Notes under the pieces: generated by a model
What the model saw: only the letters and a program-made list of their open reading frames with translations
What the model was told of the DNA's origin: nothing
Databases searched by the model: none
Position numbers and translations under genes: made by a program
Shown here: positions 1 through 64,000 of the stretch, one piece after another
Layout of the letters: the number at the start of each line of letters is the position of its first letter
Position numbering within the stretch: position 1 is the stretch's first letter
Source: Thermoanaerobacter ethanolicus JW 200
GTDB taxonomy: Bacteria; Bacillota; Thermoanaerobacteria; Thermoanaerobacterales; Thermoanaerobacteraceae
Reading direction: 5' to 3'
DNA length: 64,000 nt
Assembly (NCBI RefSeq): GCF_003722315.1
Contig: NZ_CP033580.1
Location: forward strand, 2,198,501-2,262,500

Positions 1-1087
1 TTGAAGAAGCTTCACTTCTTAAACCCAATTTCTTAGAAGTATGCCTTATATTGCTTCCTTTAAAATTAGCACTTTCTATTAAAATATTTACAGTAGTGTC
101 AGTTATCTCCGTATTTTCTCCTCCCATTACACCTGCCAAACCTATAGCTTTCTTCTCATCAGCAATAACCAACATTGAGCTGTCTAAAGTTCTCTCTTTT
201 CCATCCAATGTAACTAATTTTTCTCCTTCTTTTGCCCTTCTCACAATTATACGCTTGTTTTCAACTTTGTCCAAATCAAAAGCGTGTAAGGGCTGACCTA
301 ATTCTAACATCACATAGTTTGTAACATCCACCACGTTATTTATAGGTCTTATTCCAGCTTTTAAAAGACGCATCTGCATCCACATAGGAGAAGGACCTAT
401 CTTCACATTCTTAACGACCCTTGCTACATATCTAAAGCACAAATCCGTAGCCTCAATAGTCACTTTTGCAGGATTTTGTTCTTCGCTTTCATTAACTTCT
501 ACCACTGGCATTTTAAATTTTTTCTTAAAAGTCGCAGCTACCTCTCTCGCTATTCCTACCATTGACAAACAATCAGGTCTGTTGGGCGTTATCTCAAATT
601 CCAATACATCGTCTTTTAGCTGAAGAGCTTCATTTATATCCATTCCTAATGGAAAAGGTGGTAATATAAAAATTCCGTTTCTTTGATATTCTGGCAGCAG
701 GCTTTCATCAAGTCCTAGCTCTTCAGCAGAACACATCATGCCATTGGATTCTATTCCTCTTAATTTGCCTCTTTTTATCTTAACTCCTCCAGGAAGAGTT
801 GCGCCATGAAGTGCTACTGGTATGTAATCCCCCACTTTAATATTTTGTGCTCCGGTTACAATTTGTAGTTTTTCAGTGCCTACATCTACAATACCAACTA
901 ACAATTTATCAGCATTAGGGTGCTTTTCTAATGAAATAATTTTCCCTACCACCACATTTGAAATTTCTTTCCCATAACTTGTTATAGTCTCTACCTTTGA
1001 CCCTGACATAGTAAGGCCTTCAGCAATAGCTTTCGCATCTTCATCTATGTCAACAAACTCTTTCAACCACGAAAGTGACACTAACAT
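1..1087 (-). CDS. pheT: Phenylalanyl-tRNA synthetase beta subunit, N-terminal part (runs off window)
   Basis: The beta chain of the alpha2beta2 PheRS charges tRNA-Phe and edits mischarged Tyr. About 362 codons are visible, starting at ATG 1087 ([15 protein letters not shown]). The N-terminal tRNA-binding OB domain (residues about 40-150, with HPNADKL and the VTGAQNI-like core) and the start of the B3/4 editing region ([22 protein letters not shown]-type block) can be read. The gene continues beyond base 1, so it is truncated only by the window. It follows pheS by 12 bp and shares its T-box-controlled transcript. Confidence 0.95.
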
Positions 1088-1099
1088 ACGACCACCCCT

Positions 1100-2119
1100 T
1101 TAAAACTGTTGTATAAACCTTAAATCATTTTCAAAAAGAAGTCTCAAATCTTCTATTCCGTATTTCAGCATTGTAATCCTATCTATCCCCAATCCAAAAG
1201 CAAATCCACTGTATTTTTCAGGATCAATACCAGACATTCTCAAAACATTAGGATGTACCATGCCTGCACCTAAAATTTCAATCCAACCAGTATAACCGCA
1301 AACTCTACAACCTTTTCCACCGCAAGCAAAACAGCTCACGTCCATTTCTGCACTGGGTTCTGTAAAGGGAAAATAATGAGGTCTAAATTTGGTTTGAGTG
1401 TCTTCTCCAAAAAATTTTTTCGCAAATATATTCAAAACTCCTTTTAAATCTCCCATAGTTATTCCTTCATCTACTACAAGCCCTTCCATCTGATGAAATA
1501 CTGGAGAGTGAGTTGCATCTATCTCATCAGACCTATAAACCCTTCCAGGAGATATAACCCTTATTGGAGGCTTATTTTTCTCCATAGTCCTTACTTGTAC
1601 CGGGGATGTTTGAGTCCTCAAAAGTATATCAGAAGTCACATAAAAGGTATCCTGTAAGTCTCTAGCTGGATGGTCCTCTGGAGTATTTAATGCCTCAAAG
1701 TTGTAATAAGTAAACTCTATTTCTGGCCCTTCTGCAATAGAAAAGCCTAATCCTAAAAATATCTTTTTAATTTCATCCAATACTTGTGTCATGGGATGTT
1801 TGTGACCGTACTCATAAGGTTTACCCGGCATAGTTATGTCTATGTACTCATTTTTTATCCTCTTTTCTTTTTCTAATTGGGCAATTTTATTTTTTGTTTC
1901 TGTGAGTAAACCCTCAATTTTCTCTCTAATTTCATTGGCAATTTGACCAATTACAGGTCTTTCTTCAGGCTTTAAGCTTCCCATTCCCCTTAAAATTTGC
2001 GTCAATTCGCCTTTTTTACCTAAGTATTTAACTCTTAAGTTTTCAATTTGCTGTAAACTATCAGCTGACAGAATTTCTTTTTGTGCATCTTCATAAAGCT
2101 TGCGCAACAATTCTTCCAT
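1100..2119 (-). CDS. pheS: Phenylalanyl-tRNA synthetase alpha subunit
   Basis: Catalytic subunit of PheRS, 339 aa, the usual bacterial length. An N-terminal coiled coil (residues 1-95, Lys/Glu rich) binds tRNA. The class II catalytic core follows, with [14 protein letters not shown], the motif 2 region ([21 protein letters not shown]), a Cys-rich stretch [13 protein letters not shown] near residue 265, and motif 3 [13 protein letters not shown] at the C terminus. It is the first gene after a Phe T-box and terminator, so its expression should follow the charging state of tRNA-Phe. pheT follows 12 bp downstream. Confidence 0.97.
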
Positions 2120-2156
2120 CTTTAAACCAACCCCTCTTTTGGTGTATTAGTTAAAA

Positions 2157-2396
2157 TAAAAAATCCTCCGTCAATAGGACGAAGAATCCGCGGTACCACC
2201 TAAATTAGCATTTTATAAAAAATGCTCACTCATTTGGATAACGGTATGACCGGCAATGCCTACTATTAGTTCAGCACGCTGCTCCGGAGGGAACTTTCCA
2301 TTATCTACCTAACGATAACACTCTCAGTCTACGGTGTTATCTCCCTGTGATTTTCGATAATGTACTTTACTCCTTCATAGCATTTTGAAATATTTT
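2157..2396 (-). promoter_or_regulatory. T-box riboswitch, Phe-specific, upstream of pheST
   Basis: Read on the minus strand, this leader carries the T-box core GGTGGTACCGCGG (2188-2200). It is followed by a 9-bp hairpin with loop CTATT and a T6 run (2157-2187), an intrinsic terminator. A TTC triplet (2291-2293, Phe codon) lies directly before CCTCCGGAGC, at the same offset as the ACC triplet in the thrS leader of this window, so I take it as the specifier. Uncharged tRNA-Phe should stabilise the antiterminator. The family behaviour is established; the specifier assignment is an inference from alignment of the two leaders. Confidence 0.93.
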
Positions 2397-2402
2397 TTTA
2401 AG

Positions 2403-2431
2403 ATTATACCATCCTAATTATTTTTTATCAA
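2403..2431 (-). promoter_or_regulatory. SigA-type promoter for the pheS T-box transcript
   Basis: TTGATA, 17 bp, TATAAT on the minus strand, just upstream of the T-box leader. The -35 box lies inside the 3' end of the RNA methyltransferase gene. Confidence 0.75.
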
Positions 2432-3178
2432 CCTCTGCCTTTGAGATTCGTATAAAAATATACTAGCAGCGATTGAAACATTTAAAGACTCTGCCTCCCC
2501 TGTCATAGGTATTTTCACAAAGTCATCAACCAGATCTACAACACTGACACCTTTTGCTTCATTTCCCAAAACAAAAGCTATTTTATCCGAAATATTGCAT
2601 TCATGAACTAATTTTTGAGCTTTTAAGTGAGTTGCAAAAACTTTTATTCCTCTTCGCTTAAGTTTTAACAAAATTTGTGAAGTAGTAGCTATGACAGGAA
2701 TGTGAAAAATAGAACCCATAGAGGCTCTTAAAACCTTTGGATTAAAAATATCCACACAGTTGTTTATAGTAAAAATAGCACTAACCCCAAACGCATCAGC
2801 CGTACGTATTATAGTACCTAAATTTCCTGGGTCTTGAATATTGTCTGCTATAACATATACACCCTTTTCTTTTATATACGTATTTTCTTCATATTTTGGT
2901 ATTTTTATAATCGCCATCACCATTTGTGGAGTTACTGTATCACTTAGTTTCTTAAAGATTCTTTCAGTAGTATGTGCAATTTCAAAATCACCTTTGGGAA
3001 TATCTATTTTAACCCCTTCCCCCATAACTATGTACTCTATTTCAAAGTCACTTTTTAAAGCCTCCAATACACTTGTAGTACCCTCTACAAAAAACAGTCC
3101 TTCTTCGTATCGGCCCTTTTTGTCTTTTAGCTTTTTTATTTTTTTTATAAGGTCATTGTTTTCACTCGTAATTAACAT
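2414..3178 (-). CDS. SpoU/TrmH-family RNA 2'-O-methyltransferase (YsgA/RlmB-like)
   Basis: Predicted SAM-dependent ribose methyltransferase acting on rRNA or tRNA. The N-terminal 80 residues form the usual SpoU substrate-binding domain. The SPOUT knot then shows its three motifs: ADNIQDPGNLGTIIRTADAFG near residue 112, VLGNEAKGV near 205, and IPMTGEAESLNVSIAASIFLYE near 227. About 254 aa, normal for the family. I start it at ATG 3178; a GTG nine bases upstream is possible. It lies between rplT and pheS, as in many Clostridia. The exact target nucleotide cannot be read from sequence. Confidence 0.88.
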   Translation of the reverse strand: MLITSENNDLIKKIKKLKDKKGRYEEGLFFVEGTTSVLEALKSDFEIEYIVMGEGVKIDIPKGDFEIAHTTERIFKKLSDTVTPQMVMAIIKIPKYEENTYIKEKGVYVIADNIQDPGNLGTIIRTADAFGVSAIFTINNCVDIFNPKVLRASMGSIFHIPVIATTSQILLKLKRRGIKVFATHLKAQKLVHECNISDKIAFVLGNEAKGVSVVDLVDDFVKIPMTGEAESLNVSIAASIFLYESQRQRLIKNN

Positions 3179-3208
3179 TTCAACCACTCTTTTACAAAAT
3201 TAGTTAAA

Positions 3209-3234
3209 GCAAAAGGCCATACAAACTGGCCTTA
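3209..3234 (-). terminator. Terminator after rplT
   Basis: Minus-strand stem AAGGCCA / TGGCCTT with a 7-nt loop followed by TTTTGCTTT. It overlaps the last codon of rplT and would close the infC-rpmI-rplT operon; the U-run is interrupted. Confidence 0.6.
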
Positions 3235-3591
3235 TGCGTTTAACTGCTGCTTAGCTATATTTACTAATTCTGCAAAGGCTTTTTCGTCGTTTATCGCCAT
3301 TTCTGAAAGCATCTTCCTGTTAATTTCTATTCCAGCCTTTTTAAGCCCATTTATAAACCTGCTGTAGGAAATTCCGTGGGCTCTTGCAGCAGCATTTATT
3401 CTTGTTATCCAAAGCTTTCTAAAATCTCTCTTTCTTAATTTTCTGCCAATATAAGCATACATTAAAGATTTCATTACTGCTTGATTGGCAACTCTAAAAA
3501 GCTTGCTCTTAGCTCCAAAATAACCTTTTGCAAGCTTCAATATTTTCTTGCGTCTTCTCCTCGTCACTTTCCCAAATTTTACTCTAGCCAT
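3232..3591 (-). CDS. rplT: 50S ribosomal protein L20
   Basis: 119 aa, the standard length. It starts [20 protein letters not shown] and is strongly basic, with the family blocks [19 protein letters not shown] and [18 protein letters not shown]20 binds 23S rRNA early in 50S assembly and, in Firmicutes, represses its own operon by acting on the infC leader. Last gene of infC-rpmI-rplT; 20 bp after rpmI. Confidence 0.98.
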
Positions 3592-3611
3592 TTTAAAAAC
3601 CTCCTAATCTA

Positions 3612-3809
3612 TTATGAATAAGGTAATAAGCGTTTGATATTTTTAGCATCCGCACCTATCAAATAAGTAGCTTTTCTCAATCTTCTTTTTCTTTTTGCAT
3701 TTTTATGTGTCAAAAGGTGACTTTTATAAGCTCTCGACCTTTTAACTTTTCCTGACTTTAACACTTTAAACCTTTTTGCTGCTCCTCTATGTGTTTTCAT
3801 TTTAGGCAT
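3612..3809 (-). CDS. rpmI: 50S ribosomal protein L35
   Basis: 65 aa, [24 protein letters not shown] start and [10 protein letters not shown] in the second half, both typical of L35. Middle gene of the infC operon, 27 bp after infC and 20 bp before rplT, with a good ribosome binding site (aggaggatat) upstream. Confidence 0.98.
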
Positions 3810-3836
3810 AAATATATCCTCCTTCTGTAATTTTTG

Positions 3837-4346
3837 CTAACTTTTTGGTGTTAATACCATCATTAAATTTCGCCCCTCAATATTAGGAGCTTTTTCTATA
3901 ACGCCATACTCACTGAGCTCATTTGCAAACCTTTTTAAAAGGTCTTCTGCCAACGAAGTGTGAGCTGCTTCCCTTCCTCTAAATCTTATAGTAACTTTTA
4001 CTTTATTACCTTCTTTTAAAAACTTAATAGCACTTTTTAACTTTACACCAAAGTCATGGTCTTCAATAGTCGGGGACATCCTTATTTCTTTTACATTTAT
4101 AATCTTTTGCTTTTTCTTTGCCTCTTTTTCTCTTTTACTAAGTTCATACCTATACTTACCAAAATCCATCAATTTGCACACGGGCGGATTGGCTTGAGGG
4201 GCAATCTTAACCAAATCAAGATGTCGCTCTTGAGCAATTTTATAAGCTTCCTTTGCCGACATTATACCTATTTGCTTACCGTCTTGGTCAATCAGCCTTA
4301 CCTCTTTGTCCCTTATTTCCTCATTGACCTGCAGCTCTTTGTTAAT
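3837..4346 (-). CDS. infC: Translation initiation factor IF-3, ATT start codon
   Basis: IF3 binds the 30S subunit, blocks premature 50S joining and checks the initiator tRNA. The ATG at 4262 would give a 141-aa protein lacking the conserved N-terminal strand. Reading back in frame, NKELQVNEEIRDKEVRLIDQDGKQIGI continues without stop to ATT at 4344-4346, which lies 9 nt after a perfect AGGAGG (4356-4361). There is no ATG, GTG or TTG at the expected place. An ATT start gives 169 aa, the normal length. A rare AUU start is known for infC in other bacteria and allows IF3 to repress itself. Confidence 0.93.
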   Translation of the reverse strand: MNKELQVNEEIRDKEVRLIDQDGKQIGIMSAKEAYKIAQERHLDLVKIAPQANPPVCKLMDFGKYRYELSKREKEAKKKQKIINVKEIRMSPTIEDHDFGVKLKSAIKFLKEGNKVKVTIRFRGREAAHTSLAEDLLKRFANELSEYGVIEKAPNIEGRNLMMVLTPKS

Positions 4347-4369
4347 AAATACGCACCTCCTAAAAATTA

Positions 4370-4491
4370 TGAAAAAATAAAAGCGGATATAGAAATACCC
4401 GCTTCTTTACAATAAAACAAAGATAAATACTTTTGAAGAAACCTTTGCACCTTCGGTGAAAGGTGAGAAGCGGGCGCTTCTACTTATTCGC
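4370..4491 (-). promoter_or_regulatory. L20-type leader of infC with attenuator and antiterminator
   Basis: The transcript leader carries an intrinsic terminator, 10-bp stem AAGCGGGTAT / ATATCCGCTT with loop TTCT (4381-4404) followed by TTTTATTTTTT (4370-4380). Upstream in the RNA, CCCGCTTCT is a perfect 9-nt complement of AGAAGCGGG, the 5' arm of the terminator, so pairing would give an antiterminator. This is the layout of Firmicute L20 leaders, where L20 binding favours termination. The L20 link is inferred from family and position. Confidence 0.8.
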
Positions 4492-4497
4492 TTTTTT

Positions 4498-4526
4498 AGT
4501 TTATCATTATTTTATTTTTTTGTCAA
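4498..4526 (-). promoter_or_regulatory. SigA-type promoter for infC operon
   Basis: TTGACA, 17 bp, TAAACT on the minus strand, about 7 nt before the structured leader. Confidence 0.75.
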
Positions 4527-4638
4527 TATTTATTTTTATGTTTGCTAAACCCTAAAAATTTTATAAATTGCAATATTAAATGCAACACCTAATGAAAATC
4601 ATGTAGATATAGGATTTGGAACAAATCATATATAACCT

Positions 4639-4755
4639 TAAGCCCATCTTAGTTAACAAATTGAGCGAAGGTCGTGATTTGTCAAGGGTTAAAGTCAGGC
4701 GAAGCCTGCCCCTTGACAAATCACGAACGAGCTCTAAACTTTATAAGGGATGGGC

Positions 4756-4758
<3 letters not shown>
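4639..4758. other. 120-nt three-tier palindrome inside IS30 element
   Basis: Nested inverted repeats: a 10-bp outer stem TAAGCCCATC (4639-4648) with 4749-4758; a perfect 17-bp middle stem (4672-4688 with 4710-4726); and an inner CAGGC-GAA-GCCTG hairpin (4696-4708). The outer arm overlaps the transposase stop codon. There is no U-run, so it is not a plain intrinsic terminator. Confidence 0.85.
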
Positions 4759-5835
<1,077 letters not shown>

Positions 5836-5907
5836 CTATATCATACACGATTTTCACTATGGTTTCTATTTTTTTATCTGTTGCATTTAATTATACAACT
5901 AACCACC

Positions 5908-6960
5908 CTAAAAATTTCTCACATACTCCAAGTAAGAAATATAATTTCTTTTTAGCTCATCAATTGAGTCTCCACCAAACTTTTTAAGGCTTTCATCAGC
6001 AATCACCCAAGCACAAACTGCTTCTAAAACACAGGCAGCAGCTTCAACAGCAGTCACATCTGAACGCTCATAAGCAGCTTTTACTTCCACTTTAGTATTT
6101 ATGTCAATAGAAGTAAGGGGTTTTAAAAGAGTAGGAATTGGTTTCATGGCAGCTCTTATCACTATAGGGCTACCGTTAGATATTCCTCCTTCAATTCCTC
6201 CTGCATTATTTGTCTTTCTGTAAAAACCTTTATCTCCCTCATAATAAATTTCATCATGGACTAAGGAACCGGGTCTTTTGGCTGCCTCAAAGCCTAAACC
6301 AAATTCTACTCCCTTAATTGCTTGAACACTCATTATATGATAAGAAAGCAGAGCATCTAATTTCCTGTCCCATTGAGTATGGCTGCCTAATCCTATAGGC
6401 ACCCCTTCAATTACTATTTCTATTATACCTCCTAAAGTATCGCCTTTAGCCTTTGCCTCTTCAATTACTTTAATCCACTCTTCCTCTGTTTTTGCACCAC
6501 CTATTTCTAATACTTTGCTTTTTACTGAAACATTTAGTTCTTTTAAAAGCAATTTTGCCACACTTCCTATAGCCACTCTTGCCGCGGTCTCACGGGCACT
6601 AGAACGCTCTAAAATATTTCTAATATCTCTTTGATTGTATTTAATAGCACCAGCAAGGTCTGCATGACCAGGGCGTGGTCTTGTTATAGGCGGAATTTCT
6701 TTATCTTTCCAATTTGTATAATCTCTATTTATAATCTCCAATGTAAGAGGTGCTCCGATAGTCTTGCCATGTCTTACTCCACTCAAGATGTGTACTTCAT
6801 CTTTTTCAATAGCCATTCTTCCCCCTCTTCCATAACCCCCTTGCCTTCTTTTAAGCTCATTATTTATAAATTCTACGTCAATAAAGAGATTTGATGGAAG
6901 GCCTTCAATAATAGCAATTAAAGCTTCTCCATGGGATTCCCCTGCAGTAATATACCTCAT
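5908..6960 (-). CDS. aroC: Chorismate synthase
   Basis: Last enzyme of the shikimate pathway, turning 5-enolpyruvylshikimate-3-phosphate into chorismate with reduced FMN. 350 aa from ATG 6960, which follows GAGGAGG by 6 nt; the ATG at 6975 contains that ribosome binding site and is unlikely. Family signatures are present: GESHG near residue 8, [12 protein letters not shown] near 45, RPGHAD, and [13 protein letters not shown] near 130. It starts 11 nt after the MFS gene, so the two are probably coupled. The IS30 element lies directly downstream and no terminator is visible before it. Confidence 0.97.
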
Positions 6961-6971
6961 ATTTTTCCTCC

Positions 6972-8216
6972 TCACTGCTTTGCTTCAATTTCTTTAATCT
7001 CATCTTCATAATTAGCTACTAAAAAGTACAAAATACTTACTACTATTCTTGCAATACCTGTTAAAATCATAAAAGCTACATAACCCATTTGTGTATAAAG
7101 CCACATTCCAAACATAGGAGCAATAAAAGCGGAAATTTGAGTAATTAATGTAAACACGGCGATGTAACTCATTTTTTCTGAAGTAGGAGGTAAAAGCTCT
7201 AGCAACCAATTTAAGAGCAACATGTTATAACCTCCTACAGCTATACCCCCTAAAAAATCAAAAATAGCGCCAACATAAAGGTTTTTAGCTGTAGCCCACA
7301 TGAGGGGAATAAATCCTAGAAGCAATGCACTTAATGCAACAGCAAATCCGTTTCCCCTTTTGTTGGACAGGTCAGCCCATTTATAAAAAGCTAAAATAGA
7401 CCCAATAGAGGAAACAATAGTAAATATACTCATCCATGCATTGTTAGCATGCAAAAAATTTACCTTATATATGGTAAAAATGGGCCAAGCCATCATCCAT
7501 GCAAAATAATATATAAAAGAAGTTACATTAAAATATATAAATTTCTTAGACTCAAACATGTTTCTAAAAGCTTCATAAAAACTTCCGGACTTGGCTTCAT
7601 CCAAATCCCTTTTTACCACATGAAACCTTGAAAAATAATAAGATTCTATTAATCCGAAAATAAATGCAACAGTAAATATTACTTGATAATTAATAGGGAA
7701 AACTATTTTATCAAGCAACCATCCTGTTACCAAAACTGTAATTGTTGCCACAATTGTCGTCCAAAAATTTCTGTCAGCGAAAACTTTACTTCTATATTCT
7801 GGAGGAATTAATTCACTCATAAATGATTGCCAACACATGCCAACTGTCATAGAAGGTAAATTCATTATTCCCACTAATATAACTACAATCCACGGTTGAA
7901 GTTGTTTACTAAAAAGCGGAGCAAGAGCAAGTAAAAAATAAAAAGTTCTTGCGATATAAAGTACAATATAAGAAAATTTGTGAACCTCTTTTAATTTATT
8001 AATCAAATATGTTACAGGAATAACTCCAATTACCACCATAAGGGCAGGTAAAGAATTTAAAAGAGACACTTGAAAGTCATTTGCTCCTAATTTTATAGCA
8101 TATATGCCAATAAAAGGGTTGACCATATTAAAGCCTATAGCCCATGCAAGACCATTTATCATATTCATTTTTATGTTATGTCTTAAATATTTGTAAACTT
8201 CTGCGTCCTTTTTCAT
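6972..8216 (-). CDS. Major facilitator superfamily transporter
   Basis: 414 aa with about 12 hydrophobic segments and the two-halves layout of MFS carriers. Blocks include [20 protein letters not shown] in TM1, [18 protein letters not shown] in the cytoplasmic loop after TM4, and a cytoplasmic linker near residue 200. It ends in short charged residues ([12 protein letters not shown]). The substrate cannot be read from the sequence. It precedes aroC by 11 nt on the same strand. This cotranscription does not by itself prove a role in aromatic metabolism. Confidence 0.85.
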
Positions 8217-8280
8217 ACCTCTTCCCTCAAAATTAATATTTTAATTTTAGATTACCACGTTTTTTAAATTCTTTCAATAA

Positions 8281-8312
8281 ATCAAAATGCCCCTTTAAAG
8301 GAGCATTTTGAT
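8281..8312 (-). terminator. Terminator after thrS
   Basis: Stem AAAATGC(T/C)CC-TTTAAA-GGGGCATTTT followed by GATTTATT on the minus strand, directly behind the thrS stop. Confidence 0.75.
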
Positions 8313-8313
8313 T

Positions 8314-10218
8314 TTATAAAGCTTTTGTAGCGATTTCTTTAAGAATTTTTTCTATAAACTCATTTAAGGAAATAGCGCCTAAGTCCCCTTCTTTTCTTGA
8401 CCTTAAAGATACTGTTCCTTGTTCCACTTCTTTATCCCCTACAATCAGCATGTAAGGAATCTTTTGAAGTTGTGCCTCTCGTATTTTGTATCCTATTTTT
8501 TCATTCCTGTCGTCTAATTCAGCTCTTATGTCATTTTCCAACAGACGCCCGTATACATTTTGGGCATAAGCATAGTGTTTATCAGATATAGGCAAAACTC
8601 TAACTTGTACTGGCGCCAGCCAAGTTGGGAAAGCCCCTGCAAAATGTTCAGTAAGAATTCCAATAAATCTTTCTATACTTCCGTAAATTACCCTGTGCAA
8701 CATTATAGGTCTGTGTTTTTCTCCATCTGGGCCTATATACTCCAGTTCAAACCTTTCAGGCATCTGGAAATCCAATTGGATAGTTCCACATTGCCATGTA
8801 CGACCTATGCTGTCTTTTAAATGAAAATCTATTTTGGGTCCGTAAAATGCACCATCCCCCTCATTAACTTTATATGGTAAATTCACGCGATTTAAAGCAG
8901 AAATCAAAGCATTTGTAGCCAATTCCCAGTCTTCATCAGACCCCATAGAATTTTCAGGACGTGTAGACAATTCAACAAAATACTCAAAGCCAAAAATTTT
9001 ATAGAAATAATCCACTAAATTTATAACCCCTAAAATTTCATCTTCAACCTGCTCAGGAGTCATAAACAAGTGAGCATCATCCTGAGTAAAACTTCTTACT
9101 CTCATAAGCCCATGCAAAACTCCTGAGAGTTCATGTCTATGCACTAAACCCAATTCACAAAGTCTCAAAGGCAAATCCCTGTAACTGTGCATTGTAGACT
9201 TGTAAACAAGCATTGCTCCAGGGCAATTCATAGGCTTTATTGCATAAGTCTCTCCGTCTATTTCAGTGAAATACATATTCTCTTTATAGTGGTCCCAGTG
9301 TCCTGACCTACGCCATAATTCTTCATTCAAAATTATGGGAGTTTTTATTTCCTGATAACCATGCTTTATATGTTCTTTTCGCCAAAAATCTTCTAAAATG
9401 TTTCTTATAATCATTCCCTTAGGATGGAAAAAAGGAAAACCAGGTCCTTCAGGGTGGATACTAAACAAATCTAACTCTTTCCCTAATTTTCTATGGTCTC
9501 TCTTTTTAGCTTCCTCTAACATATGTAAATATTGATCTAACATGCTTTTTTTGGGAAAGCTTATTCCATATATTCTTTGAAGCATTTTATTTTTTTCGTC
9601 GCCTTTCCAGTAGGCTCCAGCAACTGACAACAATTTAATAGTTTTTACCATGCCTGTTGACATAAGATGGGGCCCAGCACAAAGGTCAGTAAATTCTCCT
9701 TGCTTGTAAAAAGAAATTTCCTCTCCTTCTGGTATTTCTTCAATTAGCTCCACTTTATAAGGTTCATCTTTTTCTTTCATCAATTTTATCGCTTCATCTT
9801 TTGGAAGGACAAACCTTTCCAACTTATAATCTTCTTTTATAATTCTATTCATTTCCTGTTCTATAGCTTCAAAGTCTTCTGTGGTAAAAGGCCTTTCTGT
9901 ATCAAAGTCATAATAAAAACCATTGTCTATAGCCGGACCAATTGCCAATTTCACATCTTTAAAAAGCCTTTTTACAGCCTGTGCTAAAATATGGGAAGAA
10001 GTGTGCCAATAAATCTTTTTCCCTTCTTCATCATCAAAAGTCAAAATTTCTAATTTTCCGTCCTCCTCAATTTTTGTATTAAGTTCCACCACTTTGCCAT
10101 TAAATTTTCCACCGACGGCTTCTTTTGCTAACCTTTCACTTATACTTTTAGCTATTTCATAAACTGTCATACCCTTTTCAAATTCTCTTTGTGTGCCATC
10201 CTTTAATGTTATAATCAT
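8314..10218 (-). CDS. thrS: Threonyl-tRNA synthetase
   Basis: Charges tRNA-Thr. 634 aa with the full domain set: N-terminal TGS (residues 1-60), the N2 editing domain (WHTSSHILAQAVKRL and TDLCAGPHL, zinc-like HxxxH and CxxxH), and a class II catalytic core with MNCPGAM, RLCELGLVHRHELSG (motif 2) and GPDGEKHRPIMLHRVIYGSIERFIG (motif 3). A C-terminal anticodon-binding domain ends the protein. It stands alone behind its own T-box, promoter and terminator. Confidence 0.98.
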   Translation of the reverse strand: MIITLKDGTQREFEKGMTVYEIAKSISERLAKEAVGGKFNGKVVELNTKIEEDGKLEILTFDDEEGKKIYWHTSSHILAQAVKRLFKDVKLAIGPAIDNGFYYDFDTERPFTTEDFEAIEQEMNRIIKEDYKLERFVLPKDEAIKLMKEKDEPYKVELIEEIPEGEEISFYKQGEFTDLCAGPHLMSTGMVKTIKLLSVAGAYWKGDEKNKMLQRIYGISFPKKSMLDQYLHMLEEAKKRDHRKLGKELDLFSIHPEGPGFPFFHPKGMIIRNILEDFWRKEHIKHGYQEIKTPIILNEELWRRSGHWDHYKENMYFTEIDGETYAIKPMNCPGAMLVYKSTMHSYRDLPLRLCELGLVHRHELSGVLHGLMRVRSFTQDDAHLFMTPEQVEDEILGVINLVDYFYKIFGFEYFVELSTRPENSMGSDEDWELATNALISALNRVNLPYKVNEGDGAFYGPKIDFHLKDSIGRTWQCGTIQLDFQMPERFELEYIGPDGEKHRPIMLHRVIYGSIERFIGILTEHFAGAFPTWLAPVQVRVLPISDKHYAYAQNVYGRLLENDIRAELDDRNEKIGYKIREAQLQKIPYMLIVGDKEVEQGTVSLRSRKEGDLGAISLNEFIEKILKEIATKAL

Positions 10219-10252
10219 TCAATTACCTCCTTTGTAAAATTTTTCTCTTAAA

Positions 10253-10473
10253 TAAAAAACCTCTTACCCCGTAAAGAGGCAGAGGTTATCTGCGGTTCCA
10301 CTCTTTTTTATACTCTGGTATTATATCGGAATAACCGTTCGGATTCATCATCCGCAGCTCCGGGGTGGTCTTCGATATTCAGAACATTTGAATGATCTCA
10401 GCCTATGTCATTCAATCTCTGTGATGTTCTTTAAATATCTACTTTCCCCCTCATTGCTTTAATATTTAATTTT
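10253..10473 (-). promoter_or_regulatory. T-box riboswitch, Thr-specific, upstream of thrS
   Basis: The minus-strand leader has the T-box sequence GTGGAACCGCAGAT followed by a terminator with outer stem AACCTCT / AGAGGTT and TTTTTTATTT (about 10253-10287). An ACC triplet (10367-10369, Thr codon) directly precedes ACCCCGGAGC, which aligns with CCTCCGGAGC after TTC in the pheS leader. I read ACC as the specifier. Uncharged tRNA-Thr should relieve termination. Confidence 0.93.
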
Positions 10474-10479
10474 TTAATC

Positions 10480-10508
10480 ATTATATCTTCCTCTCGGACA
10501 TTTGTCAA
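10480..10508 (-). promoter_or_regulatory. SigA-type promoter for thrS
   Basis: Perfect consensus on the minus strand: TTGACA, 17 bp, TATAAT, at the start of the T-box leader. Confidence 0.9.
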
Positions 10509-10515
10509 TAATAAT

Positions 10516-11115
10516 TTATAAAAATTGTATCACAATTGCTTGCAATACTCCTATTAGAAACCCTAAAACTCCCCCCATAATCTCTATCATATAAAGTTCA
10601 CTGTGAGCAATTTTTATCACCACCTCCTCCAATTTTTCTAATTTGAAGCTTTTTATTTTTTCCTCTACAATTTCTGATATTTTAAGTTTTTTTGAAATAA
10701 TCTCTACCACTTCATTAGAAGGAGAATTTAAAAATACTTCTACTTCTCTATTTATAATATCACCAATGTAGTTTGATATCATCTCTTTTATAGCCTTGGG
10801 AAGAAAAGAAGGAAGTTTATTTTCTGTAACTTCTTTAACTTTTAAGTCCAAATTCGATAATAGAAACTTGCGATTTTCTTCTGTTAAAAGCCTGTCCCAT
10901 AAATCATTAAAAGATAACAATTCCCTTTCCACAATTTCACCTATTGATTTAGCAATTTCATATTTTCTTTTAGGGATAAGTCCTTGTAACGTAATACCGA
11001 AAATTTTTACAGGTTTCAAAGGCTTAAATAGCATTTTAACGGCGACAAAATTCGTAAGCCATCCAATAGCTGCTCCTACAAAAGCTAAAAATAGCATCCT
11101 TGTTAAAAATTGCAT
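10516..11115 (-). CDS. DUF445 family membrane protein
   Basis: 199 aa from ATG 11115, preceded by GAGGTGGTGGA. The N-terminal segment FLAFVGAAIGWLTNFVAVKMLFKPLKP is the conserved DUF445 signature (glycine-rich membrane helix then LFKP), and GLIPKRKYEIAKSIGEIVERELL follows. A C-terminal membrane segment (GGVLGFLIGVLQAIVIQFL) ends the protein. The family has no agreed function. The DDE insertion sequence begins 27 bp upstream of the start codon, so the native upstream region is now 1.65 kb away and the gene may be silent or driven from the element. Confidence 0.85.
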   Translation of the reverse strand: MQFLTRMLFLAFVGAAIGWLTNFVAVKMLFKPLKPVKIFGITLQGLIPKRKYEIAKSIGEIVERELLSFNDLWDRLLTEENRKFLLSNLDLKVKEVTENKLPSFLPKAIKEMISNYIGDIINREVEVFLNSPSNEVVEIISKKLKISEIVEEKIKSFKLEKLEEVVIKIAHSELYMIEIMGGVLGFLIGVLQAIVIQFL

Positions 11116-11141
11116 TCCACCACCTCTAAATTTTAAAAAAT

Positions 11142-12788
11142 TAGACTTGTGCAAAATTCAGAAGCCTTAATTTAAGCCATTCTACAGACATACTTTTTTC
11201 CTATCACTCTTGAATTTTTTATCTTTTATGTAGGATTTCACCTCCCATTTGTCGAATTATTATATATACAGCATGAAAATATTTCTTAAGGAGGAGGAAA
11301 TCCTACATGTACCAGCTTCAATTGCTTTTAAATATACCTGAACTCTTTACCTCTCAGTCTAAAATTGATTTCTATTCTTCTATGTTTGAAAATCTTGACC
11401 TGTCTTCAATACCTGAATTCCCTTCCTCTAGTCCTGGCCGTAAGGGTTATTCTCACCATGCACTTTTTAGAGCTTTTATTGTCATGAAAGCTGAAAGATT
11501 CGGCACAATTTCTGACCTTTTAGATTATCTCCGCAATAATCTTATCATTGCTCATCTTTGTGGCTTCGACATTTCTAAACCTCTTCCTTCTTATTGGACT
11601 TTTCGCCGTTTTATTAATGACTTCTCTCATGATTATTTGACCTCTATTTTTCAAAATCAGGTCAATATCCTCAAAAATATGGGTATTATCTCCGGTGAGT
11701 TTATTTCCATGGATTCTACCCCTATTAAAGCTAACACTAAGTTAAATAACCCTAAGTCTTTTTCTAAAAATAAATTCTCTAAAGATAATCAGCCTAAGTC
11801 AGATAAGGATTGTAAATTAGGCGTTTATTCTGCTTCTAACGATTCTTCTAATAAACGCTATAAGTTTTATTGGGGCTATAAAAATCACATTATTGTTGAT
11901 GCTATCTCTGGTTTACCCATCGCTGAAACTACTACCCCCGCTGATGCCCCTGATTTTGAAGCCGCTTTATCTTTGCTTGAGAAGACTAATAAGTGGTTTA
12001 ACCTTAAGTATGTTAATTTTATTGCTGATAAAGGCTATGATGTTAAGAAACTTTATAATTATGTTAGAAATATTCTCCACGGTCATTGCTTTATTCCTCT
12101 TAACAAGCGTAATTCTAAAAATCCCCCTCTGACTGATGATGGTTATATGGTCTGTGAAGCGGGTATTAAAATGCTTAAAGATGGCAAGCAATATTTTGAT
12201 GGTTTTATTAAGCAAAAATTTGTTTGCAAGTTCTGTAATTCTAAGGATGATTCTGCCTGCCCTATAAATCATCCTAAATATTTTAATGGCAAAAAGCATA
12301 GAGGCTGTACTAAGTATGCTATTATATCTTCTGATTATAGGTCCTCTATTAATAGAGACTCCCTATATTTTAAGGCCGTCTACAAATTGAGAATTGAATC
12401 AGAAAGATATAATTCCCGCTTTAAAGCTCTGGATTTTGAAAAGGCTTATGTTAGAAATATTAATTCTGTGAGCAACCTTAATACTTTTGGCCATATTACT
12501 TTGCTTACTGTCGCTATTGTAGCTATTAAATTGGGCAAATATGATGAGTTTAGATCTCTTGTTGCTTTGATGCAATCGGCCTAATTTTTATTGAATCTAT
12601 TTCATGCCATTTTTTAACATTTGACTTCTACAGGATATTTATGCCCTTTTTTAGCTCCTCTTTTTGTCTTTTCTTTTCCCTTACCACTTCCTTTATGTTT
12701 GATTGTCAGTGTTGATTACTATATATTGTATGTAATACATATTTTGGTTTTTGATTATGATTATTTTAATTAATTTTGCACATCCCTA
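11142..12788. mobile_element. DDE insertion sequence (IS4/IS5-like), 1647 bp, with 8-bp target duplication
   Basis: TAAAAAAT flanks the element on both sides (11134-11141 and 12789-12796). The ends form an imperfect inverted repeat, TAG then three unmatched bases then TGTGCAAAATT (11142-11158 and 12772-12788). One intact transposase gene on the plus strand fills it. A clean duplication and an intact frame point to a recent insertion. The family assignment is by protein style only. Confidence 0.88.
11307..12584 (+). CDS. DDE transposase (IS4/IS5 superfamily)
   Basis: 425 aa, start ATG 11307 with GAGGAGG 9 nt upstream. The N-terminal region carries the DUF772-like block (PSSSPGRKGYSHHALFRAFIVMKAERF) common to IS5/IS1182-type transposases. 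The catalytic core shows FISMDSTPIKANTK (first D), NFIADKGYDVKKL (second D) and SERYNSRFKALDFEKA (E/R/K region). A Cys cluster (CKFCNSKDDSACPINHPKYF) lies near residue 310. The frame is intact, so it may be active. Confidence 0.92.
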   Translation: MYQLQLLLNIPELFTSQSKIDFYSSMFENLDLSSIPEFPSSSPGRKGYSHHALFRAFIVMKAERFGTISDLLDYLRNNLIIAHLCGFDISKPLPSYWTFRRFINDFSHDYLTSIFQNQVNILKNMGIISGEFISMDSTPIKANTKLNNPKSFSKNKFSKDNQPKSDKDCKLGVYSASNDSSNKRYKFYWGYKNHIIVDAISGLPIAETTTPADAPDFEAALSLLEKTNKWFNLKYVNFIADKGYDVKKLYNYVRNILHGHCFIPLNKRNSKNPPLTDDGYMVCEAGIKMLKDGKQYFDGFIKQKFVCKFCNSKDDSACPINHPKYFNGKKHRGCTKYAIISSDYRSSINRDSLYFKAVYKLRIESERYNSRFKALDFEKAYVRNINSVSNLNTFGHITLLTVAIVAIKLGKYDEFRSLVALMQSA

Positions 12789-12831
12789 TAAAAAATCACA
12801 AATATAATAATATCAGATTTTGACGAATTTT

Positions 12832-12860
12832 AAAACCCAGCCTTAAGCTGGGCTATTTTT
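12832..12860 (-). terminator. Terminator after ytxC
   Basis: Minus-strand stem AGCCCAGC-TTAA-GGCTGGGT followed by TTTAAAATTC. It overlaps the ytxC stop region and lies outside the insertion sequence. Confidence 0.65.
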
Positions 12861-13740
12861 CACATTTAATCTTTGAACACAATTCACAACCATAGCAAAT
12901 TTCTACTTTGTCATTAAAAACTTTTTTAACCGTCTCTAGAATTTCATTATCTCTCATATTGTTAATAGAATGAAAAAATATTTTTTTAGGAGCAATGGTT
13001 ATAAGCGTGCTTATCAAAGCATCTTCATCACTTATAACACCATCTTTTAATTCAGCAACTATTTCATTAATAAAATCATTAGATATTGGTTTGTCATTTT
13101 CATCATAAAGTTTAAATTTGCCATTTTTATCGACAATGATATTCAATATTTCAACTTTTGAATCCTGTAATTCGACGAAGTATTTAAGTAAACCTATAAA
13201 CTCATTGTACTCTTTTTTCATTAAAAATTCATCAACAGCCTTATCTGTTACTTCGCTAAGTTCACCAATAAAATCCCTCAGTCTAAAGTTCACAAACCCT
13301 TCTAAGTCTATATAATCACTCTCTTTTAAAAAATCTCTTACCAATACAAAAATTTGCTCTTTTTTTGCTAATTTAAATGTCTCTTTATTCACATCATCTT
13401 CTAAAATATTGTAAGCGATTTTTTCTATTTCCTCCTTTTCATCTTCTGAAAAATAATGGTAATATTTATTGATTAATTTTTTTATTATCCGTTTGTCAAT
13501 TTGGTTAACAATTATATCTGAAATAGCTTCCGCTATATAATTTCTTATTCTCGCAACATTGCTAAAGCCTTGTTTATCCTCCACTTTTAAGCTATAATAG
13601 GTAACTGAGCCACACACATTAGAATTTATCGCAATCTTTATACCATTTTCAGCTAAATTTTTTAAGCCATGTTTTAAATTTTCTACATCTAGTTTTAAAT
13701 CCTTTGAAACACCTATGGAAAATAGTTGCAATTTTCTCAC
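12853..13740 (-). CDS. ytxC: YtxC-like sporulation protein
   Basis: 295 aa, resembling the YtxC family (putative sporulation protein). It has a mixed alpha/beta N-terminal half and a charged helical middle (INKYYHYFSEDEKEEIEKIAYNIL). The C-terminal part has TLITIAPKKIFFH near residue 250 and ends in a Cys cluster (CYGCELCSKIKCEK). In Bacillus ytxC sits next to thrS; here it lies just beyond the DUF445 gene and the insertion sequence, which supports the call. Biochemical function is unknown in the family. Confidence 0.75.
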   Translation of the reverse strand: MRKLQLFSIGVSKDLKLDVENLKHGLKNLAENGIKIAINSNVCGSVTYYSLKVEDKQGFSNVARIRNYIAEAISDIIVNQIDKRIIKKLINKYYHYFSEDEKEEIEKIAYNILEDDVNKETFKLAKKEQIFVLVRDFLKESDYIDLEGFVNFRLRDFIGELSEVTDKAVDEFLMKKEYNEFIGLLKYFVELQDSKVEILNIIVDKNGKFKLYDENDKPISNDFINEIVAELKDGVISDEDALISTLITIAPKKIFFHSINNMRDNEILETVKKVFNDKVEICYGCELCSKIKCEK

Positions 13741-13786
13741 TCCCTTCGTTAATAGTATATGTGTCTTTTTATCATTTTTATCTGTT

Positions 13787-14521
13787 TTAAATCAGTGGAA
13801 TGATGGAACCAATGTCTTTTATTTGTTTAAAAGTAAGATAAACAATTTCAATTCCTTTTTTATTTAAAAATTCAATAATTTTTTCATAATTTTTATGTGA
13901 ATTAAATACACCAGTTACTGCTAATTTTTTCTCTCCTATAAGCCCCATTGCACCGCCAATAAACCCGTATTCAAAACCCTTTAAAAAAACACCTCCGGGT
14001 TCTATCAAAAGCGCTTCAAAACCATTGCTAACTGCTACCTCAAATATTCCTTTGTCTGAAGTTATAAAGCTATTATCATCTATGATTGCCATATTACATT
14101 TTGTATAACCTTGCTTTACATTTAAAAACTTGACACCTTTTTTTTCTAAGGACTCTCTCAAAACAGGATCTGTGTACTTGAAATTGTGAAAAGCTGTGTT
14201 TCCCAATCTTGCTACATTATATGCGATATCATAAGGATAGTTACGTTTCAAAAAAGTTTGTCCTATTTTTACTTTTAAACCTATTAATTTCAATTTGCGT
14301 ATAAACTCTGGTGTCACATTGGGAGCTACAATGATTTCTCTGTCTCCTAAGGGATGCAAAAGTATATCGGGATGAAAAGAAATAGCATCGTATAAATCTG
14401 CACATTTTTCAGTATATAAGACTTTTATCCCTAACTTAGACAAACTATCTCCAATTTCCCTCTCTCTTCCATCAATTACAACCCATTTAAAATTGCCATG
14501 GGGAACAAAGGGATTAGACAT
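13787..14521 (-). CDS. DUF6873-like GME-fold protein
   Basis: 244 aa from ATG 14521 (GAGGTG 5 nt upstream). It resembles a clostridial family placed in the guanidine-modifying-enzyme (pentein) fold. The readable blocks are LLHPLGDREIIVAPNV near residue 55, VKQGYTKCNMAIIDDNSFITSD near 130 and GFIGGAMGLIGEKKLAVTG near 180, each reminiscent of a pentein repeat strand. Cys in GYTKCN is a conspicuous conserved-looking residue, but I cannot confirm a catalytic triad. It lies between ytxC and the REC-GGDEF gene on the same strand. Substrate unknown. Confidence 0.6.
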   Translation of the reverse strand: MSNPFVPHGNFKWVVIDGREREIGDSLSKLGIKVLYTEKCADLYDAISFHPDILLHPLGDREIIVAPNVTPEFIRKLKLIGLKVKIGQTFLKRNYPYDIAYNVARLGNTAFHNFKYTDPVLRESLEKKGVKFLNVKQGYTKCNMAIIDDNSFITSDKGIFEVAVSNGFEALLIEPGGVFLKGFEYGFIGGAMGLIGEKKLAVTGVFNSHKNYEKIIEFLNKKGIEIVYLTFKQIKDIGSIIPLI

Positions 14522-14540
14522 TTTTTCACCTCTTTTATAC

Positions 14541-14569
14541 AAAGATAGGGCATACTGTTGTATGCCCTT
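14541..14569 (-). terminator. Terminator after the REC-GGDEF gene
   Basis: Minus-strand stem GGGCATAC-AACA-GTATGCCC followed by TATCTTT. It comes directly after the 12-bp tandem repeat array. Confidence 0.7.
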
Positions 14570-14627
14570 AACCTTTTCTTTAACCTTTTCTTTAACCTTT
14601 TCTTTAACCTTTTCTTTAACCTTTTCT
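14568..14627. repeat. Five perfect tandem copies of a 12-bp unit
   Basis: TTAACCTTTTCT is repeated five times without mismatch (14568-14579, 14580-14591, 14592-14603, 14604-14615, 14616-14627). The last copy encodes the end of the REC-GGDEF gene including its stop. Because 12 is a multiple of 3, every copy places a TAA in the same frame. Confidence 0.97.
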
Positions 14628-15548
14628 TCTATCTTTTAAATAACAACTTCCATCCATTGTCTTTAATTTCTTTTTCAATTCAGCAGCTACTGCACTTATT
14701 TCCAAATCATTTTTAAAATCTCTAAATTCATTTGTGACAATAGCAATAGAAATTGATACCAGTGGAAACATCATCTTTTCGCCAGTCCTACCAATTGTCT
14801 CTATGTAACCCCGTTTTCTATCTTCATCGTCATATAAATACTTTATTTCCTCATCAAAGCGAGAAATTATATACTTACACATCTCTTCAGCTTTATCAGG
14901 AGTAGTAATTATCACAAAATCATCTCCACCTATGTGTCCCAAAAAATCTCTTTCATTTCCAATCAGATTTACAGCATCTGATAAAATTTTGGCTGTAAGT
15001 TTTATTACATTATCTCCTCTTAGAAAACCATAGTAATCATTATAAGACTTAAAATTGTCCAAATCAATATACAAAATGGCATAAGGCTTGTTTTCTTTAA
15101 TTCGCCTTTTTATTTCTTCTTTAATGTCAATATTTCCTCTAAGACCAGTAAGAGGGTTGGCCATTCTGTTGTGTTCTATCCGCTGAAACAAATTATTGAC
15201 TTTAAACAGAAGTTCTTTGTCATTAAAAGGTTTCACTAAATAATCATCTGCACCCAATTCCAACCCTTTAATTTTTTCTTCAAAATTGTCCTGTGAAGTC
15301 AAAAGTATTATAGGAAGCATCAAATTTTCTTCTTCTTTCCTCAAAATTCTTAAAAGGTCAAAGCCATTCATGCCTGGCATAACTATATCTAATATTACCA
15401 TATCAGGTAGTTTATTCCTGTATATTTGTAAAGCCTCTTCTCCATCTTTAGCCTCTAGCACCCCATACCCAGCATTTTCTAAAATATCTTTCAAAATTTT
15501 CCTTGTAAGTTTGTTATCATCGACAATAAGAATGTTTCTCCCCTTCAC
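14616..15548 (-). CDS. Response regulator with GGDEF-type output domain
   Basis: 310 aa. The GTG at 15548 is the likely start, 6 nt after GGAGGA. Residues 4-120 are a receiver domain (ILIVDDNKLTRKIL, MVILDIVMPGMNG with the phospho-Asp, LLTSQD, DDYLVKPF with the Lys). A GGDEF domain follows from about 135 (NPLTGLRGNIDIKEEI, YAILYIDLDNFKSYND, HIGGDDFVII). The signature is GGDDF rather than GGDEF/GGEEF, so cyclase activity is uncertain. Probable role: phosphorylation-controlled cyclic-di-GMP synthesis or binding. No partner kinase is adjacent. Confidence 0.88.
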   Translation of the reverse strand: MKGRNILIVDDNKLTRKILKDILENAGYGVLEAKDGEEALQIYRNKLPDMVILDIVMPGMNGFDLLRILRKEEENLMLPIILLTSQDNFEEKIKGLELGADDYLVKPFNDKELLFKVNNLFQRIEHNRMANPLTGLRGNIDIKEEIKRRIKENKPYAILYIDLDNFKSYNDYYGFLRGDNVIKLTAKILSDAVNLIGNERDFLGHIGGDDFVIITTPDKAEEMCKYIISRFDEEIKYLYDDEDRKRGYIETIGRTGEKMMFPLVSISIAIVTNEFRDFKNDLEISAVAAELKKKLKTMDGSCYLKDRRKG

Positions 15549-15670
15549 AATGCTTCCTCCACAAAAAAACATTTAACAACCCCATAATATTATATAAAAA
15601 TTTTGGCAAAAAAACTACTACTTTAGCAAATTAAATTTAAATTAAAAATGAAAAAATTTTACATAAAATT

Positions 15671-16006
15671 TTATGCAGTTTCTTCAAAGAAAAGAGAGTA
15701 ATATTTTGAAATTTTTTCTTCCAATGTGTCCATACTTATAAAACGAGCCTCTCTTATTGCCTCTTTTCCATCCACATAAACTATTACAGTAGGAACAGTA
15801 AAAACAGAAAACTTACCAGAAGCCAGCGGAATCTCATCAATAGGAATGTGAAAACTTTTTATTTTTGGATAGTTTACTAGCATTTCTTCAAGTTTAGGAA
15901 GTAATGATGTACATATTCCGCAATCTTGTGTAGAAAAATAAAGAAATACCATATCATTTTCCTTTATAATTTGTTCTATATTTTCTATGTCGTTAATTTT
16001 ATCCAT
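15671..16006 (-). CDS. Thioredoxin-like protein
   Basis: 111 aa from ATG 16006, five bases after AGGAGGG; an in-frame ATG at 16024 has no such site. The fold is a thioredoxin (VFLYFSTQDCGICTSLLPKLEEM with a CGIC active site near residue 31, cis-Pro in FTVPTVIVYVDG near 75). No signal peptide, so it is probably cytoplasmic, serving in disulfide or peroxide metabolism. The CGIC pair differs from the classical CGPC. It lies next to the tRNA cluster on the same strand. Confidence 0.85.
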   Translation of the reverse strand: MDKINDIENIEQIIKENDMVFLYFSTQDCGICTSLLPKLEEMLVNYPKIKSFHIPIDEIPLASGKFSVFTVPTVIVYVDGKEAIREARFISMDTLEEKISKYYSLFFEETA

Positions 16007-16052
16007 AATTTCCCTCCTATCCAAAAGACTACAAACGATTAGATTTTAAAAT

Positions 16053-16088
16053 TAAAAAATATAAGCCCCTTCTAGGGCTTTTTCATAA
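16053..16088 (-). terminator. Terminator of the five-tRNA cluster
   Basis: Minus-strand stem AAGCCC-TAGAAG-GGGCTT followed by ATATTTTTTAATTTT, directly downstream of tRNA-Cys. Confidence 0.8.
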
Positions 16089-16116
16089 CCTGATTCACTA
16101 AAGTTTCATATTTTTA

Positions 16117-16191
<75 letters not shown>

Positions 16192-16195
16192 ATAT

Positions 16196-16271
16196 TGGAG
16201 CGGACAACGAGACTCGAACTCGCGACCCTCACCTTGGCAAGGTGATGCTCTACCAACTGAGCTATGTCCGC
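16196..16271 (-). tRNA. tRNA-Gly (GCC)
   Basis: 76 nt with encoded CCA. Acceptor GCGGACA/TGTCCGC, anticodon GCC. Confidence 0.97.
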
Positions 16272-16275
16272 ATAA

Positions 16276-16351
16276 TGGTGCCTCGAAGTGGAATCGAACC
16301 ACTGACACAGGGATTTTCAGTCCCTTGCTCTACCAACTGAGCTATCGAGGC
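16276..16351 (-). tRNA. tRNA-Phe (GAA)
   Basis: 76 nt with encoded CCA. Acceptor GCCTCGA/TCGAGGC, anticodon GAA, discriminator A. Confidence 0.97.
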
Positions 16352-16356
16352 ATAAC

Positions 16357-16433
16357 TGGCGACCCAAAAGGGACTTGAACCCTCGACCTCCAGCGTGACA
16401 GGCTGGCGCTCTAACCAACTGAGCTATTGGGCC
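16357..16433 (-). tRNA. tRNA-Asp (GTC)
   Basis: 77 nt with encoded CCA. Acceptor GGCCCAA/TTGGGTC, anticodon GTC, discriminator G as expected for Asp. Confidence 0.97.
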
Positions 16434-16434
16434 G

Positions 16435-16510
16435 TGGTGGTCGCAATAGGACTCGAACCTATGACCCCCTGCTTGTAAGGCAGGTGCTCTCCCAGCTGAG
16501 CTATACGACC
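16435..16510 (-). tRNA. tRNA-Val (TAC)
   Basis: 76 nt with encoded CCA. Acceptor GGTCGTA/TGCGACC with one G-U pair, anticodon TAC. First in the cluster; only one base separates it from tRNA-Asp. Confidence 0.97.
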
Positions 16511-16532
16511 ATTCTACTGCCGTGCAAGTAAT

Positions 16533-16561
16533 AGTATACATAAAAAACTGCTATTAGTCAA
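16533..16561 (-). promoter_or_regulatory. SigA-type promoter of the tRNA cluster
   Basis: TTGACT, 17 bp, TATACT on the minus strand, 23 nt before tRNA-Val. Confidence 0.85.
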
Positions 16562-16635
16562 CACTATTTTGAGGATTTTTTCGCCTTTATGTCTAATTAA
16601 AAATAAAAAATATCGATGATTCTCTTAAATTTGCT

Positions 16636-17520
16636 TTATTCCTCTGCAATTCTCAGCAATTCTTTAAGCCTACTTTCCTCTATCAAATACTTTTTACCAC
16701 AAAAATGGCATACAGCTTCAACAAATTGTCCTTCTGAAATAAGTTTTTCTATCTCCTCTTTTCCAAGAGCAATTATAGCAGTTTCAAATCTTTCTTGTGA
16801 ACAATCACATTCATATTTTAAATCTACTCTTTCTAAAATATTAAGTCCCATCTCCCCTAATATATGGTTCAATATATCTTCTGGCAGATATCCATTCCTT
16901 AACAATTCTGTAACTGAAGAAATATTCCTGAGTGCTTCCTCTAGCTTTGCTACAACTTCTTCTTCAACATTAGGCAATAACTGTATAATAAAGCCTCCAG
17001 AAGCTAAAACATTTCCTTCTTTTCCCACTAACACTCCTACCCCAACAGCAGAAGGTACCTGCTCAGAGGCATAAAAATAATAGGCTATATCTTCCCCGAT
17101 TTCCCCAGTTTGAAGCTCTACAGTTCCAATGTAAGGTTCCTTTAAACCTATATCTTTTATAACAGTCACATATCCATTTTTACCAACAGCTTTGCCTACA
17201 TCTAATTTTCCTTTTTCAGACAGTGGTAAATCCACTGTAGGATTTCCTACATACCCTTTGACAATTCCCGGGTAATTTGACACTGCAACAATATTCCCTA
17301 TAGGCCCATCACCTTTTATAACTAAAGTGACCTTGTCTTTTTCATCCTTCATCATAACTCGCATCATAGCGACAGCTGTCAAAGCTCTTCCTAAAGCTGC
17401 ACAAGTGGTAGGTGTGAGATTGTGAATTTCTTTAGCCTTCTGGGTAGTTTGTGTTGAAAAAGCTGCAATAGCTAATATTTTATTATTATAAGCTGTAGCT
17501 CTTACAATGTAATCACTCAT
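16636..17520 (-). CDS. hslO: Hsp33 redox-regulated chaperone
   Basis: 294 aa. Holdase chaperone activated when oxidation releases zinc from its C-terminal cysteines. The redox switch is intact: CDC near residue 238 and CHFC near 270. The N-terminal half has the Hsp33 fold (TPTTCAALGRALTAVAMM, KGDGPIGNIVAVSNYPG, GYVGNP). It lies downstream of the cold-shock gene and that gene's terminator; no separate promoter is visible, so it may depend on readthrough. Cytoplasmic. Confidence 0.96.
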   Translation of the reverse strand: MSDYIVRATAYNNKILAIAAFSTQTTQKAKEIHNLTPTTCAALGRALTAVAMMRVMMKDEKDKVTLVIKGDGPIGNIVAVSNYPGIVKGYVGNPTVDLPLSEKGKLDVGKAVGKNGYVTVIKDIGLKEPYIGTVELQTGEIGEDIAYYFYASEQVPSAVGVGVLVGKEGNVLASGGFIIQLLPNVEEEVVAKLEEALRNISSVTELLRNGYLPEDILNHILGEMGLNILERVDLKYECDCSQERFETAIIALGKEEIEKLISEGQFVEAVCHFCGKKYLIEESRLKELLRIAEE

Positions 17521-17540
17521 AGTAAATACCTCCTATATCA

Positions 17541-17572
17541 AAAAACCCTAACATATTTAATGTTAGGGTTTA
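17541..17572 (-). terminator. Terminator between cold-shock gene and hslO
   Basis: Minus-strand stem AAACCCTAACAT-TAAAT-ATGTTAGGGTTT with a trailing T run. 12 bp of perfect pairing. Confidence 0.85.
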
Positions 17573-17580
17573 ATTTCACG

Positions 17581-17784
17581 TCAGTTTACCTTTCTTACCT
17601 TAGAAGCTTGTGGTCCTTTTGCAGCTTCAACTACCTCGAACTCAACTTTTTGTCCTTCCTCTAATGTCTTAAAGCCATCACCTTCAATTGCTGAGTAATG
17701 GACAAATACGTCTGTGCCATCCTCCCTTTCAATAAAGCCATAGCCTTTCTCGGCATTAAACCATTTTACTTTACCTCTTACCAT
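17581..17784 (-). CDS. Cold-shock domain protein
   Basis: 67 aa single CSD. RNP1 is KGYGFIER and RNP2 VFVHYSAI; both nucleic-acid-binding motifs are complete, and the start [18 protein letters not shown] is typical. It binds single-stranded RNA or DNA and acts as an RNA chaperone. It has its own promoter, a strong ribosome binding site (TTTGGAGGAAG) and a leader of about 40 nt, plus a strong terminator. Confidence 0.97.
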
Positions 17785-17824
17785 TTATATCTTCCTCCAA
17801 ACTTGATAAATAATTTACTTCTCT

Positions 17825-17853
17825 ATCATAGCACTTATATATCAAATTGTCAA
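17825..17853 (-). promoter_or_regulatory. SigA-type promoter of the cold-shock gene
   Basis: TTGACA, 17 bp, TATGAT on the minus strand, just after the Sir2 gene stop. Confidence 0.85.
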
Positions 17854-17858
17854 ATTTT

Positions 17859-18605
17859 TTATTGAAATTTTATAATATCCCATATATTTCTAAGCGCATA
17901 GCTTGCTTTTTCCCTTATAACTACATCAGCTTTATAGTCATAAGGAGTCTCTGTCGCATTTATAATTATTAAATGTCTTACTATATCTGGCAAAAAGTTC
18001 ACTGGCGAAACTGCCAAAGAAGAACCTATGACTATTAACAAATCGCTGGACTTTACTTCTTTTACTGCCAAATCAAAAACATAAGGCATAGGATCTCCAA
18101 ATAGTACTACATCAGGCCGCAGTAACCCACCACACTCATCGCAGCGAGGAGGAATTTGTTTTTTATTTACTTTTTCCTCTAAAACTTCAAAAGAGACTTT
18201 TTTTCCACAATGTAAACAACTTCCTTCTCTCGTATTGCCGTGAACTTCGAATACATTTTTAGAACCAGCTTTTTGATGAAGATTGTCTATATTTTGTGTA
18301 ATTACTCCAAAAATTATACCTTCTTTCTCCATTTCGCTTAATATGTAATGAGCTTCATTAGGCTCAGCATTTCTCATTGAAGACAAAATCTTGAAACCAA
18401 CTTTATAAAATTCCTCCGGGAAATTGTACAATACTCCCGTTGACAAAACCTCCATTGGATCTAACTTCTCCCACAGACCCCTTCCTGGGCTTCTAAAATC
18501 AGGTATACCACTTTCCGTTGATATACCTGCTCCTGTCAATACAATATTTTTTCTTGACTGCTTAATGAGGCGAGCAGCCTCTTCAAACAAATTTTTATCC
18601 CCCAT
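17859..18605 (-). CDS. Sir2-family NAD-dependent protein deacetylase
   Basis: 248 aa, class U-type sirtuin. Readable motifs: GAGISTESGIPDFRSPGRG (NAD binding, residues 25-44), TQNIDNLHQKAGS near 108 with catalytic H in VFEVHG, zinc cysteines CLHCGKK and CDECGG, and GSSLAVSPVNFLP. All catalytic residues are present. It removes acetyl or other acyl groups from lysines, commonly on acetyl-CoA synthetase. Upstream lies a SASP-like gene on the same strand, 25 bp away. Confidence 0.95.
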   Translation of the reverse strand: MGDKNLFEEAARLIKQSRKNIVLTGAGISTESGIPDFRSPGRGLWEKLDPMEVLSTGVLYNFPEEFYKVGFKILSSMRNAEPNEAHYILSEMEKEGIIFGVITQNIDNLHQKAGSKNVFEVHGNTREGSCLHCGKKVSFEVLEEKVNKKQIPPRCDECGGLLRPDVVLFGDPMPYVFDLAVKEVKSSDLLIVIGSSLAVSPVNFLPDIVRHLIIINATETPYDYKADVVIREKASYALRNIWDIIKFQ

Positions 18606-18630
18606 GGCAATTCACCTCAAATAGAGTATA

Positions 18631-18801
18631 TCACAACTTTTCTTTTTTTCCTACCTCCTGTTGCATTTTCATCTTTTTCTTAACTATTGAACCTATCTTC
18701 CCAGTTTCTTGGGCAGATAACTTAGACCATCCAACTTTTTTTACCTTTTCAAGAAGTCCTAATTCTTCAGCCGCTTCAAGTTTCAAAATTTCATTGTCCA
18801 T
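18631..18801 (-). CDS. Small acid-soluble spore protein, alpha/beta-type-like
   Basis: 56 aa reading MDNEILKLEAAEELGL then EKVKKVGWSKLSAQETGKIG and SIVKKKMKMQQEVGKKEKL. The pattern EAAEELGLLEKVKKVGW...TGKIG...VKKKM is that of the alpha/beta SASP family, which coats spore DNA. Its N terminus is shorter than classical SASPs. The start ATG is 3 nt after the stop of the YcdB-type gene, whose last codons contain the GGGAGGA ribosome binding site, so the two are translationally coupled. Forespore expression is an inference from family. Confidence 0.8.
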   Translation of the reverse strand: MDNEILKLEAAEELGLLEKVKKVGWSKLSAQETGKIGSIVKKKMKMQQEVGKKEKL

Positions 18802-18804
18802 TCT

Positions 18805-20286
18805 CTAATGCTCCTCCCAATTTAAAGAACTGTAATATATCTTTTTCCCTGTGCTGGCATCTATCATAAACTCCAAAGAGTTAGGTATATACACTAATTT
18901 ACCTTTTTTATTCTCTGTTATAAAATAGTACAGTTTAAAACCACTATCTATAAAAATATTTTGAGCAACTTGTGTATTGATAGTATTGTCTATCTTTGGA
19001 AAATCAATATAATCCCAATTAAAAATTATTTTTTTAACTATTCCTTCCTCATTTGTTTCAATGGTTATATAATTATTAGAAATTATCGTATTGTTTGTTT
19101 GTCTATAAAAAGTATAAATTTTATTATCTCGATAATTCATAGGATATGCTACCAAAAAATCACAAGACAAATAATTATAAAGATGTTCTTTCACATATGT
19201 CTTTGCCTCTTCAATATCAAGTATTCTAAAATTTTTCTCATTATAATTCCAATAACCAAAACCTAAGTGAAGAATATTTTGGTCGTGAGAATCAATTGCT
19301 ACATTTATATTTAAAATTTTGTCTTTTAAACTTGTAAAATTCCAATCATAGGTCACAGCCGGTTTACCCGTCAAATAAAAATTATTCACATAACCGGATT
19401 TGAGTAAAGAAATTTTATCTATTTTTAAATTTTTTGCTATATCTTGAGCAATTGTCTCTGGATTTTTTAAATTAAAACAATCGTCTTTTAACTTTGCAAA
19501 ATCCAGTGTAATCATTTCTTCTTTAATATCATTTCCCTTATAATCAATAAAAATACCACTTTTGGCATCAATCCCATAAAACAAAGGATTCAAAGAGGAA
19601 ATATACACTAACTGATACTTTTTGCCCTCTTTATAAGCCATAAGCTGAGGAACAATATATCTTTGGTATAGGCTTTTTATTTCGCCAATACTTTTAATAT
19701 CCTTTGTCCCCTCATATTCCACTTTTTCCGAAAGATTTTCACCAAAAAATTTAACAACTTCTCCTGAATGAGAATCTATGTACACAACTATTTCTCTATT
19801 ATCCACTATCAGGTGATTTATCACTTTTTTAAAAATTAACTTATAAATATATGGTTTTTCTAAACTTTCATCAATATACTCATCATCTGAAAGGCTTTTT
19901 ACAAATTGATATTCTTCTCCTGTAATTGAAGATATCAAATTGTGGGCTAAAATTATCGACTCACTTTTTGAATATTTTGCTGATAAATTTTTGTCAAAAG
20001 GTGTAAAAGTATTTTCATAGTAATCTATATACTCCAATTTATCATTGTCACTATTGTATACAATTTTTAAATTCTTAAAGGGATTACTTCCTTCAAATTT
20101 AAAGCTATATAACCCATTTTGCAACTTATGTTCTACCAATTTTAATCCCCTTGTAAAAGGTACCTTCATTATTATTTCTTGTAATATTTTTTCTTCTGAA
20201 TAAGGATTAGCTTCTGAATAGGCACTTGATAAATTTAAAAATAATATCAAGGCAATCAATCCTGCTAAACAAAATTTTTTAACCAT
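18805..20286 (-). CDS. Exported YcdB/YcdC-repeat protein
   Basis: 493 aa. A signal peptide (MVKKFCLAGLIALILFLNLSSAYS, likely cleaved after about residue 24) is followed by a long region with repeats of the YcdB/YcdC type, seen as DSHSGEVVKFFG, DAKSGIFIDYKG, DSHDQNILHLGFGYWNY and DASTGKKIYYSS, each a beta hairpin ending in an aromatic. Probably extracytoplasmic, perhaps in the spore envelope or cell wall; function unknown. The start codon lies in a 12-bp inverted repeat (20281-20336). A SASP-like gene follows immediately. Confidence 0.72.
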   Translation of the reverse strand: MVKKFCLAGLIALILFLNLSSAYSEANPYSEEKILQEIIMKVPFTRGLKLVEHKLQNGLYSFKFEGSNPFKNLKIVYNSDNDKLEYIDYYENTFTPFDKNLSAKYSKSESIILAHNLISSITGEEYQFVKSLSDDEYIDESLEKPYIYKLIFKKVINHLIVDNREIVVYIDSHSGEVVKFFGENLSEKVEYEGTKDIKSIGEIKSLYQRYIVPQLMAYKEGKKYQLVYISSLNPLFYGIDAKSGIFIDYKGNDIKEEMITLDFAKLKDDCFNLKNPETIAQDIAKNLKIDKISLLKSGYVNNFYLTGKPAVTYDWNFTSLKDKILNINVAIDSHDQNILHLGFGYWNYNEKNFRILDIEEAKTYVKEHLYNYLSCDFLVAYPMNYRDNKIYTFYRQTNNTIISNNYITIETNEEGIVKKIIFNWDYIDFPKIDNTINTQVAQNIFIDSGFKLYYFITENKKGKLVYIPNSLEFMIDASTGKKIYYSSLNWEEH

Positions 20287-20336
20287 ACATAGACCTCCTT
20301 GAAAATATTCCCATATATACTATTCTATGTATGGTT
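20281..20336. repeat. 12-bp inverted repeat around a translation start
   Basis: AACCATACATAG (20281-20292) and CTATGTATGGTT (20325-20336) are perfect complements. On the minus strand the 3' arm contains the start codon of the YcdB-type gene, and GGAGGT lies in the loop directly at the stem. Folding would bury the start codon. Confidence 0.9.
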
Positions 20337-20357
20337 AAAAATTCCTGCTTATATAAC

Positions 20358-20386
20358 AAAAAAATCCGGATAACCCGGATTTTTAA
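20358..20386 (-). terminator. Terminator after the NifU-like gene
   Basis: Minus-strand stem AAATCCGG-GTTA-TCCGGATTT followed by TTTT. Confidence 0.8.
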
Positions 20387-20604
20387 ACTGCTATTACTTC
20401 CCTCACTTCAGGAATTTCTTCTTTGATAGCCCTTTCAATGCCTTCTTTCAGCGTCAACGTAGCAAAAGGGCATCCTCCACAAGCACCTGTCAGCCTTACC
20501 TTTACAATTCCATCCTCTGTAACGTCAATAAGTTCCACATTTCCTCCGTCTGCTTGAAGAGATGGTCTTAGAAGCTCTAATACTTCTTCTACTCTTTCTC
20601 TCAT
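20383..20604 (-). CDS. NifU C-terminal-domain Fe-S scaffold/carrier
   Basis: 73 aa. It has the whole Nfu fold ([20 protein letters not shown]) and the CxxC site [16 protein letters not shown] used to bind and pass on [4Fe-4S] clusters. No N-terminal NifU domain, as usual for small Nfu proteins of Firmicutes. Stand-alone gene with its own terminator; ribosome binding site AGGAGGATAG. Confidence 0.93.
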
Positions 20605-20656
20605 AGCCTATCCTCCTTCCTGACACAATTATTATACCACAAAAATCAATGGAAAT

Positions 20657-21121
20657 CTATTTTTTGAGTTTTCGACTTATAATTTCTGCAACTTTTTCTA
20701 AAAATCTTTTGTCTTCTTCATCAAAAGCAGCTAAATCATCGCTGTCAATATCTATTTCTCCTATTATGTCGCCATTAACCCATATTGGCACTACAATTTC
20801 CGATTTCGTCTCAAGACTACAAGCCAAATAATTATCTTCTTTTGTTACATCATCTACAATTATAGTATTTTTTTCTGCAACAGCTCTTCCACAAACCCCC
20901 TGTCCTACTTTAATTTTCACATGTTCTGTAGGTCTACCAATATAAGGTCCTATTACTAACTCTCCATCCTTCATGAAATAAAAACCTGTCCAATTATAGT
21001 AAGGAACATTGTCTGCTAATATCTTAACAACTTCACCATAAAATTCATCCATATCATCAATTTCTCTTGCCTTTTGGTCAATCCTAACTAATAAGTCATC
21101 AAAAACTTTTCTTTTTTCCAT
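20657..21121 (-). CDS. GAF-domain protein, free methionine-R-sulfoxide reductase-like (YtsP-like)
   Basis: 154 aa, one GAF domain covering residues 15-150. It matches the fRMsr family in YNWTGFYFMKDGELVIGPYIG, KVGQGVCGRAVAE and YLACSLETKSEIVVPI. Two of the three usual active-site cysteines are visible (VCG near 95, LAC near 116). The first (normally about ten residues before VCG) is replaced by PTEHV, so activity as fRMsr is uncertain. Cytoplasmic. Stand-alone gene. Confidence 0.8.
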   Translation of the reverse strand: MEKRKVFDDLLVRIDQKAREIDDMDEFYGEVVKILADNVPYYNWTGFYFMKDGELVIGPYIGRPTEHVKIKVGQGVCGRAVAEKNTIIVDDVTKEDNYLACSLETKSEIVVPIWVNGDIIGEIDIDSDDLAAFDEEDKRFLEKVAEIISRKLKK

Positions 21122-21242
21122 CTTTTCAGCTCCTCTGTAAAAAATTTATCAATATAATTTTACCATTAAAATGTTATAAAATAAAGTAGTTCCCTTTTAG
21201 ATTTATCAATAGTTAAAGATTAATTCAATTTGCCTTAAATAA

Positions 21243-21266
21243 GAAAACTGCCTCAAAGGCAGTTTA
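21243..21266 (-). terminator. Terminator after lgt
   Basis: Minus-strand stem AAACTGCCT-TTG-AGGCAGTTT followed by TCTTATTT. Confidence 0.7.
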
Positions 21267-22037
21267 ATTGTAAAATTGTTTATTGGGGTCATTTAAAACC
21301 CTTCTAATCATCCAGTATGCCAATATCAAAATAAAAGGTGTTACTAACTGAGTTAAAGTAAAAAATCCTATTCCCCATTTTTCATTTAAATATACAGGCC
21401 ATATTAAAGGATTGTCCCTTACGGTTTCTTCAATTAAACCTCTCATTAATTGATAATAAAATATAAAAGACCAAAATTGATATCCATCAGGCATGTGCTT
21501 TTTTTGTATATAAAAATATCTTATGAGAAGTATTACTCCCATAGCAACTCCTACTAATTGCGCAGGCCATCTCCCAAAGGCAAACTCAGTCGGCCTTCCT
21601 AATACTTCTTGGTTAAATATATTTCCTATTCTGACTAATATATTACCAATTGAAAGTCCTAAAACTGCGAAATCCTCTAGAGGATTTATCCTCACACCTT
21701 TTTTACGACAATAATAAAGCCCTGCTAAAAAACCACCTAAAACTGCACCATGCCATGAAAGTCCACCTTCATAAATCTTTAACACTTGAATAGGATTTTT
21801 AATAAACCACTCAGGATAATTTGCCAATACAAACATCAATCGAGCACCTATAACACCAGAAATTACTACAATCATTAATAGATTTAATAAAAAGTCTTCA
21901 TCGTAATTTAATTTCATTGCCTCTTTGTACAAATAATATCCACCAATAGCAATAGAAATAGCCATAAAAATTCCATACCAATGAACAGCAATTGGACCAA
22001 TTTTAAAAGCATAAGGGCTAATTGTCGGAATGTACAT
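21264..22037 (-). CDS. lgt: Prolipoprotein diacylglyceryl transferase
   Basis: 257 aa integral membrane enzyme moving diacylglycerol from phosphatidylglycerol to the lipobox Cys of prolipoproteins. About seven membrane helices. Hallmarks: HWYGIFMAISIAIG in TM1, GGLSWHGAVLGGFLAG with the essential His, and the Lgt signature RIGNIFNQEVLGRPTEFAFG. I start at ATG 22037, 7 nt after GGAGG; ATG 22040 is only 4 nt away. It would process the GH18 lipoprotein in this window. Confidence 0.95.
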   Translation of the reverse strand: MYIPTISPYAFKIGPIAVHWYGIFMAISIAIGGYYLYKEAMKLNYDEDFLLNLLMIVVISGVIGARLMFVLANYPEWFIKNPIQVLKIYEGGLSWHGAVLGGFLAGLYYCRKKGVRINPLEDFAVLGLSIGNILVRIGNIFNQEVLGRPTEFAFGRWPAQLVGVAMGVILLIRYFYIQKKHMPDGYQFWSFIFYYQLMRGLIEETVRDNPLIWPVYLNEKWGIGFFTLTQLVTPFILILAYWMIRRVLNDPNKQFYN

Positions 22038-22100
22038 CATACAACCTCCATACAATAGTTTTTAAACAGAAAACTCTGATAAGATTTTCATTATAATATC

Positions 22101-22128
22101 ATTCTACAGCATTTCGATAATATGTCAA
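22101..22128 (-). promoter_or_regulatory. Likely SigA-type promoter of lgt
   Basis: TTGACA, 16 bp, TAGAAT on the minus strand, about 65 nt before lgt. A TATAAT further down has no good -35. Confidence 0.6.
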
Positions 22129-22290
22129 GAGGTGACTTTTATTTCCTTATAATGCTTTTATATGACTCTGAAATAAAAAAATCTATCCTCAACATAAAAA
22201 GTTTTGGCACCAAACCTAAATTACATAAAAATAAAGGCAGCAAGCTTCCTTCTACTCTGATTGGTATAAGAAATTGCTCGCGAGGAATAT

Positions 22291-23464
22291 TTAAGAAATT
22301 TCAACCGTTTTTTTAAACTCCTCTTTTATCTTCTTTAGCAATTCCTCTTTTGTCATTATATCTACCGCAGTCATAGCCAGAGCTTTGGCTGCAAGTACGG
22401 CTGCCTCCTTTCCCCTCTCTGAACCTGCAGCTTTCAAAAATTCCAAGCTATGAGGTGCTATGTCCTCTTCAGCTATGGCAATGTGGGGATGGATAGAAGG
22501 CACAACCTGGCTTACATTTCCCATGTCCGTTGAGCCAACGCCCTCTTCCTTATCGCTTATATCATGATAACCCAGTTCCTTTAAATTAGCTTTAAATGTC
22601 TCAACCATAGTTTTATTGGTTATTAGGTTGTCAAAGCCAAGCTCAAAATTTCTATATGAAAGCTTTGCTCCAGTTGCCACCTCAGCACCCTTGGCACAGG
22701 CTATTACTTTTTCCTTTACCTCCAGCATGTATTTTTTTTCTTTTGCCCTCACGTAAAAGCGGGCGACAGCTCTTTCGGGAATAATATTGGGAGTGTATCC
22801 TCCTTCGGTAATTATCCCATGGATTCTCGCATCAGGTCTCAACTGCTGCCTTAAGGCATTGATACCGTTGAAAAGAAGGATGACCGCGTCCAGAGCATTT
22901 ATGCCTAGGTGAGGTGCAACGGCGGCATGCGCTGCTTTACCCGTATATGTAAACTCCAGAGGTTCTATGGCAAGGGAAGTAGTATATACAGTAGTTCTAT
23001 TGCCAGGATGTACCATCATAGCTGCATCCACATCAAAAAATACCTCTTTCTACTAGTATTACCTTGGCACCGTCAGTTTCTTCTGCAGGGGAACCTACTA
23101 ACATCACTTCGCCGAAAAGCTCTTCATCTAATGCCCCTAAGGCTGCTGCAGCTCCAAAACTTGCAGCTGCAATTAAGTTATGACCACAAGCGTGACCTAT
23201 TTCTGGAAGAGCATCATACTCAGCCAAAAGCGCCACCTTGGGACCAGGTTTTTTACCTTTTTTCTGTGCCAAAAAAGCAGTTGGCAGGCCTTCGACTTCA
23301 TTTACTAAAAAACCATAACCGTTTATTTTTTCCTTTAATAGTTTTGAAGCTTTAAATTCTTGATTTCCAAGCTCAGGATTTTTGTATATCTCATCAGCAA
23401 TTTCAAAAATCTCCCCCTTAATACTATCGATAAAAGAAATGACCTTCTTTTTCAATTCTTCCAC
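22291..23464 (-). pseudogene. M20D-family amidohydrolase, broken by a +1 frameshift
   Basis: Start GTG 23464 after AAGGAG. The first 143 codons give the N-terminal metal-binding half (AEYDALPEIGHACGHN, GSPAEETDGAK) and end VERGIF-stop. The second half resumes in another frame (DAAMMVHPGNRTTV...), holding the dimerisation domain and the C-terminal metal ligand region (IHPHIAIAEEDIAPHS). The break is at T6 in GGTATTTTTTGATG (about 23031-23040); with T5 the frame reads GIFDVDAAMMVHPG without interruption. The closest family style is AbgB / p-aminobenzoyl-glutamate hydrolase. It may be a true lesion or a sequencing error. Confidence 0.88.
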
Positions 23465-23828
23465 ACCTATAACTCCTTCCTAACCTATATGAATTTTACA
23501 AAAATGTTTATCAATATCACTAAGCAGTCTATAAGCATTTCTTCATTTAGAATAAGGGGATTTACGGTTCTGTTGATTTAACCATAATCCCAGCCAAGGA
23601 TAACGAAAGTAATGATTACTATTGTGTATAACATGTTGTAATTTATGTTATCAATTTAAAACTGTAAAGTCAAGAACCTTTTTGTATCTCCCTCAAATAG
23701 GTATAGACATATTTACCACTTAGAGAATAATTACAAAAACATTGAAGAAGAAAACACATAAAAAGAATAGAGCTGCCTCCTTGGGCAACAGGGGCAAAAT
23801 ATTACCATTCCTGCATAAACATCAAAAA

Positions 23829-25740
23829 ATCGAGTAGGAGCTGAATAATTATTTTATTCAGCGTCCTCTCACACCACCGTACGTACCGTTCGGTATACGG
23901 CGGTTCATTAGGAATTGTGTACAATTAGATATCTTTGGGATAAACTCTTATAACCTATGCTTTCAAAGTATTTATTTGTAAGAGTCTTATTTAGGATTGG
24001 GCTATTGGATATTCTCCAGTAGCCTTTCCTTGTATTGGCGTATTCCCAGGCTTTTTGTTCTTCTACTCCTAGTTTTACTAAGTTATCATGCTTCGTTTTT
24101 ATCTTCTTCCATTGTTTCCATATACATGCCCTTAGTCTTCGCCTTATCCATTCGTCAAGGGTTTTCATTATGCTTTTCGCGTCTGCTAATCCAAAATAGT
24201 TGACCCATCCTGTTGTTATTTGATTTAGTCTTTTTATTCTGTTTTCCATGCTTATTCCCTTGTTCCGATTGGTTATTTCTCTTACTTTTTCCTTAAACCT
24301 TTTGATGGATTTTTCATGGATTCTTATTCTTACTTCGTTTTCTTTTGTATAGAATGAAAATCCAAGAAATTTTCTTCTCCATGGTCTATCTACAGCACTT
24401 TTTGCTTCGTTGACTTTTAGTTTTAATTTGCTTTCTATGAATTTCTTTATGCTCTTCATTACTCTGTTTCCTGCAGACCTGCTTCTTACATATATGTTGC
24501 AGTCATCTGCGTATCGGCAGAATTTGTGCCCTCTCTTTTCAAGTTCTTTGTCTAGTTCATCCAACATTATGTTTGCTAATAGGGGACTTAATGGCCCTCC
24601 TTGGGGTGTCCCTTCTTCTGTTGATACTTTGATTCCGTTTATCATTACTCCCGATTCTAGGTATCTTCGTATTAACTTTAGTACTCTTTTGTCTCCTATC
24701 CGCTTTTCTAGTTTGGACATTATTATGTCGTGGTTTACTCTGTCAAAGAACTTTTCTAAGTCCATATCTACAACCCATGTGTATCCTTCATTTATGTATG
24801 CTTCTGCGGCTTTTATTGCGTCTTTTGCACTGCGTCCTGGTCTGAATCCATAACTGCTATCAGAAAATGTATGGTTGTAGACTTTATTCAGTATTTGGGC
24901 TATTGCTTGTTGTATTAGTCTGTCTAGTACTGTAGGTATTCCTAGTAGTCTTACTCCTCCATCTGGTTTGGGAATTTCTACTCTTCGCACTGGTTGTGGT
25001 TTGTATTTCCCCTCCAGCAGTTGTTGTTTTATGGTTGGCCAGTTTTCTTTGAGATACGGTAGAAGTTCATCTACTTCCATCCCATCGACTCCATGGCTTC
25101 CTTTATTTGCAACAACGCGCTTGTATGCTGCTCTCATGTTTCCTCGTTCTACTATCATTTCAAGCATCTTGCTGGTATATCTTTGTACTTCGTTTCTTCC
25201 ATCTTCCGACGCCGATGATATACTATGCACTTCCGTTGTCTTTTGAAATTCCATTTCTCTATTCAACGGATAGCCTCTTTGTTGAGTTGTCTGCAGTCTC
25301 TGCATATCTTTCGAGTCCATAAGATTTCCAAAACCTCCTAACGTTCGGTCCTTCCTTATCTATTCATGTCTAGATAAGTACTATGACCTCTGCTGACTTC
25401 TCAAGGTTCAGCCATACATCACTGCATGGGTTGTCACTTCAGATTTTACTTCCATGACTTATCCTTGAGACCTCCCCGGGTAAGAACGATAACTTTCATC
25501 TCATATATCTGCCAGATTTACTGTATGGGATTCGGGTAGTGTTGGACTTCGTTTTGTTACGCAAACTCATCCATCCCAATTCAGCCTCTTATCTGGTTCT
25601 TGTTCATCAGACCGAGATTTTGCCTTAAGCTTCCTTCAGATTCCACCTCACGATGGACACCCTTGCTCTTGGCTAGTGGTTCCCACTACCAAGCCCACAG
25701 CGGACTTTCACCGCCTAGTTATCGCCCATGCCGGGCGCAC
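23829..25740 (-). mobile_element. Group IIC intron, complete
   Basis: The minus strand starts with GTGCGCCCGGCATGGGC at 25740, the class C 5' end. The reverse transcriptase gene follows. The 3' end has domain V (ACCGCCGTA ... TACGGTGGT with a CG bulge, about 23860-23895), domain VI (CTGAATAA-AATAA-TTATTCAG) and CTACTCGAT ending at 23829. It lies directly after the terminator hairpin of tRNA-Val(CAC), which is the known target type for IIC introns. Size 1912 nt. Confidence 0.92.
23908..25320 (-). CDS. ltrA: Group II intron reverse transcriptase/maturase
   Basis: 470 aa. RT blocks are complete: GSHGVDGMEVDEL, GVRLLGIPTVLDRLIQQAI, SSYGFRPGRSAKDAI, VVDMDLEKFFDRVNH, EEGTPQGGPLSPLLANIML and FCRYADDCNIYV with the catalytic YADD. 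The maturase (X/thumb) domain follows (WRRKFLGFSFY ... TGWVNYFGLAD). No HNH endonuclease domain is present, as in class C introns. It splices the intron RNA and drives retrohoming. The frame is intact. Confidence 0.95.
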   Translation of the reverse strand: MDSKDMQRLQTTQQRGYPLNREMEFQKTTEVHSISSASEDGRNEVQRYTSKMLEMIVERGNMRAAYKRVVANKGSHGVDGMEVDELLPYLKENWPTIKQQLLEGKYKPQPVRRVEIPKPDGGVRLLGIPTVLDRLIQQAIAQILNKVYNHTFSDSSYGFRPGRSAKDAIKAAEAYINEGYTWVVDMDLEKFFDRVNHDIIMSKLEKRIGDKRVLKLIRRYLESGVMINGIKVSTEEGTPQGGPLSPLLANIMLDELDKELEKRGHKFCRYADDCNIYVRSRSAGNRVMKSIKKFIESKLKLKVNEAKSAVDRPWRRKFLGFSFYTKENEVRIRIHEKSIKRFKEKVREITNRNKGISMENRIKRLNQITTGWVNYFGLADAKSIMKTLDEWIRRRLRACIWKQWKKIKTKHDNLVKLGVEEQKAWEYANTRKGYWRISNSPILNKTLTNKYFESIGYKSLSQRYLIVHNS

Positions 25741-25742
25741 AT

Positions 25743-25774
25743 AAAAATCCCGGCATCTATACAATGCCGGAAAA
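25743..25774 (-). terminator. Terminator of tRNA-Val(CAC) and insertion target of the group IIC intron
   Basis: Minus-strand stem CCGGCATT-GTATAG-ATGCCGG followed by GATTTTTAT; the intron begins at the next base. Confidence 0.85.
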
Positions 25775-25786
25775 TCTTCATATTAT

Positions 25787-25863
25787 TGGTGGGGTTAACA
25801 GGGATCGAACCTGTGACCTCTACGATGTGAGCGTAGCGCTCTGACCAGCTGAGCTATAACCCC
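25787..25863 (-). tRNA. tRNA-Val (CAC)
   Basis: 77 nt with encoded CCA. Acceptor GGGGTTA/TAACCCC, anticodon loop CTCACAT. Identical to tRNA-Val(GAC) at 29237-29313 except for two bases in the anticodon loop. Confidence 0.96.
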
Positions 25864-25878
25864 ACTTTCTATATTTTT

Positions 25879-25907
25879 ATTATATACATCTCTCTAAAAT
25901 ATGTCAA
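25879..25907 (-). promoter_or_regulatory. SigA-type promoter of tRNA-Val(CAC)
   Basis: Perfect consensus, TTGACA, 17 bp, TATAAT, minus strand. Confidence 0.9.
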
Positions 25908-26047
25908 TCACAAATTTTTTAATACAAAGAAGGACTTTAAACGTTTTAATAGAATTTATAATATAAAACCACTTACTTGCATAATAACATATACTATATA
26001 GTAAAAATCACCAAATAAGAATATCATTTTATAAAAAGAGGGATATC

Positions 26048-26479
26048 ATGAATGACTTATTATCATTGAGATGCATAAACATTACTTTGAGCGAAATTCT
26101 TAGCGACGAATACCTTTCCCTCATGAAGTGGGAAATAGAAAAAATTTTACAAATTAACTTGATACAACATATTCTAAAATATGAAGACGATACTGAATGG
26201 TTTATTCTTCTAAATGGAATAGAAAAAAACTTTCGACTTTGGCTGACAATTTTCCAAGACTCTTATGAACCAGTTAATAGAATTATAATTAATGAACTTT
26301 CTGTGTCTTTTGAAAAAGAAATTGACAAAAAAGAACTAGAAAAACAAATTATAAAAACTGTTTCTGAGTTTTTACGCGATATTGGTGTCATTTCAGTATA
26401 TTCTAATAATACATCTTTGCCTTGGGAAGAATTAGGATTTATGCTAGAAGAAAATAAATTATATTTTAGTTTAAAATAA
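26048..26479 (+). CDS. Unknown protein, 143 aa
   Basis: I do not recognise this gene. It starts at ATG 26048 after AAAGAGGGATATC and ends just before a shared terminator. The product is acidic and mostly helical, without signal peptide or membrane segment. It reads like a small alpha/beta cytoplasmic domain (EWFILLNGIEKNFRLWLTIFQDS, IIINELSVSFEKEIDKKELEKQI). Strong codon bias, a proper ribosome binding site and a terminator support a real gene. It is one of few plus-strand host genes, convergent with pepV. Confidence 0.7.
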   Translation: MNDLLSLRCINITLSEILSDEYLSLMKWEIEKILQINLIQHILKYEDDTEWFILLNGIEKNFRLWLTIFQDSYEPVNRIIINELSVSFEKEIDKKELEKQIIKTVSEFLRDIGVISVYSNNTSLPWEELGFMLEENKLYFSLK

Positions 26480-26506
26480 AACCCCTCAAAAGAGGGATTT
26501 TATTTT
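26473..26506. terminator. Bidirectional terminator between the unknown gene and pepV
   Basis: Stem AAAA(C/T)CCCTC-AAAA-GAGGGATTTT with T runs on the plus-strand side and A runs on the other, usable by both convergent genes. Confidence 0.8.
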
Positions 26507-27894
26507 GCTAATTCATATATAGCGTGAGCATAAATTTTTGCATTTAATATCAAATCTTCAATTTCTATATATTCATCCGCTTGATGTGCTAACTCTGGCT
26601 TGCCTGGAAAAACAGGCCCAAATGCTACTGTGTTAGGCATCTCTTTCGCATAAGTTCCTCCACCTATTGCTAAAAGCTCTGCTTTCTGTCCCGTCTGTTC
26701 TTCATAAACTTTGCTCAAAGTTTTTATCAAAGGATGGTCTGGTGGGAAATACAAAGGTGGTTGATGGAGCATGTCTTCTATTCTCATCCCATTAGTTTTG
26801 ATTTTTTCTTCAAAAATATTCATCCAATCCTCATATTTATATTTTACAGGATATCGAATATTTAATCCTAATACTCCTTTGTTTTCATCTAATTGAATAG
26901 TACCAACGTTAAAAGTCAATTCTCCTGTTTCATCTTTTAAGTATATCCCAAAAGTTTTTCCATCTGTTTCCATTCCCACATTTGTAGCAAAGAAATGTAT
27001 AAAATCTTTGACATCGCTATCCTCTAAATCTATTCTGTCAAGGAAGAGAAATAGCTGCATTATAGCATTTTTCCCTAAGTGTGGAAGGCTGCCATGAGCC
27101 GAAACCCCTACTGATTTGATTACAAGCATTTCGTCTTTTTCTTCAGCCTTCAAATTGTAACCAGTCTCTTTTATGAAGGCTTCTAACTTATCTTGAATTT
27201 CTTTCTTCTTATTTGCCTCTTTTACCTCTAATCCAGCTTCACAATAGCCTGGTACTACATTAGGCCTTTCTCCACCTTTGATGTATTTTATAACAATGTT
27301 GCTGGACTTTTTATTAAAGTCTTTTACCACATTAAACATTGTTATTCCTTTTTCTGCATATATAATTGGATATTGAGCATCAGGAGTAAAGCCCATTGTA
27401 GGAGCTTCATCGTGTTTTAAATAATAAGCAATCTCGTGAGAACCTGTCTCTTCATTTGTTCCAAATAAAATTCTCACTCTTTTAGAAAGCTTTAACCCAG
27501 CGTCTTTTATAGCCTTTAGCCCGTATAAAGCAGCAATTATAGGGCCCTTATCATCTACAGTACCTCTCCCATATATCTTTCCATCATGTATTTCAGCACC
27601 ATAAGGTGGATAAGTCCACCCATCACCTTCTGGAACTACATCTAAATGTCCCAAAACTCCTATCATTTCTTCTCCTTCGCCGTATTCTGCATACCCTACA
27701 TAGCCATCCACGTTTTTAGTCCTAAAGCCTAAACTTTGTGCAATCTCTAAAGCTTTGTCCAATGCCTTAGCAACACCTTCTCCATAAGGCATTCCTGGTT
27801 TCGGTTCATCTTGTACGCTTTTTATCTTGACTAACTCTTGAACAGATTTTATAATGTCATCTCTCATATTGTCTATGTAGGAATTTAAATCCAT
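26500..27894 (-). CDS. pepV: Dipeptidase PepV (M20 family)
   Basis: 464 aa zinc dipeptidase releasing amino acids from dipeptides. Metal-site motifs: GVLGHLDVVPEGDGWTYPPY near residue 85, YGRGTVDDKGP near 110, FGTNEETGSHE near 145, and a C-terminal IGGGTYAKEMPNTVAFGPVFPG with the last ligand region. A lid/dimerisation domain lies between. The length fits PepV. It has its own promoter. No signal peptide, so it is cytoplasmic. Confidence 0.94.
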   Translation of the reverse strand: MDLNSYIDNMRDDIIKSVQELVKIKSVQDEPKPGMPYGEGVAKALDKALEIAQSLGFRTKNVDGYVGYAEYGEGEEMIGVLGHLDVVPEGDGWTYPPYGAEIHDGKIYGRGTVDDKGPIIAALYGLKAIKDAGLKLSKRVRILFGTNEETGSHEIAYYLKHDEAPTMGFTPDAQYPIIYAEKGITMFNVVKDFNKKSSNIVIKYIKGGERPNVVPGYCEAGLEVKEANKKKEIQDKLEAFIKETGYNLKAEEKDEMLVIKSVGVSAHGSLPHLGKNAIMQLFLFLDRIDLEDSDVKDFIHFFATNVGMETDGKTFGIYLKDETGELTFNVGTIQLDENKGVLGLNIRYPVKYKYEDWMNIFEEKIKTNGMRIEDMLHQPPLYFPPDHPLIKTLSKVYEEQTGQKAELLAIGGGTYAKEMPNTVAFGPVFPGKPELAHQADEYIEIEDLILNAKIYAHAIYELAK

Positions 27895-27929
27895 AAAAAT
27901 CCCCCCAATAATTTGGTAATCACATCTCT

Positions 27930-27958
27930 ATTATATACCTTTACTTAAATGTTTTCAA
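27930..27958 (-). promoter_or_regulatory. SigA-type promoter of pepV
   Basis: TTGAAA, 17 bp, TATAAT on the minus strand, between the GH18 gene stop and pepV. Confidence 0.85.
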
Positions 27959-27965
27959 TATTTTT

Positions 27966-29051
27966 CTATCTGCTTCCTATTTTCTTACCTATAACATTCC
28001 AAAAGGAAGGGGTTTCAAAGCCAATCCTCCACACACATATGCCATGTAAATTATACCTTTTAGCAACTTCTATCTTCTCAGCTAAAGTGGCAGAGTTTTC
28101 AAACCATACCTCTCTCGTTATTCCCGTGTTTTTGTCATAATAGACATAATAAGGCTCTTGGTATTGGTCGCTCCACTTTATTTGAATTCCTTGAATTTGT
28201 GCTTTTGTAAGTATTTCTTTTGTAGGGCGAGAGAAACCACCACTTTTACTTGCAGGCCAATCATATCCATAAGTAGCTACTCCTAAACATATTTGTTCAG
28301 GTTTAAAACCTTCATTTAGTGCATCTTTGACGTTGTACTCCACCCACTGCTCAGGAGAAACAGGTCCCGGCGGTGAAGAAGCATTATGCCTATCATAGGT
28401 CATCAAGGTGACATGGTCCACTAAAGGCGCTAATTCGTGATAGTCGTATATACCTGATATTTCTTTAGGTACCTGATAATGAGGTATAACGGAAATGTCA
28501 AGAATTTTACCTTCTTTTTTGATAAGCGGTCTTATTTTGCTTATAAAAGCCGTAAGATAATCTTTGTCCTGAACATAATTTTTAGTTCCATGAGGAATAA
28601 ACTCAAAATCTATGTTGTAACCGTCAAAATCATGTTTTTTTAATAAAGCCATTAATTGAGAAATAGCCTTTTCTCGGATATTTGGATCCAAAAGAACTTC
28701 ATCTTTGCTGTTAGCCACATTAACAAGAGGAACTACTTTTATCCCTTGTTTTTTCGCATAATCCAGCACTTGAGGGTTTGTAGAATCTTTTACTGTCCCG
28801 TCTCCTTCTACAGTAAGCCACAAGGGAGAAAGTGTATCAATATATCTTGAATATTTTACCAATGATTGATATGAATTATCTGGGCCAGCAGAATCAACAT
28901 AAAATCCTACTACTTGAAGTTTTTTTACTCCTATCTTACTAAAAGGTTTGAAAAAGGGTTTTTGAGCTGTACTTTTACATCCGCTCAAAGATATTGATAT
29001 GGTTAATAGCAAAATTATCAAGATTGATATCAATCTCAATTTTTTCCACAT
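27966..29051 (-). CDS. Glycoside hydrolase family 18 lipoprotein
   Basis: 361 aa from ATG 29051. The N-terminal signal (MWKKLRLISILIILLLTISI) ends in the lipobox LSGC, so it should be lipid-anchored after Lgt. The GH18 barrel has the catalytic signature DGYNIDFEF (DxxDxDxE pattern) near residue 150, MTYDRH near 225, and ICVWRIG at the end. Related proteins (YaaH/YdhD type) act on spore or cell-wall peptidoglycan; chitin is also possible. A 13-bp inverted repeat encloses its ribosome binding site. Upstream lie two tRNA genes on the same strand. Confidence 0.85.
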   Translation of the reverse strand: MWKKLRLISILIILLLTISISLSGCKSTAQKPFFKPFSKIGVKKLQVVGFYVDSAGPDNSYQSLVKYSRYIDTLSPLWLTVEGDGTVKDSTNPQVLDYAKKQGIKVVPLVNVANSKDEVLLDPNIREKAISQLMALLKKHDFDGYNIDFEFIPHGTKNYVQDKDYLTAFISKIRPLIKKEGKILDISVIPHYQVPKEISGIYDYHELAPLVDHVTLMTYDRHNASSPPGPVSPEQWVEYNVKDALNEGFKPEQICLGVATYGYDWPASKSGGFSRPTKEILTKAQIQGIQIKWSDQYQEPYYVYYDKNTGITREVWFENSATLAEKIEVAKRYNLHGICVWRIGFETPSFWNVIGKKIGSR

Positions 29052-29052
29052 A

Positions 29053-29096
29053 AAAAGATATAACCTCCTCATTTTTATGATTCGGTTATATCTTTT
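29053..29096. repeat. 13-bp inverted repeat at the GH18 translation start
   Basis: AAAAGATATAACC (29053-29065) and GGTTATATCTTTT (29084-29096) are perfect complements. On the minus strand the hairpin encloses part of the ribosome binding site and ends one base before ATG 29051. The 3' arm ends in T5, so it could also stop transcription from the tRNA promoter upstream. Confidence 0.9.
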
Positions 29097-29140
29097 GATA
29101 AAAAATAAATTTTATGTATAAAAATATTTTATTTTCAGTT

Positions 29141-29216
29141 TGGTGGAGATAAGGGGATTCGAACCCCTGACCTCATGCATGCGAGGCATGCGCTCTCCCT
29201 ACTGAGCTATATCCCC
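29141..29216 (-). tRNA. tRNA-Ala (CGC)
   Basis: 76 nt with encoded CCA. Anticodon loop CTCGCAT. The acceptor stem GGGGATA/TATCTCC contains the G3-U70 pair that identifies Ala. Confidence 0.95.
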
Positions 29217-29236
29217 ATGTAACCCATATAAAAAAA

Positions 29237-29313
29237 TGGTGGGGTTAACAGGGATCGAACCTGTGACCTCTACGATGTCAACGTAGCGCTCTGACCAGCT
29301 GAGCTATAACCCC
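29237..29313 (-). tRNA. tRNA-Val (GAC)
   Basis: 77 nt with encoded CCA. Acceptor GGGGTTA/TAACCCC, anticodon loop TTGACAT. First gene of a two-tRNA unit with tRNA-Ala. Confidence 0.96.
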
Positions 29314-29328
29314 ACTTCTTGCTTTTTT

Positions 29329-29357
29329 ATTATACAATTTTAATAAAAGGTTGTCAA
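29329..29357 (-). promoter_or_regulatory. SigA-type promoter of tRNA-Val(GAC)-tRNA-Ala
   Basis: Perfect consensus TTGACA, 17 bp, TATAAT, minus strand, 15 nt before tRNA-Val. Confidence 0.92.
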
Positions 29358-29369
29358 TATTTACGCTTT

Positions 29370-30326
29370 CTATATATAAGCTTTGAGCACCTTGCAATTG
29401 CCCTCTATTGTATAACTTGGAATAGAAGCAGGTATTAATACAGTTTCTCCTGCCTTTAATTCAACAGTACCTTCATAATAGTCAATTTTACAATTTCCTT
29501 CTACAGCTGTTAAAGTGTTAAATTTTCCTTCTGTATCTATTTTTACTTCTTCATTTATTTCAATTATACTTACCTGAAAATATGGAGATTTAACAACATG
29601 AGATATGCGTCCGCCTTGTATTCCTTTAAATTCAGGTATTATTTTATCTGTTTTTAAATTAAAATCTATAACATCTAATGCTTTTTCTATATGTAACTTC
29701 CTTTTCCTCCCGAATTCATCTACTCTATTGTAATCATATACTCTATAGGTGAGGTCTGAATTTTGTTGAATTTCACAAATAAGTATGCTTTCACCTATAG
29801 CATGCACCATCCCTGAAGGTATGTAAACCACATCTCCTGGCTTTACTTCTATTTCTTTTAAACATTCTTCTAATCTTTCTTCCTCCAATAGCCTTTTAAA
29901 TTCTTCTTTTGTAGTTCCTTCCTTTAAACCACATACAAGTTTAGCCCCTGGTTTTGCATCTATTATATACCACATCTCTGTTTTTCCAGAATCGCCATTT
30001 TCGTATTTAAAAGCATATTCATCATCTGGATGAACTTGGACAGAAAGTTTGTCTTGTGCATCAATTATTTTGATAAGTAAAGGAAATCTCTCATAATTTA
30101 CCCCTTTACCGTATATATCCTCAAAAAATTTGTAGGCTATATCACTTAGTTTTTGGCCATTAAATTCTCCACCTTCAATTACACTAACAGCTGTTCTATT
30201 GTCAGATATTGTCCACAATTCTCCAATTTTTTTACCCTCGGGAATATCAAATCCAAATTTATCTCTTAATGCAGTACCTCCCCATATTCTCTCCATAAAA
30301 ATAGGCTTAAATTTTAAAGGTTTCAT
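29370..30326 (-). CDS. manA: Mannose-6-phosphate isomerase, class I
   Basis: 318 aa from ATG 30326. Zinc enzyme interconverting mannose-6-P and fructose-6-P. Metal ligands are readable in LSVQVHPDDEYAFKYENG (near residue 95), KTEMWYIIDA and PSGMVHAIGE (near 175), with the second cupin half (AVEGNCKIDYYEG, GETVLIPA) at the end. The short form is typical of Firmicutes. It stands downstream of deoD on the same strand with a terminator between. Confidence 0.95.
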   Translation of the reverse strand: MKPLKFKPIFMERIWGGTALRDKFGFDIPEGKKIGELWTISDNRTAVSVIEGGEFNGQKLSDIAYKFFEDIYGKGVNYERFPLLIKIIDAQDKLSVQVHPDDEYAFKYENGDSGKTEMWYIIDAKPGAKLVCGLKEGTTKEEFKRLLEEERLEECLKEIEVKPGDVVYIPSGMVHAIGESILICEIQQNSDLTYRVYDYNRVDEFGRKRKLHIEKALDVIDFNLKTDKIIPEFKGIQGGRISHVVKSPYFQVSIIEINEEVKIDTEGKFNTLTAVEGNCKIDYYEGTVELKAGETVLIPASIPSYTIEGNCKVLKAYI

Positions 30327-30348
30327 CAACTATCAGCTCCTTTTTCAA

Positions 30349-30391
30349 TTATTTTAAAAGAGGATAAACAAGGTTATCCTCTTTTAAAAAA
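30349..30391 (-). terminator. Terminator after deoD
   Basis: Long minus-strand stem TTTTAAAAGAGGATAA / TTATCCTCTTTTAAAA around a short loop. Near-symmetrical, so it may work in both directions. Confidence 0.8.
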
Positions 30392-31093
30392 TTATTCAGC
30401 TATTTCTAGTGCAATTTTCACCATGTCCATAAAAGTCTTTTGCCTTTCTTCAGCTGTCGTTGCTTCTCCGGTAACCAAGCTATCGCTCACTGTCAATATT
30501 GTAAGAGCATCTACATTGTACTTAGCAGCCAAAGTATATAGTCCTGCAGTTTCCATTTCTACTGCCAAAACACCAAACTTCGCCCATAGTTTCCAACTGT
30601 CTGGGTCATCATTATAAAAAGTATCCGTTGTAAGAATATTTCCTACTTTAGGTTGTATTCCTAACTCCATTGCTTTATCATAGGCTTTTTTCAATAATTT
30701 AAAACTTGCTGTAGGAGCATAATCCATGCCATTAAATCTAATCTTATTTATTGCAGAGTCTGTTGAAGAGCTCATGGCAATTACTATATCTCTGAGTTTG
30801 ATATCTGGCTGCAAAGAACCACAAGTACCTATTCTTATAAGATTTTTCACGTTGTAACTGGTTATAAGCTCATTTACATAAATAGATAAAGAAGGTACTC
30901 CCATGCCTGTCCCTTGAACTGACACTCTTTTCCCTTTATAATATCCTGTAAAACCATACATTCCTCTAACTTCATTGTAACATTTTACATCTTCAAGAAA
31001 ATTTTCTGCTATGTATTTAGCCCTTAAAGGATCTCCTGGCAATAACACTGTTTGAGCGATTTCGTTTTCTTTAGCCCCAATATGTATGCTCAT
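30392..31093 (-). CDS. deoD: Purine-nucleoside phosphorylase, DeoD type
   Basis: 233 aa from ATG 31093 ([20 protein letters not shown]), 8 nt after AAGGAG; upstream in-frame ATGs lack such a site. Splits purine (deoxy)nucleosides with phosphate. Family blocks: [54 protein letters not shown] and [11 protein letters not shown] with the catalytic Asp. Hexameric hexosyl-binding type by length. Own promoter and terminator. Confidence 0.96.
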
Positions 31094-31131
31094 CTGAATC
31101 TCTCCTTCTATAATAGTTTTGCCCATATATA

Positions 31132-31160
31132 ATATTAGCAAAAAACAGCTTTTAAATCAA
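31132..31160 (-). promoter_or_regulatory. Likely SigA-type promoter of deoD
   Basis: TTGATT, 17 bp, TAATAT on the minus strand. Confidence 0.65.
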
Positions 31161-31213
31161 ACAAAAATTTATGGACCAAACAATTTTTTAATTTTGTATA
31201 AATAAAAAATAAA

Positions 31214-31240
31214 AAATACCACAAAATCATGGTATTTTAA
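31214..31240 (-). terminator. Terminator of rnpB
   Basis: Minus-strand stem AAATACCA / TGGTATTT followed by TTTATTTTTTATT. Confidence 0.8.
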
Positions 31241-31242
31241 AT

Positions 31243-31598
31243 GCATGTGAGCAAGTCTATAAGCCGAGTTCTGTCGAGGATGGCCATCTATCTAGGGGGT
31301 CAGTTGCCTGACACCTCTAGCGGCATAACCCGAGGGAAACGGCGGGCCACCTACTCCCTCCTATTCGCCTTGCTCCAGGTGGGGTTTGCAGAGCAGACCA
31401 GTCGCCTGGTCCCTGGTGAGCTCTTACCTCACCTTTCCACCCTTACCTGGCACTAAACAAGTTGAGTGCCAGGCGGTATATCTCTGTTGCACTTTCCTTG
31501 GAGTCGCCTCCACCGGGTGTTACCCGGCACCCTGCCCTGTGGAGCTCGGACTTTCCTCGTGCGAAATCGCACGCGGCCATCCGACTTACTCACATGCG
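31243..31598 (-). ncRNA. rnpB: RNase P RNA, bacterial class A
   Basis: About 356 nt. The ends pair as helix P1 (GCATGTGAGTAAGTC with GACTTGCTCACATGC). The conserved cores are present: GAGGAAAGTCC near the 5' end, GGGCAGGGTGCC, AGTGCAACAGAGA, AGGTAAGGGTGGAAAGG, GCAAACCCC, and GACAGAACTCGGCTTATAGACTT near the 3' end. The domain order is that of class A (E. coli-like), as in Clostridia. It processes the 5' ends of pre-tRNAs. Helix P12 (CCTGGCACT...AGTGCCAGG) has an unusual arm, see findings. Confidence 0.97.
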
Positions 31599-31635
31599 TT
31601 ATTTCATATATATTTTTCTAATATCAGTCGAGTAT

Positions 31636-31664
31636 ATATTATCATATATATCTGTTTTTGTCAA
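31636..31664 (-). promoter_or_regulatory. SigA-type promoter of rnpB
   Basis: TTGACA, 17 bp, TAATAT, minus strand, about 38 nt before the mature 5' end. Confidence 0.75.
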
Positions 31665-31669
31665 CCTAA

Positions 31670-32785
31670 TTATAGATACATAAAAGGATCTTTTTGACTT
31701 TCACTAATTAATACTTCTATTTCGTGTCCCTGTTTCTGAGTTTCATCGATTATATATTCTGCAATAAACCTGACTGCAATATTCTCCGTAGCAAAATGTC
31801 CAGCATCAATTAAAGCCAATCCGAGGTGTTGGGCTTCTACTGCATCGTGATAGCCAATATCTGCTGTTATTAAAACATCCGCTCCTTTAGAAACAGCTTT
31901 GTGAATAAGACTTGCACCGCTTCCACCACATACAGCCACTTTTCTGATCTTTTTATTTAGGTCTCCTACCACTCTTAAATTATTAATTTTAAGTTTTGCT
32001 TTTACTTGTAAAGCTAATTCTTGCAAAGTAGTTTCTGAAATAATTCCAATTCTTCCAAGCCCATATTCTTCTTTAACATTTTCCAAAGAATAAATATCAT
32101 AAGCAACCTCTTCATAGGGATGAACATTCAGCATTGCAGTTACCACTTTTTCTAAATATCTCTGAGGTACTATAGTTTCTATCTTTACTTCTTCTGTTTT
32201 TTCTAGTTTCCCTGTTTCACCAATGAATGGGTTTGTTCCTTCTAAAGGTCTATAAGTTCCAATGCCTCGCGCCTGAAAAGTAGCATCACTATAATTCCCA
32301 ACAAAACCAGCGCCTGCACTGCACATAGCATTTCTTACCACTTCTTCATATCCTTGTGGCACATAAACTGCAATTTTTTTATATCCTTCGGAATAAGTGA
32401 CATCCAAAACTTCCCTATCGTATATTCCTAAGACATTACACAAAATATCATTCACCCCATTTGGAGCTATATCAAAAGAGGTATGGGCTGCATAAAGCGA
32501 GATATCATTTTTAATAAGTTGTATTAACAATGAGCCCACTGGATTATCAGCTCTGACATTTTTTATTGGCTTAAAAATTAACGGATGATGAGTTACAATC
32601 ATATCTACTTTTTTGTCAACCGCTTCTTTAATTACTTCAGAAGTAGCATCCAAAGCTACTAAAACTTTTGAGATATCTTTAGAACCATCTCCTATTAATA
32701 ATCCCACGTTATCCCACTCTTCAGCAAATTTACGCGGTGCAAGTTTATCCATTATGGAAGCTATTACTTGGCATTTCAAGCCCAT
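31670..32785 (-). CDS. NIF3/DUF34-family dinuclear metal protein (YqfO-like)
   Basis: 371 aa, the long form. The NIF3 domain is split by an inserted PII-like domain (about residues 130-235, YKKIAVYVPQGYEEVVRNAM, MLNVHPYEEVAYDIY). Metal ligands: THHPLIF near 65, AAHTSFDIA near 100, and DAGHFATENIAV near 325. Often annotated GTP cyclohydrolase 1 type 2, but the true role is unsettled. It overlaps the end of trmK by 41 nt and starts at ATG 32785 after GAGGTG, so the two are coupled; the same pair occurs in Bacillus (yqfN-yqfO). Confidence 0.9.
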   Translation of the reverse strand: MGLKCQVIASIMDKLAPRKFAEEWDNVGLLIGDGSKDISKVLVALDATSEVIKEAVDKKVDMIVTHHPLIFKPIKNVRADNPVGSLLIQLIKNDISLYAAHTSFDIAPNGVNDILCNVLGIYDREVLDVTYSEGYKKIAVYVPQGYEEVVRNAMCSAGAGFVGNYSDATFQARGIGTYRPLEGTNPFIGETGKLEKTEEVKIETIVPQRYLEKVVTAMLNVHPYEEVAYDIYSLENVKEEYGLGRIGIISETTLQELALQVKAKLKINNLRVVGDLNKKIRKVAVCGGSGASLIHKAVSKGADVLITADIGYHDAVEAQHLGLALIDAGHFATENIAVRFIAEYIIDETQKQGHEIEVLISESQKDPFMYL

Positions 32786-33449
32786 TTATCAACACCTCGA
32801 ATTTCTTTACTTTTTCCTCTAATTGCTTACGCTTTTCATTGGTTTCAGGAAGTTTATTTATGATTTTCTTCATTTTGTCGATTTTATACTGCAAAAATTC
32901 TTTTAACAGTGGATGTTTTTTTTGTATGAGTTTTTCCCCTACTTGATAATATATGTCATTTTTGACTTTTTGTCTACCATGTTCTGCTACTATTATTTCA
33001 TAATATTTTTGATTTTCCTTCACTAATTCCTCATCACAAATTTTATATCCATTTTCTATTAAGTATTTCCTCAAATATGTTGAATCTCTCATAGGTTGAA
33101 GTATAAATTTCTTAATAGTTTTTGCAGTATCTTTTCCTTCCTCTAATATTTTTGTAATCAAAATTCCTCCCATACCTGCAATGACAACTACGTCTACTTC
33201 CCCTGGAGATAAAACATTAAGACCATTCCCTAACCTTGTGTCTATCAAAGATTGCAAATTTCGCTTCTGAACTTCTTTTACAGCTTTATTTAAGGAACCT
33301 TTATTTAAATCTGAAGCAACGACATAGGTAGCTATTTTGTTTTCAATAAGGTAAACAGGAATAAAACCATGGTCAGTACCTATGTCTGCAACTTTTGACC
33401 CATGAGGAATATATTCAGCAATTTTCCCTAATCGCTCTGTAAGTTTCAT
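32745..33449 (-). CDS. trmK: tRNA (adenine(22)-N1)-methyltransferase
   Basis: 234 aa. Rossmann-fold SAM methyltransferase with ADIGTDHGFIPVYLIE (SAM loop, residues 20-36), ASDLNKGSLNKA and VVIAGMGGILI. The C-terminal part (residues 160-225) is a coiled coil, as in TrmK. It makes m1A22 in some tRNAs. It follows the sigma factor/tRNA region and overlaps the NIF3 gene. Confidence 0.92.
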   Translation of the reverse strand: MKLTERLGKIAEYIPHGSKVADIGTDHGFIPVYLIENKIATYVVASDLNKGSLNKAVKEVQKRNLQSLIDTRLGNGLNVLSPGEVDVVVIAGMGGILITKILEEGKDTAKTIKKFILQPMRDSTYLRKYLIENGYKICDEELVKENQKYYEIIVAEHGRQKVKNDIYYQVGEKLIQKKHPLLKEFLQYKIDKMKKIINKLPETNEKRKQLEEKVKKFEVLINGLEMPSNSFHNG

Positions 33450-33476
33450 GTAATCCTCCTAAAAGTATAAAAAAAT

Positions 33477-33507
33477 AAAAAAGCATTTAAAGCTAAATGC
33501 TTTTTTA
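33477..33507 (-). terminator. Terminator after tRNA-Met
   Basis: Minus-strand stem AAAAGCATTTA-GCTT-TAAATGCTTTT with trailing T run. Confidence 0.85.
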
Positions 33508-33513
33508 TCAAAA

Positions 33514-33589
33514 TGGTGGGCCTTCAGGGATTTGAACCCCGGACCAATCAGTTATGAGCCGACCGCTCTGCCAGCTGAGCTAAAGGCCC
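33514..33589 (-). tRNA. tRNA-Met (CAT), elongator (or Ile2)
   Basis: 76 nt with encoded CCA. Acceptor GGGCCTT/AAGGCCC, anticodon loop CTCATAA. The anticodon stem GTCGG/CTGAT lacks the three G-C pairs of initiators. A lysidine-modified Ile2 tRNA cannot be excluded from sequence alone. Confidence 0.88.
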
Positions 33590-33595
33590 AAAAAG

Positions 33596-33670
33596 TGGCT
33601 CCTCAGGTAGGATTCGAACCTACAACCTACCGGTTAACAGCCGGTTGCTCTACCCTTGAGCTACTGAGGA
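33596..33670 (-). tRNA. tRNA-Asn (GTT)
   Basis: 75 nt with encoded CCA. Acceptor TCCTCAG/CTGAGGA, anticodon loop CTGTTAA, discriminator G. Confidence 0.96.
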
Positions 33671-33681
33671 ATACAATAATA

Positions 33682-33709
33682 ATTATACAGATTTTTGCCC
33701 CATTGTCAA
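33682..33709 (-). promoter_or_regulatory. SigA-type promoter of tRNA-Asn-tRNA-Met
   Basis: TTGACA, 16 bp, TATAAT, minus strand, just beyond the rpoD stop. Confidence 0.85.
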
Positions 33710-33718
33710 GAAGCTTAT

Positions 33719-34792
33719 TTAATCAAGGAAATCTTTTAATTTTTTGCTTCTGCTGGGATGCCTCAATTTTCTTAATGCTTTTGCCTCAATTTGTCTTATG
33801 CGTTCTCTTGTAACATTAAACTCTTTTCCTACTTCCTCTAAAGTTCTTGCTCGGCCGTCATCAAGGCCAAATCTAAGTCTTAGTACTTTCTCTTCCCTTG
33901 GCGTTAGAGTATCAAGAACATCCATCAATTGTTCTTTTAGCATTGTAAAAGCAGCAGCTTCTGCTGGAGCTGGTGCATCTTCATCGGGTATAAAATCTCC
34001 TAAGTGGCTGTCTTCCTCTTCCCCAATAGGAGTTTCTAAAGATACAGGTTCTTGCGCTATTTTCATTATCTCTCTTACTTTTTCTTCTGGCATACCCATC
34101 TCTTTTGCCAACTCTTCAGGGGTAGGTTCGCGACCTAATTCCTGCAGCAATTGCCTTTGAACTCTTATCAATTTGTTGATAGTTTCTACCATGTGTACAG
34201 GGATTCTTATGGTTCTTGCTTGGTCTGCAATAGCTCTTGTGATAGCCTGTCTTATCCACCATGTGGCATAAGTACTGAATTTGTAGCCTTTTCTATAGTC
34301 AAATTTTTCAACTGCTTTGAGTAACCCTAAATTTCCCTCTTGTATCAAATCTAAGAAAAGCATTCCTCTTCCTACGTATCTTTTTGCTATGCTTACAACC
34401 AATCTTAAATTGGCTTCTATAAGTCTTTTTTTAGCTTCTTCGTCTCCTTGTTCGATTCTTTTTGCCAATTCAATCTCTTCTTCAGGAGTGAGAAGAGGAA
34501 TCTTGCCTATCTCCTTCAAATACATTCTCACAGGGTCATCTATACTGATTCCTTCAGGAAGAGAAAGGTCTAAGTCTAAATCTTCTTCAGTTATTTCTTC
34601 CTGACGAGGTTCTTCCCCAACAATTTCAATTCCCATGTCTTCAAAAGCATCATATACCTTCTCAATTTGGTCAGGATTTAAATCAATATCTTCTAAAGAA
34701 TCCATTATCTCATTGTAGGTGAGCATCCCAGTTTTTTTTCCTTTATTGATAAGTTCTGTAATGGCTTCTTTAGACAATTCTTCGTTGTTCAT
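33719..34792 (-). CDS. rpoD: RNA polymerase primary sigma factor (sigma-70/SigA)
   Basis: 357 aa from ATG 34792, which follows GGGAGGGG by 6 nt; ATG 34831 is in frame but has no close ribosome binding site. Region 1.1 is short, region 1.2 is [22 protein letters not shown], region 2 has [25 protein letters not shown] and [22 protein letters not shown] (-10 recognition), region 3 follows, and region 4 has [18 protein letters not shown] and [30 protein letters not shown] (-35 recognition). The many TTGACA/TATAAT promoters here should be its targets. It follows dnaG in the classical macromolecular synthesis order. Confidence 0.98.
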
Positions 34793-34823
34793 AGGTTTCC
34801 CCTCCCTATGGGTTTCTTTCTTT

Positions 34824-36614
34824 TTAGCCATTTTTTATCTTTAGCATCTCCTTTTCACAATTTTGTAATTCTATTAAAAGTTGCCTTTCTTTATCTATAT
34901 CCCCCAACATATGAGCTTCATTGATGGCTCTTTTAATCTTTTCTCTTTTAACTGCCAAACTGTTAATGAGAATCTTGTTTATAATATCATCAATAGCTTG
35001 TTCAGTAATATTTTCACTCTCGTAAAAAGCTTTAATAATATCGTTAAAATCAGATATGAGATTTTCGTCTTGTAATAAATAAACAATATCATTTATTTGA
35101 GTTTTTTTCCCATCCTCCAACCTTGACATTATTTCTTCAAAAATTGGCTTTAATTTAACATTCTCCAGCATATCGGCAGTAATTGTTTCTTTCACCCTTT
35201 TGTAAAGATTATTATCATACAGTAGCAATGCAATTAAGTACTTTTCTGGTGATATTTTACTACTGCTACTGTATATATTATGCCTTATCTTGCCAGCCAT
35301 ATACATATTTTTTTGATTTTTTTCAATTTCCCTATTGACAAAACGAGCAACCTCTGTTCTCACTGCATTCTCAGATATTTGAGCAACTTTAGCCACTGAA
35401 GAAATATAGACTTCCCTTTTCACTTCATCAGAAAGTTTTGCAATATCTTTTGCAATTTTTTTAACATATATTATTCTATCTTGAGGGTTATCAAGGTCGA
35501 GATTTTTTCTATATACCTTTGCTTTAAACTCAATTAAACTATCGGCATTTTCTATTAATTGATTAAATGCTTCTACTCCTTCTTTTTTTATAAACTCATC
35601 AGGGTCTTTCCCATAAGGAATAGTCAGTACTTTTATATTTAAATTCAATTCATCAAGAATGTCAAGTCCTCTTAATGCGGCACTAATACCAGCTTCATCC
35701 GCATCATAAGCAATTACAACATTTCCTTTATACCTTTTTATGAGTCTTGCTTGGTCCCCTGTCAAAGCGGTTCCTAAAGATGCTACAGCACAATCTATTC
35801 CAGCTTGGTGTAAGGAAATAGCGTCCATGTATCCTTCTACAATAATAAATTTGTCTTGTTGAGTTTTTTTAGCAAAATTTATTGCAAATAGCGTTTTGCC
35901 TTTTTTAAAGACCTCTGTCTCCGGAGTGTTTAAGTATTTAGGCAAACTATCATCAATAGAGCGGCCTCCAAAACCTATAACATTACCCTTTACATCTATA
36001 ATAGGAAACATTACTCTATTTCTAAACCTGTCGTAATAGCGGTTATTTTTTTGAGACAAAAGTCCCGCCTTTACCAGAAAACTTTCTGTATAGCCTTTTT
36101 CCTTTAAAAAATTTAAAAGTCCATTTCCTTGAGGTGGTGAATAACCTATTCCAAATTTTTTTATCGTTGCTTCTGTCAAACCTCTTTTTCTTATATAAGC
36201 TAAAGCCTGTCTACCTTCTTCAGAAAAAAGCTTATTATAAAAATACATAGCTGCTAATTTATTTATTTTATATATTTCGTCAATAAGCTTCTTTCTTCGG
36301 TACTCCTGATCACTTAGTTGGCTTTCTTCAAGAGTTATTCCCACTCTATCTGCTAAAAATTCAATTGCTTCTTTAAAAGTCAAATTTTCAATATCCATTA
36401 TAAAAGTAACAACATTTCCACTGGCATTACAGCCAAAACAGTGATAAACCTGTTTTTCTTGACTGACCATAAAAGATGGGGTTTTTTCTCTATGAAAAGG
36501 ACACAGACCTTTAAATTCTTTTCCCGCTTTTTTTAGTTCTACATACTCTGATATAACATCTACTATGTCATTTGCTTCTATGACCTTTTCAATCATTTCT
36601 CTTGAGTAAGCCAT
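34824..36614 (-). CDS. dnaG: DNA primase
   Basis: 596 aa from ATG 36614. The N-terminal zinc ribbon ([22 protein letters not shown]) is followed by the TOPRIM catalytic domain ([41 protein letters not shown]) and a C-terminal helicase-binding region (residues about 430-596, basic and helical). It lays RNA primers for replication. dgt lies upstream and rpoD directly downstream, the usual Firmicute order. Confidence 0.97.
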
Positions 36615-36750
36615 CAATATCACCTAATTATTCTATTCGACAAAAATTGTTAAATTCCTCTTTACCAAATTAATTTATTAGTAGCGACCAATATATATTC
36701 GACAAAAGATTTAAAAATCCTTCTTTGGTTTTATTAAATTTTTATTAAAA

Positions 36751-37764
36751 TCAAAAAATATTTTGCTCAAACCAAGGACTGGGCAAAAAAATCTCTTTGT
36801 ATTTTAAAAGAGCATATTTGTCTGTCATACCAGCAATATAATCAGCAACAGCTCTTTCTCTTCCATAAATCTCAGCAAGTTTTATAAATTCTTGAGGCAT
36901 CTTGTCAATATTGTCATAAAAGTAATAAAACAATTGCTCTACTACTCTTTTGGCTTTTTCCTCATCTTTTTTAGCTTTTGACCCAATATAAACTTTTTTG
37001 AATAAAAAATCCCTCAAGCTATAAGTAGCCTCATAAATCTCTTTACTCATTGAAACTCTTGGCTTCCCTAAGCTATTATTTATAACATCTTTTACCATTG
37101 TATCTATTCTCTTACTATGCTTATCTCCCAAAATTCCTATTAAATCTTTTGGCAAATCCTCCGGCTTTAAAACTTTTCCCCTTATTGCATCATCTATATC
37201 ATGATTAATGTATGCTATTTTATCAGAAATTTGTACTACTTGTCCCTCTAAAGTCTGAGGATTTCCTGCGGTAGAGTGGTTACATATGCCATCCTTAACT
37301 TCCCAAGTCAAATTAAGACCCTTTCCATCATTTTCTAAAACCTCAACCACTCTAATGCTTTGTTCATTATGTCTAAAGCCATCTTTTAAAAGTCTATTTA
37401 AAACTTCCTCACCAGAATGGCCAAAAGGAGTATGTCCTAAATCATGACCTAAAGCAATAGCTTCTGTCAAATCTTCGTTTAACCTCAAAGCTCTTGCAAT
37501 TGTTCTTGCAATCTGAGCTACTTCTAAAGTATGAGTTAGCCTTGTTCTATAATGGTCACCTTCTGGAGAAATAAAGACTTGTGTTTTATGGCTCAATCTT
37601 CTAAAAGCTTTGCTATGAATAATCCTGTCTCTATCTCTTTGAAATTCTGTCCTTATATCGCATTTTTCCTCTTCTTTATCCCTGCCGCGAGTTTCACGGC
37701 TTTTTGTCGCATAAGGAGAAAGCAGCTGATATTCTAATTCCTCTGTAATTTCTCTAATTTTCAT
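36751..37764 (-). CDS. dgt: dGTPase-like HD-domain triphosphohydrolase
   Basis: 337 aa. HD-superfamily metal hydrolase splitting dNTPs into nucleoside and triphosphate. Metal motifs: [18 protein letters not shown] (H), [16 protein letters not shown] (HD), and [18 protein letters not shown] (D). The N-terminal [11 protein letters not shown] block is typical. The short form without extra C-terminal extension matches clostridial homologues. It stands directly upstream of dnaG. Confidence 0.93.
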
Positions 37765-37793
37765 TTGACCACCTAGCCTTTTTTAATGGTGGT

Positions 37794-37820
37794 AAAAATA
37801 AAAACCCATAAAGGGTTTCT
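37794..37820 (-). terminator. Terminator after secG
   Basis: Minus-strand stem AAACCC-TTTAT-GGGTTT followed by TTATTTTT. Confidence 0.75.
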
Positions 37821-37844
37821 TAATTTCTAAATGCACTGTCTTTT

Positions 37845-38084
37845 TTATTTAGCCATCATTATAGTCAATACCATAGACAAAATTATAAACAACGCCGCCG
37901 CTATAGTTGTAAGCCTTTCTAATGTCCCCTCCATAGTTCGAGCTTTATTTTTCCCAAAAAATGTTTCTGCTCCTCCTGCAATTACACCAGAAATACCTGC
38001 ACTTTTGCCCTTTTGTAAAAGTATAACTACTATTAAGAAAATGCTAACCAAAATTTGTATAACCATAAGTACAGTTTTTAGCAT
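37845..38084 (-). CDS. secG: Preprotein translocase subunit SecG
   Basis: 79 aa with two membrane helices (residues 3-22 and 53-75) and the Gly/Ala-rich GKSAGISGVIAGGAETFFGKNKART linker typical of SecG. Helps SecYE-SecA drive proteins across the membrane. It sits next to the glycolytic operon, as in other Clostridia and Bacilli where secG follows eno. Confidence 0.93.
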   Translation of the reverse strand: MLKTVLMVIQILVSIFLIVVILLQKGKSAGISGVIAGGAETFFGKNKARTMEGTLERLTTIAAALFIILSMVLTIMMAK

Positions 38085-38142
38085 ATTTACACCGCCTTAT
38101 CTCTAATTTTTGCTCTGTCAAAAACACAATACCACATACTAT

Positions 38143-38171
38143 ATTATATCTATAATGTATCTCTTAATCAA
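38143..38171 (-). promoter_or_regulatory. Likely SigA-type promoter of secG
   Basis: TTGATT, 17 bp, TATAAT on the minus strand, about 60 nt before the secG start. A second TTGACA lies nearer the gene without a good -10. Confidence 0.65.
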
Positions 38172-38204
38172 GAGGTTTTATTAAAAAGTGTGTGTCAAAA
38201 GTTA

Positions 38205-38360
38205 ATAGTTGCCCGCCTCCGCCATCCTTGGCTTCGGCCCCGCTTCCGTCTTTCGGTCTCGCTAAGTTTCCCGGCACTCAACTGAACGGGCTGGTCCTTT
38301 CTCTTATTCTCCTTTTTTAACATTTTCGGTTGAGTGCCGGGCTGTCAAGTCGCTTCTCTT
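38205..38360. other. GC-rich structured intergenic element (possible ncRNA or repeat)
   Basis: No reading frame fits. The stretch is much richer in G+C than its surroundings and full of short hairpins. Its main feature is a perfect 13-bp inverted repeat, CCCGGCACTCAAC (38270-38282) with GTTGAGTGCCGGG (38329-38341), 46 nt apart. Beside it lie runs such as TTGGCTTCGGCCCCGCTTCCG. Lies between the eno terminator and the secG promoter. Confidence 0.6.
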
Positions 38361-38410
38361 GTGCAAAATGTCAGCAATATTACCTAACTTATAATTTTAC
38401 ACGGACTATT

Positions 38411-38441
38411 AAAAAAGGGAACCCATTTGGATCCCCTTTTA
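38411..38441 (-). terminator. Terminator of the glycolytic operon (after eno)
   Basis: Minus-strand stem AAAAGGGGA / TTCCCTTTTTT with an inner ATCC/GGGT part; U run follows. Confidence 0.8.
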
Positions 38442-38442
38442 A

Positions 38443-41315
<2,873 letters not shown>

Positions 41316-41327
41316 ATAATCCTCTCC

Positions 41328-42074
41328 TTAATAATTGACAATCTTTGCAAAATCTGATGCTACAAGACTTGCTCCCCCTACTAAAGCCCCGTCTATATCG
41401 CTCTCTGCCATGAGTTCAGAAATGTTCTCGGGCTTTACACTCCCCCCATACTGTATCCTAACTAAACTTGCTTTTTCTTTTCCATAAAGGGAAGCTATAG
41501 TATTCCTTAAAGCTTTTATCACTTCATTGGCATCTTTAGCTGTAGCAGTTTTGCCAGTACCTATAGCCCAAATTGGCTCATAAGCTATTACTACATTTAC
41601 AATATCATCGTGGGAAACACCTTTTAAAGCCTCTTTAGTTTGATTTAAAACTACTTCAAAAGTTTTTCCTTCTTCTCTTTGAGAAAGAGATTCTCCTACA
41701 CACACAATAGGACTTAAGCCGTGAGATAGAGCGGATAAAACTTTTTTATTCACCATTTCATCAGTCTCACCAAAATACTGCCTTCTTTCAGAGTGGCCTA
41801 TTACAACATATTTCACCCCAATCTCTTTAAGCATTAAAGGTGAAATTTCCCCCGTATATGCGCCCTTTTCTTCCCAAAACATATCTTGTGCTCCGAGAAG
41901 AATATTAGTACCTTGAATTACTTTATTTACCTCTGTCAAGTCAACAAAAGGAGGTATTACTACAACTTCTGCTTTTGCGTCTTTCACTTGAGGTATCAAT
42001 TCCTCAACTAACTTCACCGCTTCAGAAGGGGTCATGTGCATTTTCCAGTTACCTGCAATTATTGGTCTTCTCAA
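41328..42074 (-). CDS. tpiA: Triosephosphate isomerase, TTG start
   Basis: 248 aa when started at TTG 42074, giving [14 protein letters not shown]. An ATG at 42098 would add eight odd residues and overlap pgk; AAAGGGG lies 8 nt before the TTG, which decides the start. Catalytic residues: NWK near 11, GHSERR near 96, [10 protein letters not shown] near 168 with the catalytic Glu, and the phosphate loop QYGGSVKP. Located 13 nt after pgk. Confidence 0.96.
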
Positions 42075-42087
42075 AACAAACACCCCT

Positions 42088-43269
42088 TTACTTATCATTT
42101 AAAACATCAATTCCTGGCAATACTTTGCCTTCCAAAAACTCTAGAGAAGCTCCTCCTCCAGTAGAAATATGAGTGACTTTATCCGCATATCCTAATTGCT
42201 CTATAGCAGCTGCAGAATCACCACCGCCTACTATAGTAGTACCTTTGCATTCACTCAAAGCTTTCGCAATAGCCTCTGTACCTTTTGCAAACTCAGGAAT
42301 TTCAAAAACTCCCATAGGCCCATTCCACACTACTGTCATGGCGTGTTTTATCACTTTTGAGTATTCTTCAATAGTCTTAGGTCCAATGTCTACTCCTATT
42401 TGGTCTTGAGGCATTTTGTCTATATCGACTACTTCATAAGGTACGCCTGATTTCAATTCTTTAGCAATAACTGTATCAACAGGAAGCATCAAATTAACAC
42501 CTTTTTGCTTAGCCTTCTCCATTAATTCTTTAGCTAACTCTATTTTATCCTCTTCTAAAAGCGACTTACCAATTTCATATCCTTTTGCTTTTATAAAGGT
42601 GTAAGCCATACCACCGCCAATTAAAAGGCTATCTACTTTTTCTAATAGGTTTGTTATAACCCCTATTTTGTCAGAAACTTTAGCTCCTCCTAATATAGCG
42701 ACAAATGGTCTCTTTGGATTTTCTAAAGCTTCTCCCATAATAGTAAGTTCTTTTTCAATTAAAAAGCCTGATACTGCCGGCAAATAAGCTGCAACGCCTG
42801 CTGTAGAAGCATGGGCCCTGTGAGCTGTGCCAAAAGCATCATTTACATATATATCTGCTAAAGAAGCTAACTCTTTTGCAAATTGAGTGTCATTTTTCTC
42901 TTCTTCTGCGTGGAATCTCACATTTTCTAAAAGCAATACTTCTCCTTCTTTTAATGCAGCTGCTTTTGTTTTAGCATCATCTCCAATTACATCCTCTGCC
43001 ATAATGACTTGTTTGCCTAAAAGCTCTGACAACCTTTTTGCAACAGGTTTTAAAGAATATTCTGGATTTACTTTGCCCTTTGGTCTTCCTAAATGGGATA
43101 CCAGTATTACTTTAGCATTGTGATTTATTAAATACTCAATAGTAGGAAGTGCTGCTTTTATACGAGTGTCATCTGTTATATTTTTGTTTTCATCCATAGG
43201 CACATTAAAATCTACTCTCACTAAAACTCTTTTTCCTGCCACATCTATATCACGCACTGTCTTTTTCAT
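42088..43269 (-). CDS. pgk: Phosphoglycerate kinase
   Basis: 393 aa from ATG 43269 (AAGGAGG upstream). The N-terminal domain shows [14 protein letters not shown] and VSHLGRPKG; the C-terminal nucleotide domain shows [25 protein letters not shown] and [12 protein letters not shown]. Produces ATP and 3-phosphoglycerate. A hairpin lies between it and gap. Confidence 0.98.
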
Positions 43270-43296
43270 CACAAAAACCTCCTTATATTAGGATTT

Positions 43297-43330
43297 AAAG
43301 GTCCGGTCCACAAAGGACACGGACCCTTTA
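43297..43330 (-). other. Intercistronic stem-loop between gap and pgk
   Basis: Minus-strand arms GGGTCCG-TGTCC and GGACC-GGACC around TTTGT form a two-part GC-rich hairpin (GGTCCG/CGGACC and GTCC/GGAC). No U-run follows, so it is not a terminator; it may stabilise or mark processing of the mRNA. Confidence 0.65.
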
Positions 43331-43334
43331 CTAC

Positions 43335-44390
<1,056 letters not shown>

Positions 44391-44392
<2 letters not shown>

Positions 44393-45413
44393 AAACAATT
44401 TTTAAAATCTCAAAAGCAGCTCCTTCATCAGTGACAAGCACTTGTACATTGCCACTTCTGCAAGTAGAAACAATAGCTTCTGCTTTACCTTTTCCGCCAG
44501 ATACTGCTATTAAATTTTTAACAAACTTTAGGTCTTCTAAAGTCAGAAAAATACTTGGTGTAGCATAGACTACTTTCCCTTCTTTATCAAAGTAATAGCC
44601 TAAAGCTTCAGCTGTAGCATTGTTCGCTTCTAAAAAATCTCTAATATCTTGTGGTAAATTCCTTCTCTCTGCCATTATATCTGCGCGACCTATTCCAAAT
44701 ATCAAAATATCTGCTTTTTTCAAGGTTTCTACCACATCTTTTATATCCGGCTCTTTGATGAGACTCTTTACCGCCTCTTTGCCTAAATTGTCCGGCACGT
44801 GCAACATCTTGTATGTACCGCCAAGTTTTTTAGCTAAAATTGAAGCGATTGTATTTGCCTGCTTTTCTACTTCCCGGCCTAATCCACCACGGGCTGGCAC
44901 AACTACTATGTTTGATTGGGAATAAAGTTGAGGCATACCATTTGCAACTTCTAAGACAGTTGAGCCACCCGTTAAGGCAATTATACTGTCGTATTTTATT
45001 ATTGTTTTTAGGTAATTAGCTGCAGATTTGCCTAACTCTTTTTTTATCATGGAGTCTTCTTCAACATCACCTGGTACTACTATAACTTTTTCTACCTGTA
45101 GCTTGTCTTCTAAAAGATTTTCAATGTTATTTAATCCTTTAAGCTCATGAATAAAATCTTTGAGGTTTTCAATAAGTTCTTCTCCTTCTTTAGTAATTGT
45201 CATTCCCATCGGATTTATATCCACCAAACCTTGAGCCTTCAAAAAGGATACCTCACTTCTAATTATTCGTTCCCCCATATTCAACTGGTGTGAAAGTGCC
45301 CTTCGCCCTATGGGTTGATTAAAATATATGTTTCGCATTATAGTATATCTCTTTTGAAGTAAATCTATTAACTCTGGTACTATCTTTTGTTGTAAAGCTA
45401 TAATATCTTTCAT
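44391..45413 (-). CDS. cggR: Central glycolytic genes regulator (SorC/DeoR-type repressor)
   Basis: 340 aa. The N-terminal wHTH (residues 15-75, RRALSHQLNMGERIIRSEVSFLKAQGLVD) is followed by a sugar-phosphate-binding domain of the SorC family (IIALTGGSTVLEVANGMP, VVPARGGLGREVEKQANTIA, GIGRA, SGGKGKAEAI). In Bacillus, CggR represses gapA-eno until fructose-1,6-bisphosphate binds. First gene of the operon, with two GGGAC repeats upstream that fit a CggR site. Confidence 0.94.
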
Positions 45414-45429
45414 GCCATTTCCCTCTTCA

Positions 45430-45466
45430 GGACGGTTAAAGTCCCGTTATTCTATAAATGTCCCAC
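45430..45466 (-). promoter_or_regulatory. Candidate CggR operator
   Basis: On the minus strand, two direct GGGAC copies (45460-45464 and 45441-45445) begin 19 nt apart, the second followed by TTTAACCGTCC. This resembles the paired GGGAC direct repeats bound by CggR in Bacillus. It lies between the candidate promoter and the cggR start, where a bound repressor would block elongation. Confidence 0.5.
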
Positions 45467-45495
45467 ATTTCATAAAAAGTATTTACATTAACTAT

Positions 45496-45522
45496 TTTAT
45501 ACTATTAATAAAGCTTTTTCAA
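45496..45522 (-). promoter_or_regulatory. Candidate promoter of the cggR operon
   Basis: TTGAAA, 15 bp, TATAAA on the minus strand. The spacing is short, so this is tentative. Confidence 0.4.
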
Positions 45523-45959
45523 TAGCCTAAATGGGCATTTACATGCCCATTTAATATCTTCTTCTTTTGATAGTAGAAGGAATGTTGCATTCCTCTCTAT
45601 ATTTTGCCACTGTTCTTCTTGAAATATTAATATTTTTTTCTTTTAAAATATCCGCTATTTTCTGGTCACTTAAAGGATTTGTTGGATCTTCTTCTTCGAT
45701 CAATTTTTTTATGAGATTTTTAATAGTTTCAGCAGAAAATTCATTCCCATTTTTATTAGAAATTCCAGATTGAAAGAAAAATTTTAGTTCAAAAAGCCCT
45801 CTTGGAGTCGCAACATATTTCCCATTTATAGCTCTGCTGACAGTAGATTCATGGATACCTACAATATCAGCAATTTGTTTTTGTGTCATAGGCTTTAAGT
45901 AATTGATACCTTTGTCAAGAAAATCCCTTTGTAACTCCACTATTGCTTTAACTACTTTA

Positions 45960-47352
45960 CTATAGATGAGAAAATTCACTAACATAAATTACCATAACAA
46001 ACTTATATGAAAAAATTTAATAAAAATAGAGACAAATGCTCGCTTCTATGGTATTAATATGTTGTTACCCTATAACAATATTAATCATAGGAGTGGAGCA
46101 AATGTCTCATAATAAAAGAATAACAGAAAATTCATCAATAATCCAGTACTTAATGAAATTAAATTTTGCATTATATTTTACTAAACCTGTTATTCGTCAT
46201 ATTTTAGAATTTATAATTGCTGCCACTCAAAAAGGTTATAGTGGTACTGTTACAGATATAGTTAATTTAAGCCTTGCTAATTGCCATAGAACCACGTTTG
46301 GCAAATTCTTAAGCCAAGGTGTTTGGAATATAGAGTATGCATGGAGAGCTATAAGGCGAGAAGTTATTCGCATTATATTTGAATTATCCCAAACTAGCAA
46401 CAAGCCGATATTTGTGATTTTTGATGATACTATTGCTGAGAAGACAAAGCCTTCGTTACAGGCTAAACATACTATCCAGGCAACAGGATTCCATCAATCA
46501 CATTTAAAAGGGAAGCAAGTTTGGGGACATCAACTTCTTACCATGATGCTATCTTGCGGCAATGTGGTATTACCTTACTGCATTGAGCGCTATGAAAAAG
46601 GTGGCAAAAGCAAAATCGAAAGAATATGTGAAATGGTATCTATGCTTCCAATACCTAAAGGACCAGCATATGGACTATGTGATTCATGGTACATAAACAA
46701 AAAAGTAATAGAAGCACATTTCGAAAGAGGATACCATCTCATAGGAGCATTAAAAACTAACAGGATTATCTATCCACAAGGCATCAGAATTCAGATAAAA
46801 GATTTTGCCCAATATATCGAAAAGAACGAAGTTTGCCTCGTTACAGTAAACGGTTCTAATTACTGGGTATATCGCTATGAAGGAGCCTTAAATGGCATAG
46901 ATAATGCTGTAGTAGTATTGTGCTGGCCTGAGAAAGCTTTTAAAAATGAAAATGCTCTACATGCATTTATCTGTACTGATACTGAATTAGATACCGAGAC
47001 TATTCTAAATTACTACAGTCAAAGATGGCCTATAGAAATATTCTTTAGGCAGACAAAGAATAATCTTGGACTAAATACATATCAAGTACGATCAACAAAA
47101 TCAATAGATAGATTATTATGGCTTATATCATTGACATACCTGTATTGTACGACTTCAGGCGACGAATATTGCAAATTTGGGCAAGGAATAAAAATGGTAC
47201 GCAAAGAAGTACAAAAGCAGCGTGTTCAATGGCTGTATGAGCGAGCTAATAATAAAGTACCTATTGATGAAATTTTAGCAGAACTACAGTTAGCATAGGT
47301 GTAGTGCATCTATTTTATGGTAATATTTGTTATCAATTTTTCTCATCTATAG
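45960..47352. mobile_element. IS4-type insertion sequence in rpoN, 1393 bp
   Basis: Perfect 7-bp target duplication TACTTTA (45953-45959 and 47353-47359). Perfect 15-bp terminal inverted repeat CTATAGATGAGAAAA. One intact transposase on the plus strand, opposite to rpoN. Confidence 0.95.
46102..47298 (+). CDS. IS4-type DDE transposase
   Basis: 398 aa from ATG 46102, with GGAGTGGAG just upstream; an ATG at 46036 gives an unlikely hydrophobic extension. The catalytic residues are in VIFDDTIAEKTK (first D), GLCDSWYINKK (second D) and YSQRWPIEIFFRQTK, which fits the Y-(2)-R-(3)-E-(6)-K signature of IS4-like transposases exactly. The frame is intact; together with perfect ends this suggests recent and possibly active transposition. 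Confidence 0.93.
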   Translation: MSHNKRITENSSIIQYLMKLNFALYFTKPVIRHILEFIIAATQKGYSGTVTDIVNLSLANCHRTTFGKFLSQGVWNIEYAWRAIRREVIRIIFELSQTSNKPIFVIFDDTIAEKTKPSLQAKHTIQATGFHQSHLKGKQVWGHQLLTMMLSCGNVVLPYCIERYEKGGKSKIERICEMVSMLPIPKGPAYGLCDSWYINKKVIEAHFERGYHLIGALKTNRIIYPQGIRIQIKDFAQYIEKNEVCLVTVNGSNYWVYRYEGALNGIDNAVVVLCWPEKAFKNENALHAFICTDTELDTETILNYYSQRWPIEIFFRQTKNNLGLNTYQVRSTKSIDRLLWLISLTYLYCTTSGDEYCKFGQGIKMVRKEVQKQRVQWLYERANNKVPIDEILAELQLA

Positions 47353-48423
47353 TACTTTATACAAAGTTTCTTTTCTACTTTCTAAACTCTTTATAAGCCA
47401 CATGGCTGATTGCAGTTTTGAATTTATATATTTTTTAGCTTCTTCATCATGGCTATTTAAAATAGAATGATAGTAATTATTAATCTTGAGCTTAGGAGTG
47501 ACTGAATCGTTTACTATAACAAAATACTCTCCCTCTCTTTTTATTACCTCCACATCTGGTACAATATATCTAACATCTGCTGTAGAAGAAAAGCTGCTTC
47601 CCGGTTTAGGATTGAGTTTTTTTATAAAATCTACAGCTTGTTGCACTTCTTTTAGGGAAATATTATACAACTTTGCTAAGTATGAATACTTCCCCTCAGC
47701 AATTTCCTCAAGATGATAGTCTACCAATTCTTTTACAATGCCTTTGTAACTATCTTGGGCTAAAAGCTGAAGTTTTAAACATTCTTGCAAATTACGTGCT
47801 GCAATTCCTGGGGGGTCAAAAGATTGAACTATAGATAATCCTTCTAATACCTCTTCTTCAGTACATTCCAGAATTTCCGCAATATCTTTTATATCCTCTC
47901 TCAAATAACCACTCGGACTTAGACTAAATATTATATATTCACATATTTTCTGGATTTTAGGAGAAACAGGGGTTATGTGAAGTTGGAACAAAAGGTGGTC
48001 AGTCAAAGAAGGCTTTGTGGACACAAAGTTTTCATAATTGACTTCTTCTATTTCTTCATCATCGGAATCATCATAATACATTCTCTCTTCTGTTTCTCGT
48101 ATATATTTAGCCAACTCAGTAAAATCATTAGATTCATATATATCTTCTTCGATAACTTCTTCTTTTTCAAGAAGAGGATTAGTCTCTAATTCCTGTTCTA
48201 TAAGAGCATTAAGTTCTAAGGAATTTAATTGTAAAATCTCAATAGCCTGTTTTAGTTCAGGAGTCATTATAAGTTTTTGAGTTTGTTGAAGTTTTAAATC
48301 GAATTCCATCCTCATATTCATGCACCCTCAATCGCTATTAATAAATTAACTCATTAAAATAGTAAAACTATTTTTTAATTATTATATCACATTTAAACGT
48401 TTTATTGAATAAAAAAAGAGCAA

Positions 48424-48696
48424 CTAATAAATCCGGAAATCCCGATACTCCCCTTTGTAATCCGACCATCTTTCTTCTACATTATCTACTTTTGCCCATC
48501 TCAAACCTGTTTTAATAAAATTTATCAATTCTTTAATACTTTCCTCTTCCCCTTCTGCAACAACTTCTACACTGCCATCATAAAGATTTTCCGCATAACC
48601 TGCAATTCCCAAAGAAACTGCCTTTTGATACACAGAATACCTCAGCCCCACCCCTTGCACATGTCCGGTTATGCGCAAGTATACAGTTTTTTTCAT
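48424..48696 (-). CDS. acyP: Acylphosphatase
   Basis: 90 aa. Splits acyl phosphates such as acetyl phosphate. Signature GHVQGVGLRYSVYQKA with the phosphate-binding Arg near residue 18 and the catalytic Asn equivalent in GYAENLYDGSVEVVAEG. Length and ends are normal. It follows the HAD phosphatase gene by 18 bp on the same strand. Confidence 0.95.
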   Translation of the reverse strand: MKKTVYLRITGHVQGVGLRYSVYQKAVSLGIAGYAENLYDGSVEVVAEGEEESIKELINFIKTGLRWAKVDNVEERWSDYKGEYRDFRIY

Positions 48697-48714
48697 AAAA
48701 ATACTCCTTTCTTT

Positions 48715-49539
48715 TTATTGTTTTAATATAAATTTATCAATAACGTACTTTACACCATCTTCCATATTAGACTTTGTTATAAAATCTGCTACCTTTTTCA
48801 CTTCTTCAATCGCATTTTCCATTGCTACTCCTAACCCTGCGAACTTGATCATTTCAATATCATTTTCACTATCTCCTATTGCTATCATTTCTTCTTTTTT
48901 TATACTTAAATATTCTCCCAAAATTTCAAGAGCCCTTCCTTTGCTAACTCCTTTGTTGACAATTTCAATATTGTCCATGTAGGAACTGGTGATTTGGATT
49001 GAATCATTTTTTGACAATTCTTCTCTTATGCTTTTTAATACCTCAATATCATCATTAAAAACTATGATTTTTAAAACACTGTCTTTTAGTTTATCTATGT
49101 CTTCTAATGGCTCTTTTATCTCTTTAACATTTACTTTTAATTCTGTTTTAAAAAGCTCATTCCACTCAGCGTATCTTTGAAATTTATTTGTAATCTCTGG
49201 CGAAAAAACTGTCGTGTCACTTATAAGCTGAAAATATGTATTATATTTTTGACAAACCTTTATAATTTCTACCATACTGTCATAGTTTAAAATACTTTCA
49301 TAAATAGTATTATTGTTAGGGTCCCTTATCAAAGCACCATTACTTGCAATTATGTAAGTTCTAAAACCAATCATATCTGCATATGCATAAGCGGAAGCAA
49401 AAACCCTTCCTGTAGATATTACCACATATACTCCTTTTTCCCGAGCTTTATGTAATGCCTCTATATTCTCTTTAGATATAGTTTTATCGTGTCTTAAAAG
49501 AGTATCATCCATATCGATGGCAATTAATTTGTATTGCAT
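48715..49539 (-). CDS. Cof-type HAD-superfamily phosphatase
   Basis: 274 aa from ATG 49539 (GGAG upstream). HAD motifs: I, IAIDMDDTLLRHDK; II, VISTGR; III, the Lys in NKGVSKGRALEILG; IV, IAIGDSENDIEMIKFAG. A C2B cap lies between motifs II and III. It probably dephosphorylates sugar phosphates or cofactors; the substrate is not predictable. Divergent from the Fur-type gene. Confidence 0.92.
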   Translation of the reverse strand: MQYKLIAIDMDDTLLRHDKTISKENIEALHKAREKGVYVVISTGRVFASAYAYADMIGFRTYIIASNGALIRDPNNNTIYESILNYDSMVEIIKVCQKYNTYFQLISDTTVFSPEITNKFQRYAEWNELFKTELKVNVKEIKEPLEDIDKLKDSVLKIIVFNDDIEVLKSIREELSKNDSIQITSSYMDNIEIVNKGVSKGRALEILGEYLSIKKEEMIAIGDSENDIEMIKFAGLGVAMENAIEEVKKVADFITKSNMEDGVKYVIDKFILKQ

Positions 49540-49627
49540 TCCTTTCAACTCCTTAATTTATTGTGTTCAATTATATTATACATTATATCACTGTAAATTG
49601 CCATATCGCCGACTTGTTCAAAAACAA

Positions 49628-49656
49628 TTGACATTATTAATGAATAGAGATATAAT
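49628..49656 (+). promoter_or_regulatory. SigA-type promoter of the Fur/PerR-family gene
   Basis: Perfect consensus TTGACA, 17 bp, TATAAT on the plus strand, about 55 nt before the start codon. Confidence 0.9.
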
Positions 49657-49711
49657 TAAGACACAAAATATCAAAAGAAAAATATTATCTTTTGTGAAAT
49701 GGAGTGATATA

Positions 49712-50134
49712 ATGGAGGAAGCTGCTGCCCTCTTAAAGCAAAAAGGGCTTAAAGTAACACCTCAAAGATTAGCAATACTTAATCTGCTTAGAAATACAAA
49801 AGAACATCCTACAGCAGAAACTATATACAAAAAGCTTGCCTCTGATTTTCCTACAATGAGTTTAGCTACTGTATATAAAACTTTAGAAGTCTTAAAAAAT
49901 ATAGGGCTCATTCAAGAATTAAACGTAGGAGAAGGCAGTTTCCGATATGATGCTAATACAAACTCACATCCTCATTTGGTATGCCTGGGCTGTGGCAAAG
50001 TAGAAGATTTAGATGAATCTGTTCTTCAAAATCTCATAGAAGAAGTGAAAAAGCACACAGATTACAGACTGGTAGAACAAAAATTATATTTTTATGGTTA
50101 TTGCCCTGCTTGTCAAAAGAAGCTTAGCAATTAA
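49712..50134 (+). CDS. Fur-family regulator, PerR-like
   Basis: 140 aa from ATG 49712 (GGAGTG upstream). N-terminal wHTH (KVTPQRLAILNLLRNTKEHPTAETIYKKL, LATVYKTLEVLKNIGLI), then the metal-sensing dimer domain with SHPHLVCLGCGKVED and a C-terminal CPAC pair forming a CxxC...CxxC structural zinc site. The pattern is that of PerR, the peroxide sensor, rather than Fur, but this is an inference. Plus strand, divergent from the HAD gene; own promoter and terminator. Confidence 0.9.
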   Translation: MEEAAALLKQKGLKVTPQRLAILNLLRNTKEHPTAETIYKKLASDFPTMSLATVYKTLEVLKNIGLIQELNVGEGSFRYDANTNSHPHLVCLGCGKVEDLDESVLQNLIEEVKKHTDYRLVEQKLYFYGYCPACQKKLSN

Positions 50135-50175
50135 AAAAATTCCCACTTTTTAAATAGAAAGTGGGAATTTTTTTA
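50132..50175. terminator. Bidirectional terminator between the PerR-like and VanW-type genes
   Basis: Stem AAAAATTCCCACTTT / AAAGTGGGAATTTTT, 15 bp, with T runs on both strands. Confidence 0.9.
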
Positions 50176-50180
50176 AGAAA

Positions 50181-51656
50181 TTAAGGGTTGGTAGGCTGGA
50201 GCGCACTATCCTGAGGTGGACTTTCTTGTTCTGGAGTGAAATCACCACTTCCATCCTTTTTTTCCTCGTCTATAGGTTTAGATTTTTCTACTTTTTTAGT
50301 TCCTCTTTTAATTACTCCATCTACTGGCTTATACACATCTGTATATAAAAATTCTCTTTTAACTAATTTGTTATTTTCATAAATCAAACGATATGTATTG
50401 ACTTTATAGCCAGTATGGGGCTGTATATCCACAACCTCTTCTCCTTGAGGCAAGGTCGGGTCATCTATATATTTTATTTTAGGCTCATATTTTTCAACAA
50501 TCTCTGACTGAATATCTATCCATCTTGAAGGATTTTTCACATAACCATATATGTTCATTACTAATTTGTTGCCTTCTATGTAGGATTCAATATATATGGG
50601 ATATTGAGTAGAATTTTTAAATTTTAAATCTAAAACATCTCCCGAAATAGTAGCATCTTGTCCTGGTGGTACATAAGCTACCGGAAAACTGTGATGGTAT
50701 CTTTCAGTAATTGCTATATCCGCTCGTAAAATTGCATTATACAAGGTTGTAGCAATTTGGCACACACCTCCACCGAGATCTGGTACAAGCTTGTTTCCTA
50801 CTATCACTGGTGCCTCTTTATAACCATTTTCTATAATTCTTGGACCTAAAGTTTTGTTTAAAGAAAAAGTCTCTCCTGGCAAAAGCAATGTTCCATTTAC
50901 GGCTCTTGCCGCCACTGCTAAATTCCCCGAACGGTTTACATCTTGAAGATTAAATACTGTAGAAAAAGTGGAAATTCGTCCATTTATCATTTCTAACATT
51001 GATTTTGAAATTTTTGCTTCAACTTTCTCCGCTACAATCTCTACTTCTGTCTTTTCTGTCTTTCCTTTTACTAATTCATCTATAAGCTGTTTTAGATTTT
51101 TTAAAGTTTTCTCTTTATCAACTTTTACACCCTCTACATCTGGTGTAATTTGTTTTACTCCTCCTGTAATTTTTATTTTCGCATTAACTGGCTCTTTATC
51201 AATCTCTTGAGAAATTTTATCAACAAACTCTTTTAATTTATTTTCATCGTACTTGGGATAAAAGCTAAAATACTTTCCCTCTTTTTCTGTCACATAAATT
51301 TCTCTCACTCTTTCAATAGGATTTCCTTCTCTACCTATTTTGTAAGCTTCATCTACCATTTCTTGATAGCTATAAGATAAATTGATATCTTCTGATGTGA
51401 TAACAAAATCTTTGTCTTGATACTTAGCTGTAATGGAAAAAGAAGGAAGTTTTATCTTATTTTTAAGAAAGTTTACCGCTTCCTCTTTTGTCATCCCTCC
51501 TATGCTTATGCCATTTACAAAAATCCCCTTTGCAATAACTTTAGAATTAAGCATTAAATAAAAATACGCAAAAGAAGATGATAAGAAAACCAAAAGCAAT
51601 AAAATAATTGCAATATAAAAATAATTATTTTTTTTAGTACCACCCTTTGCTTGCAT
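50181..51656 (-). CDS. VanW-family protein with membrane anchor
   Basis: 491 aa. An N-terminal anchor (YFYIAIILLLLVFLSSSFAYFYLML) is followed by two putative peptidoglycan-binding_4-type domains (residues 45-210), the VanW domain (FSLNKTLGPRIIENGYKEAPVI, LGGGVCQIATTLYNAILRA, RYHHSFPVAYVPPGQDAT), a G5-like part (PQGEEVVDIQPHTGYKVNTYRLIYEN) and a charged, Pro-rich tail. Probably on the outer face of the cell, acting at the wall. Function in this genus is unknown. Confidence 0.88.
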   Translation of the reverse strand: MQAKGGTKKNNYFYIAIILLLLVFLSSSFAYFYLMLNSKVIAKGIFVNGISIGGMTKEEAVNFLKNKIKLPSFSITAKYQDKDFVITSEDINLSYSYQEMVDEAYKIGREGNPIERVREIYVTEKEGKYFSFYPKYDENKLKEFVDKISQEIDKEPVNAKIKITGGVKQITPDVEGVKVDKEKTLKNLKQLIDELVKGKTEKTEVEIVAEKVEAKISKSMLEMINGRISTFSTVFNLQDVNRSGNLAVAARAVNGTLLLPGETFSLNKTLGPRIIENGYKEAPVIVGNKLVPDLGGGVCQIATTLYNAILRADIAITERYHHSFPVAYVPPGQDATISGDVLDLKFKNSTQYPIYIESYIEGNKLVMNIYGYVKNPSRWIDIQSEIVEKYEPKIKYIDDPTLPQGEEVVDIQPHTGYKVNTYRLIYENNKLVKREFLYTDVYKPVDGVIKRGTKKVEKSKPIDEEKKDGSGDFTPEQESPPQDSALQPTNP

Positions 51657-51754
51657 TTGCTTCTCTCCTATTCCTTTCTTCCATTTACAATAGTATAATA
51701 TTACAATTAGCTTTATAATACAATTAATAATTTCTTAAAAAGGTTACGAAAATA

Positions 51755-52405
51755 TTAATTTTTCCTTCCTTTAAAATACAAACACAGATGATTTACAGGG
51801 CACTCATCACATTTAGGTTTTCGCGCTGTGCACAAATTTCTTCCGTGATGAATTAAAAGGTGGTGAGATAAAGACCATAAGTTTTCTGGTATTAATTCCA
51901 TAAGCTGCTTCTCTGTTGTAAAAACATCTTTACTGTCCGCCAGACCTATGCGATTGGACACTCTGAAAACGTGAGTATCCACTGCTATAGCCTGTTTGGA
52001 AAAAGCATTGCTTAAAACTACATTGGCAGTCTTTCTCCCCACACCCGGTAATGTCAACAATTCCTCTAAAGTTTCAGGCACTTTGCTATCGTATTTCTCC
52101 TTTAAAATTTTACATGTCTCTAATATACTTTTTGATTTATTCCTATACAAACCACATTCCCTTATTTCCTCTTGAAGCTCTTCAGGAGTAAGCTTTAAAA
52201 AATCCTCCGGCGTTTTATACTTTTTAAAAAGCCTGTCAGTAATTATATTCACTCTTTTGTCTGTACACTGCGCTGACAAAATTGTGGCAATTAAAAGCTC
52301 AAACGGATTAGTAAATTTAAGCCCTGACTTAGCATTAGGATAAGTATTTTTTAGTATTTCTATGACTTTTAAGGCTTCTTCCTTTGTTATTTGCAATTTC
52401 CTCAC
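51755..52405 (-). CDS. nth: Endonuclease III
   Basis: 216 aa bifunctional DNA glycosylase/AP lyase removing oxidised pyrimidines. HhH motif LPGVGRKTANVVLSNAF with the catalytic Lys, VDTHVFRVSNRIGL with the catalytic Asp, and a C-terminal [4Fe-4S] site CTARKPKCDECPVNHLC. It overlaps queG by 4 nt (start 52405, queG stop 52402), so the two are translationally coupled. Confidence 0.96.
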   Translation of the reverse strand: MRKLQITKEEALKVIEILKNTYPNAKSGLKFTNPFELLIATILSAQCTDKRVNIITDRLFKKYKTPEDFLKLTPEELQEEIRECGLYRNKSKSILETCKILKEKYDSKVPETLEELLTLPGVGRKTANVVLSNAFSKQAIAVDTHVFRVSNRIGLADSKDVFTTEKQLMELIPENLWSLSHHLLIHHGRNLCTARKPKCDECPVNHLCLYFKGRKN

Positions 52406-53526
52406 CCTTTTAACCTATTTATCGCTTTTGCCATCATTTCTTTAGCAAATTCATCTTTTTCTTCAATTAACGCTTCCTTTATTTCAACCACGACTTCTTT
52501 ATCTTTGTCGCACAAATGAGAAAGAGCCCATGCACTATATCCTCTCAAAAGAGGACTTTGTGACTTTAACAAGTTTTTTATAGGCTCTATACAACTTTTT
52601 TCCTTTGTATTGACACAAGCAATTATAGCATTTCTTATTATAATACTTTTTCCCCTCCAAGAGGAAGAAGTTGGTCCAAAAATTTCTGCAAATTCCTTTT
52701 TTGACATATTTAAAATTTCTATTAAGTCATGTCTTGGCAGTAACTTATCCGGTACAAATTCTGGCCTTACTACCTTTTTTGCTCTTTTATTAAAAGGACA
52801 CACTTGCTGGCAAGTATCACAGCCATATATTCTTCTGCCCATTTTTTTAGCTATTTTTTCTTCTATTTTGCCTTTTTTGACTGTAATATAAGACAAACAT
52901 TTATTGGCATCTATTATATAAGGTTCAGCTATAGCATTTGTAGGACAAGCTTTTATACACAAATTACAATCCCCACATTTAGTTTTTTGCGGTGCATCCG
53001 GCTCAAAATATTTGTTTATGAGTATTTCTCCTAAAAAAATATATGAACCATATTCATCGTTTATTATAAGTCCATTTTTCCCAAACCACCCTATCCCTGC
53101 ATGGTAGGCAATTTCTCTTTCTAAAAGCGGGTTATTGTCCACTAAACATACTGTTTTTACTTCTTGGCATTTTGATTTTATAAATTCAGAAAGTTTTTCC
53201 ATCTTCTCTTTTAAAACTTTATGATAATCTACTCCCCAGCTGCTTCTTGAAATTATACCATAGCTTCTACTATAATATTTAATCTCATGTTCCACATTAT
53301 ATGATAAAGCTATGGCTATAATAGATTTCACTTCAGGCAAAATAAATTCAGGAGAGATTCTTTTTTGAATATCTCTCTCCTCAATAGAACAACTATAGCC
53401 TAAATTTTCTCTTTCTTTTAGAAAATTGTTATATTCTTTCAAACAATCAGGACTTGCAAAACCTACTAAGTCAATGCCAATTTGTTGTGCAAATTTTTTT
53501 ATCTCTTCCTTAGTTACACAATCCAC
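52402..53526 (-). CDS. queG: Epoxyqueuosine reductase
   Basis: 374 aa, cobalamin-dependent last step of queuosine synthesis in tRNA. Two [4Fe-4S] motifs are readable, CGDCNLCIKACPTNAI near residue 185 and CDTCQQVCPFNKRAK near 235, with a HEAT-like C terminus (residues 300-370). GTG start at 53526, preceded by GGGGAT. It abuts the lon-like gene (one-base overlap) and nth (4 nt), so the three form an operon. No other queuosine gene is in this window. Confidence 0.94.
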   Translation of the reverse strand: MDCVTKEEIKKFAQQIGIDLVGFASPDCLKEYNNFLKERENLGYSCSIEERDIQKRISPEFILPEVKSIIAIALSYNVEHEIKYYSRSYGIISRSSWGVDYHKVLKEKMEKLSEFIKSKCQEVKTVCLVDNNPLLEREIAYHAGIGWFGKNGLIINDEYGSYIFLGEILINKYFEPDAPQKTKCGDCNLCIKACPTNAIAEPYIIDANKCLSYITVKKGKIEEKIAKKMGRRIYGCDTCQQVCPFNKRAKKVVRPEFVPDKLLPRHDLIEILNMSKKEFAEIFGPTSSSWRGKSIIIRNAIIACVNTKEKSCIEPIKNLLKSQSPLLRGYSAWALSHLCDKDKEVVVEIKEALIEEKDEFAKEMMAKAINRLKG

Positions 53527-55886
53527 TATTTATCCCCTTTATCTTCTTTTTTATTAGACAATAATCCATAATAATATTTAAGCTTTCTATAAACTTTATC
53601 GTAAATTTCTTCAAAGCTTTTTCCTGTCAAAATTTCTATCCCTTCTTCAATTGTTTTTACACTGTAGATGTGGAAAAGCCCTCCTTTAACTGCTTCTATA
53701 ACTTCTTCTGTTAAAACCAAATTATTGACATTTTGATGAGGAATTATTACTCCTTGCTCCCCTGTCAAACCTTTTTCTTTACAAACCTTGTAAAATCCCT
53801 CTATTTTATGGGTCACTCCTCCCACCGGTTGTACCTCCCCAAATTGATTGACTGACCCTGTTACGGCAATTCCCTGTTTTATAGAAACTTCTGCAAGGCT
53901 GGAAAGGAGTGCATAAAGTTCTGTACTGGAAGCACTATCTCCTTCTACTCCTTCATAGGACTGTTCAAAAACGATTCTAGCAGAGAGGGTCAAAGGGAAA
54001 TCTTTTGCAAACTTACTCCCTAAATAACCTGTCAATATCATAACTCCTTTGTCGTGTATTCTACCACTCATTTTTGATTCTCTTTCAATATTTACAACCC
54101 CTTCTTCCCCTGGGTATGTGGTGACAGTTATCCTTGAAGGCTTACCAAATTCATAATCCCCTAAATTTATAACAGCTAATCCATTGACAACTCCTACTCT
54201 CTCTCCCTCAACATCAACAAGATATATGTCCCTTTTGAAATATTCTAAAACTTTTTCTTCTAGCTTATTTACCCTCTTTATTTTTTCTTCTATAGCCTTT
54301 TTAACATGGACTCCTGTAACTACTTGACTTCCTTCCAAACCTGCCCAGGCATCTGCCTCATACAATACTTCCACAATTTCGTTAAAGCGGGTAGTTAATT
54401 TGTCCTGGTCCTCAGAAAGTCTAGTACTATACTCTATAACTTTTGCAACACCTTCCCTGTCAAAGGGCTTTAAATTGTTTTCTACACAGTGGGTCTTTAT
54501 AAAAGAAGCCATATTTTTCATATTTTCTTCATTTAGCTCCATCTCTTCGTTAAAATCTACTTTTATTTTAAAAAGTTTGCTAAAGTCCTCATCATAATTG
54601 TAAAGCAAATAGTAAAGATAAGGGGTACCTATTAAAATCACCTTTACATCCAACTTTATAGGCTCTGGTTTTAAAGAAGAAATTGACAAAAATCCATATT
54701 GAGAAGATATATTTTCAATTATAATTTTTTCCGTCTTTAAAGACCTTTTTAAAGCATCCCAAGCATAAGCATAAGATAACAGATCTTTTGCTTGCAAAAT
54801 TAAATAACCGCCATTTGCTCTATGTAATGCTCCAGCTTTTATTTTAGTAAAGTCCGTTGTAGCAACTCCAAAGTCACTTTCGTATTCTATACTTCCTATT
54901 ATGTTATTATAGTTAGGATTATACTCAAACACAACTGGAGCACCGTCAGTATTGCTATTGTCTACAAGCAAATTAACCATGTACTTTTTTAAAAAGGCTT
55001 TTTCTTTCCTCATCAAAAGAGGAAATGGCATATCTTCTCCATCAGTACTCTTAAAACTTCCAATATTTTCTAAGATGTCCTTTTTGACGCTTTCTAAATA
55101 TTTTAGCACACTTTCATTTACTTTATATCTCCCCTTTAAATCCTCAATCAAATGACCTACAGCAAAGAGACCTATATTATTGTCCAAATTTTTAATTTCA
55201 TCTCTCGCTTGTTTGTCAATAGATTGTATTTCCTTCCATATTTGAAGAGCTTTTACTTCAAATTCTGCAGCTCTTTTTTCAATTTCCTTTCTTACTTCTT
55301 CATCTAACTGTTGAAACTCTTCTTGACTTATTTGCCTTCCTTCTATAACAGGAATGCTTATAATACCTGTGCGAGTATCTTTTAAGACAAATCCAAAACT
55401 TTTTGCAAGCGTATTTAATTCTTCCATTAGCTCACTCTTTTTTTCTTGGTATTTCTTTATTATCTCACTCTTTTGCATATCATAAGAATCCGATTCAAAA
55501 GCTTTAGGTATATCCCTTTGGAGTTGTTCCACAAAATCCTCCATGTCTTTTTTGAATTGCTTGCCCATTCCAGCTGGTAATTCTATCGCTATTGGTTGAG
55601 CAGGTTTTTCAAAATTATATACATAAACCCAATCATTTGGCCTTTCTTCCGTTCTTGCAATCTTCTTTATGTAACTGGAGGCAAAACTAGTTTTACCAGT
55701 TCCAGTTATTCCTGTTATAAATATGTTGTAACCTTTCTGTTTTATTTTAATTCCAAATTCCATTGCCTTTTTCGCTCTGTCTTGTCCTATTATTCCTTCT
55801 AATGGAGGGATTTCTTCAGTTGTGTCAAAATCAAAAACTTCTGGATTTACATATCTTTTTAATCTGTTAAAACTCAACTTTCCCAT
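53526..55886 (-). CDS. Lon-family ATP-dependent protease (AAA_32 type)
   Basis: 786 aa from ATG 55886. The N-terminal AAA ATPase has Walker A ITGITGTGKTS near residue 60 and a long coiled insert (residues 170-270) in place of the Lon N-domain. Walker B/lid parts follow (GGYLILQAKDLL). The C-terminal Lon protease domain has catalytic Ser in EGDSASSTELYALLS and Lys in GGVTHKIEGFY. This matches the Lon-like proteins without LON substrate domain. First gene of the lon-queG-nth operon. Confidence 0.9.
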   Translation of the reverse strand: MGKLSFNRLKRYVNPEVFDFDTTEEIPPLEGIIGQDRAKKAMEFGIKIKQKGYNIFITGITGTGKTSFASSYIKKIARTEERPNDWVYVYNFEKPAQPIAIELPAGMGKQFKKDMEDFVEQLQRDIPKAFESDSYDMQKSEIIKKYQEKKSELMEELNTLAKSFGFVLKDTRTGIISIPVIEGRQISQEEFQQLDEEVRKEIEKRAAEFEVKALQIWKEIQSIDKQARDEIKNLDNNIGLFAVGHLIEDLKGRYKVNESVLKYLESVKKDILENIGSFKSTDGEDMPFPLLMRKEKAFLKKYMVNLLVDNSNTDGAPVVFEYNPNYNNIIGSIEYESDFGVATTDFTKIKAGALHRANGGYLILQAKDLLSYAYAWDALKRSLKTEKIIIENISSQYGFLSISSLKPEPIKLDVKVILIGTPYLYYLLYNYDEDFSKLFKIKVDFNEEMELNEENMKNMASFIKTHCVENNLKPFDREGVAKVIEYSTRLSEDQDKLTTRFNEIVEVLYEADAWAGLEGSQVVTGVHVKKAIEEKIKRVNKLEEKVLEYFKRDIYLVDVEGERVGVVNGLAVINLGDYEFGKPSRITVTTYPGEEGVVNIERESKMSGRIHDKGVMILTGYLGSKFAKDFPLTLSARIVFEQSYEGVEGDSASSTELYALLSSLAEVSIKQGIAVTGSVNQFGEVQPVGGVTHKIEGFYKVCKEKGLTGEQGVIIPHQNVNNLVLTEEVIEAVKGGLFHIYSVKTIEEGIEILTGKSFEEIYDKVYRKLKYYYGLLSNKKEDKGDK

Positions 55887-55967
55887 AACAACACCCACCC
55901 AATCTTTTTAATAATAATTATTCGCCAACAAATCAATTTTTCCTCTTTTTACACAAAGAATAAATTT

Positions 55968-55996
55968 TGGCTGAAGGATAGTCCTCCAGCCAATTA
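55968..55996 (-). terminator. Hairpin behind second SASP-like gene
   Basis: Minus-strand stem TTGGCTG-gAGGA-cta-TCCT-tCAGCCAA followed by AATTTATTC; U-run weak. Confidence 0.5.
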
Positions 55997-56221
55997 ATCT
56001 TCTTCATCAATTTTTCCGTCTCTTTCATCCATTTCTTTTTCTGCAAATTTTATCATTTTCTTTACCATGTTTCCTCCTATTTTACCCACTTCTCTTGTAG
56101 TCATGTTTTCCCATCCGCGTTTTTCAATATCATCATCTAAATTAAGCTCTTCAGCAGCTTCTTGCTTCAAAGAATCTAACTCATCCTCAGCTTTAGGGTA
56201 TAACTTTTTTCTTTTCCCCAT
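55994..56221 (-). CDS. Small acid-soluble spore protein, alpha/beta-type-like
   Basis: 75 aa. The core LKQEAAEELNLDDDIEKRGWENMTTREVGKIGGNMVKKMI has the alpha/beta SASP pattern (helix-turn-helix DNA-coating protein). Its N terminus (MGKRKKLYPKAEDEL) and acidic tail (DERDGKIDEED) are unusual. Ribosome binding site GGAGGG 6 nt upstream of ATG 56221. Related to the 56-aa gene at 18631-18801 but longer. Presumed forespore expression. Confidence 0.78.
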   Translation of the reverse strand: MGKRKKLYPKAEDELDSLKQEAAEELNLDDDIEKRGWENMTTREVGKIGGNMVKKMIKFAEKEMDERDGKIDEED

Positions 56222-56281
56222 AAAAACCCTCCATATTTCGTTTTATCAATATTTTCCCCTAAAGCTTCTTTAAAAATGTAT

Positions 56282-56312
56282 GAAAAAACCCGGAAAAATC
56301 CGGGTTATTCTT
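56282..56312 (-). terminator. Terminator after ferredoxin gene
   Basis: Minus-strand stem AACCCGG-ATTTTT-CCGGGTT followed by TTTT. Confidence 0.85.
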
Positions 56313-56493
56313 CTTTTATTGCCTCTGTAGGACAAGAGCTCATTGCATCTCTTACGCAATCTTCTAAATCTGCTGGAACTTCATCTACAATTGCATGGGA
56401 TTTCCCTTCATCATTCCAGTCAAAAACATCTGGGCACATGTCTATACAAACCCCACAAGCTATGCATTCGTCTTGGTCGACATAAACTTTCAT
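56305..56493 (-). CDS. Ferredoxin, single [4Fe-4S] type
   Basis: 62 aa. Starts MKVYVDQDECIACGVCIDMCPDVF; the first three Cys of CxxCxxC and the late SSCPTEAI Cys should bind one [4Fe-4S] cluster, while the Cys of DMCP and the one in EDCV could form a disulfide, as in Thermotoga-type ferredoxins. Small acidic electron carrier. Monocistronic, with a clear promoter, a perfect palindrome at its transcription start region, and a terminator. Confidence 0.93.
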   Translation of the reverse strand: MKVYVDQDECIACGVCIDMCPDVFDWNDEGKSHAIVDEVPADLEDCVRDAMSSCPTEAIKEE

Positions 56494-56516
56494 ACCATTA
56501 CCTCCTAATCTTTTTA

Positions 56517-56530
56517 TGTAAAATTTTACA
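56517..56530. promoter_or_regulatory. 14-bp perfect palindrome at the ferredoxin transcription start
   Basis: TGTAAAATTTTACA, centred about 12 nt downstream of the -10 box. A plausible operator; no known regulator assigned. Confidence 0.5.
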
Positions 56531-56535
56531 CATAC

Positions 56536-56564
56536 ATTATATCATTAACCTTCCCTTGCTTCAA
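56536..56564 (-). promoter_or_regulatory. SigA-type promoter of ferredoxin gene
   Basis: TTGAAG, 17 bp, TATAAT on the minus strand. Confidence 0.8.
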
Positions 56565-56595
56565 TAGTTTTTAACTTTCTCTTTGAAAATATGCA

Positions 56596-56618
56596 AAAAA
56601 ATAAGGCATATAGCCTTA
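56596..56618 (-). terminator. Terminator after the wHTH gene
   Basis: Minus-strand stem ATAAGGC-TATAT-GCCTTAT followed by T6. Confidence 0.8.
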
Positions 56619-57272
56619 TACAATTGCAAGGAGTTCTCTCAAAAAGTTATTGAGTAAATTGACATCTTGCGAATTCAGTTTATTTAAATTGATATAAAAC
56701 TTTTGAATGTTTTCAGCCAATTTTTTGTCTATATCGCTCTTTACTTTAGTGTACAACAAAACACCTAATACTGCTCCTACAAATAAAACTAAAGAAGAAG
56801 TAGGATTAACAGAGGCCAGTAAATTTTCTATACTCTCCATGGAAAGGCCTCCCGCCATCCTAAGTTTTAGTAAAAATGCAGTAATAGCATATGCACAAAA
56901 TTCTATAGGCTTAGTAGCCTGAAACATCTCATTTAATATTTCCTCAAGAGAATTAGGCTTACTATTTTTTACTTTTTTAATCAAAGTATCTCTTAGGGAA
57001 TTCCATTCATCTTTATTCGCTTTTTTAAATATTTCATAAGCTTTTTCTGTTGGTAGAAATCTTAAAGTAGATCTTCCTTGGCTTTTTTCCTCCCCAAGGT
57101 AATACTCGGTCTTAACAAAATCACCTTTCTCTAATTCCTTTAAAATATCATAAGCTGTCCATTTGCTAATTTTCATTGCCTGCGCCACATCTGTATAGTG
57201 AACGGGCTCACCTTTTGAATCATAAAGTTCAGTCAGTGTTTTTAAAAATTCCACCCTCCTATTTGTCAGCAT
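56616..57272 (-). CDS. Winged-helix regulator with a membrane-like segment
   Basis: 218 aa, family not recognised. Residues 1-80 form a wHTH (VHYTDVAQAMKISKWTAYDILKELEKGDFV) with a wing rich in charged residues. The middle is helical, and residues about 163-185 (SSLVLFVGAVLGVLLYTKVKS) are hydrophobic enough to be a membrane helix. It could be a membrane-tethered transcription factor. It follows the radical SAM gene and has its own promoter whose -35 overlaps that gene's stop codon. Confidence 0.65.
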   Translation of the reverse strand: MLTNRRVEFLKTLTELYDSKGEPVHYTDVAQAMKISKWTAYDILKELEKGDFVKTEYYLGEEKSQGRSTLRFLPTEKAYEIFKKANKDEWNSLRDTLIKKVKNSKPNSLEEILNEMFQATKPIEFCAYAITAFLLKLRMAGGLSMESIENLLASVNPTSSLVLFVGAVLGVLLYTKVKSDIDKKLAENIQKFYINLNKLNSQDVNLLNNFLRELLAIV

Positions 57273-57303
57273 TTCAACACCCCATTAAGTAATACTATCT
57301 AAA

Positions 57304-57332
57304 TTTATAGGGGATTTTAGTATTTATGTCAA
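57304..57332 (-). promoter_or_regulatory. SigA-type promoter of the wHTH gene
   Basis: TTGACA, 17 bp, TATAAA on the minus strand. The TGA inside TTGACA is the stop codon of the radical SAM gene. Confidence 0.8.
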
Positions 57333-58669
57333 GCCTCTTTTTTCATTTCCATTTTTTTCTCCCAAATTTCATCAGCTACTTTACCCCAATTATCAGCAAC
57401 TACCCTTAAATCATCATAGAGGTTCTCTATATGAGCAGCTGGACTTGCTTCTGTGTGTTTAGCACCTGATTCTCTTACTATTTCTAAAAGTTTTTCTGGA
57501 TTATCAATAAGAGGACATGGTCTTAGATGATCTAGATTAAATGGCTGCCTTTTTCTATAGCTTTTCATAATAGGTGACTGTAATGCTTCTAATAAACTTA
57601 CTTCATTTATATTTACATTAGAATAATGAATAAAAGCACAAGGCTCAACTTCTCCTGCTGCATTTATGTGTAGATACCTTCTTCCTCCTGCAATACATCC
57701 TCCACTGTATTCGCCATCATTCCAGAAATCAATTGCAAAAAGTTCCTTTGTAGCCCTTATATAATTTATTCTTTCATAGCTATACTTTCTCTGTTCAGGT
57801 GTAACCATGAAGCTGATATCAGGGTCTCTGCCTATAGGAATATAAGTAAAATACCAAGCAAAGGCAGCTCCTTTATCTATCATCATGTCTACAAATTCAT
57901 CACTTAAAATTTCCTCTACATTTGTTCTTGTAGATGTAGCTGAATATCCAAACAGCACCCCATTTTCTCTCATCAAATCCATTGCTCTCATAATTTTATC
58001 AAAAGTACCTTCTCCTCGTATTGCATCGTTACTTTCTTTGAAACCATTAATACTTACTGCAAAAGTAATATTGCCTACTCTTTTAACTTCTTTTATCATA
58101 TCTTCGTCGATTAAAGTACCATTGGTAAACAAGTGGAATACTTGATTTTTATGTCTTTCAGCAAGCTTTATAATATCTTTCATTCTGACAGTAGGCTCTC
58201 CGCCAGACAAAACTATAAAATATATGCCCAGCTCTTCTGCTTCTGTACATACTCTATCCATCACTTCAAAAGAAAGATTGTGAGGTTTGTACTGTCCTGC
58301 CCAGCATCCTACACATCTTAAATTGCAAGCCTCAGTTGGATCCATCAAAATTGCCCACGGAATGTTAATATCTAATTTGTTTTCTAATTCTTTTTGTTTT
58401 GGAATTCCTTTCAAGCTAGCATTTATAAAGAAATTAACACCTAAAGTTTTTATAATGTTTTTGTCAATATTTTTAAGAATTTTCATTGCAAATCTGTACC
58501 AATTGCTGTCTTTGTCATCTAAAAATCTCTTCACACTTTCTATTTGCTGTTTATGATTGGGCATTATTGCAATTTTTGACAGAAGATTAGCTATTTTGTC
58601 TAAATTTTTCTCTGGGTCTTTTTCTACATAGTTAATAACAGCACTGATAAGCGGGTCAATCACATTCAT
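57329..58669 (-). CDS. Radical SAM protein with SPASM-like C-terminal cysteines
   Basis: 446 aa from ATG 58669. Residues 1-95 are a helical N-terminal extension. The radical SAM core starts with CNLRCVGCWAGQY (CxxxCxxC near residue 114) and shows VLSGGEPTVR and the strands that follow. The C-terminal part holds further Cys (GGCIAGGRR, EPCAFIHYSN, LRPCPLID), suggesting at least one extra Fe-S cluster. Substrate unknown; relatives act on peptides or membrane lipids. It has its own promoter. Confidence 0.82.
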   Translation of the reverse strand: MNVIDPLISAVINYVEKDPEKNLDKIANLLSKIAIMPNHKQQIESVKRFLDDKDSNWYRFAMKILKNIDKNIIKTLGVNFFINASLKGIPKQKELENKLDINIPWAILMDPTEACNLRCVGCWAGQYKPHNLSFEVMDRVCTEAEELGIYFIVLSGGEPTVRMKDIIKLAERHKNQVFHLFTNGTLIDEDMIKEVKRVGNITFAVSINGFKESNDAIRGEGTFDKIMRAMDLMRENGVLFGYSATSTRTNVEEILSDEFVDMMIDKGAAFAWYFTYIPIGRDPDISFMVTPEQRKYSYERINYIRATKELFAIDFWNDGEYSGGCIAGGRRYLHINAAGEVEPCAFIHYSNVNINEVSLLEALQSPIMKSYRKRQPFNLDHLRPCPLIDNPEKLLEIVRESGAKHTEASPAAHIENLYDDLRVVADNWGKVADEIWEKKMEMKKEA

Positions 58670-58746
58670 CATAACTCCTCCTCTACTTTATTTTTTATCC
58701 CAAAATATCAAACTTACCCAAAAAACCAAAATTCCATTTCAAGAAC

Positions 58747-58775
58747 ATTATACCACTTTAAAAATAACATTTCAA
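58747..58775 (-). promoter_or_regulatory. SigA-type promoter of the radical SAM gene
   Basis: TTGAAA, 17 bp, TATAAT on the minus strand. Confidence 0.85.
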
Positions 58776-58812
58776 GTAATATTTATTATATTTTATGCTT
58801 ACAAGTACTATT

Positions 58813-60452
58813 TTATTTACCTAATTGTACATCCCCTCCAAAAACTCCCATTATTTTCTTCTCTGAATTGTAAACAGGAATTGCAATTGTAGTACAAATT
58901 TCGTTTGTCGCTAAAGAAATGTAAGGCTCTGTCACTGTTATTTCCCCTTCAATAGCCCGTTGAAACCAAGACCTGTGATATACATTAGAAATTCCTACTT
59001 CCATTGAAATAGCCTTTATATCTCCATTATTTAGAATAGAAAATACCAACTCAAAACTTGGATATTTCTTTATTATTTCCATGACTATCTCTTTTGCTCT
59101 ATTCCCAAACAGCTGTTCCTTGTTTTCTTCTATTATTCTCTGAAGTATCTTTTTAGCCTCTTCAATTTTTCTTTTTTGCTCTTGTGTAAGTTTTACTGTG
59201 CTAGAAAATTTTTTAACTAATGTCTGCAATTTTTCTGCAAAGTTATTTAATTTTCCCATCATTTTTTTTAATTCTTCCATTGAAGAAACTTGTTCTTGAG
59301 TAGAAGCTAATGTCTCCTGGGTATTTGCTGCAGTTTGTTGTGTAACCGCTGCAATCTTGTGATTGAGTTCTTTAATTTCTTTAATTTTATCGTATTGAGA
59401 GTTTACTAAGTTGTCTACAGACATAATCGCCTCTATAACTCTGCTACTAGATTTTACTACATTTTCTATCTTTTCTTTTGCAGTATTTGTATAAGACAAA
59501 TTTTCTAACGCGTTTTGAATTTCTTGTTCCAATTTCCCCGAAACTTCTTTAATTTTTTCTTGAATGTTTTTAGTCAGTAAAACTATTTCTCCCGCAGCAG
59601 AAGCAGACTGCTCTGCAAGATTTCTCACTTCCTGTGCTACCACAGCAAAGCCTTTTCCTTGTTCTCCTGCTCTTGCTGCCTCTATTGCAGCATTTAAAGC
59701 TAATAAGTTTGTTTGATCTGCAATTTTATTCACCATTCCAATTATATCTGTTATCTTATTTGCTCTTTCTCTTAAATCCAATACTTCTTTAATTAATTCC
59801 TTATTCTTGTTAGCACTTTCTTCTATCCTTTTCATCAATTCAGTCATAATCGCTTCATTTTCTTTTATTACTTTTCCCATCTCAAAGCTTAAATCTTTAG
59901 TTTCATTAAATTTACTTTTAATCTCTTTATTAAACTCAAAAGCTTGATTAGCATCCTTGGCAGTTTGCTGAGCAGCTTCTGCTTGCTCTTCTGCCCCCTT
60001 TGCAATTTCTTCTAAAGCAGCAGCAATCTCTTTTGCAGCATTGGTAACGTTATCAATCTCATGTGTTAATTTTTTTGACCCAACAACTGTTTGTTCCGCA
60101 GTTTGTTGAGATTCTGTAACTAATCTTTTAAAGTTATTCAAAAAGCTATTTAGAGATTTAGCTAACGTTTCAAATTCATCATCACCTTTTATGTCAATTT
60201 TTTTCGTCAAATCCCCTTTTGCTATTCCCTCAATGGCTTCCTTCATTTTTTCAACTGCTAAAATCATACTTTTTTCGAACATTATCCAATGAAGTAAAAC
60301 AGCTATAACAACTGTTACAATAAAAGCCTCTACATAAGGCACAACTGTATTTCTACTTGCAAAATAGGTCACAAAAAAGCAACTAAAATACTGTTTACAC
60401 CCGCCAAAATAACACCGTACATCAACAGCCTAAACTTGATACTTTTAAGCAT
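58813..60452 (-). pseudogene. Chemotaxis transducer with C-terminal PDC-like sensor, frameshifted in TM1
   Basis: A good start, ATG 60452 with AGGAGGG 6 nt upstream, begins [20 protein letters not shown] and runs to SILVAFL-stop at T6 (GCTTTTTTGTGACC). One more T gives ...[13 protein letters not shown] and joins the long downstream frame. The downstream frame has TM2 ([17 protein letters not shown]), HAMP (residues about 60-115), and the full methyl-accepting signalling tip ([23 protein letters not shown]). A C-terminal Cache/PDC-like sensor follows ([31 protein letters not shown]). A GTG at 60372 could start a version lacking TM1. Lesion or sequencing error cannot be told apart. Confidence 0.85.
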
Positions 60453-60595
60453 AAAAATCCCTCCTGTTTTAGGTTGCATTAATTACAACATAGGTATTAG
60501 CCTTTTCTTATTATTTCTACAAAACCTTAAATATTCCTTCTTTTTTTGCAAAAATTCTACAAAATAAAGCAAGAGTCCATTGAAGATTCCTAAAC

Positions 60596-62239
60596 TTAAA
60601 CATCAAGGCAACTGCCGCCTATAAATTCTCTTATGATAGAATTGGGAGGTATTGCTAATTCATCTTCTAATGGAAGGAAATAACTCAAAAACTCTAATAT
60701 TTCTTTAGCGATAGAATAAGCAGGATTGTCTTGGGAAACTTTCTTAAGCAAAGGCTCTGCATATTTTTTTAATACAGGTAGCTCATAAGGTAAAAAAGAG
60801 TTAAACATGACATCCGCTTGTTCTTGATAAGGGAAAATCCATTTTTCTTCTCCTTTTCTGACCATAGGCCACATGTTTATAGTCTCTGCCGCATCACTAG
60901 AACGGAATTGGCTATCTCTCACCATTCGCCTTATTAATCTTGTCTGAGTAGTAGATATTCTATTATGTTCATCAAGATTTAGCTGCGTAATAGCACTCAC
61001 GTATATTTTATATTTATTATCTTTAGGTATTTGCAAAGTCAATTTTTCATTTAGACCGTGAATCCCTTCCATCAAAATAATTTGATTTTTGTCAAGTTTT
61101 ACTTTTCTTCCTTCTGGCTCTCTTTCCCCTGTTTTAAAGTTAAAAATAGGGATTTCTACTTCTTCCCCTTGAATAAGCTTTATTAAATGCTCATTGAAAA
61201 GTGGCAAATCTAATGCATCTATGGACTCAAAGTCGTAATTTCCAAACTCATCTTTCGGAGTAAGTTCTCTTGGCACAAAATAATTGTCTAATGATATCGG
61301 AAAAGGCTTTAGTCCGTTTACCCTCAACTGCACACTAAGTCTATGAATAAAAGAGGTTTTCCCTGAAGAAGAGGGTCCAGCAATAAGCACTACTTTTATC
61401 ATTTTGTTTGAAGCTATATAATCTGCAATTTTGGATATTTTCTTCTCATGAAATGCTTCAGAAACCAATATTAAATCTCTACCTCTTCCTTGTTTTATCA
61501 TGTCGTTCAAAGAAGAAACATAAGTTATGTTTAAAATACTTGCCCAGTCCTCTGCCTCTTTAAAAATCGAAGCAAGTTTTGGAACATCCACAAATGCAGG
61601 CAAAGAGCGGGGATTATATACATCTGGAGCAATTAAAATAATGCCTGGAAAATAAAAACGTATATCAAATACTTTTAGATACCCTGTAGAAGGTACACAA
61701 GGGCTATAGAAAAAGTCCACTGTACCATCACAATAATAAACAGGAACCTTGTCTTTGTCAGTATCTTTAAACAATTTTACTTTCTCAGTCAATCCTTCTT
61801 TTTCAAATAGCTTTATTGCCTCTTCTTTAGGCAACATTTTTCTTTCGATTTTTAAATCCTTCTCTATTATTTCTTCCATCCTCTTTTTAATCATAGAAAC
61901 AATTTTATTGTTGAGAGAATAACCATGTATCTCGCAATACAATCCTTTCCCTAAAGAATGTTCAATAGTAACTGTAGCTCCAGGAAGTAGCTCTTTTACA
62001 GCTTTAATAAAAACAAAAGTCAAACTTCTTCTATATATCCTCGTACCTTCCTCAATCGTTGTATCTACAAATTCCACTGTGCTATCCTTTAAAACTGTGT
62101 AGTTTAAATCTCTTAGCTCATTATCCACTTTTGCAGCAACTATTATCCCATTGTATCGATGCTCAAAATCTTTAGCAATATTCTCTAATTTTGTGCCTTC
62201 TGGGTATTCATAAACATTTCCTAAAATAGTAATTTTCAT
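60596..62239 (-). CDS. TGS-domain nucleoside kinase (uridine kinase-like)
   Basis: 547 aa from ATG 62239 (GAGGTG upstream). Residues 1-60 are a TGS-like domain, then a region resembling the ThrRS second domain without its HxxxH site. From about 290 a P-loop kinase of the uridine kinase/phosphoribulokinase family follows (VLIAGPSSSGKTSFIHRL, DNYFVPRELTPKDEFGNYDFESIDALDL, ILMEGIHGLNE). This fusion is known in Clostridia and Thermotogae. The substrate is presumably a nucleoside. It stands alone. Confidence 0.88.
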   Translation of the reverse strand: MKITILGNVYEYPEGTKLENIAKDFEHRYNGIIVAAKVDNELRDLNYTVLKDSTVEFVDTTIEEGTRIYRRSLTFVFIKAVKELLPGATVTIEHSLGKGLYCEIHGYSLNNKIVSMIKKRMEEIIEKDLKIERKMLPKEEAIKLFEKEGLTEKVKLFKDTDKDKVPVYYCDGTVDFFYSPCVPSTGYLKVFDIRFYFPGIILIAPDVYNPRSLPAFVDVPKLASIFKEAEDWASILNITYVSSLNDMIKQGRGRDLILVSEAFHEKKISKIADYIASNKMIKVVLIAGPSSSGKTSFIHRLSVQLRVNGLKPFPISLDNYFVPRELTPKDEFGNYDFESIDALDLPLFNEHLIKLIQGEEVEIPIFNFKTGEREPEGRKVKLDKNQIILMEGIHGLNEKLTLQIPKDNKYKIYVSAITQLNLDEHNRISTTQTRLIRRMVRDSQFRSSDAAETINMWPMVRKGEEKWIFPYQEQADVMFNSFLPYELPVLKKYAEPLLKKVSQDNPAYSIAKEILEFLSYFLPLEDELAIPPNSIIREFIGGSCLDV

Positions 62240-62277
62240 AAAAATCACCTCAATAAGATTATACATTATTGTAACAC

Positions 62278-62320
62278 AAAATTAAAAGCCCTTTACAAAA
62301 ATGAGGACTTTTAATTTTTG
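62278..62320. other. Hairpin upstream of the TGS kinase
   Basis: AAAATTAAAAG pairs with CTTTTAATTTTT around about 19 nt. It could end transcription coming from the mobile-element remnants or act as a leader structure for the kinase gene. Confidence 0.45.
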
Positions 62321-62582
62321 TCCCACGAAGCCGTAAGGCTATGTTTTTATATTCTTTTGTCTTTAAACAAATTTAACAAATAATTACTTTTTAAATACGA
62401 ATTTTTTGTTACTGTGCTCATCAATGAGTTTATAATTATCAAGCCTTGTTATCTCTGAACATAGAAATGTTTTATGGGATGCGTAGATATTCTTGTGAAA
62501 GCATTCCCGCATAGCTCTCTTCTTTAAATCCAAATGTTTTTATTAATCTGTTAAGCTCTATATGGTGTTAGTATATATTATT

Positions 62583-62930
62583 GTAGACACTTTAACTCGA
62601 ACTGGATAAAATAAAAATATAAAGAAGGTTTGCAGTATACAAGCACCAAATTTCAAGAATATATATTATCCAAAGGTAACATAAAACACTCATTTAGTCA
62701 CAAAGGATGCCTTTTGCATGTATAGAATCTTTTCATGCTTCTTTAAAAAAGGAAGAAGTAATTTTAGCTACTTACTATGATTTTGATACTGCCAGCTTTG
62801 CTATATTAGAGTACATTGAAGTCTAGTATAATAGGAAAAGACTACACAGTAGTATAGGGTATATGACTCCACAACAATTTGAAGATTTCATTAAAAAGTC
62901 AACATAAAAATTTCGAGTTTTTGTGTCTAC
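62583..62930 (+). mobile_element. Internally deleted IS3-family element, 348 bp
   Basis: The ends are inverted repeats of 19 bp with 3 central mismatches (GTAGACAC-nnn-AACTCGAA at 62583-62601; complement at 62912-62930). Between them only the 3' end of an OrfB gene remains. The left part of the IS was lost while both ends were kept, giving a MITE-like unit. Confidence 0.75.
62628..62907 (+). pseudogene. IS3-family OrfB transposase remnant
   Basis: Reads GLQYTSTKFQEYILSKGNI then KHSFSHKGC, shifts frame, and continues CIESFHASLKKEEV with ILATYYDFDTASFAILEYIE, an in-frame TAG, then YNRKRLHSSIGYMTPQQF. This is the C-terminal quarter of an IS150-like OrfB. One frameshift (about 62711) and one stop show decay. 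Confidence 0.88.
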
Positions 62931-62944
62931 TATATTGACATAAA

Positions 62945-63157
62945 TTCAATGCGGATTTTAACGGCAGTATAAATCTGCACAGAAAGTTCCGGAAGACCTT
63001 TCCGACGTTAAAAGACAGAAAAATCAAAGAAGAAAAAAGAAATCAAAAAGGGGATAGAAAAGTTTATCATCAAAACCCTGCAACGATGCAGGGTAGCACA
63101 TATACAAGACACAGTCGCATAAATGGTGTCGGTAATTGTGTGTTATGCAGTATGTGA
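62945..63157 (+). pseudogene. TnpB-type (IS605 OrfB) C-terminal remnant
   Basis: 70 codons reading FNADFNGSINLHRKF at the start. The D-x-N-G-S-x-N pattern matches the last RuvC motif of TnpB proteins (NADVNGSYNI type). No rest of the gene is present upstream, where the deleted IS3 element ends 14 bp away. The tail (KDRKIKEEKRNQKGDRKVYH) is basic. Confidence 0.6.
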
Positions 63158-63420
63158 CCTGCTATGAACTGGTGAATTGGGCCGTGGTACTTCTGTACCG
63201 CACCTGTAGATTAGGAGAGTGCTCAATTCTCATACCCGGATGGAATTAGGGATCCTGATTCTACCGGGATGCAATGCAGGGAATGTGCTGTCCTGTAACC
63301 AACGGGGCAATCTAAGCCGCAACTGGGCGCAAGTCGAAAAGCTACGTAATTCCCGTGGACGACCACCAATGAGATCGTGGGAAGACAAAGCCCTCGACTT
63401 CAGTCGTAGGAGGAATTGTA
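63158..63420 (+). ncRNA. Probable right end / guide-RNA (reRNA) region of the TnpB remnant
   Basis: GC-rich and non-coding, ending in AAAGCCCTCGACTTCAGTCG then TAGGAGGAATTG (63388-63418). The GACT-TC-AGTC hairpin flanked by CCTC/TAGG resembles the right-end hairpin of IS200/IS605 elements and the 3' scaffold of TnpB guide RNAs. It lies directly after the tnpB remnant in the expected order. Function today is doubtful without the protein. Confidence 0.5.
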
Positions 63421-63718
63421 TAGTATATTATAAATATATTACTATGTCAAAAGAGCAAAATTAAAGGATAGTGTCAAGATACTGTAGGATATTTTTTAAA
63501 GACAACCCCTAAAAATTATTAATTCAAGGTTTCTAACTATCATTTTTTTTGGGAGTGAAAAATATTTTGTGTATTTAGATTAATTATATCCTCTTTCTCA
63601 GCAAGAATCAGTTAACATTTTTATCTGTTCTATCTTTAGTATGACCTTTTTTCTATATCTTATGCATGAAAGTGAATAATTTTGGTTAAAATATTTAATT
63701 AGGGATACTGTAAGCTTT

Positions 63719-63762
63719 TCTCTAGAACCTTTGAAGACCTAGGGATTCAAAAGTTCTAGAGA
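63719..63762. terminator. Hairpin near the end of the IS256-type element
   Basis: CTCTAGAACCTTTGAA (63720-63735) pairs with TTCAAAAGTTCTAGAG (63746-63761) with one mismatch around 10 nt, followed on the plus strand by A7 then T6. It is likely the boundary terminator that shields the element from outside transcription. Confidence 0.6.
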
Positions 63763-63788
63763 AAAAAATTTTTTCGGGCTTCGCCCAC

Positions 63789-64000
63789 CTATAGGTATTT
63801 TTCAAGTCTTCCAGGATACATTATGATTAATTGGTTTAATACTATATCCCAGTTTTTATACCTCACTGTCCATTTCTTTAATACATTCATTGTTACTAAG
63901 TATAGCATTTTTTCTAATGCTTCATCAGATGGAAATATTGTTTTTGATTTTGTAACTTTCCTTAACTGCCTGTGGAATCCTTCAATTATGTTTGTTGTAT
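63789..64000 (-). CDS. IS256/mutator-family transposase, C-terminal end (runs off window)
   Basis: 70 codons reading TTNIIEGFHRQLRKVTKSKT then IFPSDEALEKMLYLV, MNVLKKWTVRYKNWDIVLNQL and IIMYPGRLEKYL-stop. This is the conserved C terminus of IS256-type transposases (TTN.IE..n..lRk.tk.k..FPsdeal.Kllyl). The frame is open to the window edge. A GGGCTTCGCCC mini-hairpin follows the stop. Confidence 0.93.
   Translation of the reverse strand, partial: TTNIIEGFHRQLRKVTKSKTIFPSDEALEKMLYLVTMNVLKKWTVRYKNWDIVLNQLIIMYPGRLEKYL

Follow-up and report, generated by a model that had tools for sequence, protein, structure and literature searches.

We found that the GC-rich patch between eno and secG in Thermoanaerobacter ethanolicus JW 200 is, to judge from its ends and from orthologous sites in related genomes, an old copy of a mobile RNA element that has suffered an internal deletion. 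The family to which it belongs is almost certainly mobile, and the RNA at its core is very probably TwoAYGGAY (Rfam RF01731). Taken together, we consider it likely that the patch is a degenerate mobile TwoAYGGAY element, that such elements use two chassis, and that complete copies are putative CsrA decoys. What can be read directly from sequence is that the copies are dispersed, that they have transposon ends and target duplications, that orthologous sites are empty and that resident transposases have similar ends, as well as the RNA family and its covarying stems.

Because the structured RNA is flanked by transposon ends, the element would be moved by transposases made elsewhere in the genome. 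In Thermoanaerobacter the first chassis is an IS1182-type MITE, which enters intrinsic terminators and duplicates their hairpin; the second is an ISLre2-type MITE with a duplication of approximately 9 bp, and the eno-secG copy appears to be of this second kind. Here and below, G and L numbers are our handles for genomes and loci, and G000 is the genome under study.

The insertion between eno and secG

The window, i.e. the whole stretch of 64,000 nucleotides that was analysed, covers positions 2198501-2262500 of a 2.91-Mb chromosome in one contig, which was searched whole. Base composition across the window peaks at 59% GC at 38200-38299, against about 26-40% around it, and the patch folds modestly better than its shuffles (z = -2.1 as minus-strand RNA, -2.6 as plus-strand RNA and -3.0 as DNA), so that the high-GC, hairpin-rich island first described between the two genes is borne out. 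The perfect 13-bp stem over a 46-nt loop was read exactly as described: CCCGGCACTCAAC (38270-38282) pairs with GTTGAGTGCCGGG (38329-38341).

Table 1. Features of the eno-secG region, in window positions
Feature	Position	Strand	Basis
secG	37845-38084	minus	
eno	38443-39732	minus	
Whole element, 219-bp degenerate MITE with ISLre2-type ends	38188-38406	minus	Orthologous empty and filled sites; ends match copies L110-L117
Target duplication TATTAAAAA, left copy	38179-38187	.	Single copy at empty sites
Target duplication TATTAAAAA, right copy	38407-38415	.	Single copy at empty sites
Terminal repeat GTGTGTGTCAAAAGTTAATAG (plus-strand reading), right end on RNA strand	38188-38208	minus	Matching ends include ...CTATTAACTTTTGACACACAC in L117
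Terminal repeat GTCCGTGTAAAATTATAAGTTAGG..., left end on RNA strand, ISLre2-like	38371-38406	minus	
Very probable TwoAYGGAY core, 5' half and inner arm	38209-38370	minus	Comparison with complete L002; sister copies match RF01731
Sole remaining ANGGAN hexaloop hairpin, GCC[AAGGAU]GGC	38221-38232	minus	Same loop in sister copies
Internal 72-bp hairpin with perfect 13-bp stem	38270-38341	minus	Present in about one-third of copies, in both orientations
eno transcription terminator adjoining the element	38412-38439	minus	Duplicated in G006 around a fresh IS1182-type copy

When the eno-secG gap was aligned among eight congeners, five (G001, G002, G003, G004 and G005) were empty and three (G006, G007 and G008) were filled by the same insertion. 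Alignment with the empty orthologous sites places the true edges of the inserted DNA outside the GC-rich patch (Table 1). Over query positions 23-181 the window copy shares 99% identity with L002, a complete copy whose locus is also numbered L110; relative to it, the core of the window copy lacks its 3' half, the deletion lying at about 38209. That four Thermoanaerobacter genomes (the window, G006, G007 and G008) have the insertion in the same position might suggest an independent small-RNA gene of this region with a conserved local function. Its absence from the five others refutes such a gene; the insertion is moreover flanked by a target duplication, has lost half of its core and is a copy of a dispersed repeat, and we give a local gene almost no credence.

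Several other features of the window were noted in passing. An IS256-type transposase gene (63867-64000) is cut by its right edge; an identical copy of 1547 bp is found near chromosome position 2526406. The minus strand of 23829-25657 contains segments of group II intron type (RF00029, RF02001, RF01998), close to the tRNA gene at 25790-25863. Two T-box leaders and an RNase P RNA (2172-2387, 10272-10463, 31244-31592) are ordinary.

A dispersed family with IS1182-type ends

Searches with the patch, followed by searches with a sister copy of greater length, recovered the element at 38 loci in the chromosome. The patch is thus a dispersed repeat and not a chance feature: the genome-wide copy count proposed in the original prediction, and its guess of a palindromic repeat, led to a dispersed MITE. 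Among named relatives, close matches were found in Thermoanaerobacter species.

Intact copies are MITEs of 260-335 bp, most of them with IS1182-type ends. In 29 copies both such ends are present (left, CAGACTGTAGACAAA; right, TTTGTCAACAAACTG); one of these copies is only 129 bp long and the other 28 measure 261-332 bp. The stem-loop that brackets each IS1182-type copy varies with the site and is in each case the duplicated intrinsic terminator of the adjoining gene. The whole terminator hairpin (15-40 nt) has been duplicated in 25 of the 29, 17 of these without a mismatch, and flanking hairpins of -6 kcal/mol or better were found in 23-25 of 29 copies compared with 2.3% of control windows. A resident IS1182 transposon, whose transposase matches NF033551 with 492 bits, shares its right end with these copies, differs little from them in its left end and has duplicated a terminator in like manner. 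Since they share these ends and this duplication, we infer that the copies are MITEs moved by IS1182.

Members of the IS1182 family are known to target terminators, and IS1272 has been reported to insert without target duplication, replacing or cutting the hairpin (PMC4923244, PMC5678879). The sister copies resemble this family, which includes IS1272, in having the ends of the resident IS1182 and in inserting into terminator hairpins; they differ from IS1272 in that the hairpin is duplicated in full. The window copy, in contrast, has another set of ends and, beside the eno terminator, only a 9-bp duplication and no hairpin duplication. At the eno locus of the sister species G006 the old copy is joined by a fresh IS1182-type copy, which has entered the eno terminator and is flanked on either side by AAGGGGAACCAATTTGGATCCCCTT. 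Thus the suggestion that the patch might be a transposition target applies to the neighbouring terminator and not to the patch itself.

Three further observations concern the chassis. In G006 (contig C14, about 137305-138549; L073) the two chassis are neighbours behind eno, the older copy being of ISLre2 type and the fresh one of IS1182 type. L050 (129 bp) and L115 (about 80 bp) have transposon ends with the RNA core mostly or wholly missing, i.e. they are empty chassis. In IS1182 copies L061 and L060 the left end reads TTGACA, 17 nt, TATTAT, which looks as though the -35 box of the transposase promoter came from the terminal repeat; the MITE has TAGACA at that place.

Since almost every copy is found at a terminator directly behind a gene and, through the duplication, has a terminator on either side, the element could also be a cis-acting 3' element, that is, a protein-binding 3' end or second terminator which tunes the stability or termination of the upstream gene; RF01731 is indeed filed as cis-regulatory in Rfam. 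However, the first terminator precedes the element, which limits read-through into it, and the targeting of terminators is accounted for by the IS1182 transposase alone (PMC4923244, PMC5678879). Copies also lie in both orientations to genes (12 in the same sense, nine antisense to both neighbours and five convergent), so read-through would miss many of them, and the antisense copies in particular speak against a cis-acting role. We therefore regard a cis-acting 3' element as improbable.

ISLre2-type ends of the window copy

The ends of the window copy match those of L110, L111, L112, L113 and L117, which in turn resemble the ends of ISLre2 transposons (UPF0236). Target duplications of ISLre2-type copies are 11 bp in L115, 9 bp in L117 and 9 bp in the window copy; the RNA core is wholly absent from L115, which measures about 80 bp. 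The transposons of the ISLre2 family in this genus start with ATAGTGTAAAATT. At L116 the same GTGTAAAATTTAAGTAGG end is followed by a truncated UPF0236/ISLre2 gene, while intact elements begin ATAGTGTAAAATTATCG; this fragment is the best match to the window-copy ends among the ISLre2 transposons, and L265 and L271 have diverged ends. The window element is thus like the ISLre2 family in its GTGTAAAATT ends, in its target duplication of about 9 bp and in the presence of ISLre2 transposases in the genome; it differs in having no transposase gene, and its ends are only partly like those of intact ISLre2 transposons.

Two other assignments were rejected. For IS200/IS605 (PATE, omega RNA) there are no such ends and no tnpB nearby, and the target duplications argue against it. 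The IS256 transposons of this genome end differently from the window copy, for which ISLre2 fits better.

The TwoAYGGAY core and its spread

Searched against Rfam at the gathering threshold and at E-values up to 10, the window copy gave chance matches only. The covariance-model search proposed originally was thus of no avail for this copy, which is too truncated to score, but succeeded with its relatives. The best complete copy in this genome scores 40.1 bits against RF01731 (E = 7e-5), just under the gathering score of 43 bits, and a copy from a sister genus scores 40.6 bits. G019, from the same order, has 32 matches of up to 59.9 bits, most of them above the cut-off; G021, G275 (87.1 bits) and others also exceed it. 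In a sample of the phylum, 40 of 398 genomes have RF01731 matches, often several each. The guess of a small RNA is right in so far as the core very probably belongs to a structured RNA family, one already described and not new.

The family occurs in other genomic settings as well. Several genomes of sister genus g2 have a single copy (L135, L136, L137, L138), which could be a domesticated one; where genes were read, its neighbours are a glycerate-kinase-like gene on one side and a ctpA-like protease gene on the other. In these genomes the outer arms also pair, and the place looks conserved. In G153, from another family, four of the five copies fetched have CAGACTGTAGACAAA ends with terminators on both sides and a very different core. 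The copies in G019 have other ends, with 8-10-bp duplications recognised by eye in two of them (L120 and L130). Given the IS1182-type ends in G153 and the other ends in G019, TwoAYGGAY appears to be carried by several MITE chassis. We conclude from these comparisons that the RNA family is MITE cargo on at least two, and probably more, transposon families in Clostridia.

TwoAYGGAY was described in 2010 as a probable RNA that is probably not cis-regulatory (Weinberg et al. 2010, PMC2864571); its Rfam type is Cis-reg. Our elements agree with RF01731 in having two hairpins with ANGGAN loops within a multi-stem fold, in their occurrence in Clostridia and in scores of 40-87 bits in the genus, in sister genera and elsewhere in the phylum. 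They depart from it in that RF01731 has been described neither as mobile nor as repeated, and the window copy is truncated, with one loop. In the literature searched, with most subscription journals outside its scope, there was no statement that TwoAYGGAY is a mobile element, and searches for Thermoanaerobacter MITEs gave nothing relevant. Identity with a described repeat or MITE family, which the original prediction had also raised, was likewise not found there; RF01731 is filed as a cis-regulatory RNA and not as a repeat.

The internal 72-bp hairpin occupies one site but differs in orientation from copy to copy (12 in one direction, four in the opposite, two unclear), which suggests that it inverts between its arms. 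The loops of this hairpin in L002 and L087 are exact reverse complements. Orientations can be seen in the window copy and at L009, L013, L087 and L216; copies without the hairpin have TAACA or similar.

Loop conservation and a possible role as CsrA decoy

When 19 cores from 13 genomes were aligned (50% mean identity), all ten invariant columns fell in the two hairpin loops, CA.GGA.G in the first and GGA.G in the second, and of the 17 predicted pairs 15 have changed in both partners and can still form. Hexaloops are closed by C-G in all cases (122/122). In Thermoanaerobacter the two N positions of the loops are 49-70% conserved compared with 94-96% for GGA. After filtered extraction, 60 of the 81 distinct Thermoanaerobacter cores keep both loops, 15 have lost one and six have lost both. 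The window copy keeps only the first of its A-Y-GGA-Y-type loops; with one loop left it is probably inert, a fossil by itself.

A high-affinity site for Csr/Rsm proteins (CsrA/RsmE) is an ANGGAX hexaloop placed directly on a stem (PMC4005645), and binding of CsrA by TwoAYGGAY has already been proposed from motif matches (PMC4333381). Hexaloops of this form directly on stems number two per complete copy and one in the window copy; G153 and G179 have pentaloops instead. A single csrA gene is present in G000, and csrA was found in all members of the genus that were searched. The G000 protein keeps L4 and R44, and its gene is paired with a neighbour that we take to be fliW. Among genomes with TwoAYGGAY, 39 of 40 have csrA compared with 26 of 40 without it (P = 0.0003 by Fisher's exact test, kinship ignored); in the one exception, G213, no csrA was seen.

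These observations are consistent with a putative CsrA-binding decoy RNA, a reading to which we give even weight. The pentaloops, the random orientation of copies to genes and the lack of a conserved promoter speak against it. Complete copies, where transcribed, would show two CANGGANG hexaloops, bind a CsrA dimer and act as decoys. They would share with decoys of the CsrB/RsmZ type the ANGGAN hexaloops on stems and the presence of csrA in the same genome; unlike those, they have two sites per RNA and not many, dozens of mobile gene copies and a host with FliW-CsrA. The QMITE1 and QMITE2 elements of Coxiella yield small RNAs whose role or target was not reported (reviewed in PMC10969869). The likeness lies in small RNAs from MITEs, and the difference in that a single conserved RNA family occurs here in several MITE chassis.

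Alternatively, the element could be a plain MITE without RNA function, whose hairpins serve transposition as DNA and whose GGA loops are passively inherited. This would agree with the random orientation to genes and with the lack of a conserved promoter: we found none, the lone weak candidate being TAGACA-17-TATTTT in the left end of L018, which is absent in other subtypes. It would also agree with the many decayed cores and with copies such as L050 and L115, in which the ends remain and the RNA is deleted. A plain MITE does not, however, explain why stems change on both sides yet still pair, or why only the letters around GGA are fixed across 13 genomes while the N letters of the same loops are free to vary. 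Nor does it explain why the RNA core is kept within differing transposon ends or why the sister genus has retained it once, at a conserved locus. We therefore think a plain MITE rather unlikely.

Significance

The family outweighs the window copy in interest, as an Rfam RNA without assigned function and labelled cis-regulatory can now be placed on mobile elements. The high copy number of TwoAYGGAY would follow from the mobility of the RNA on MITEs, and many natural variants are now at hand for structure work. The IS1182-type copies add a clear case of terminator targeting in which the entire hairpin is duplicated.

More tentatively, TwoAYGGAY might be a selfish or domesticated CsrA antagonist on several unrelated transposons of Clostridia; every new insertion would then add a decoy gene and so shift the set point of CsrA in a host with FliW-CsrA. 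If complete copies do act as decoys, this would be an unusual case in which mobile DNA spreads a decoy for a global regulator, and CsrA would have a further control besides FliW.
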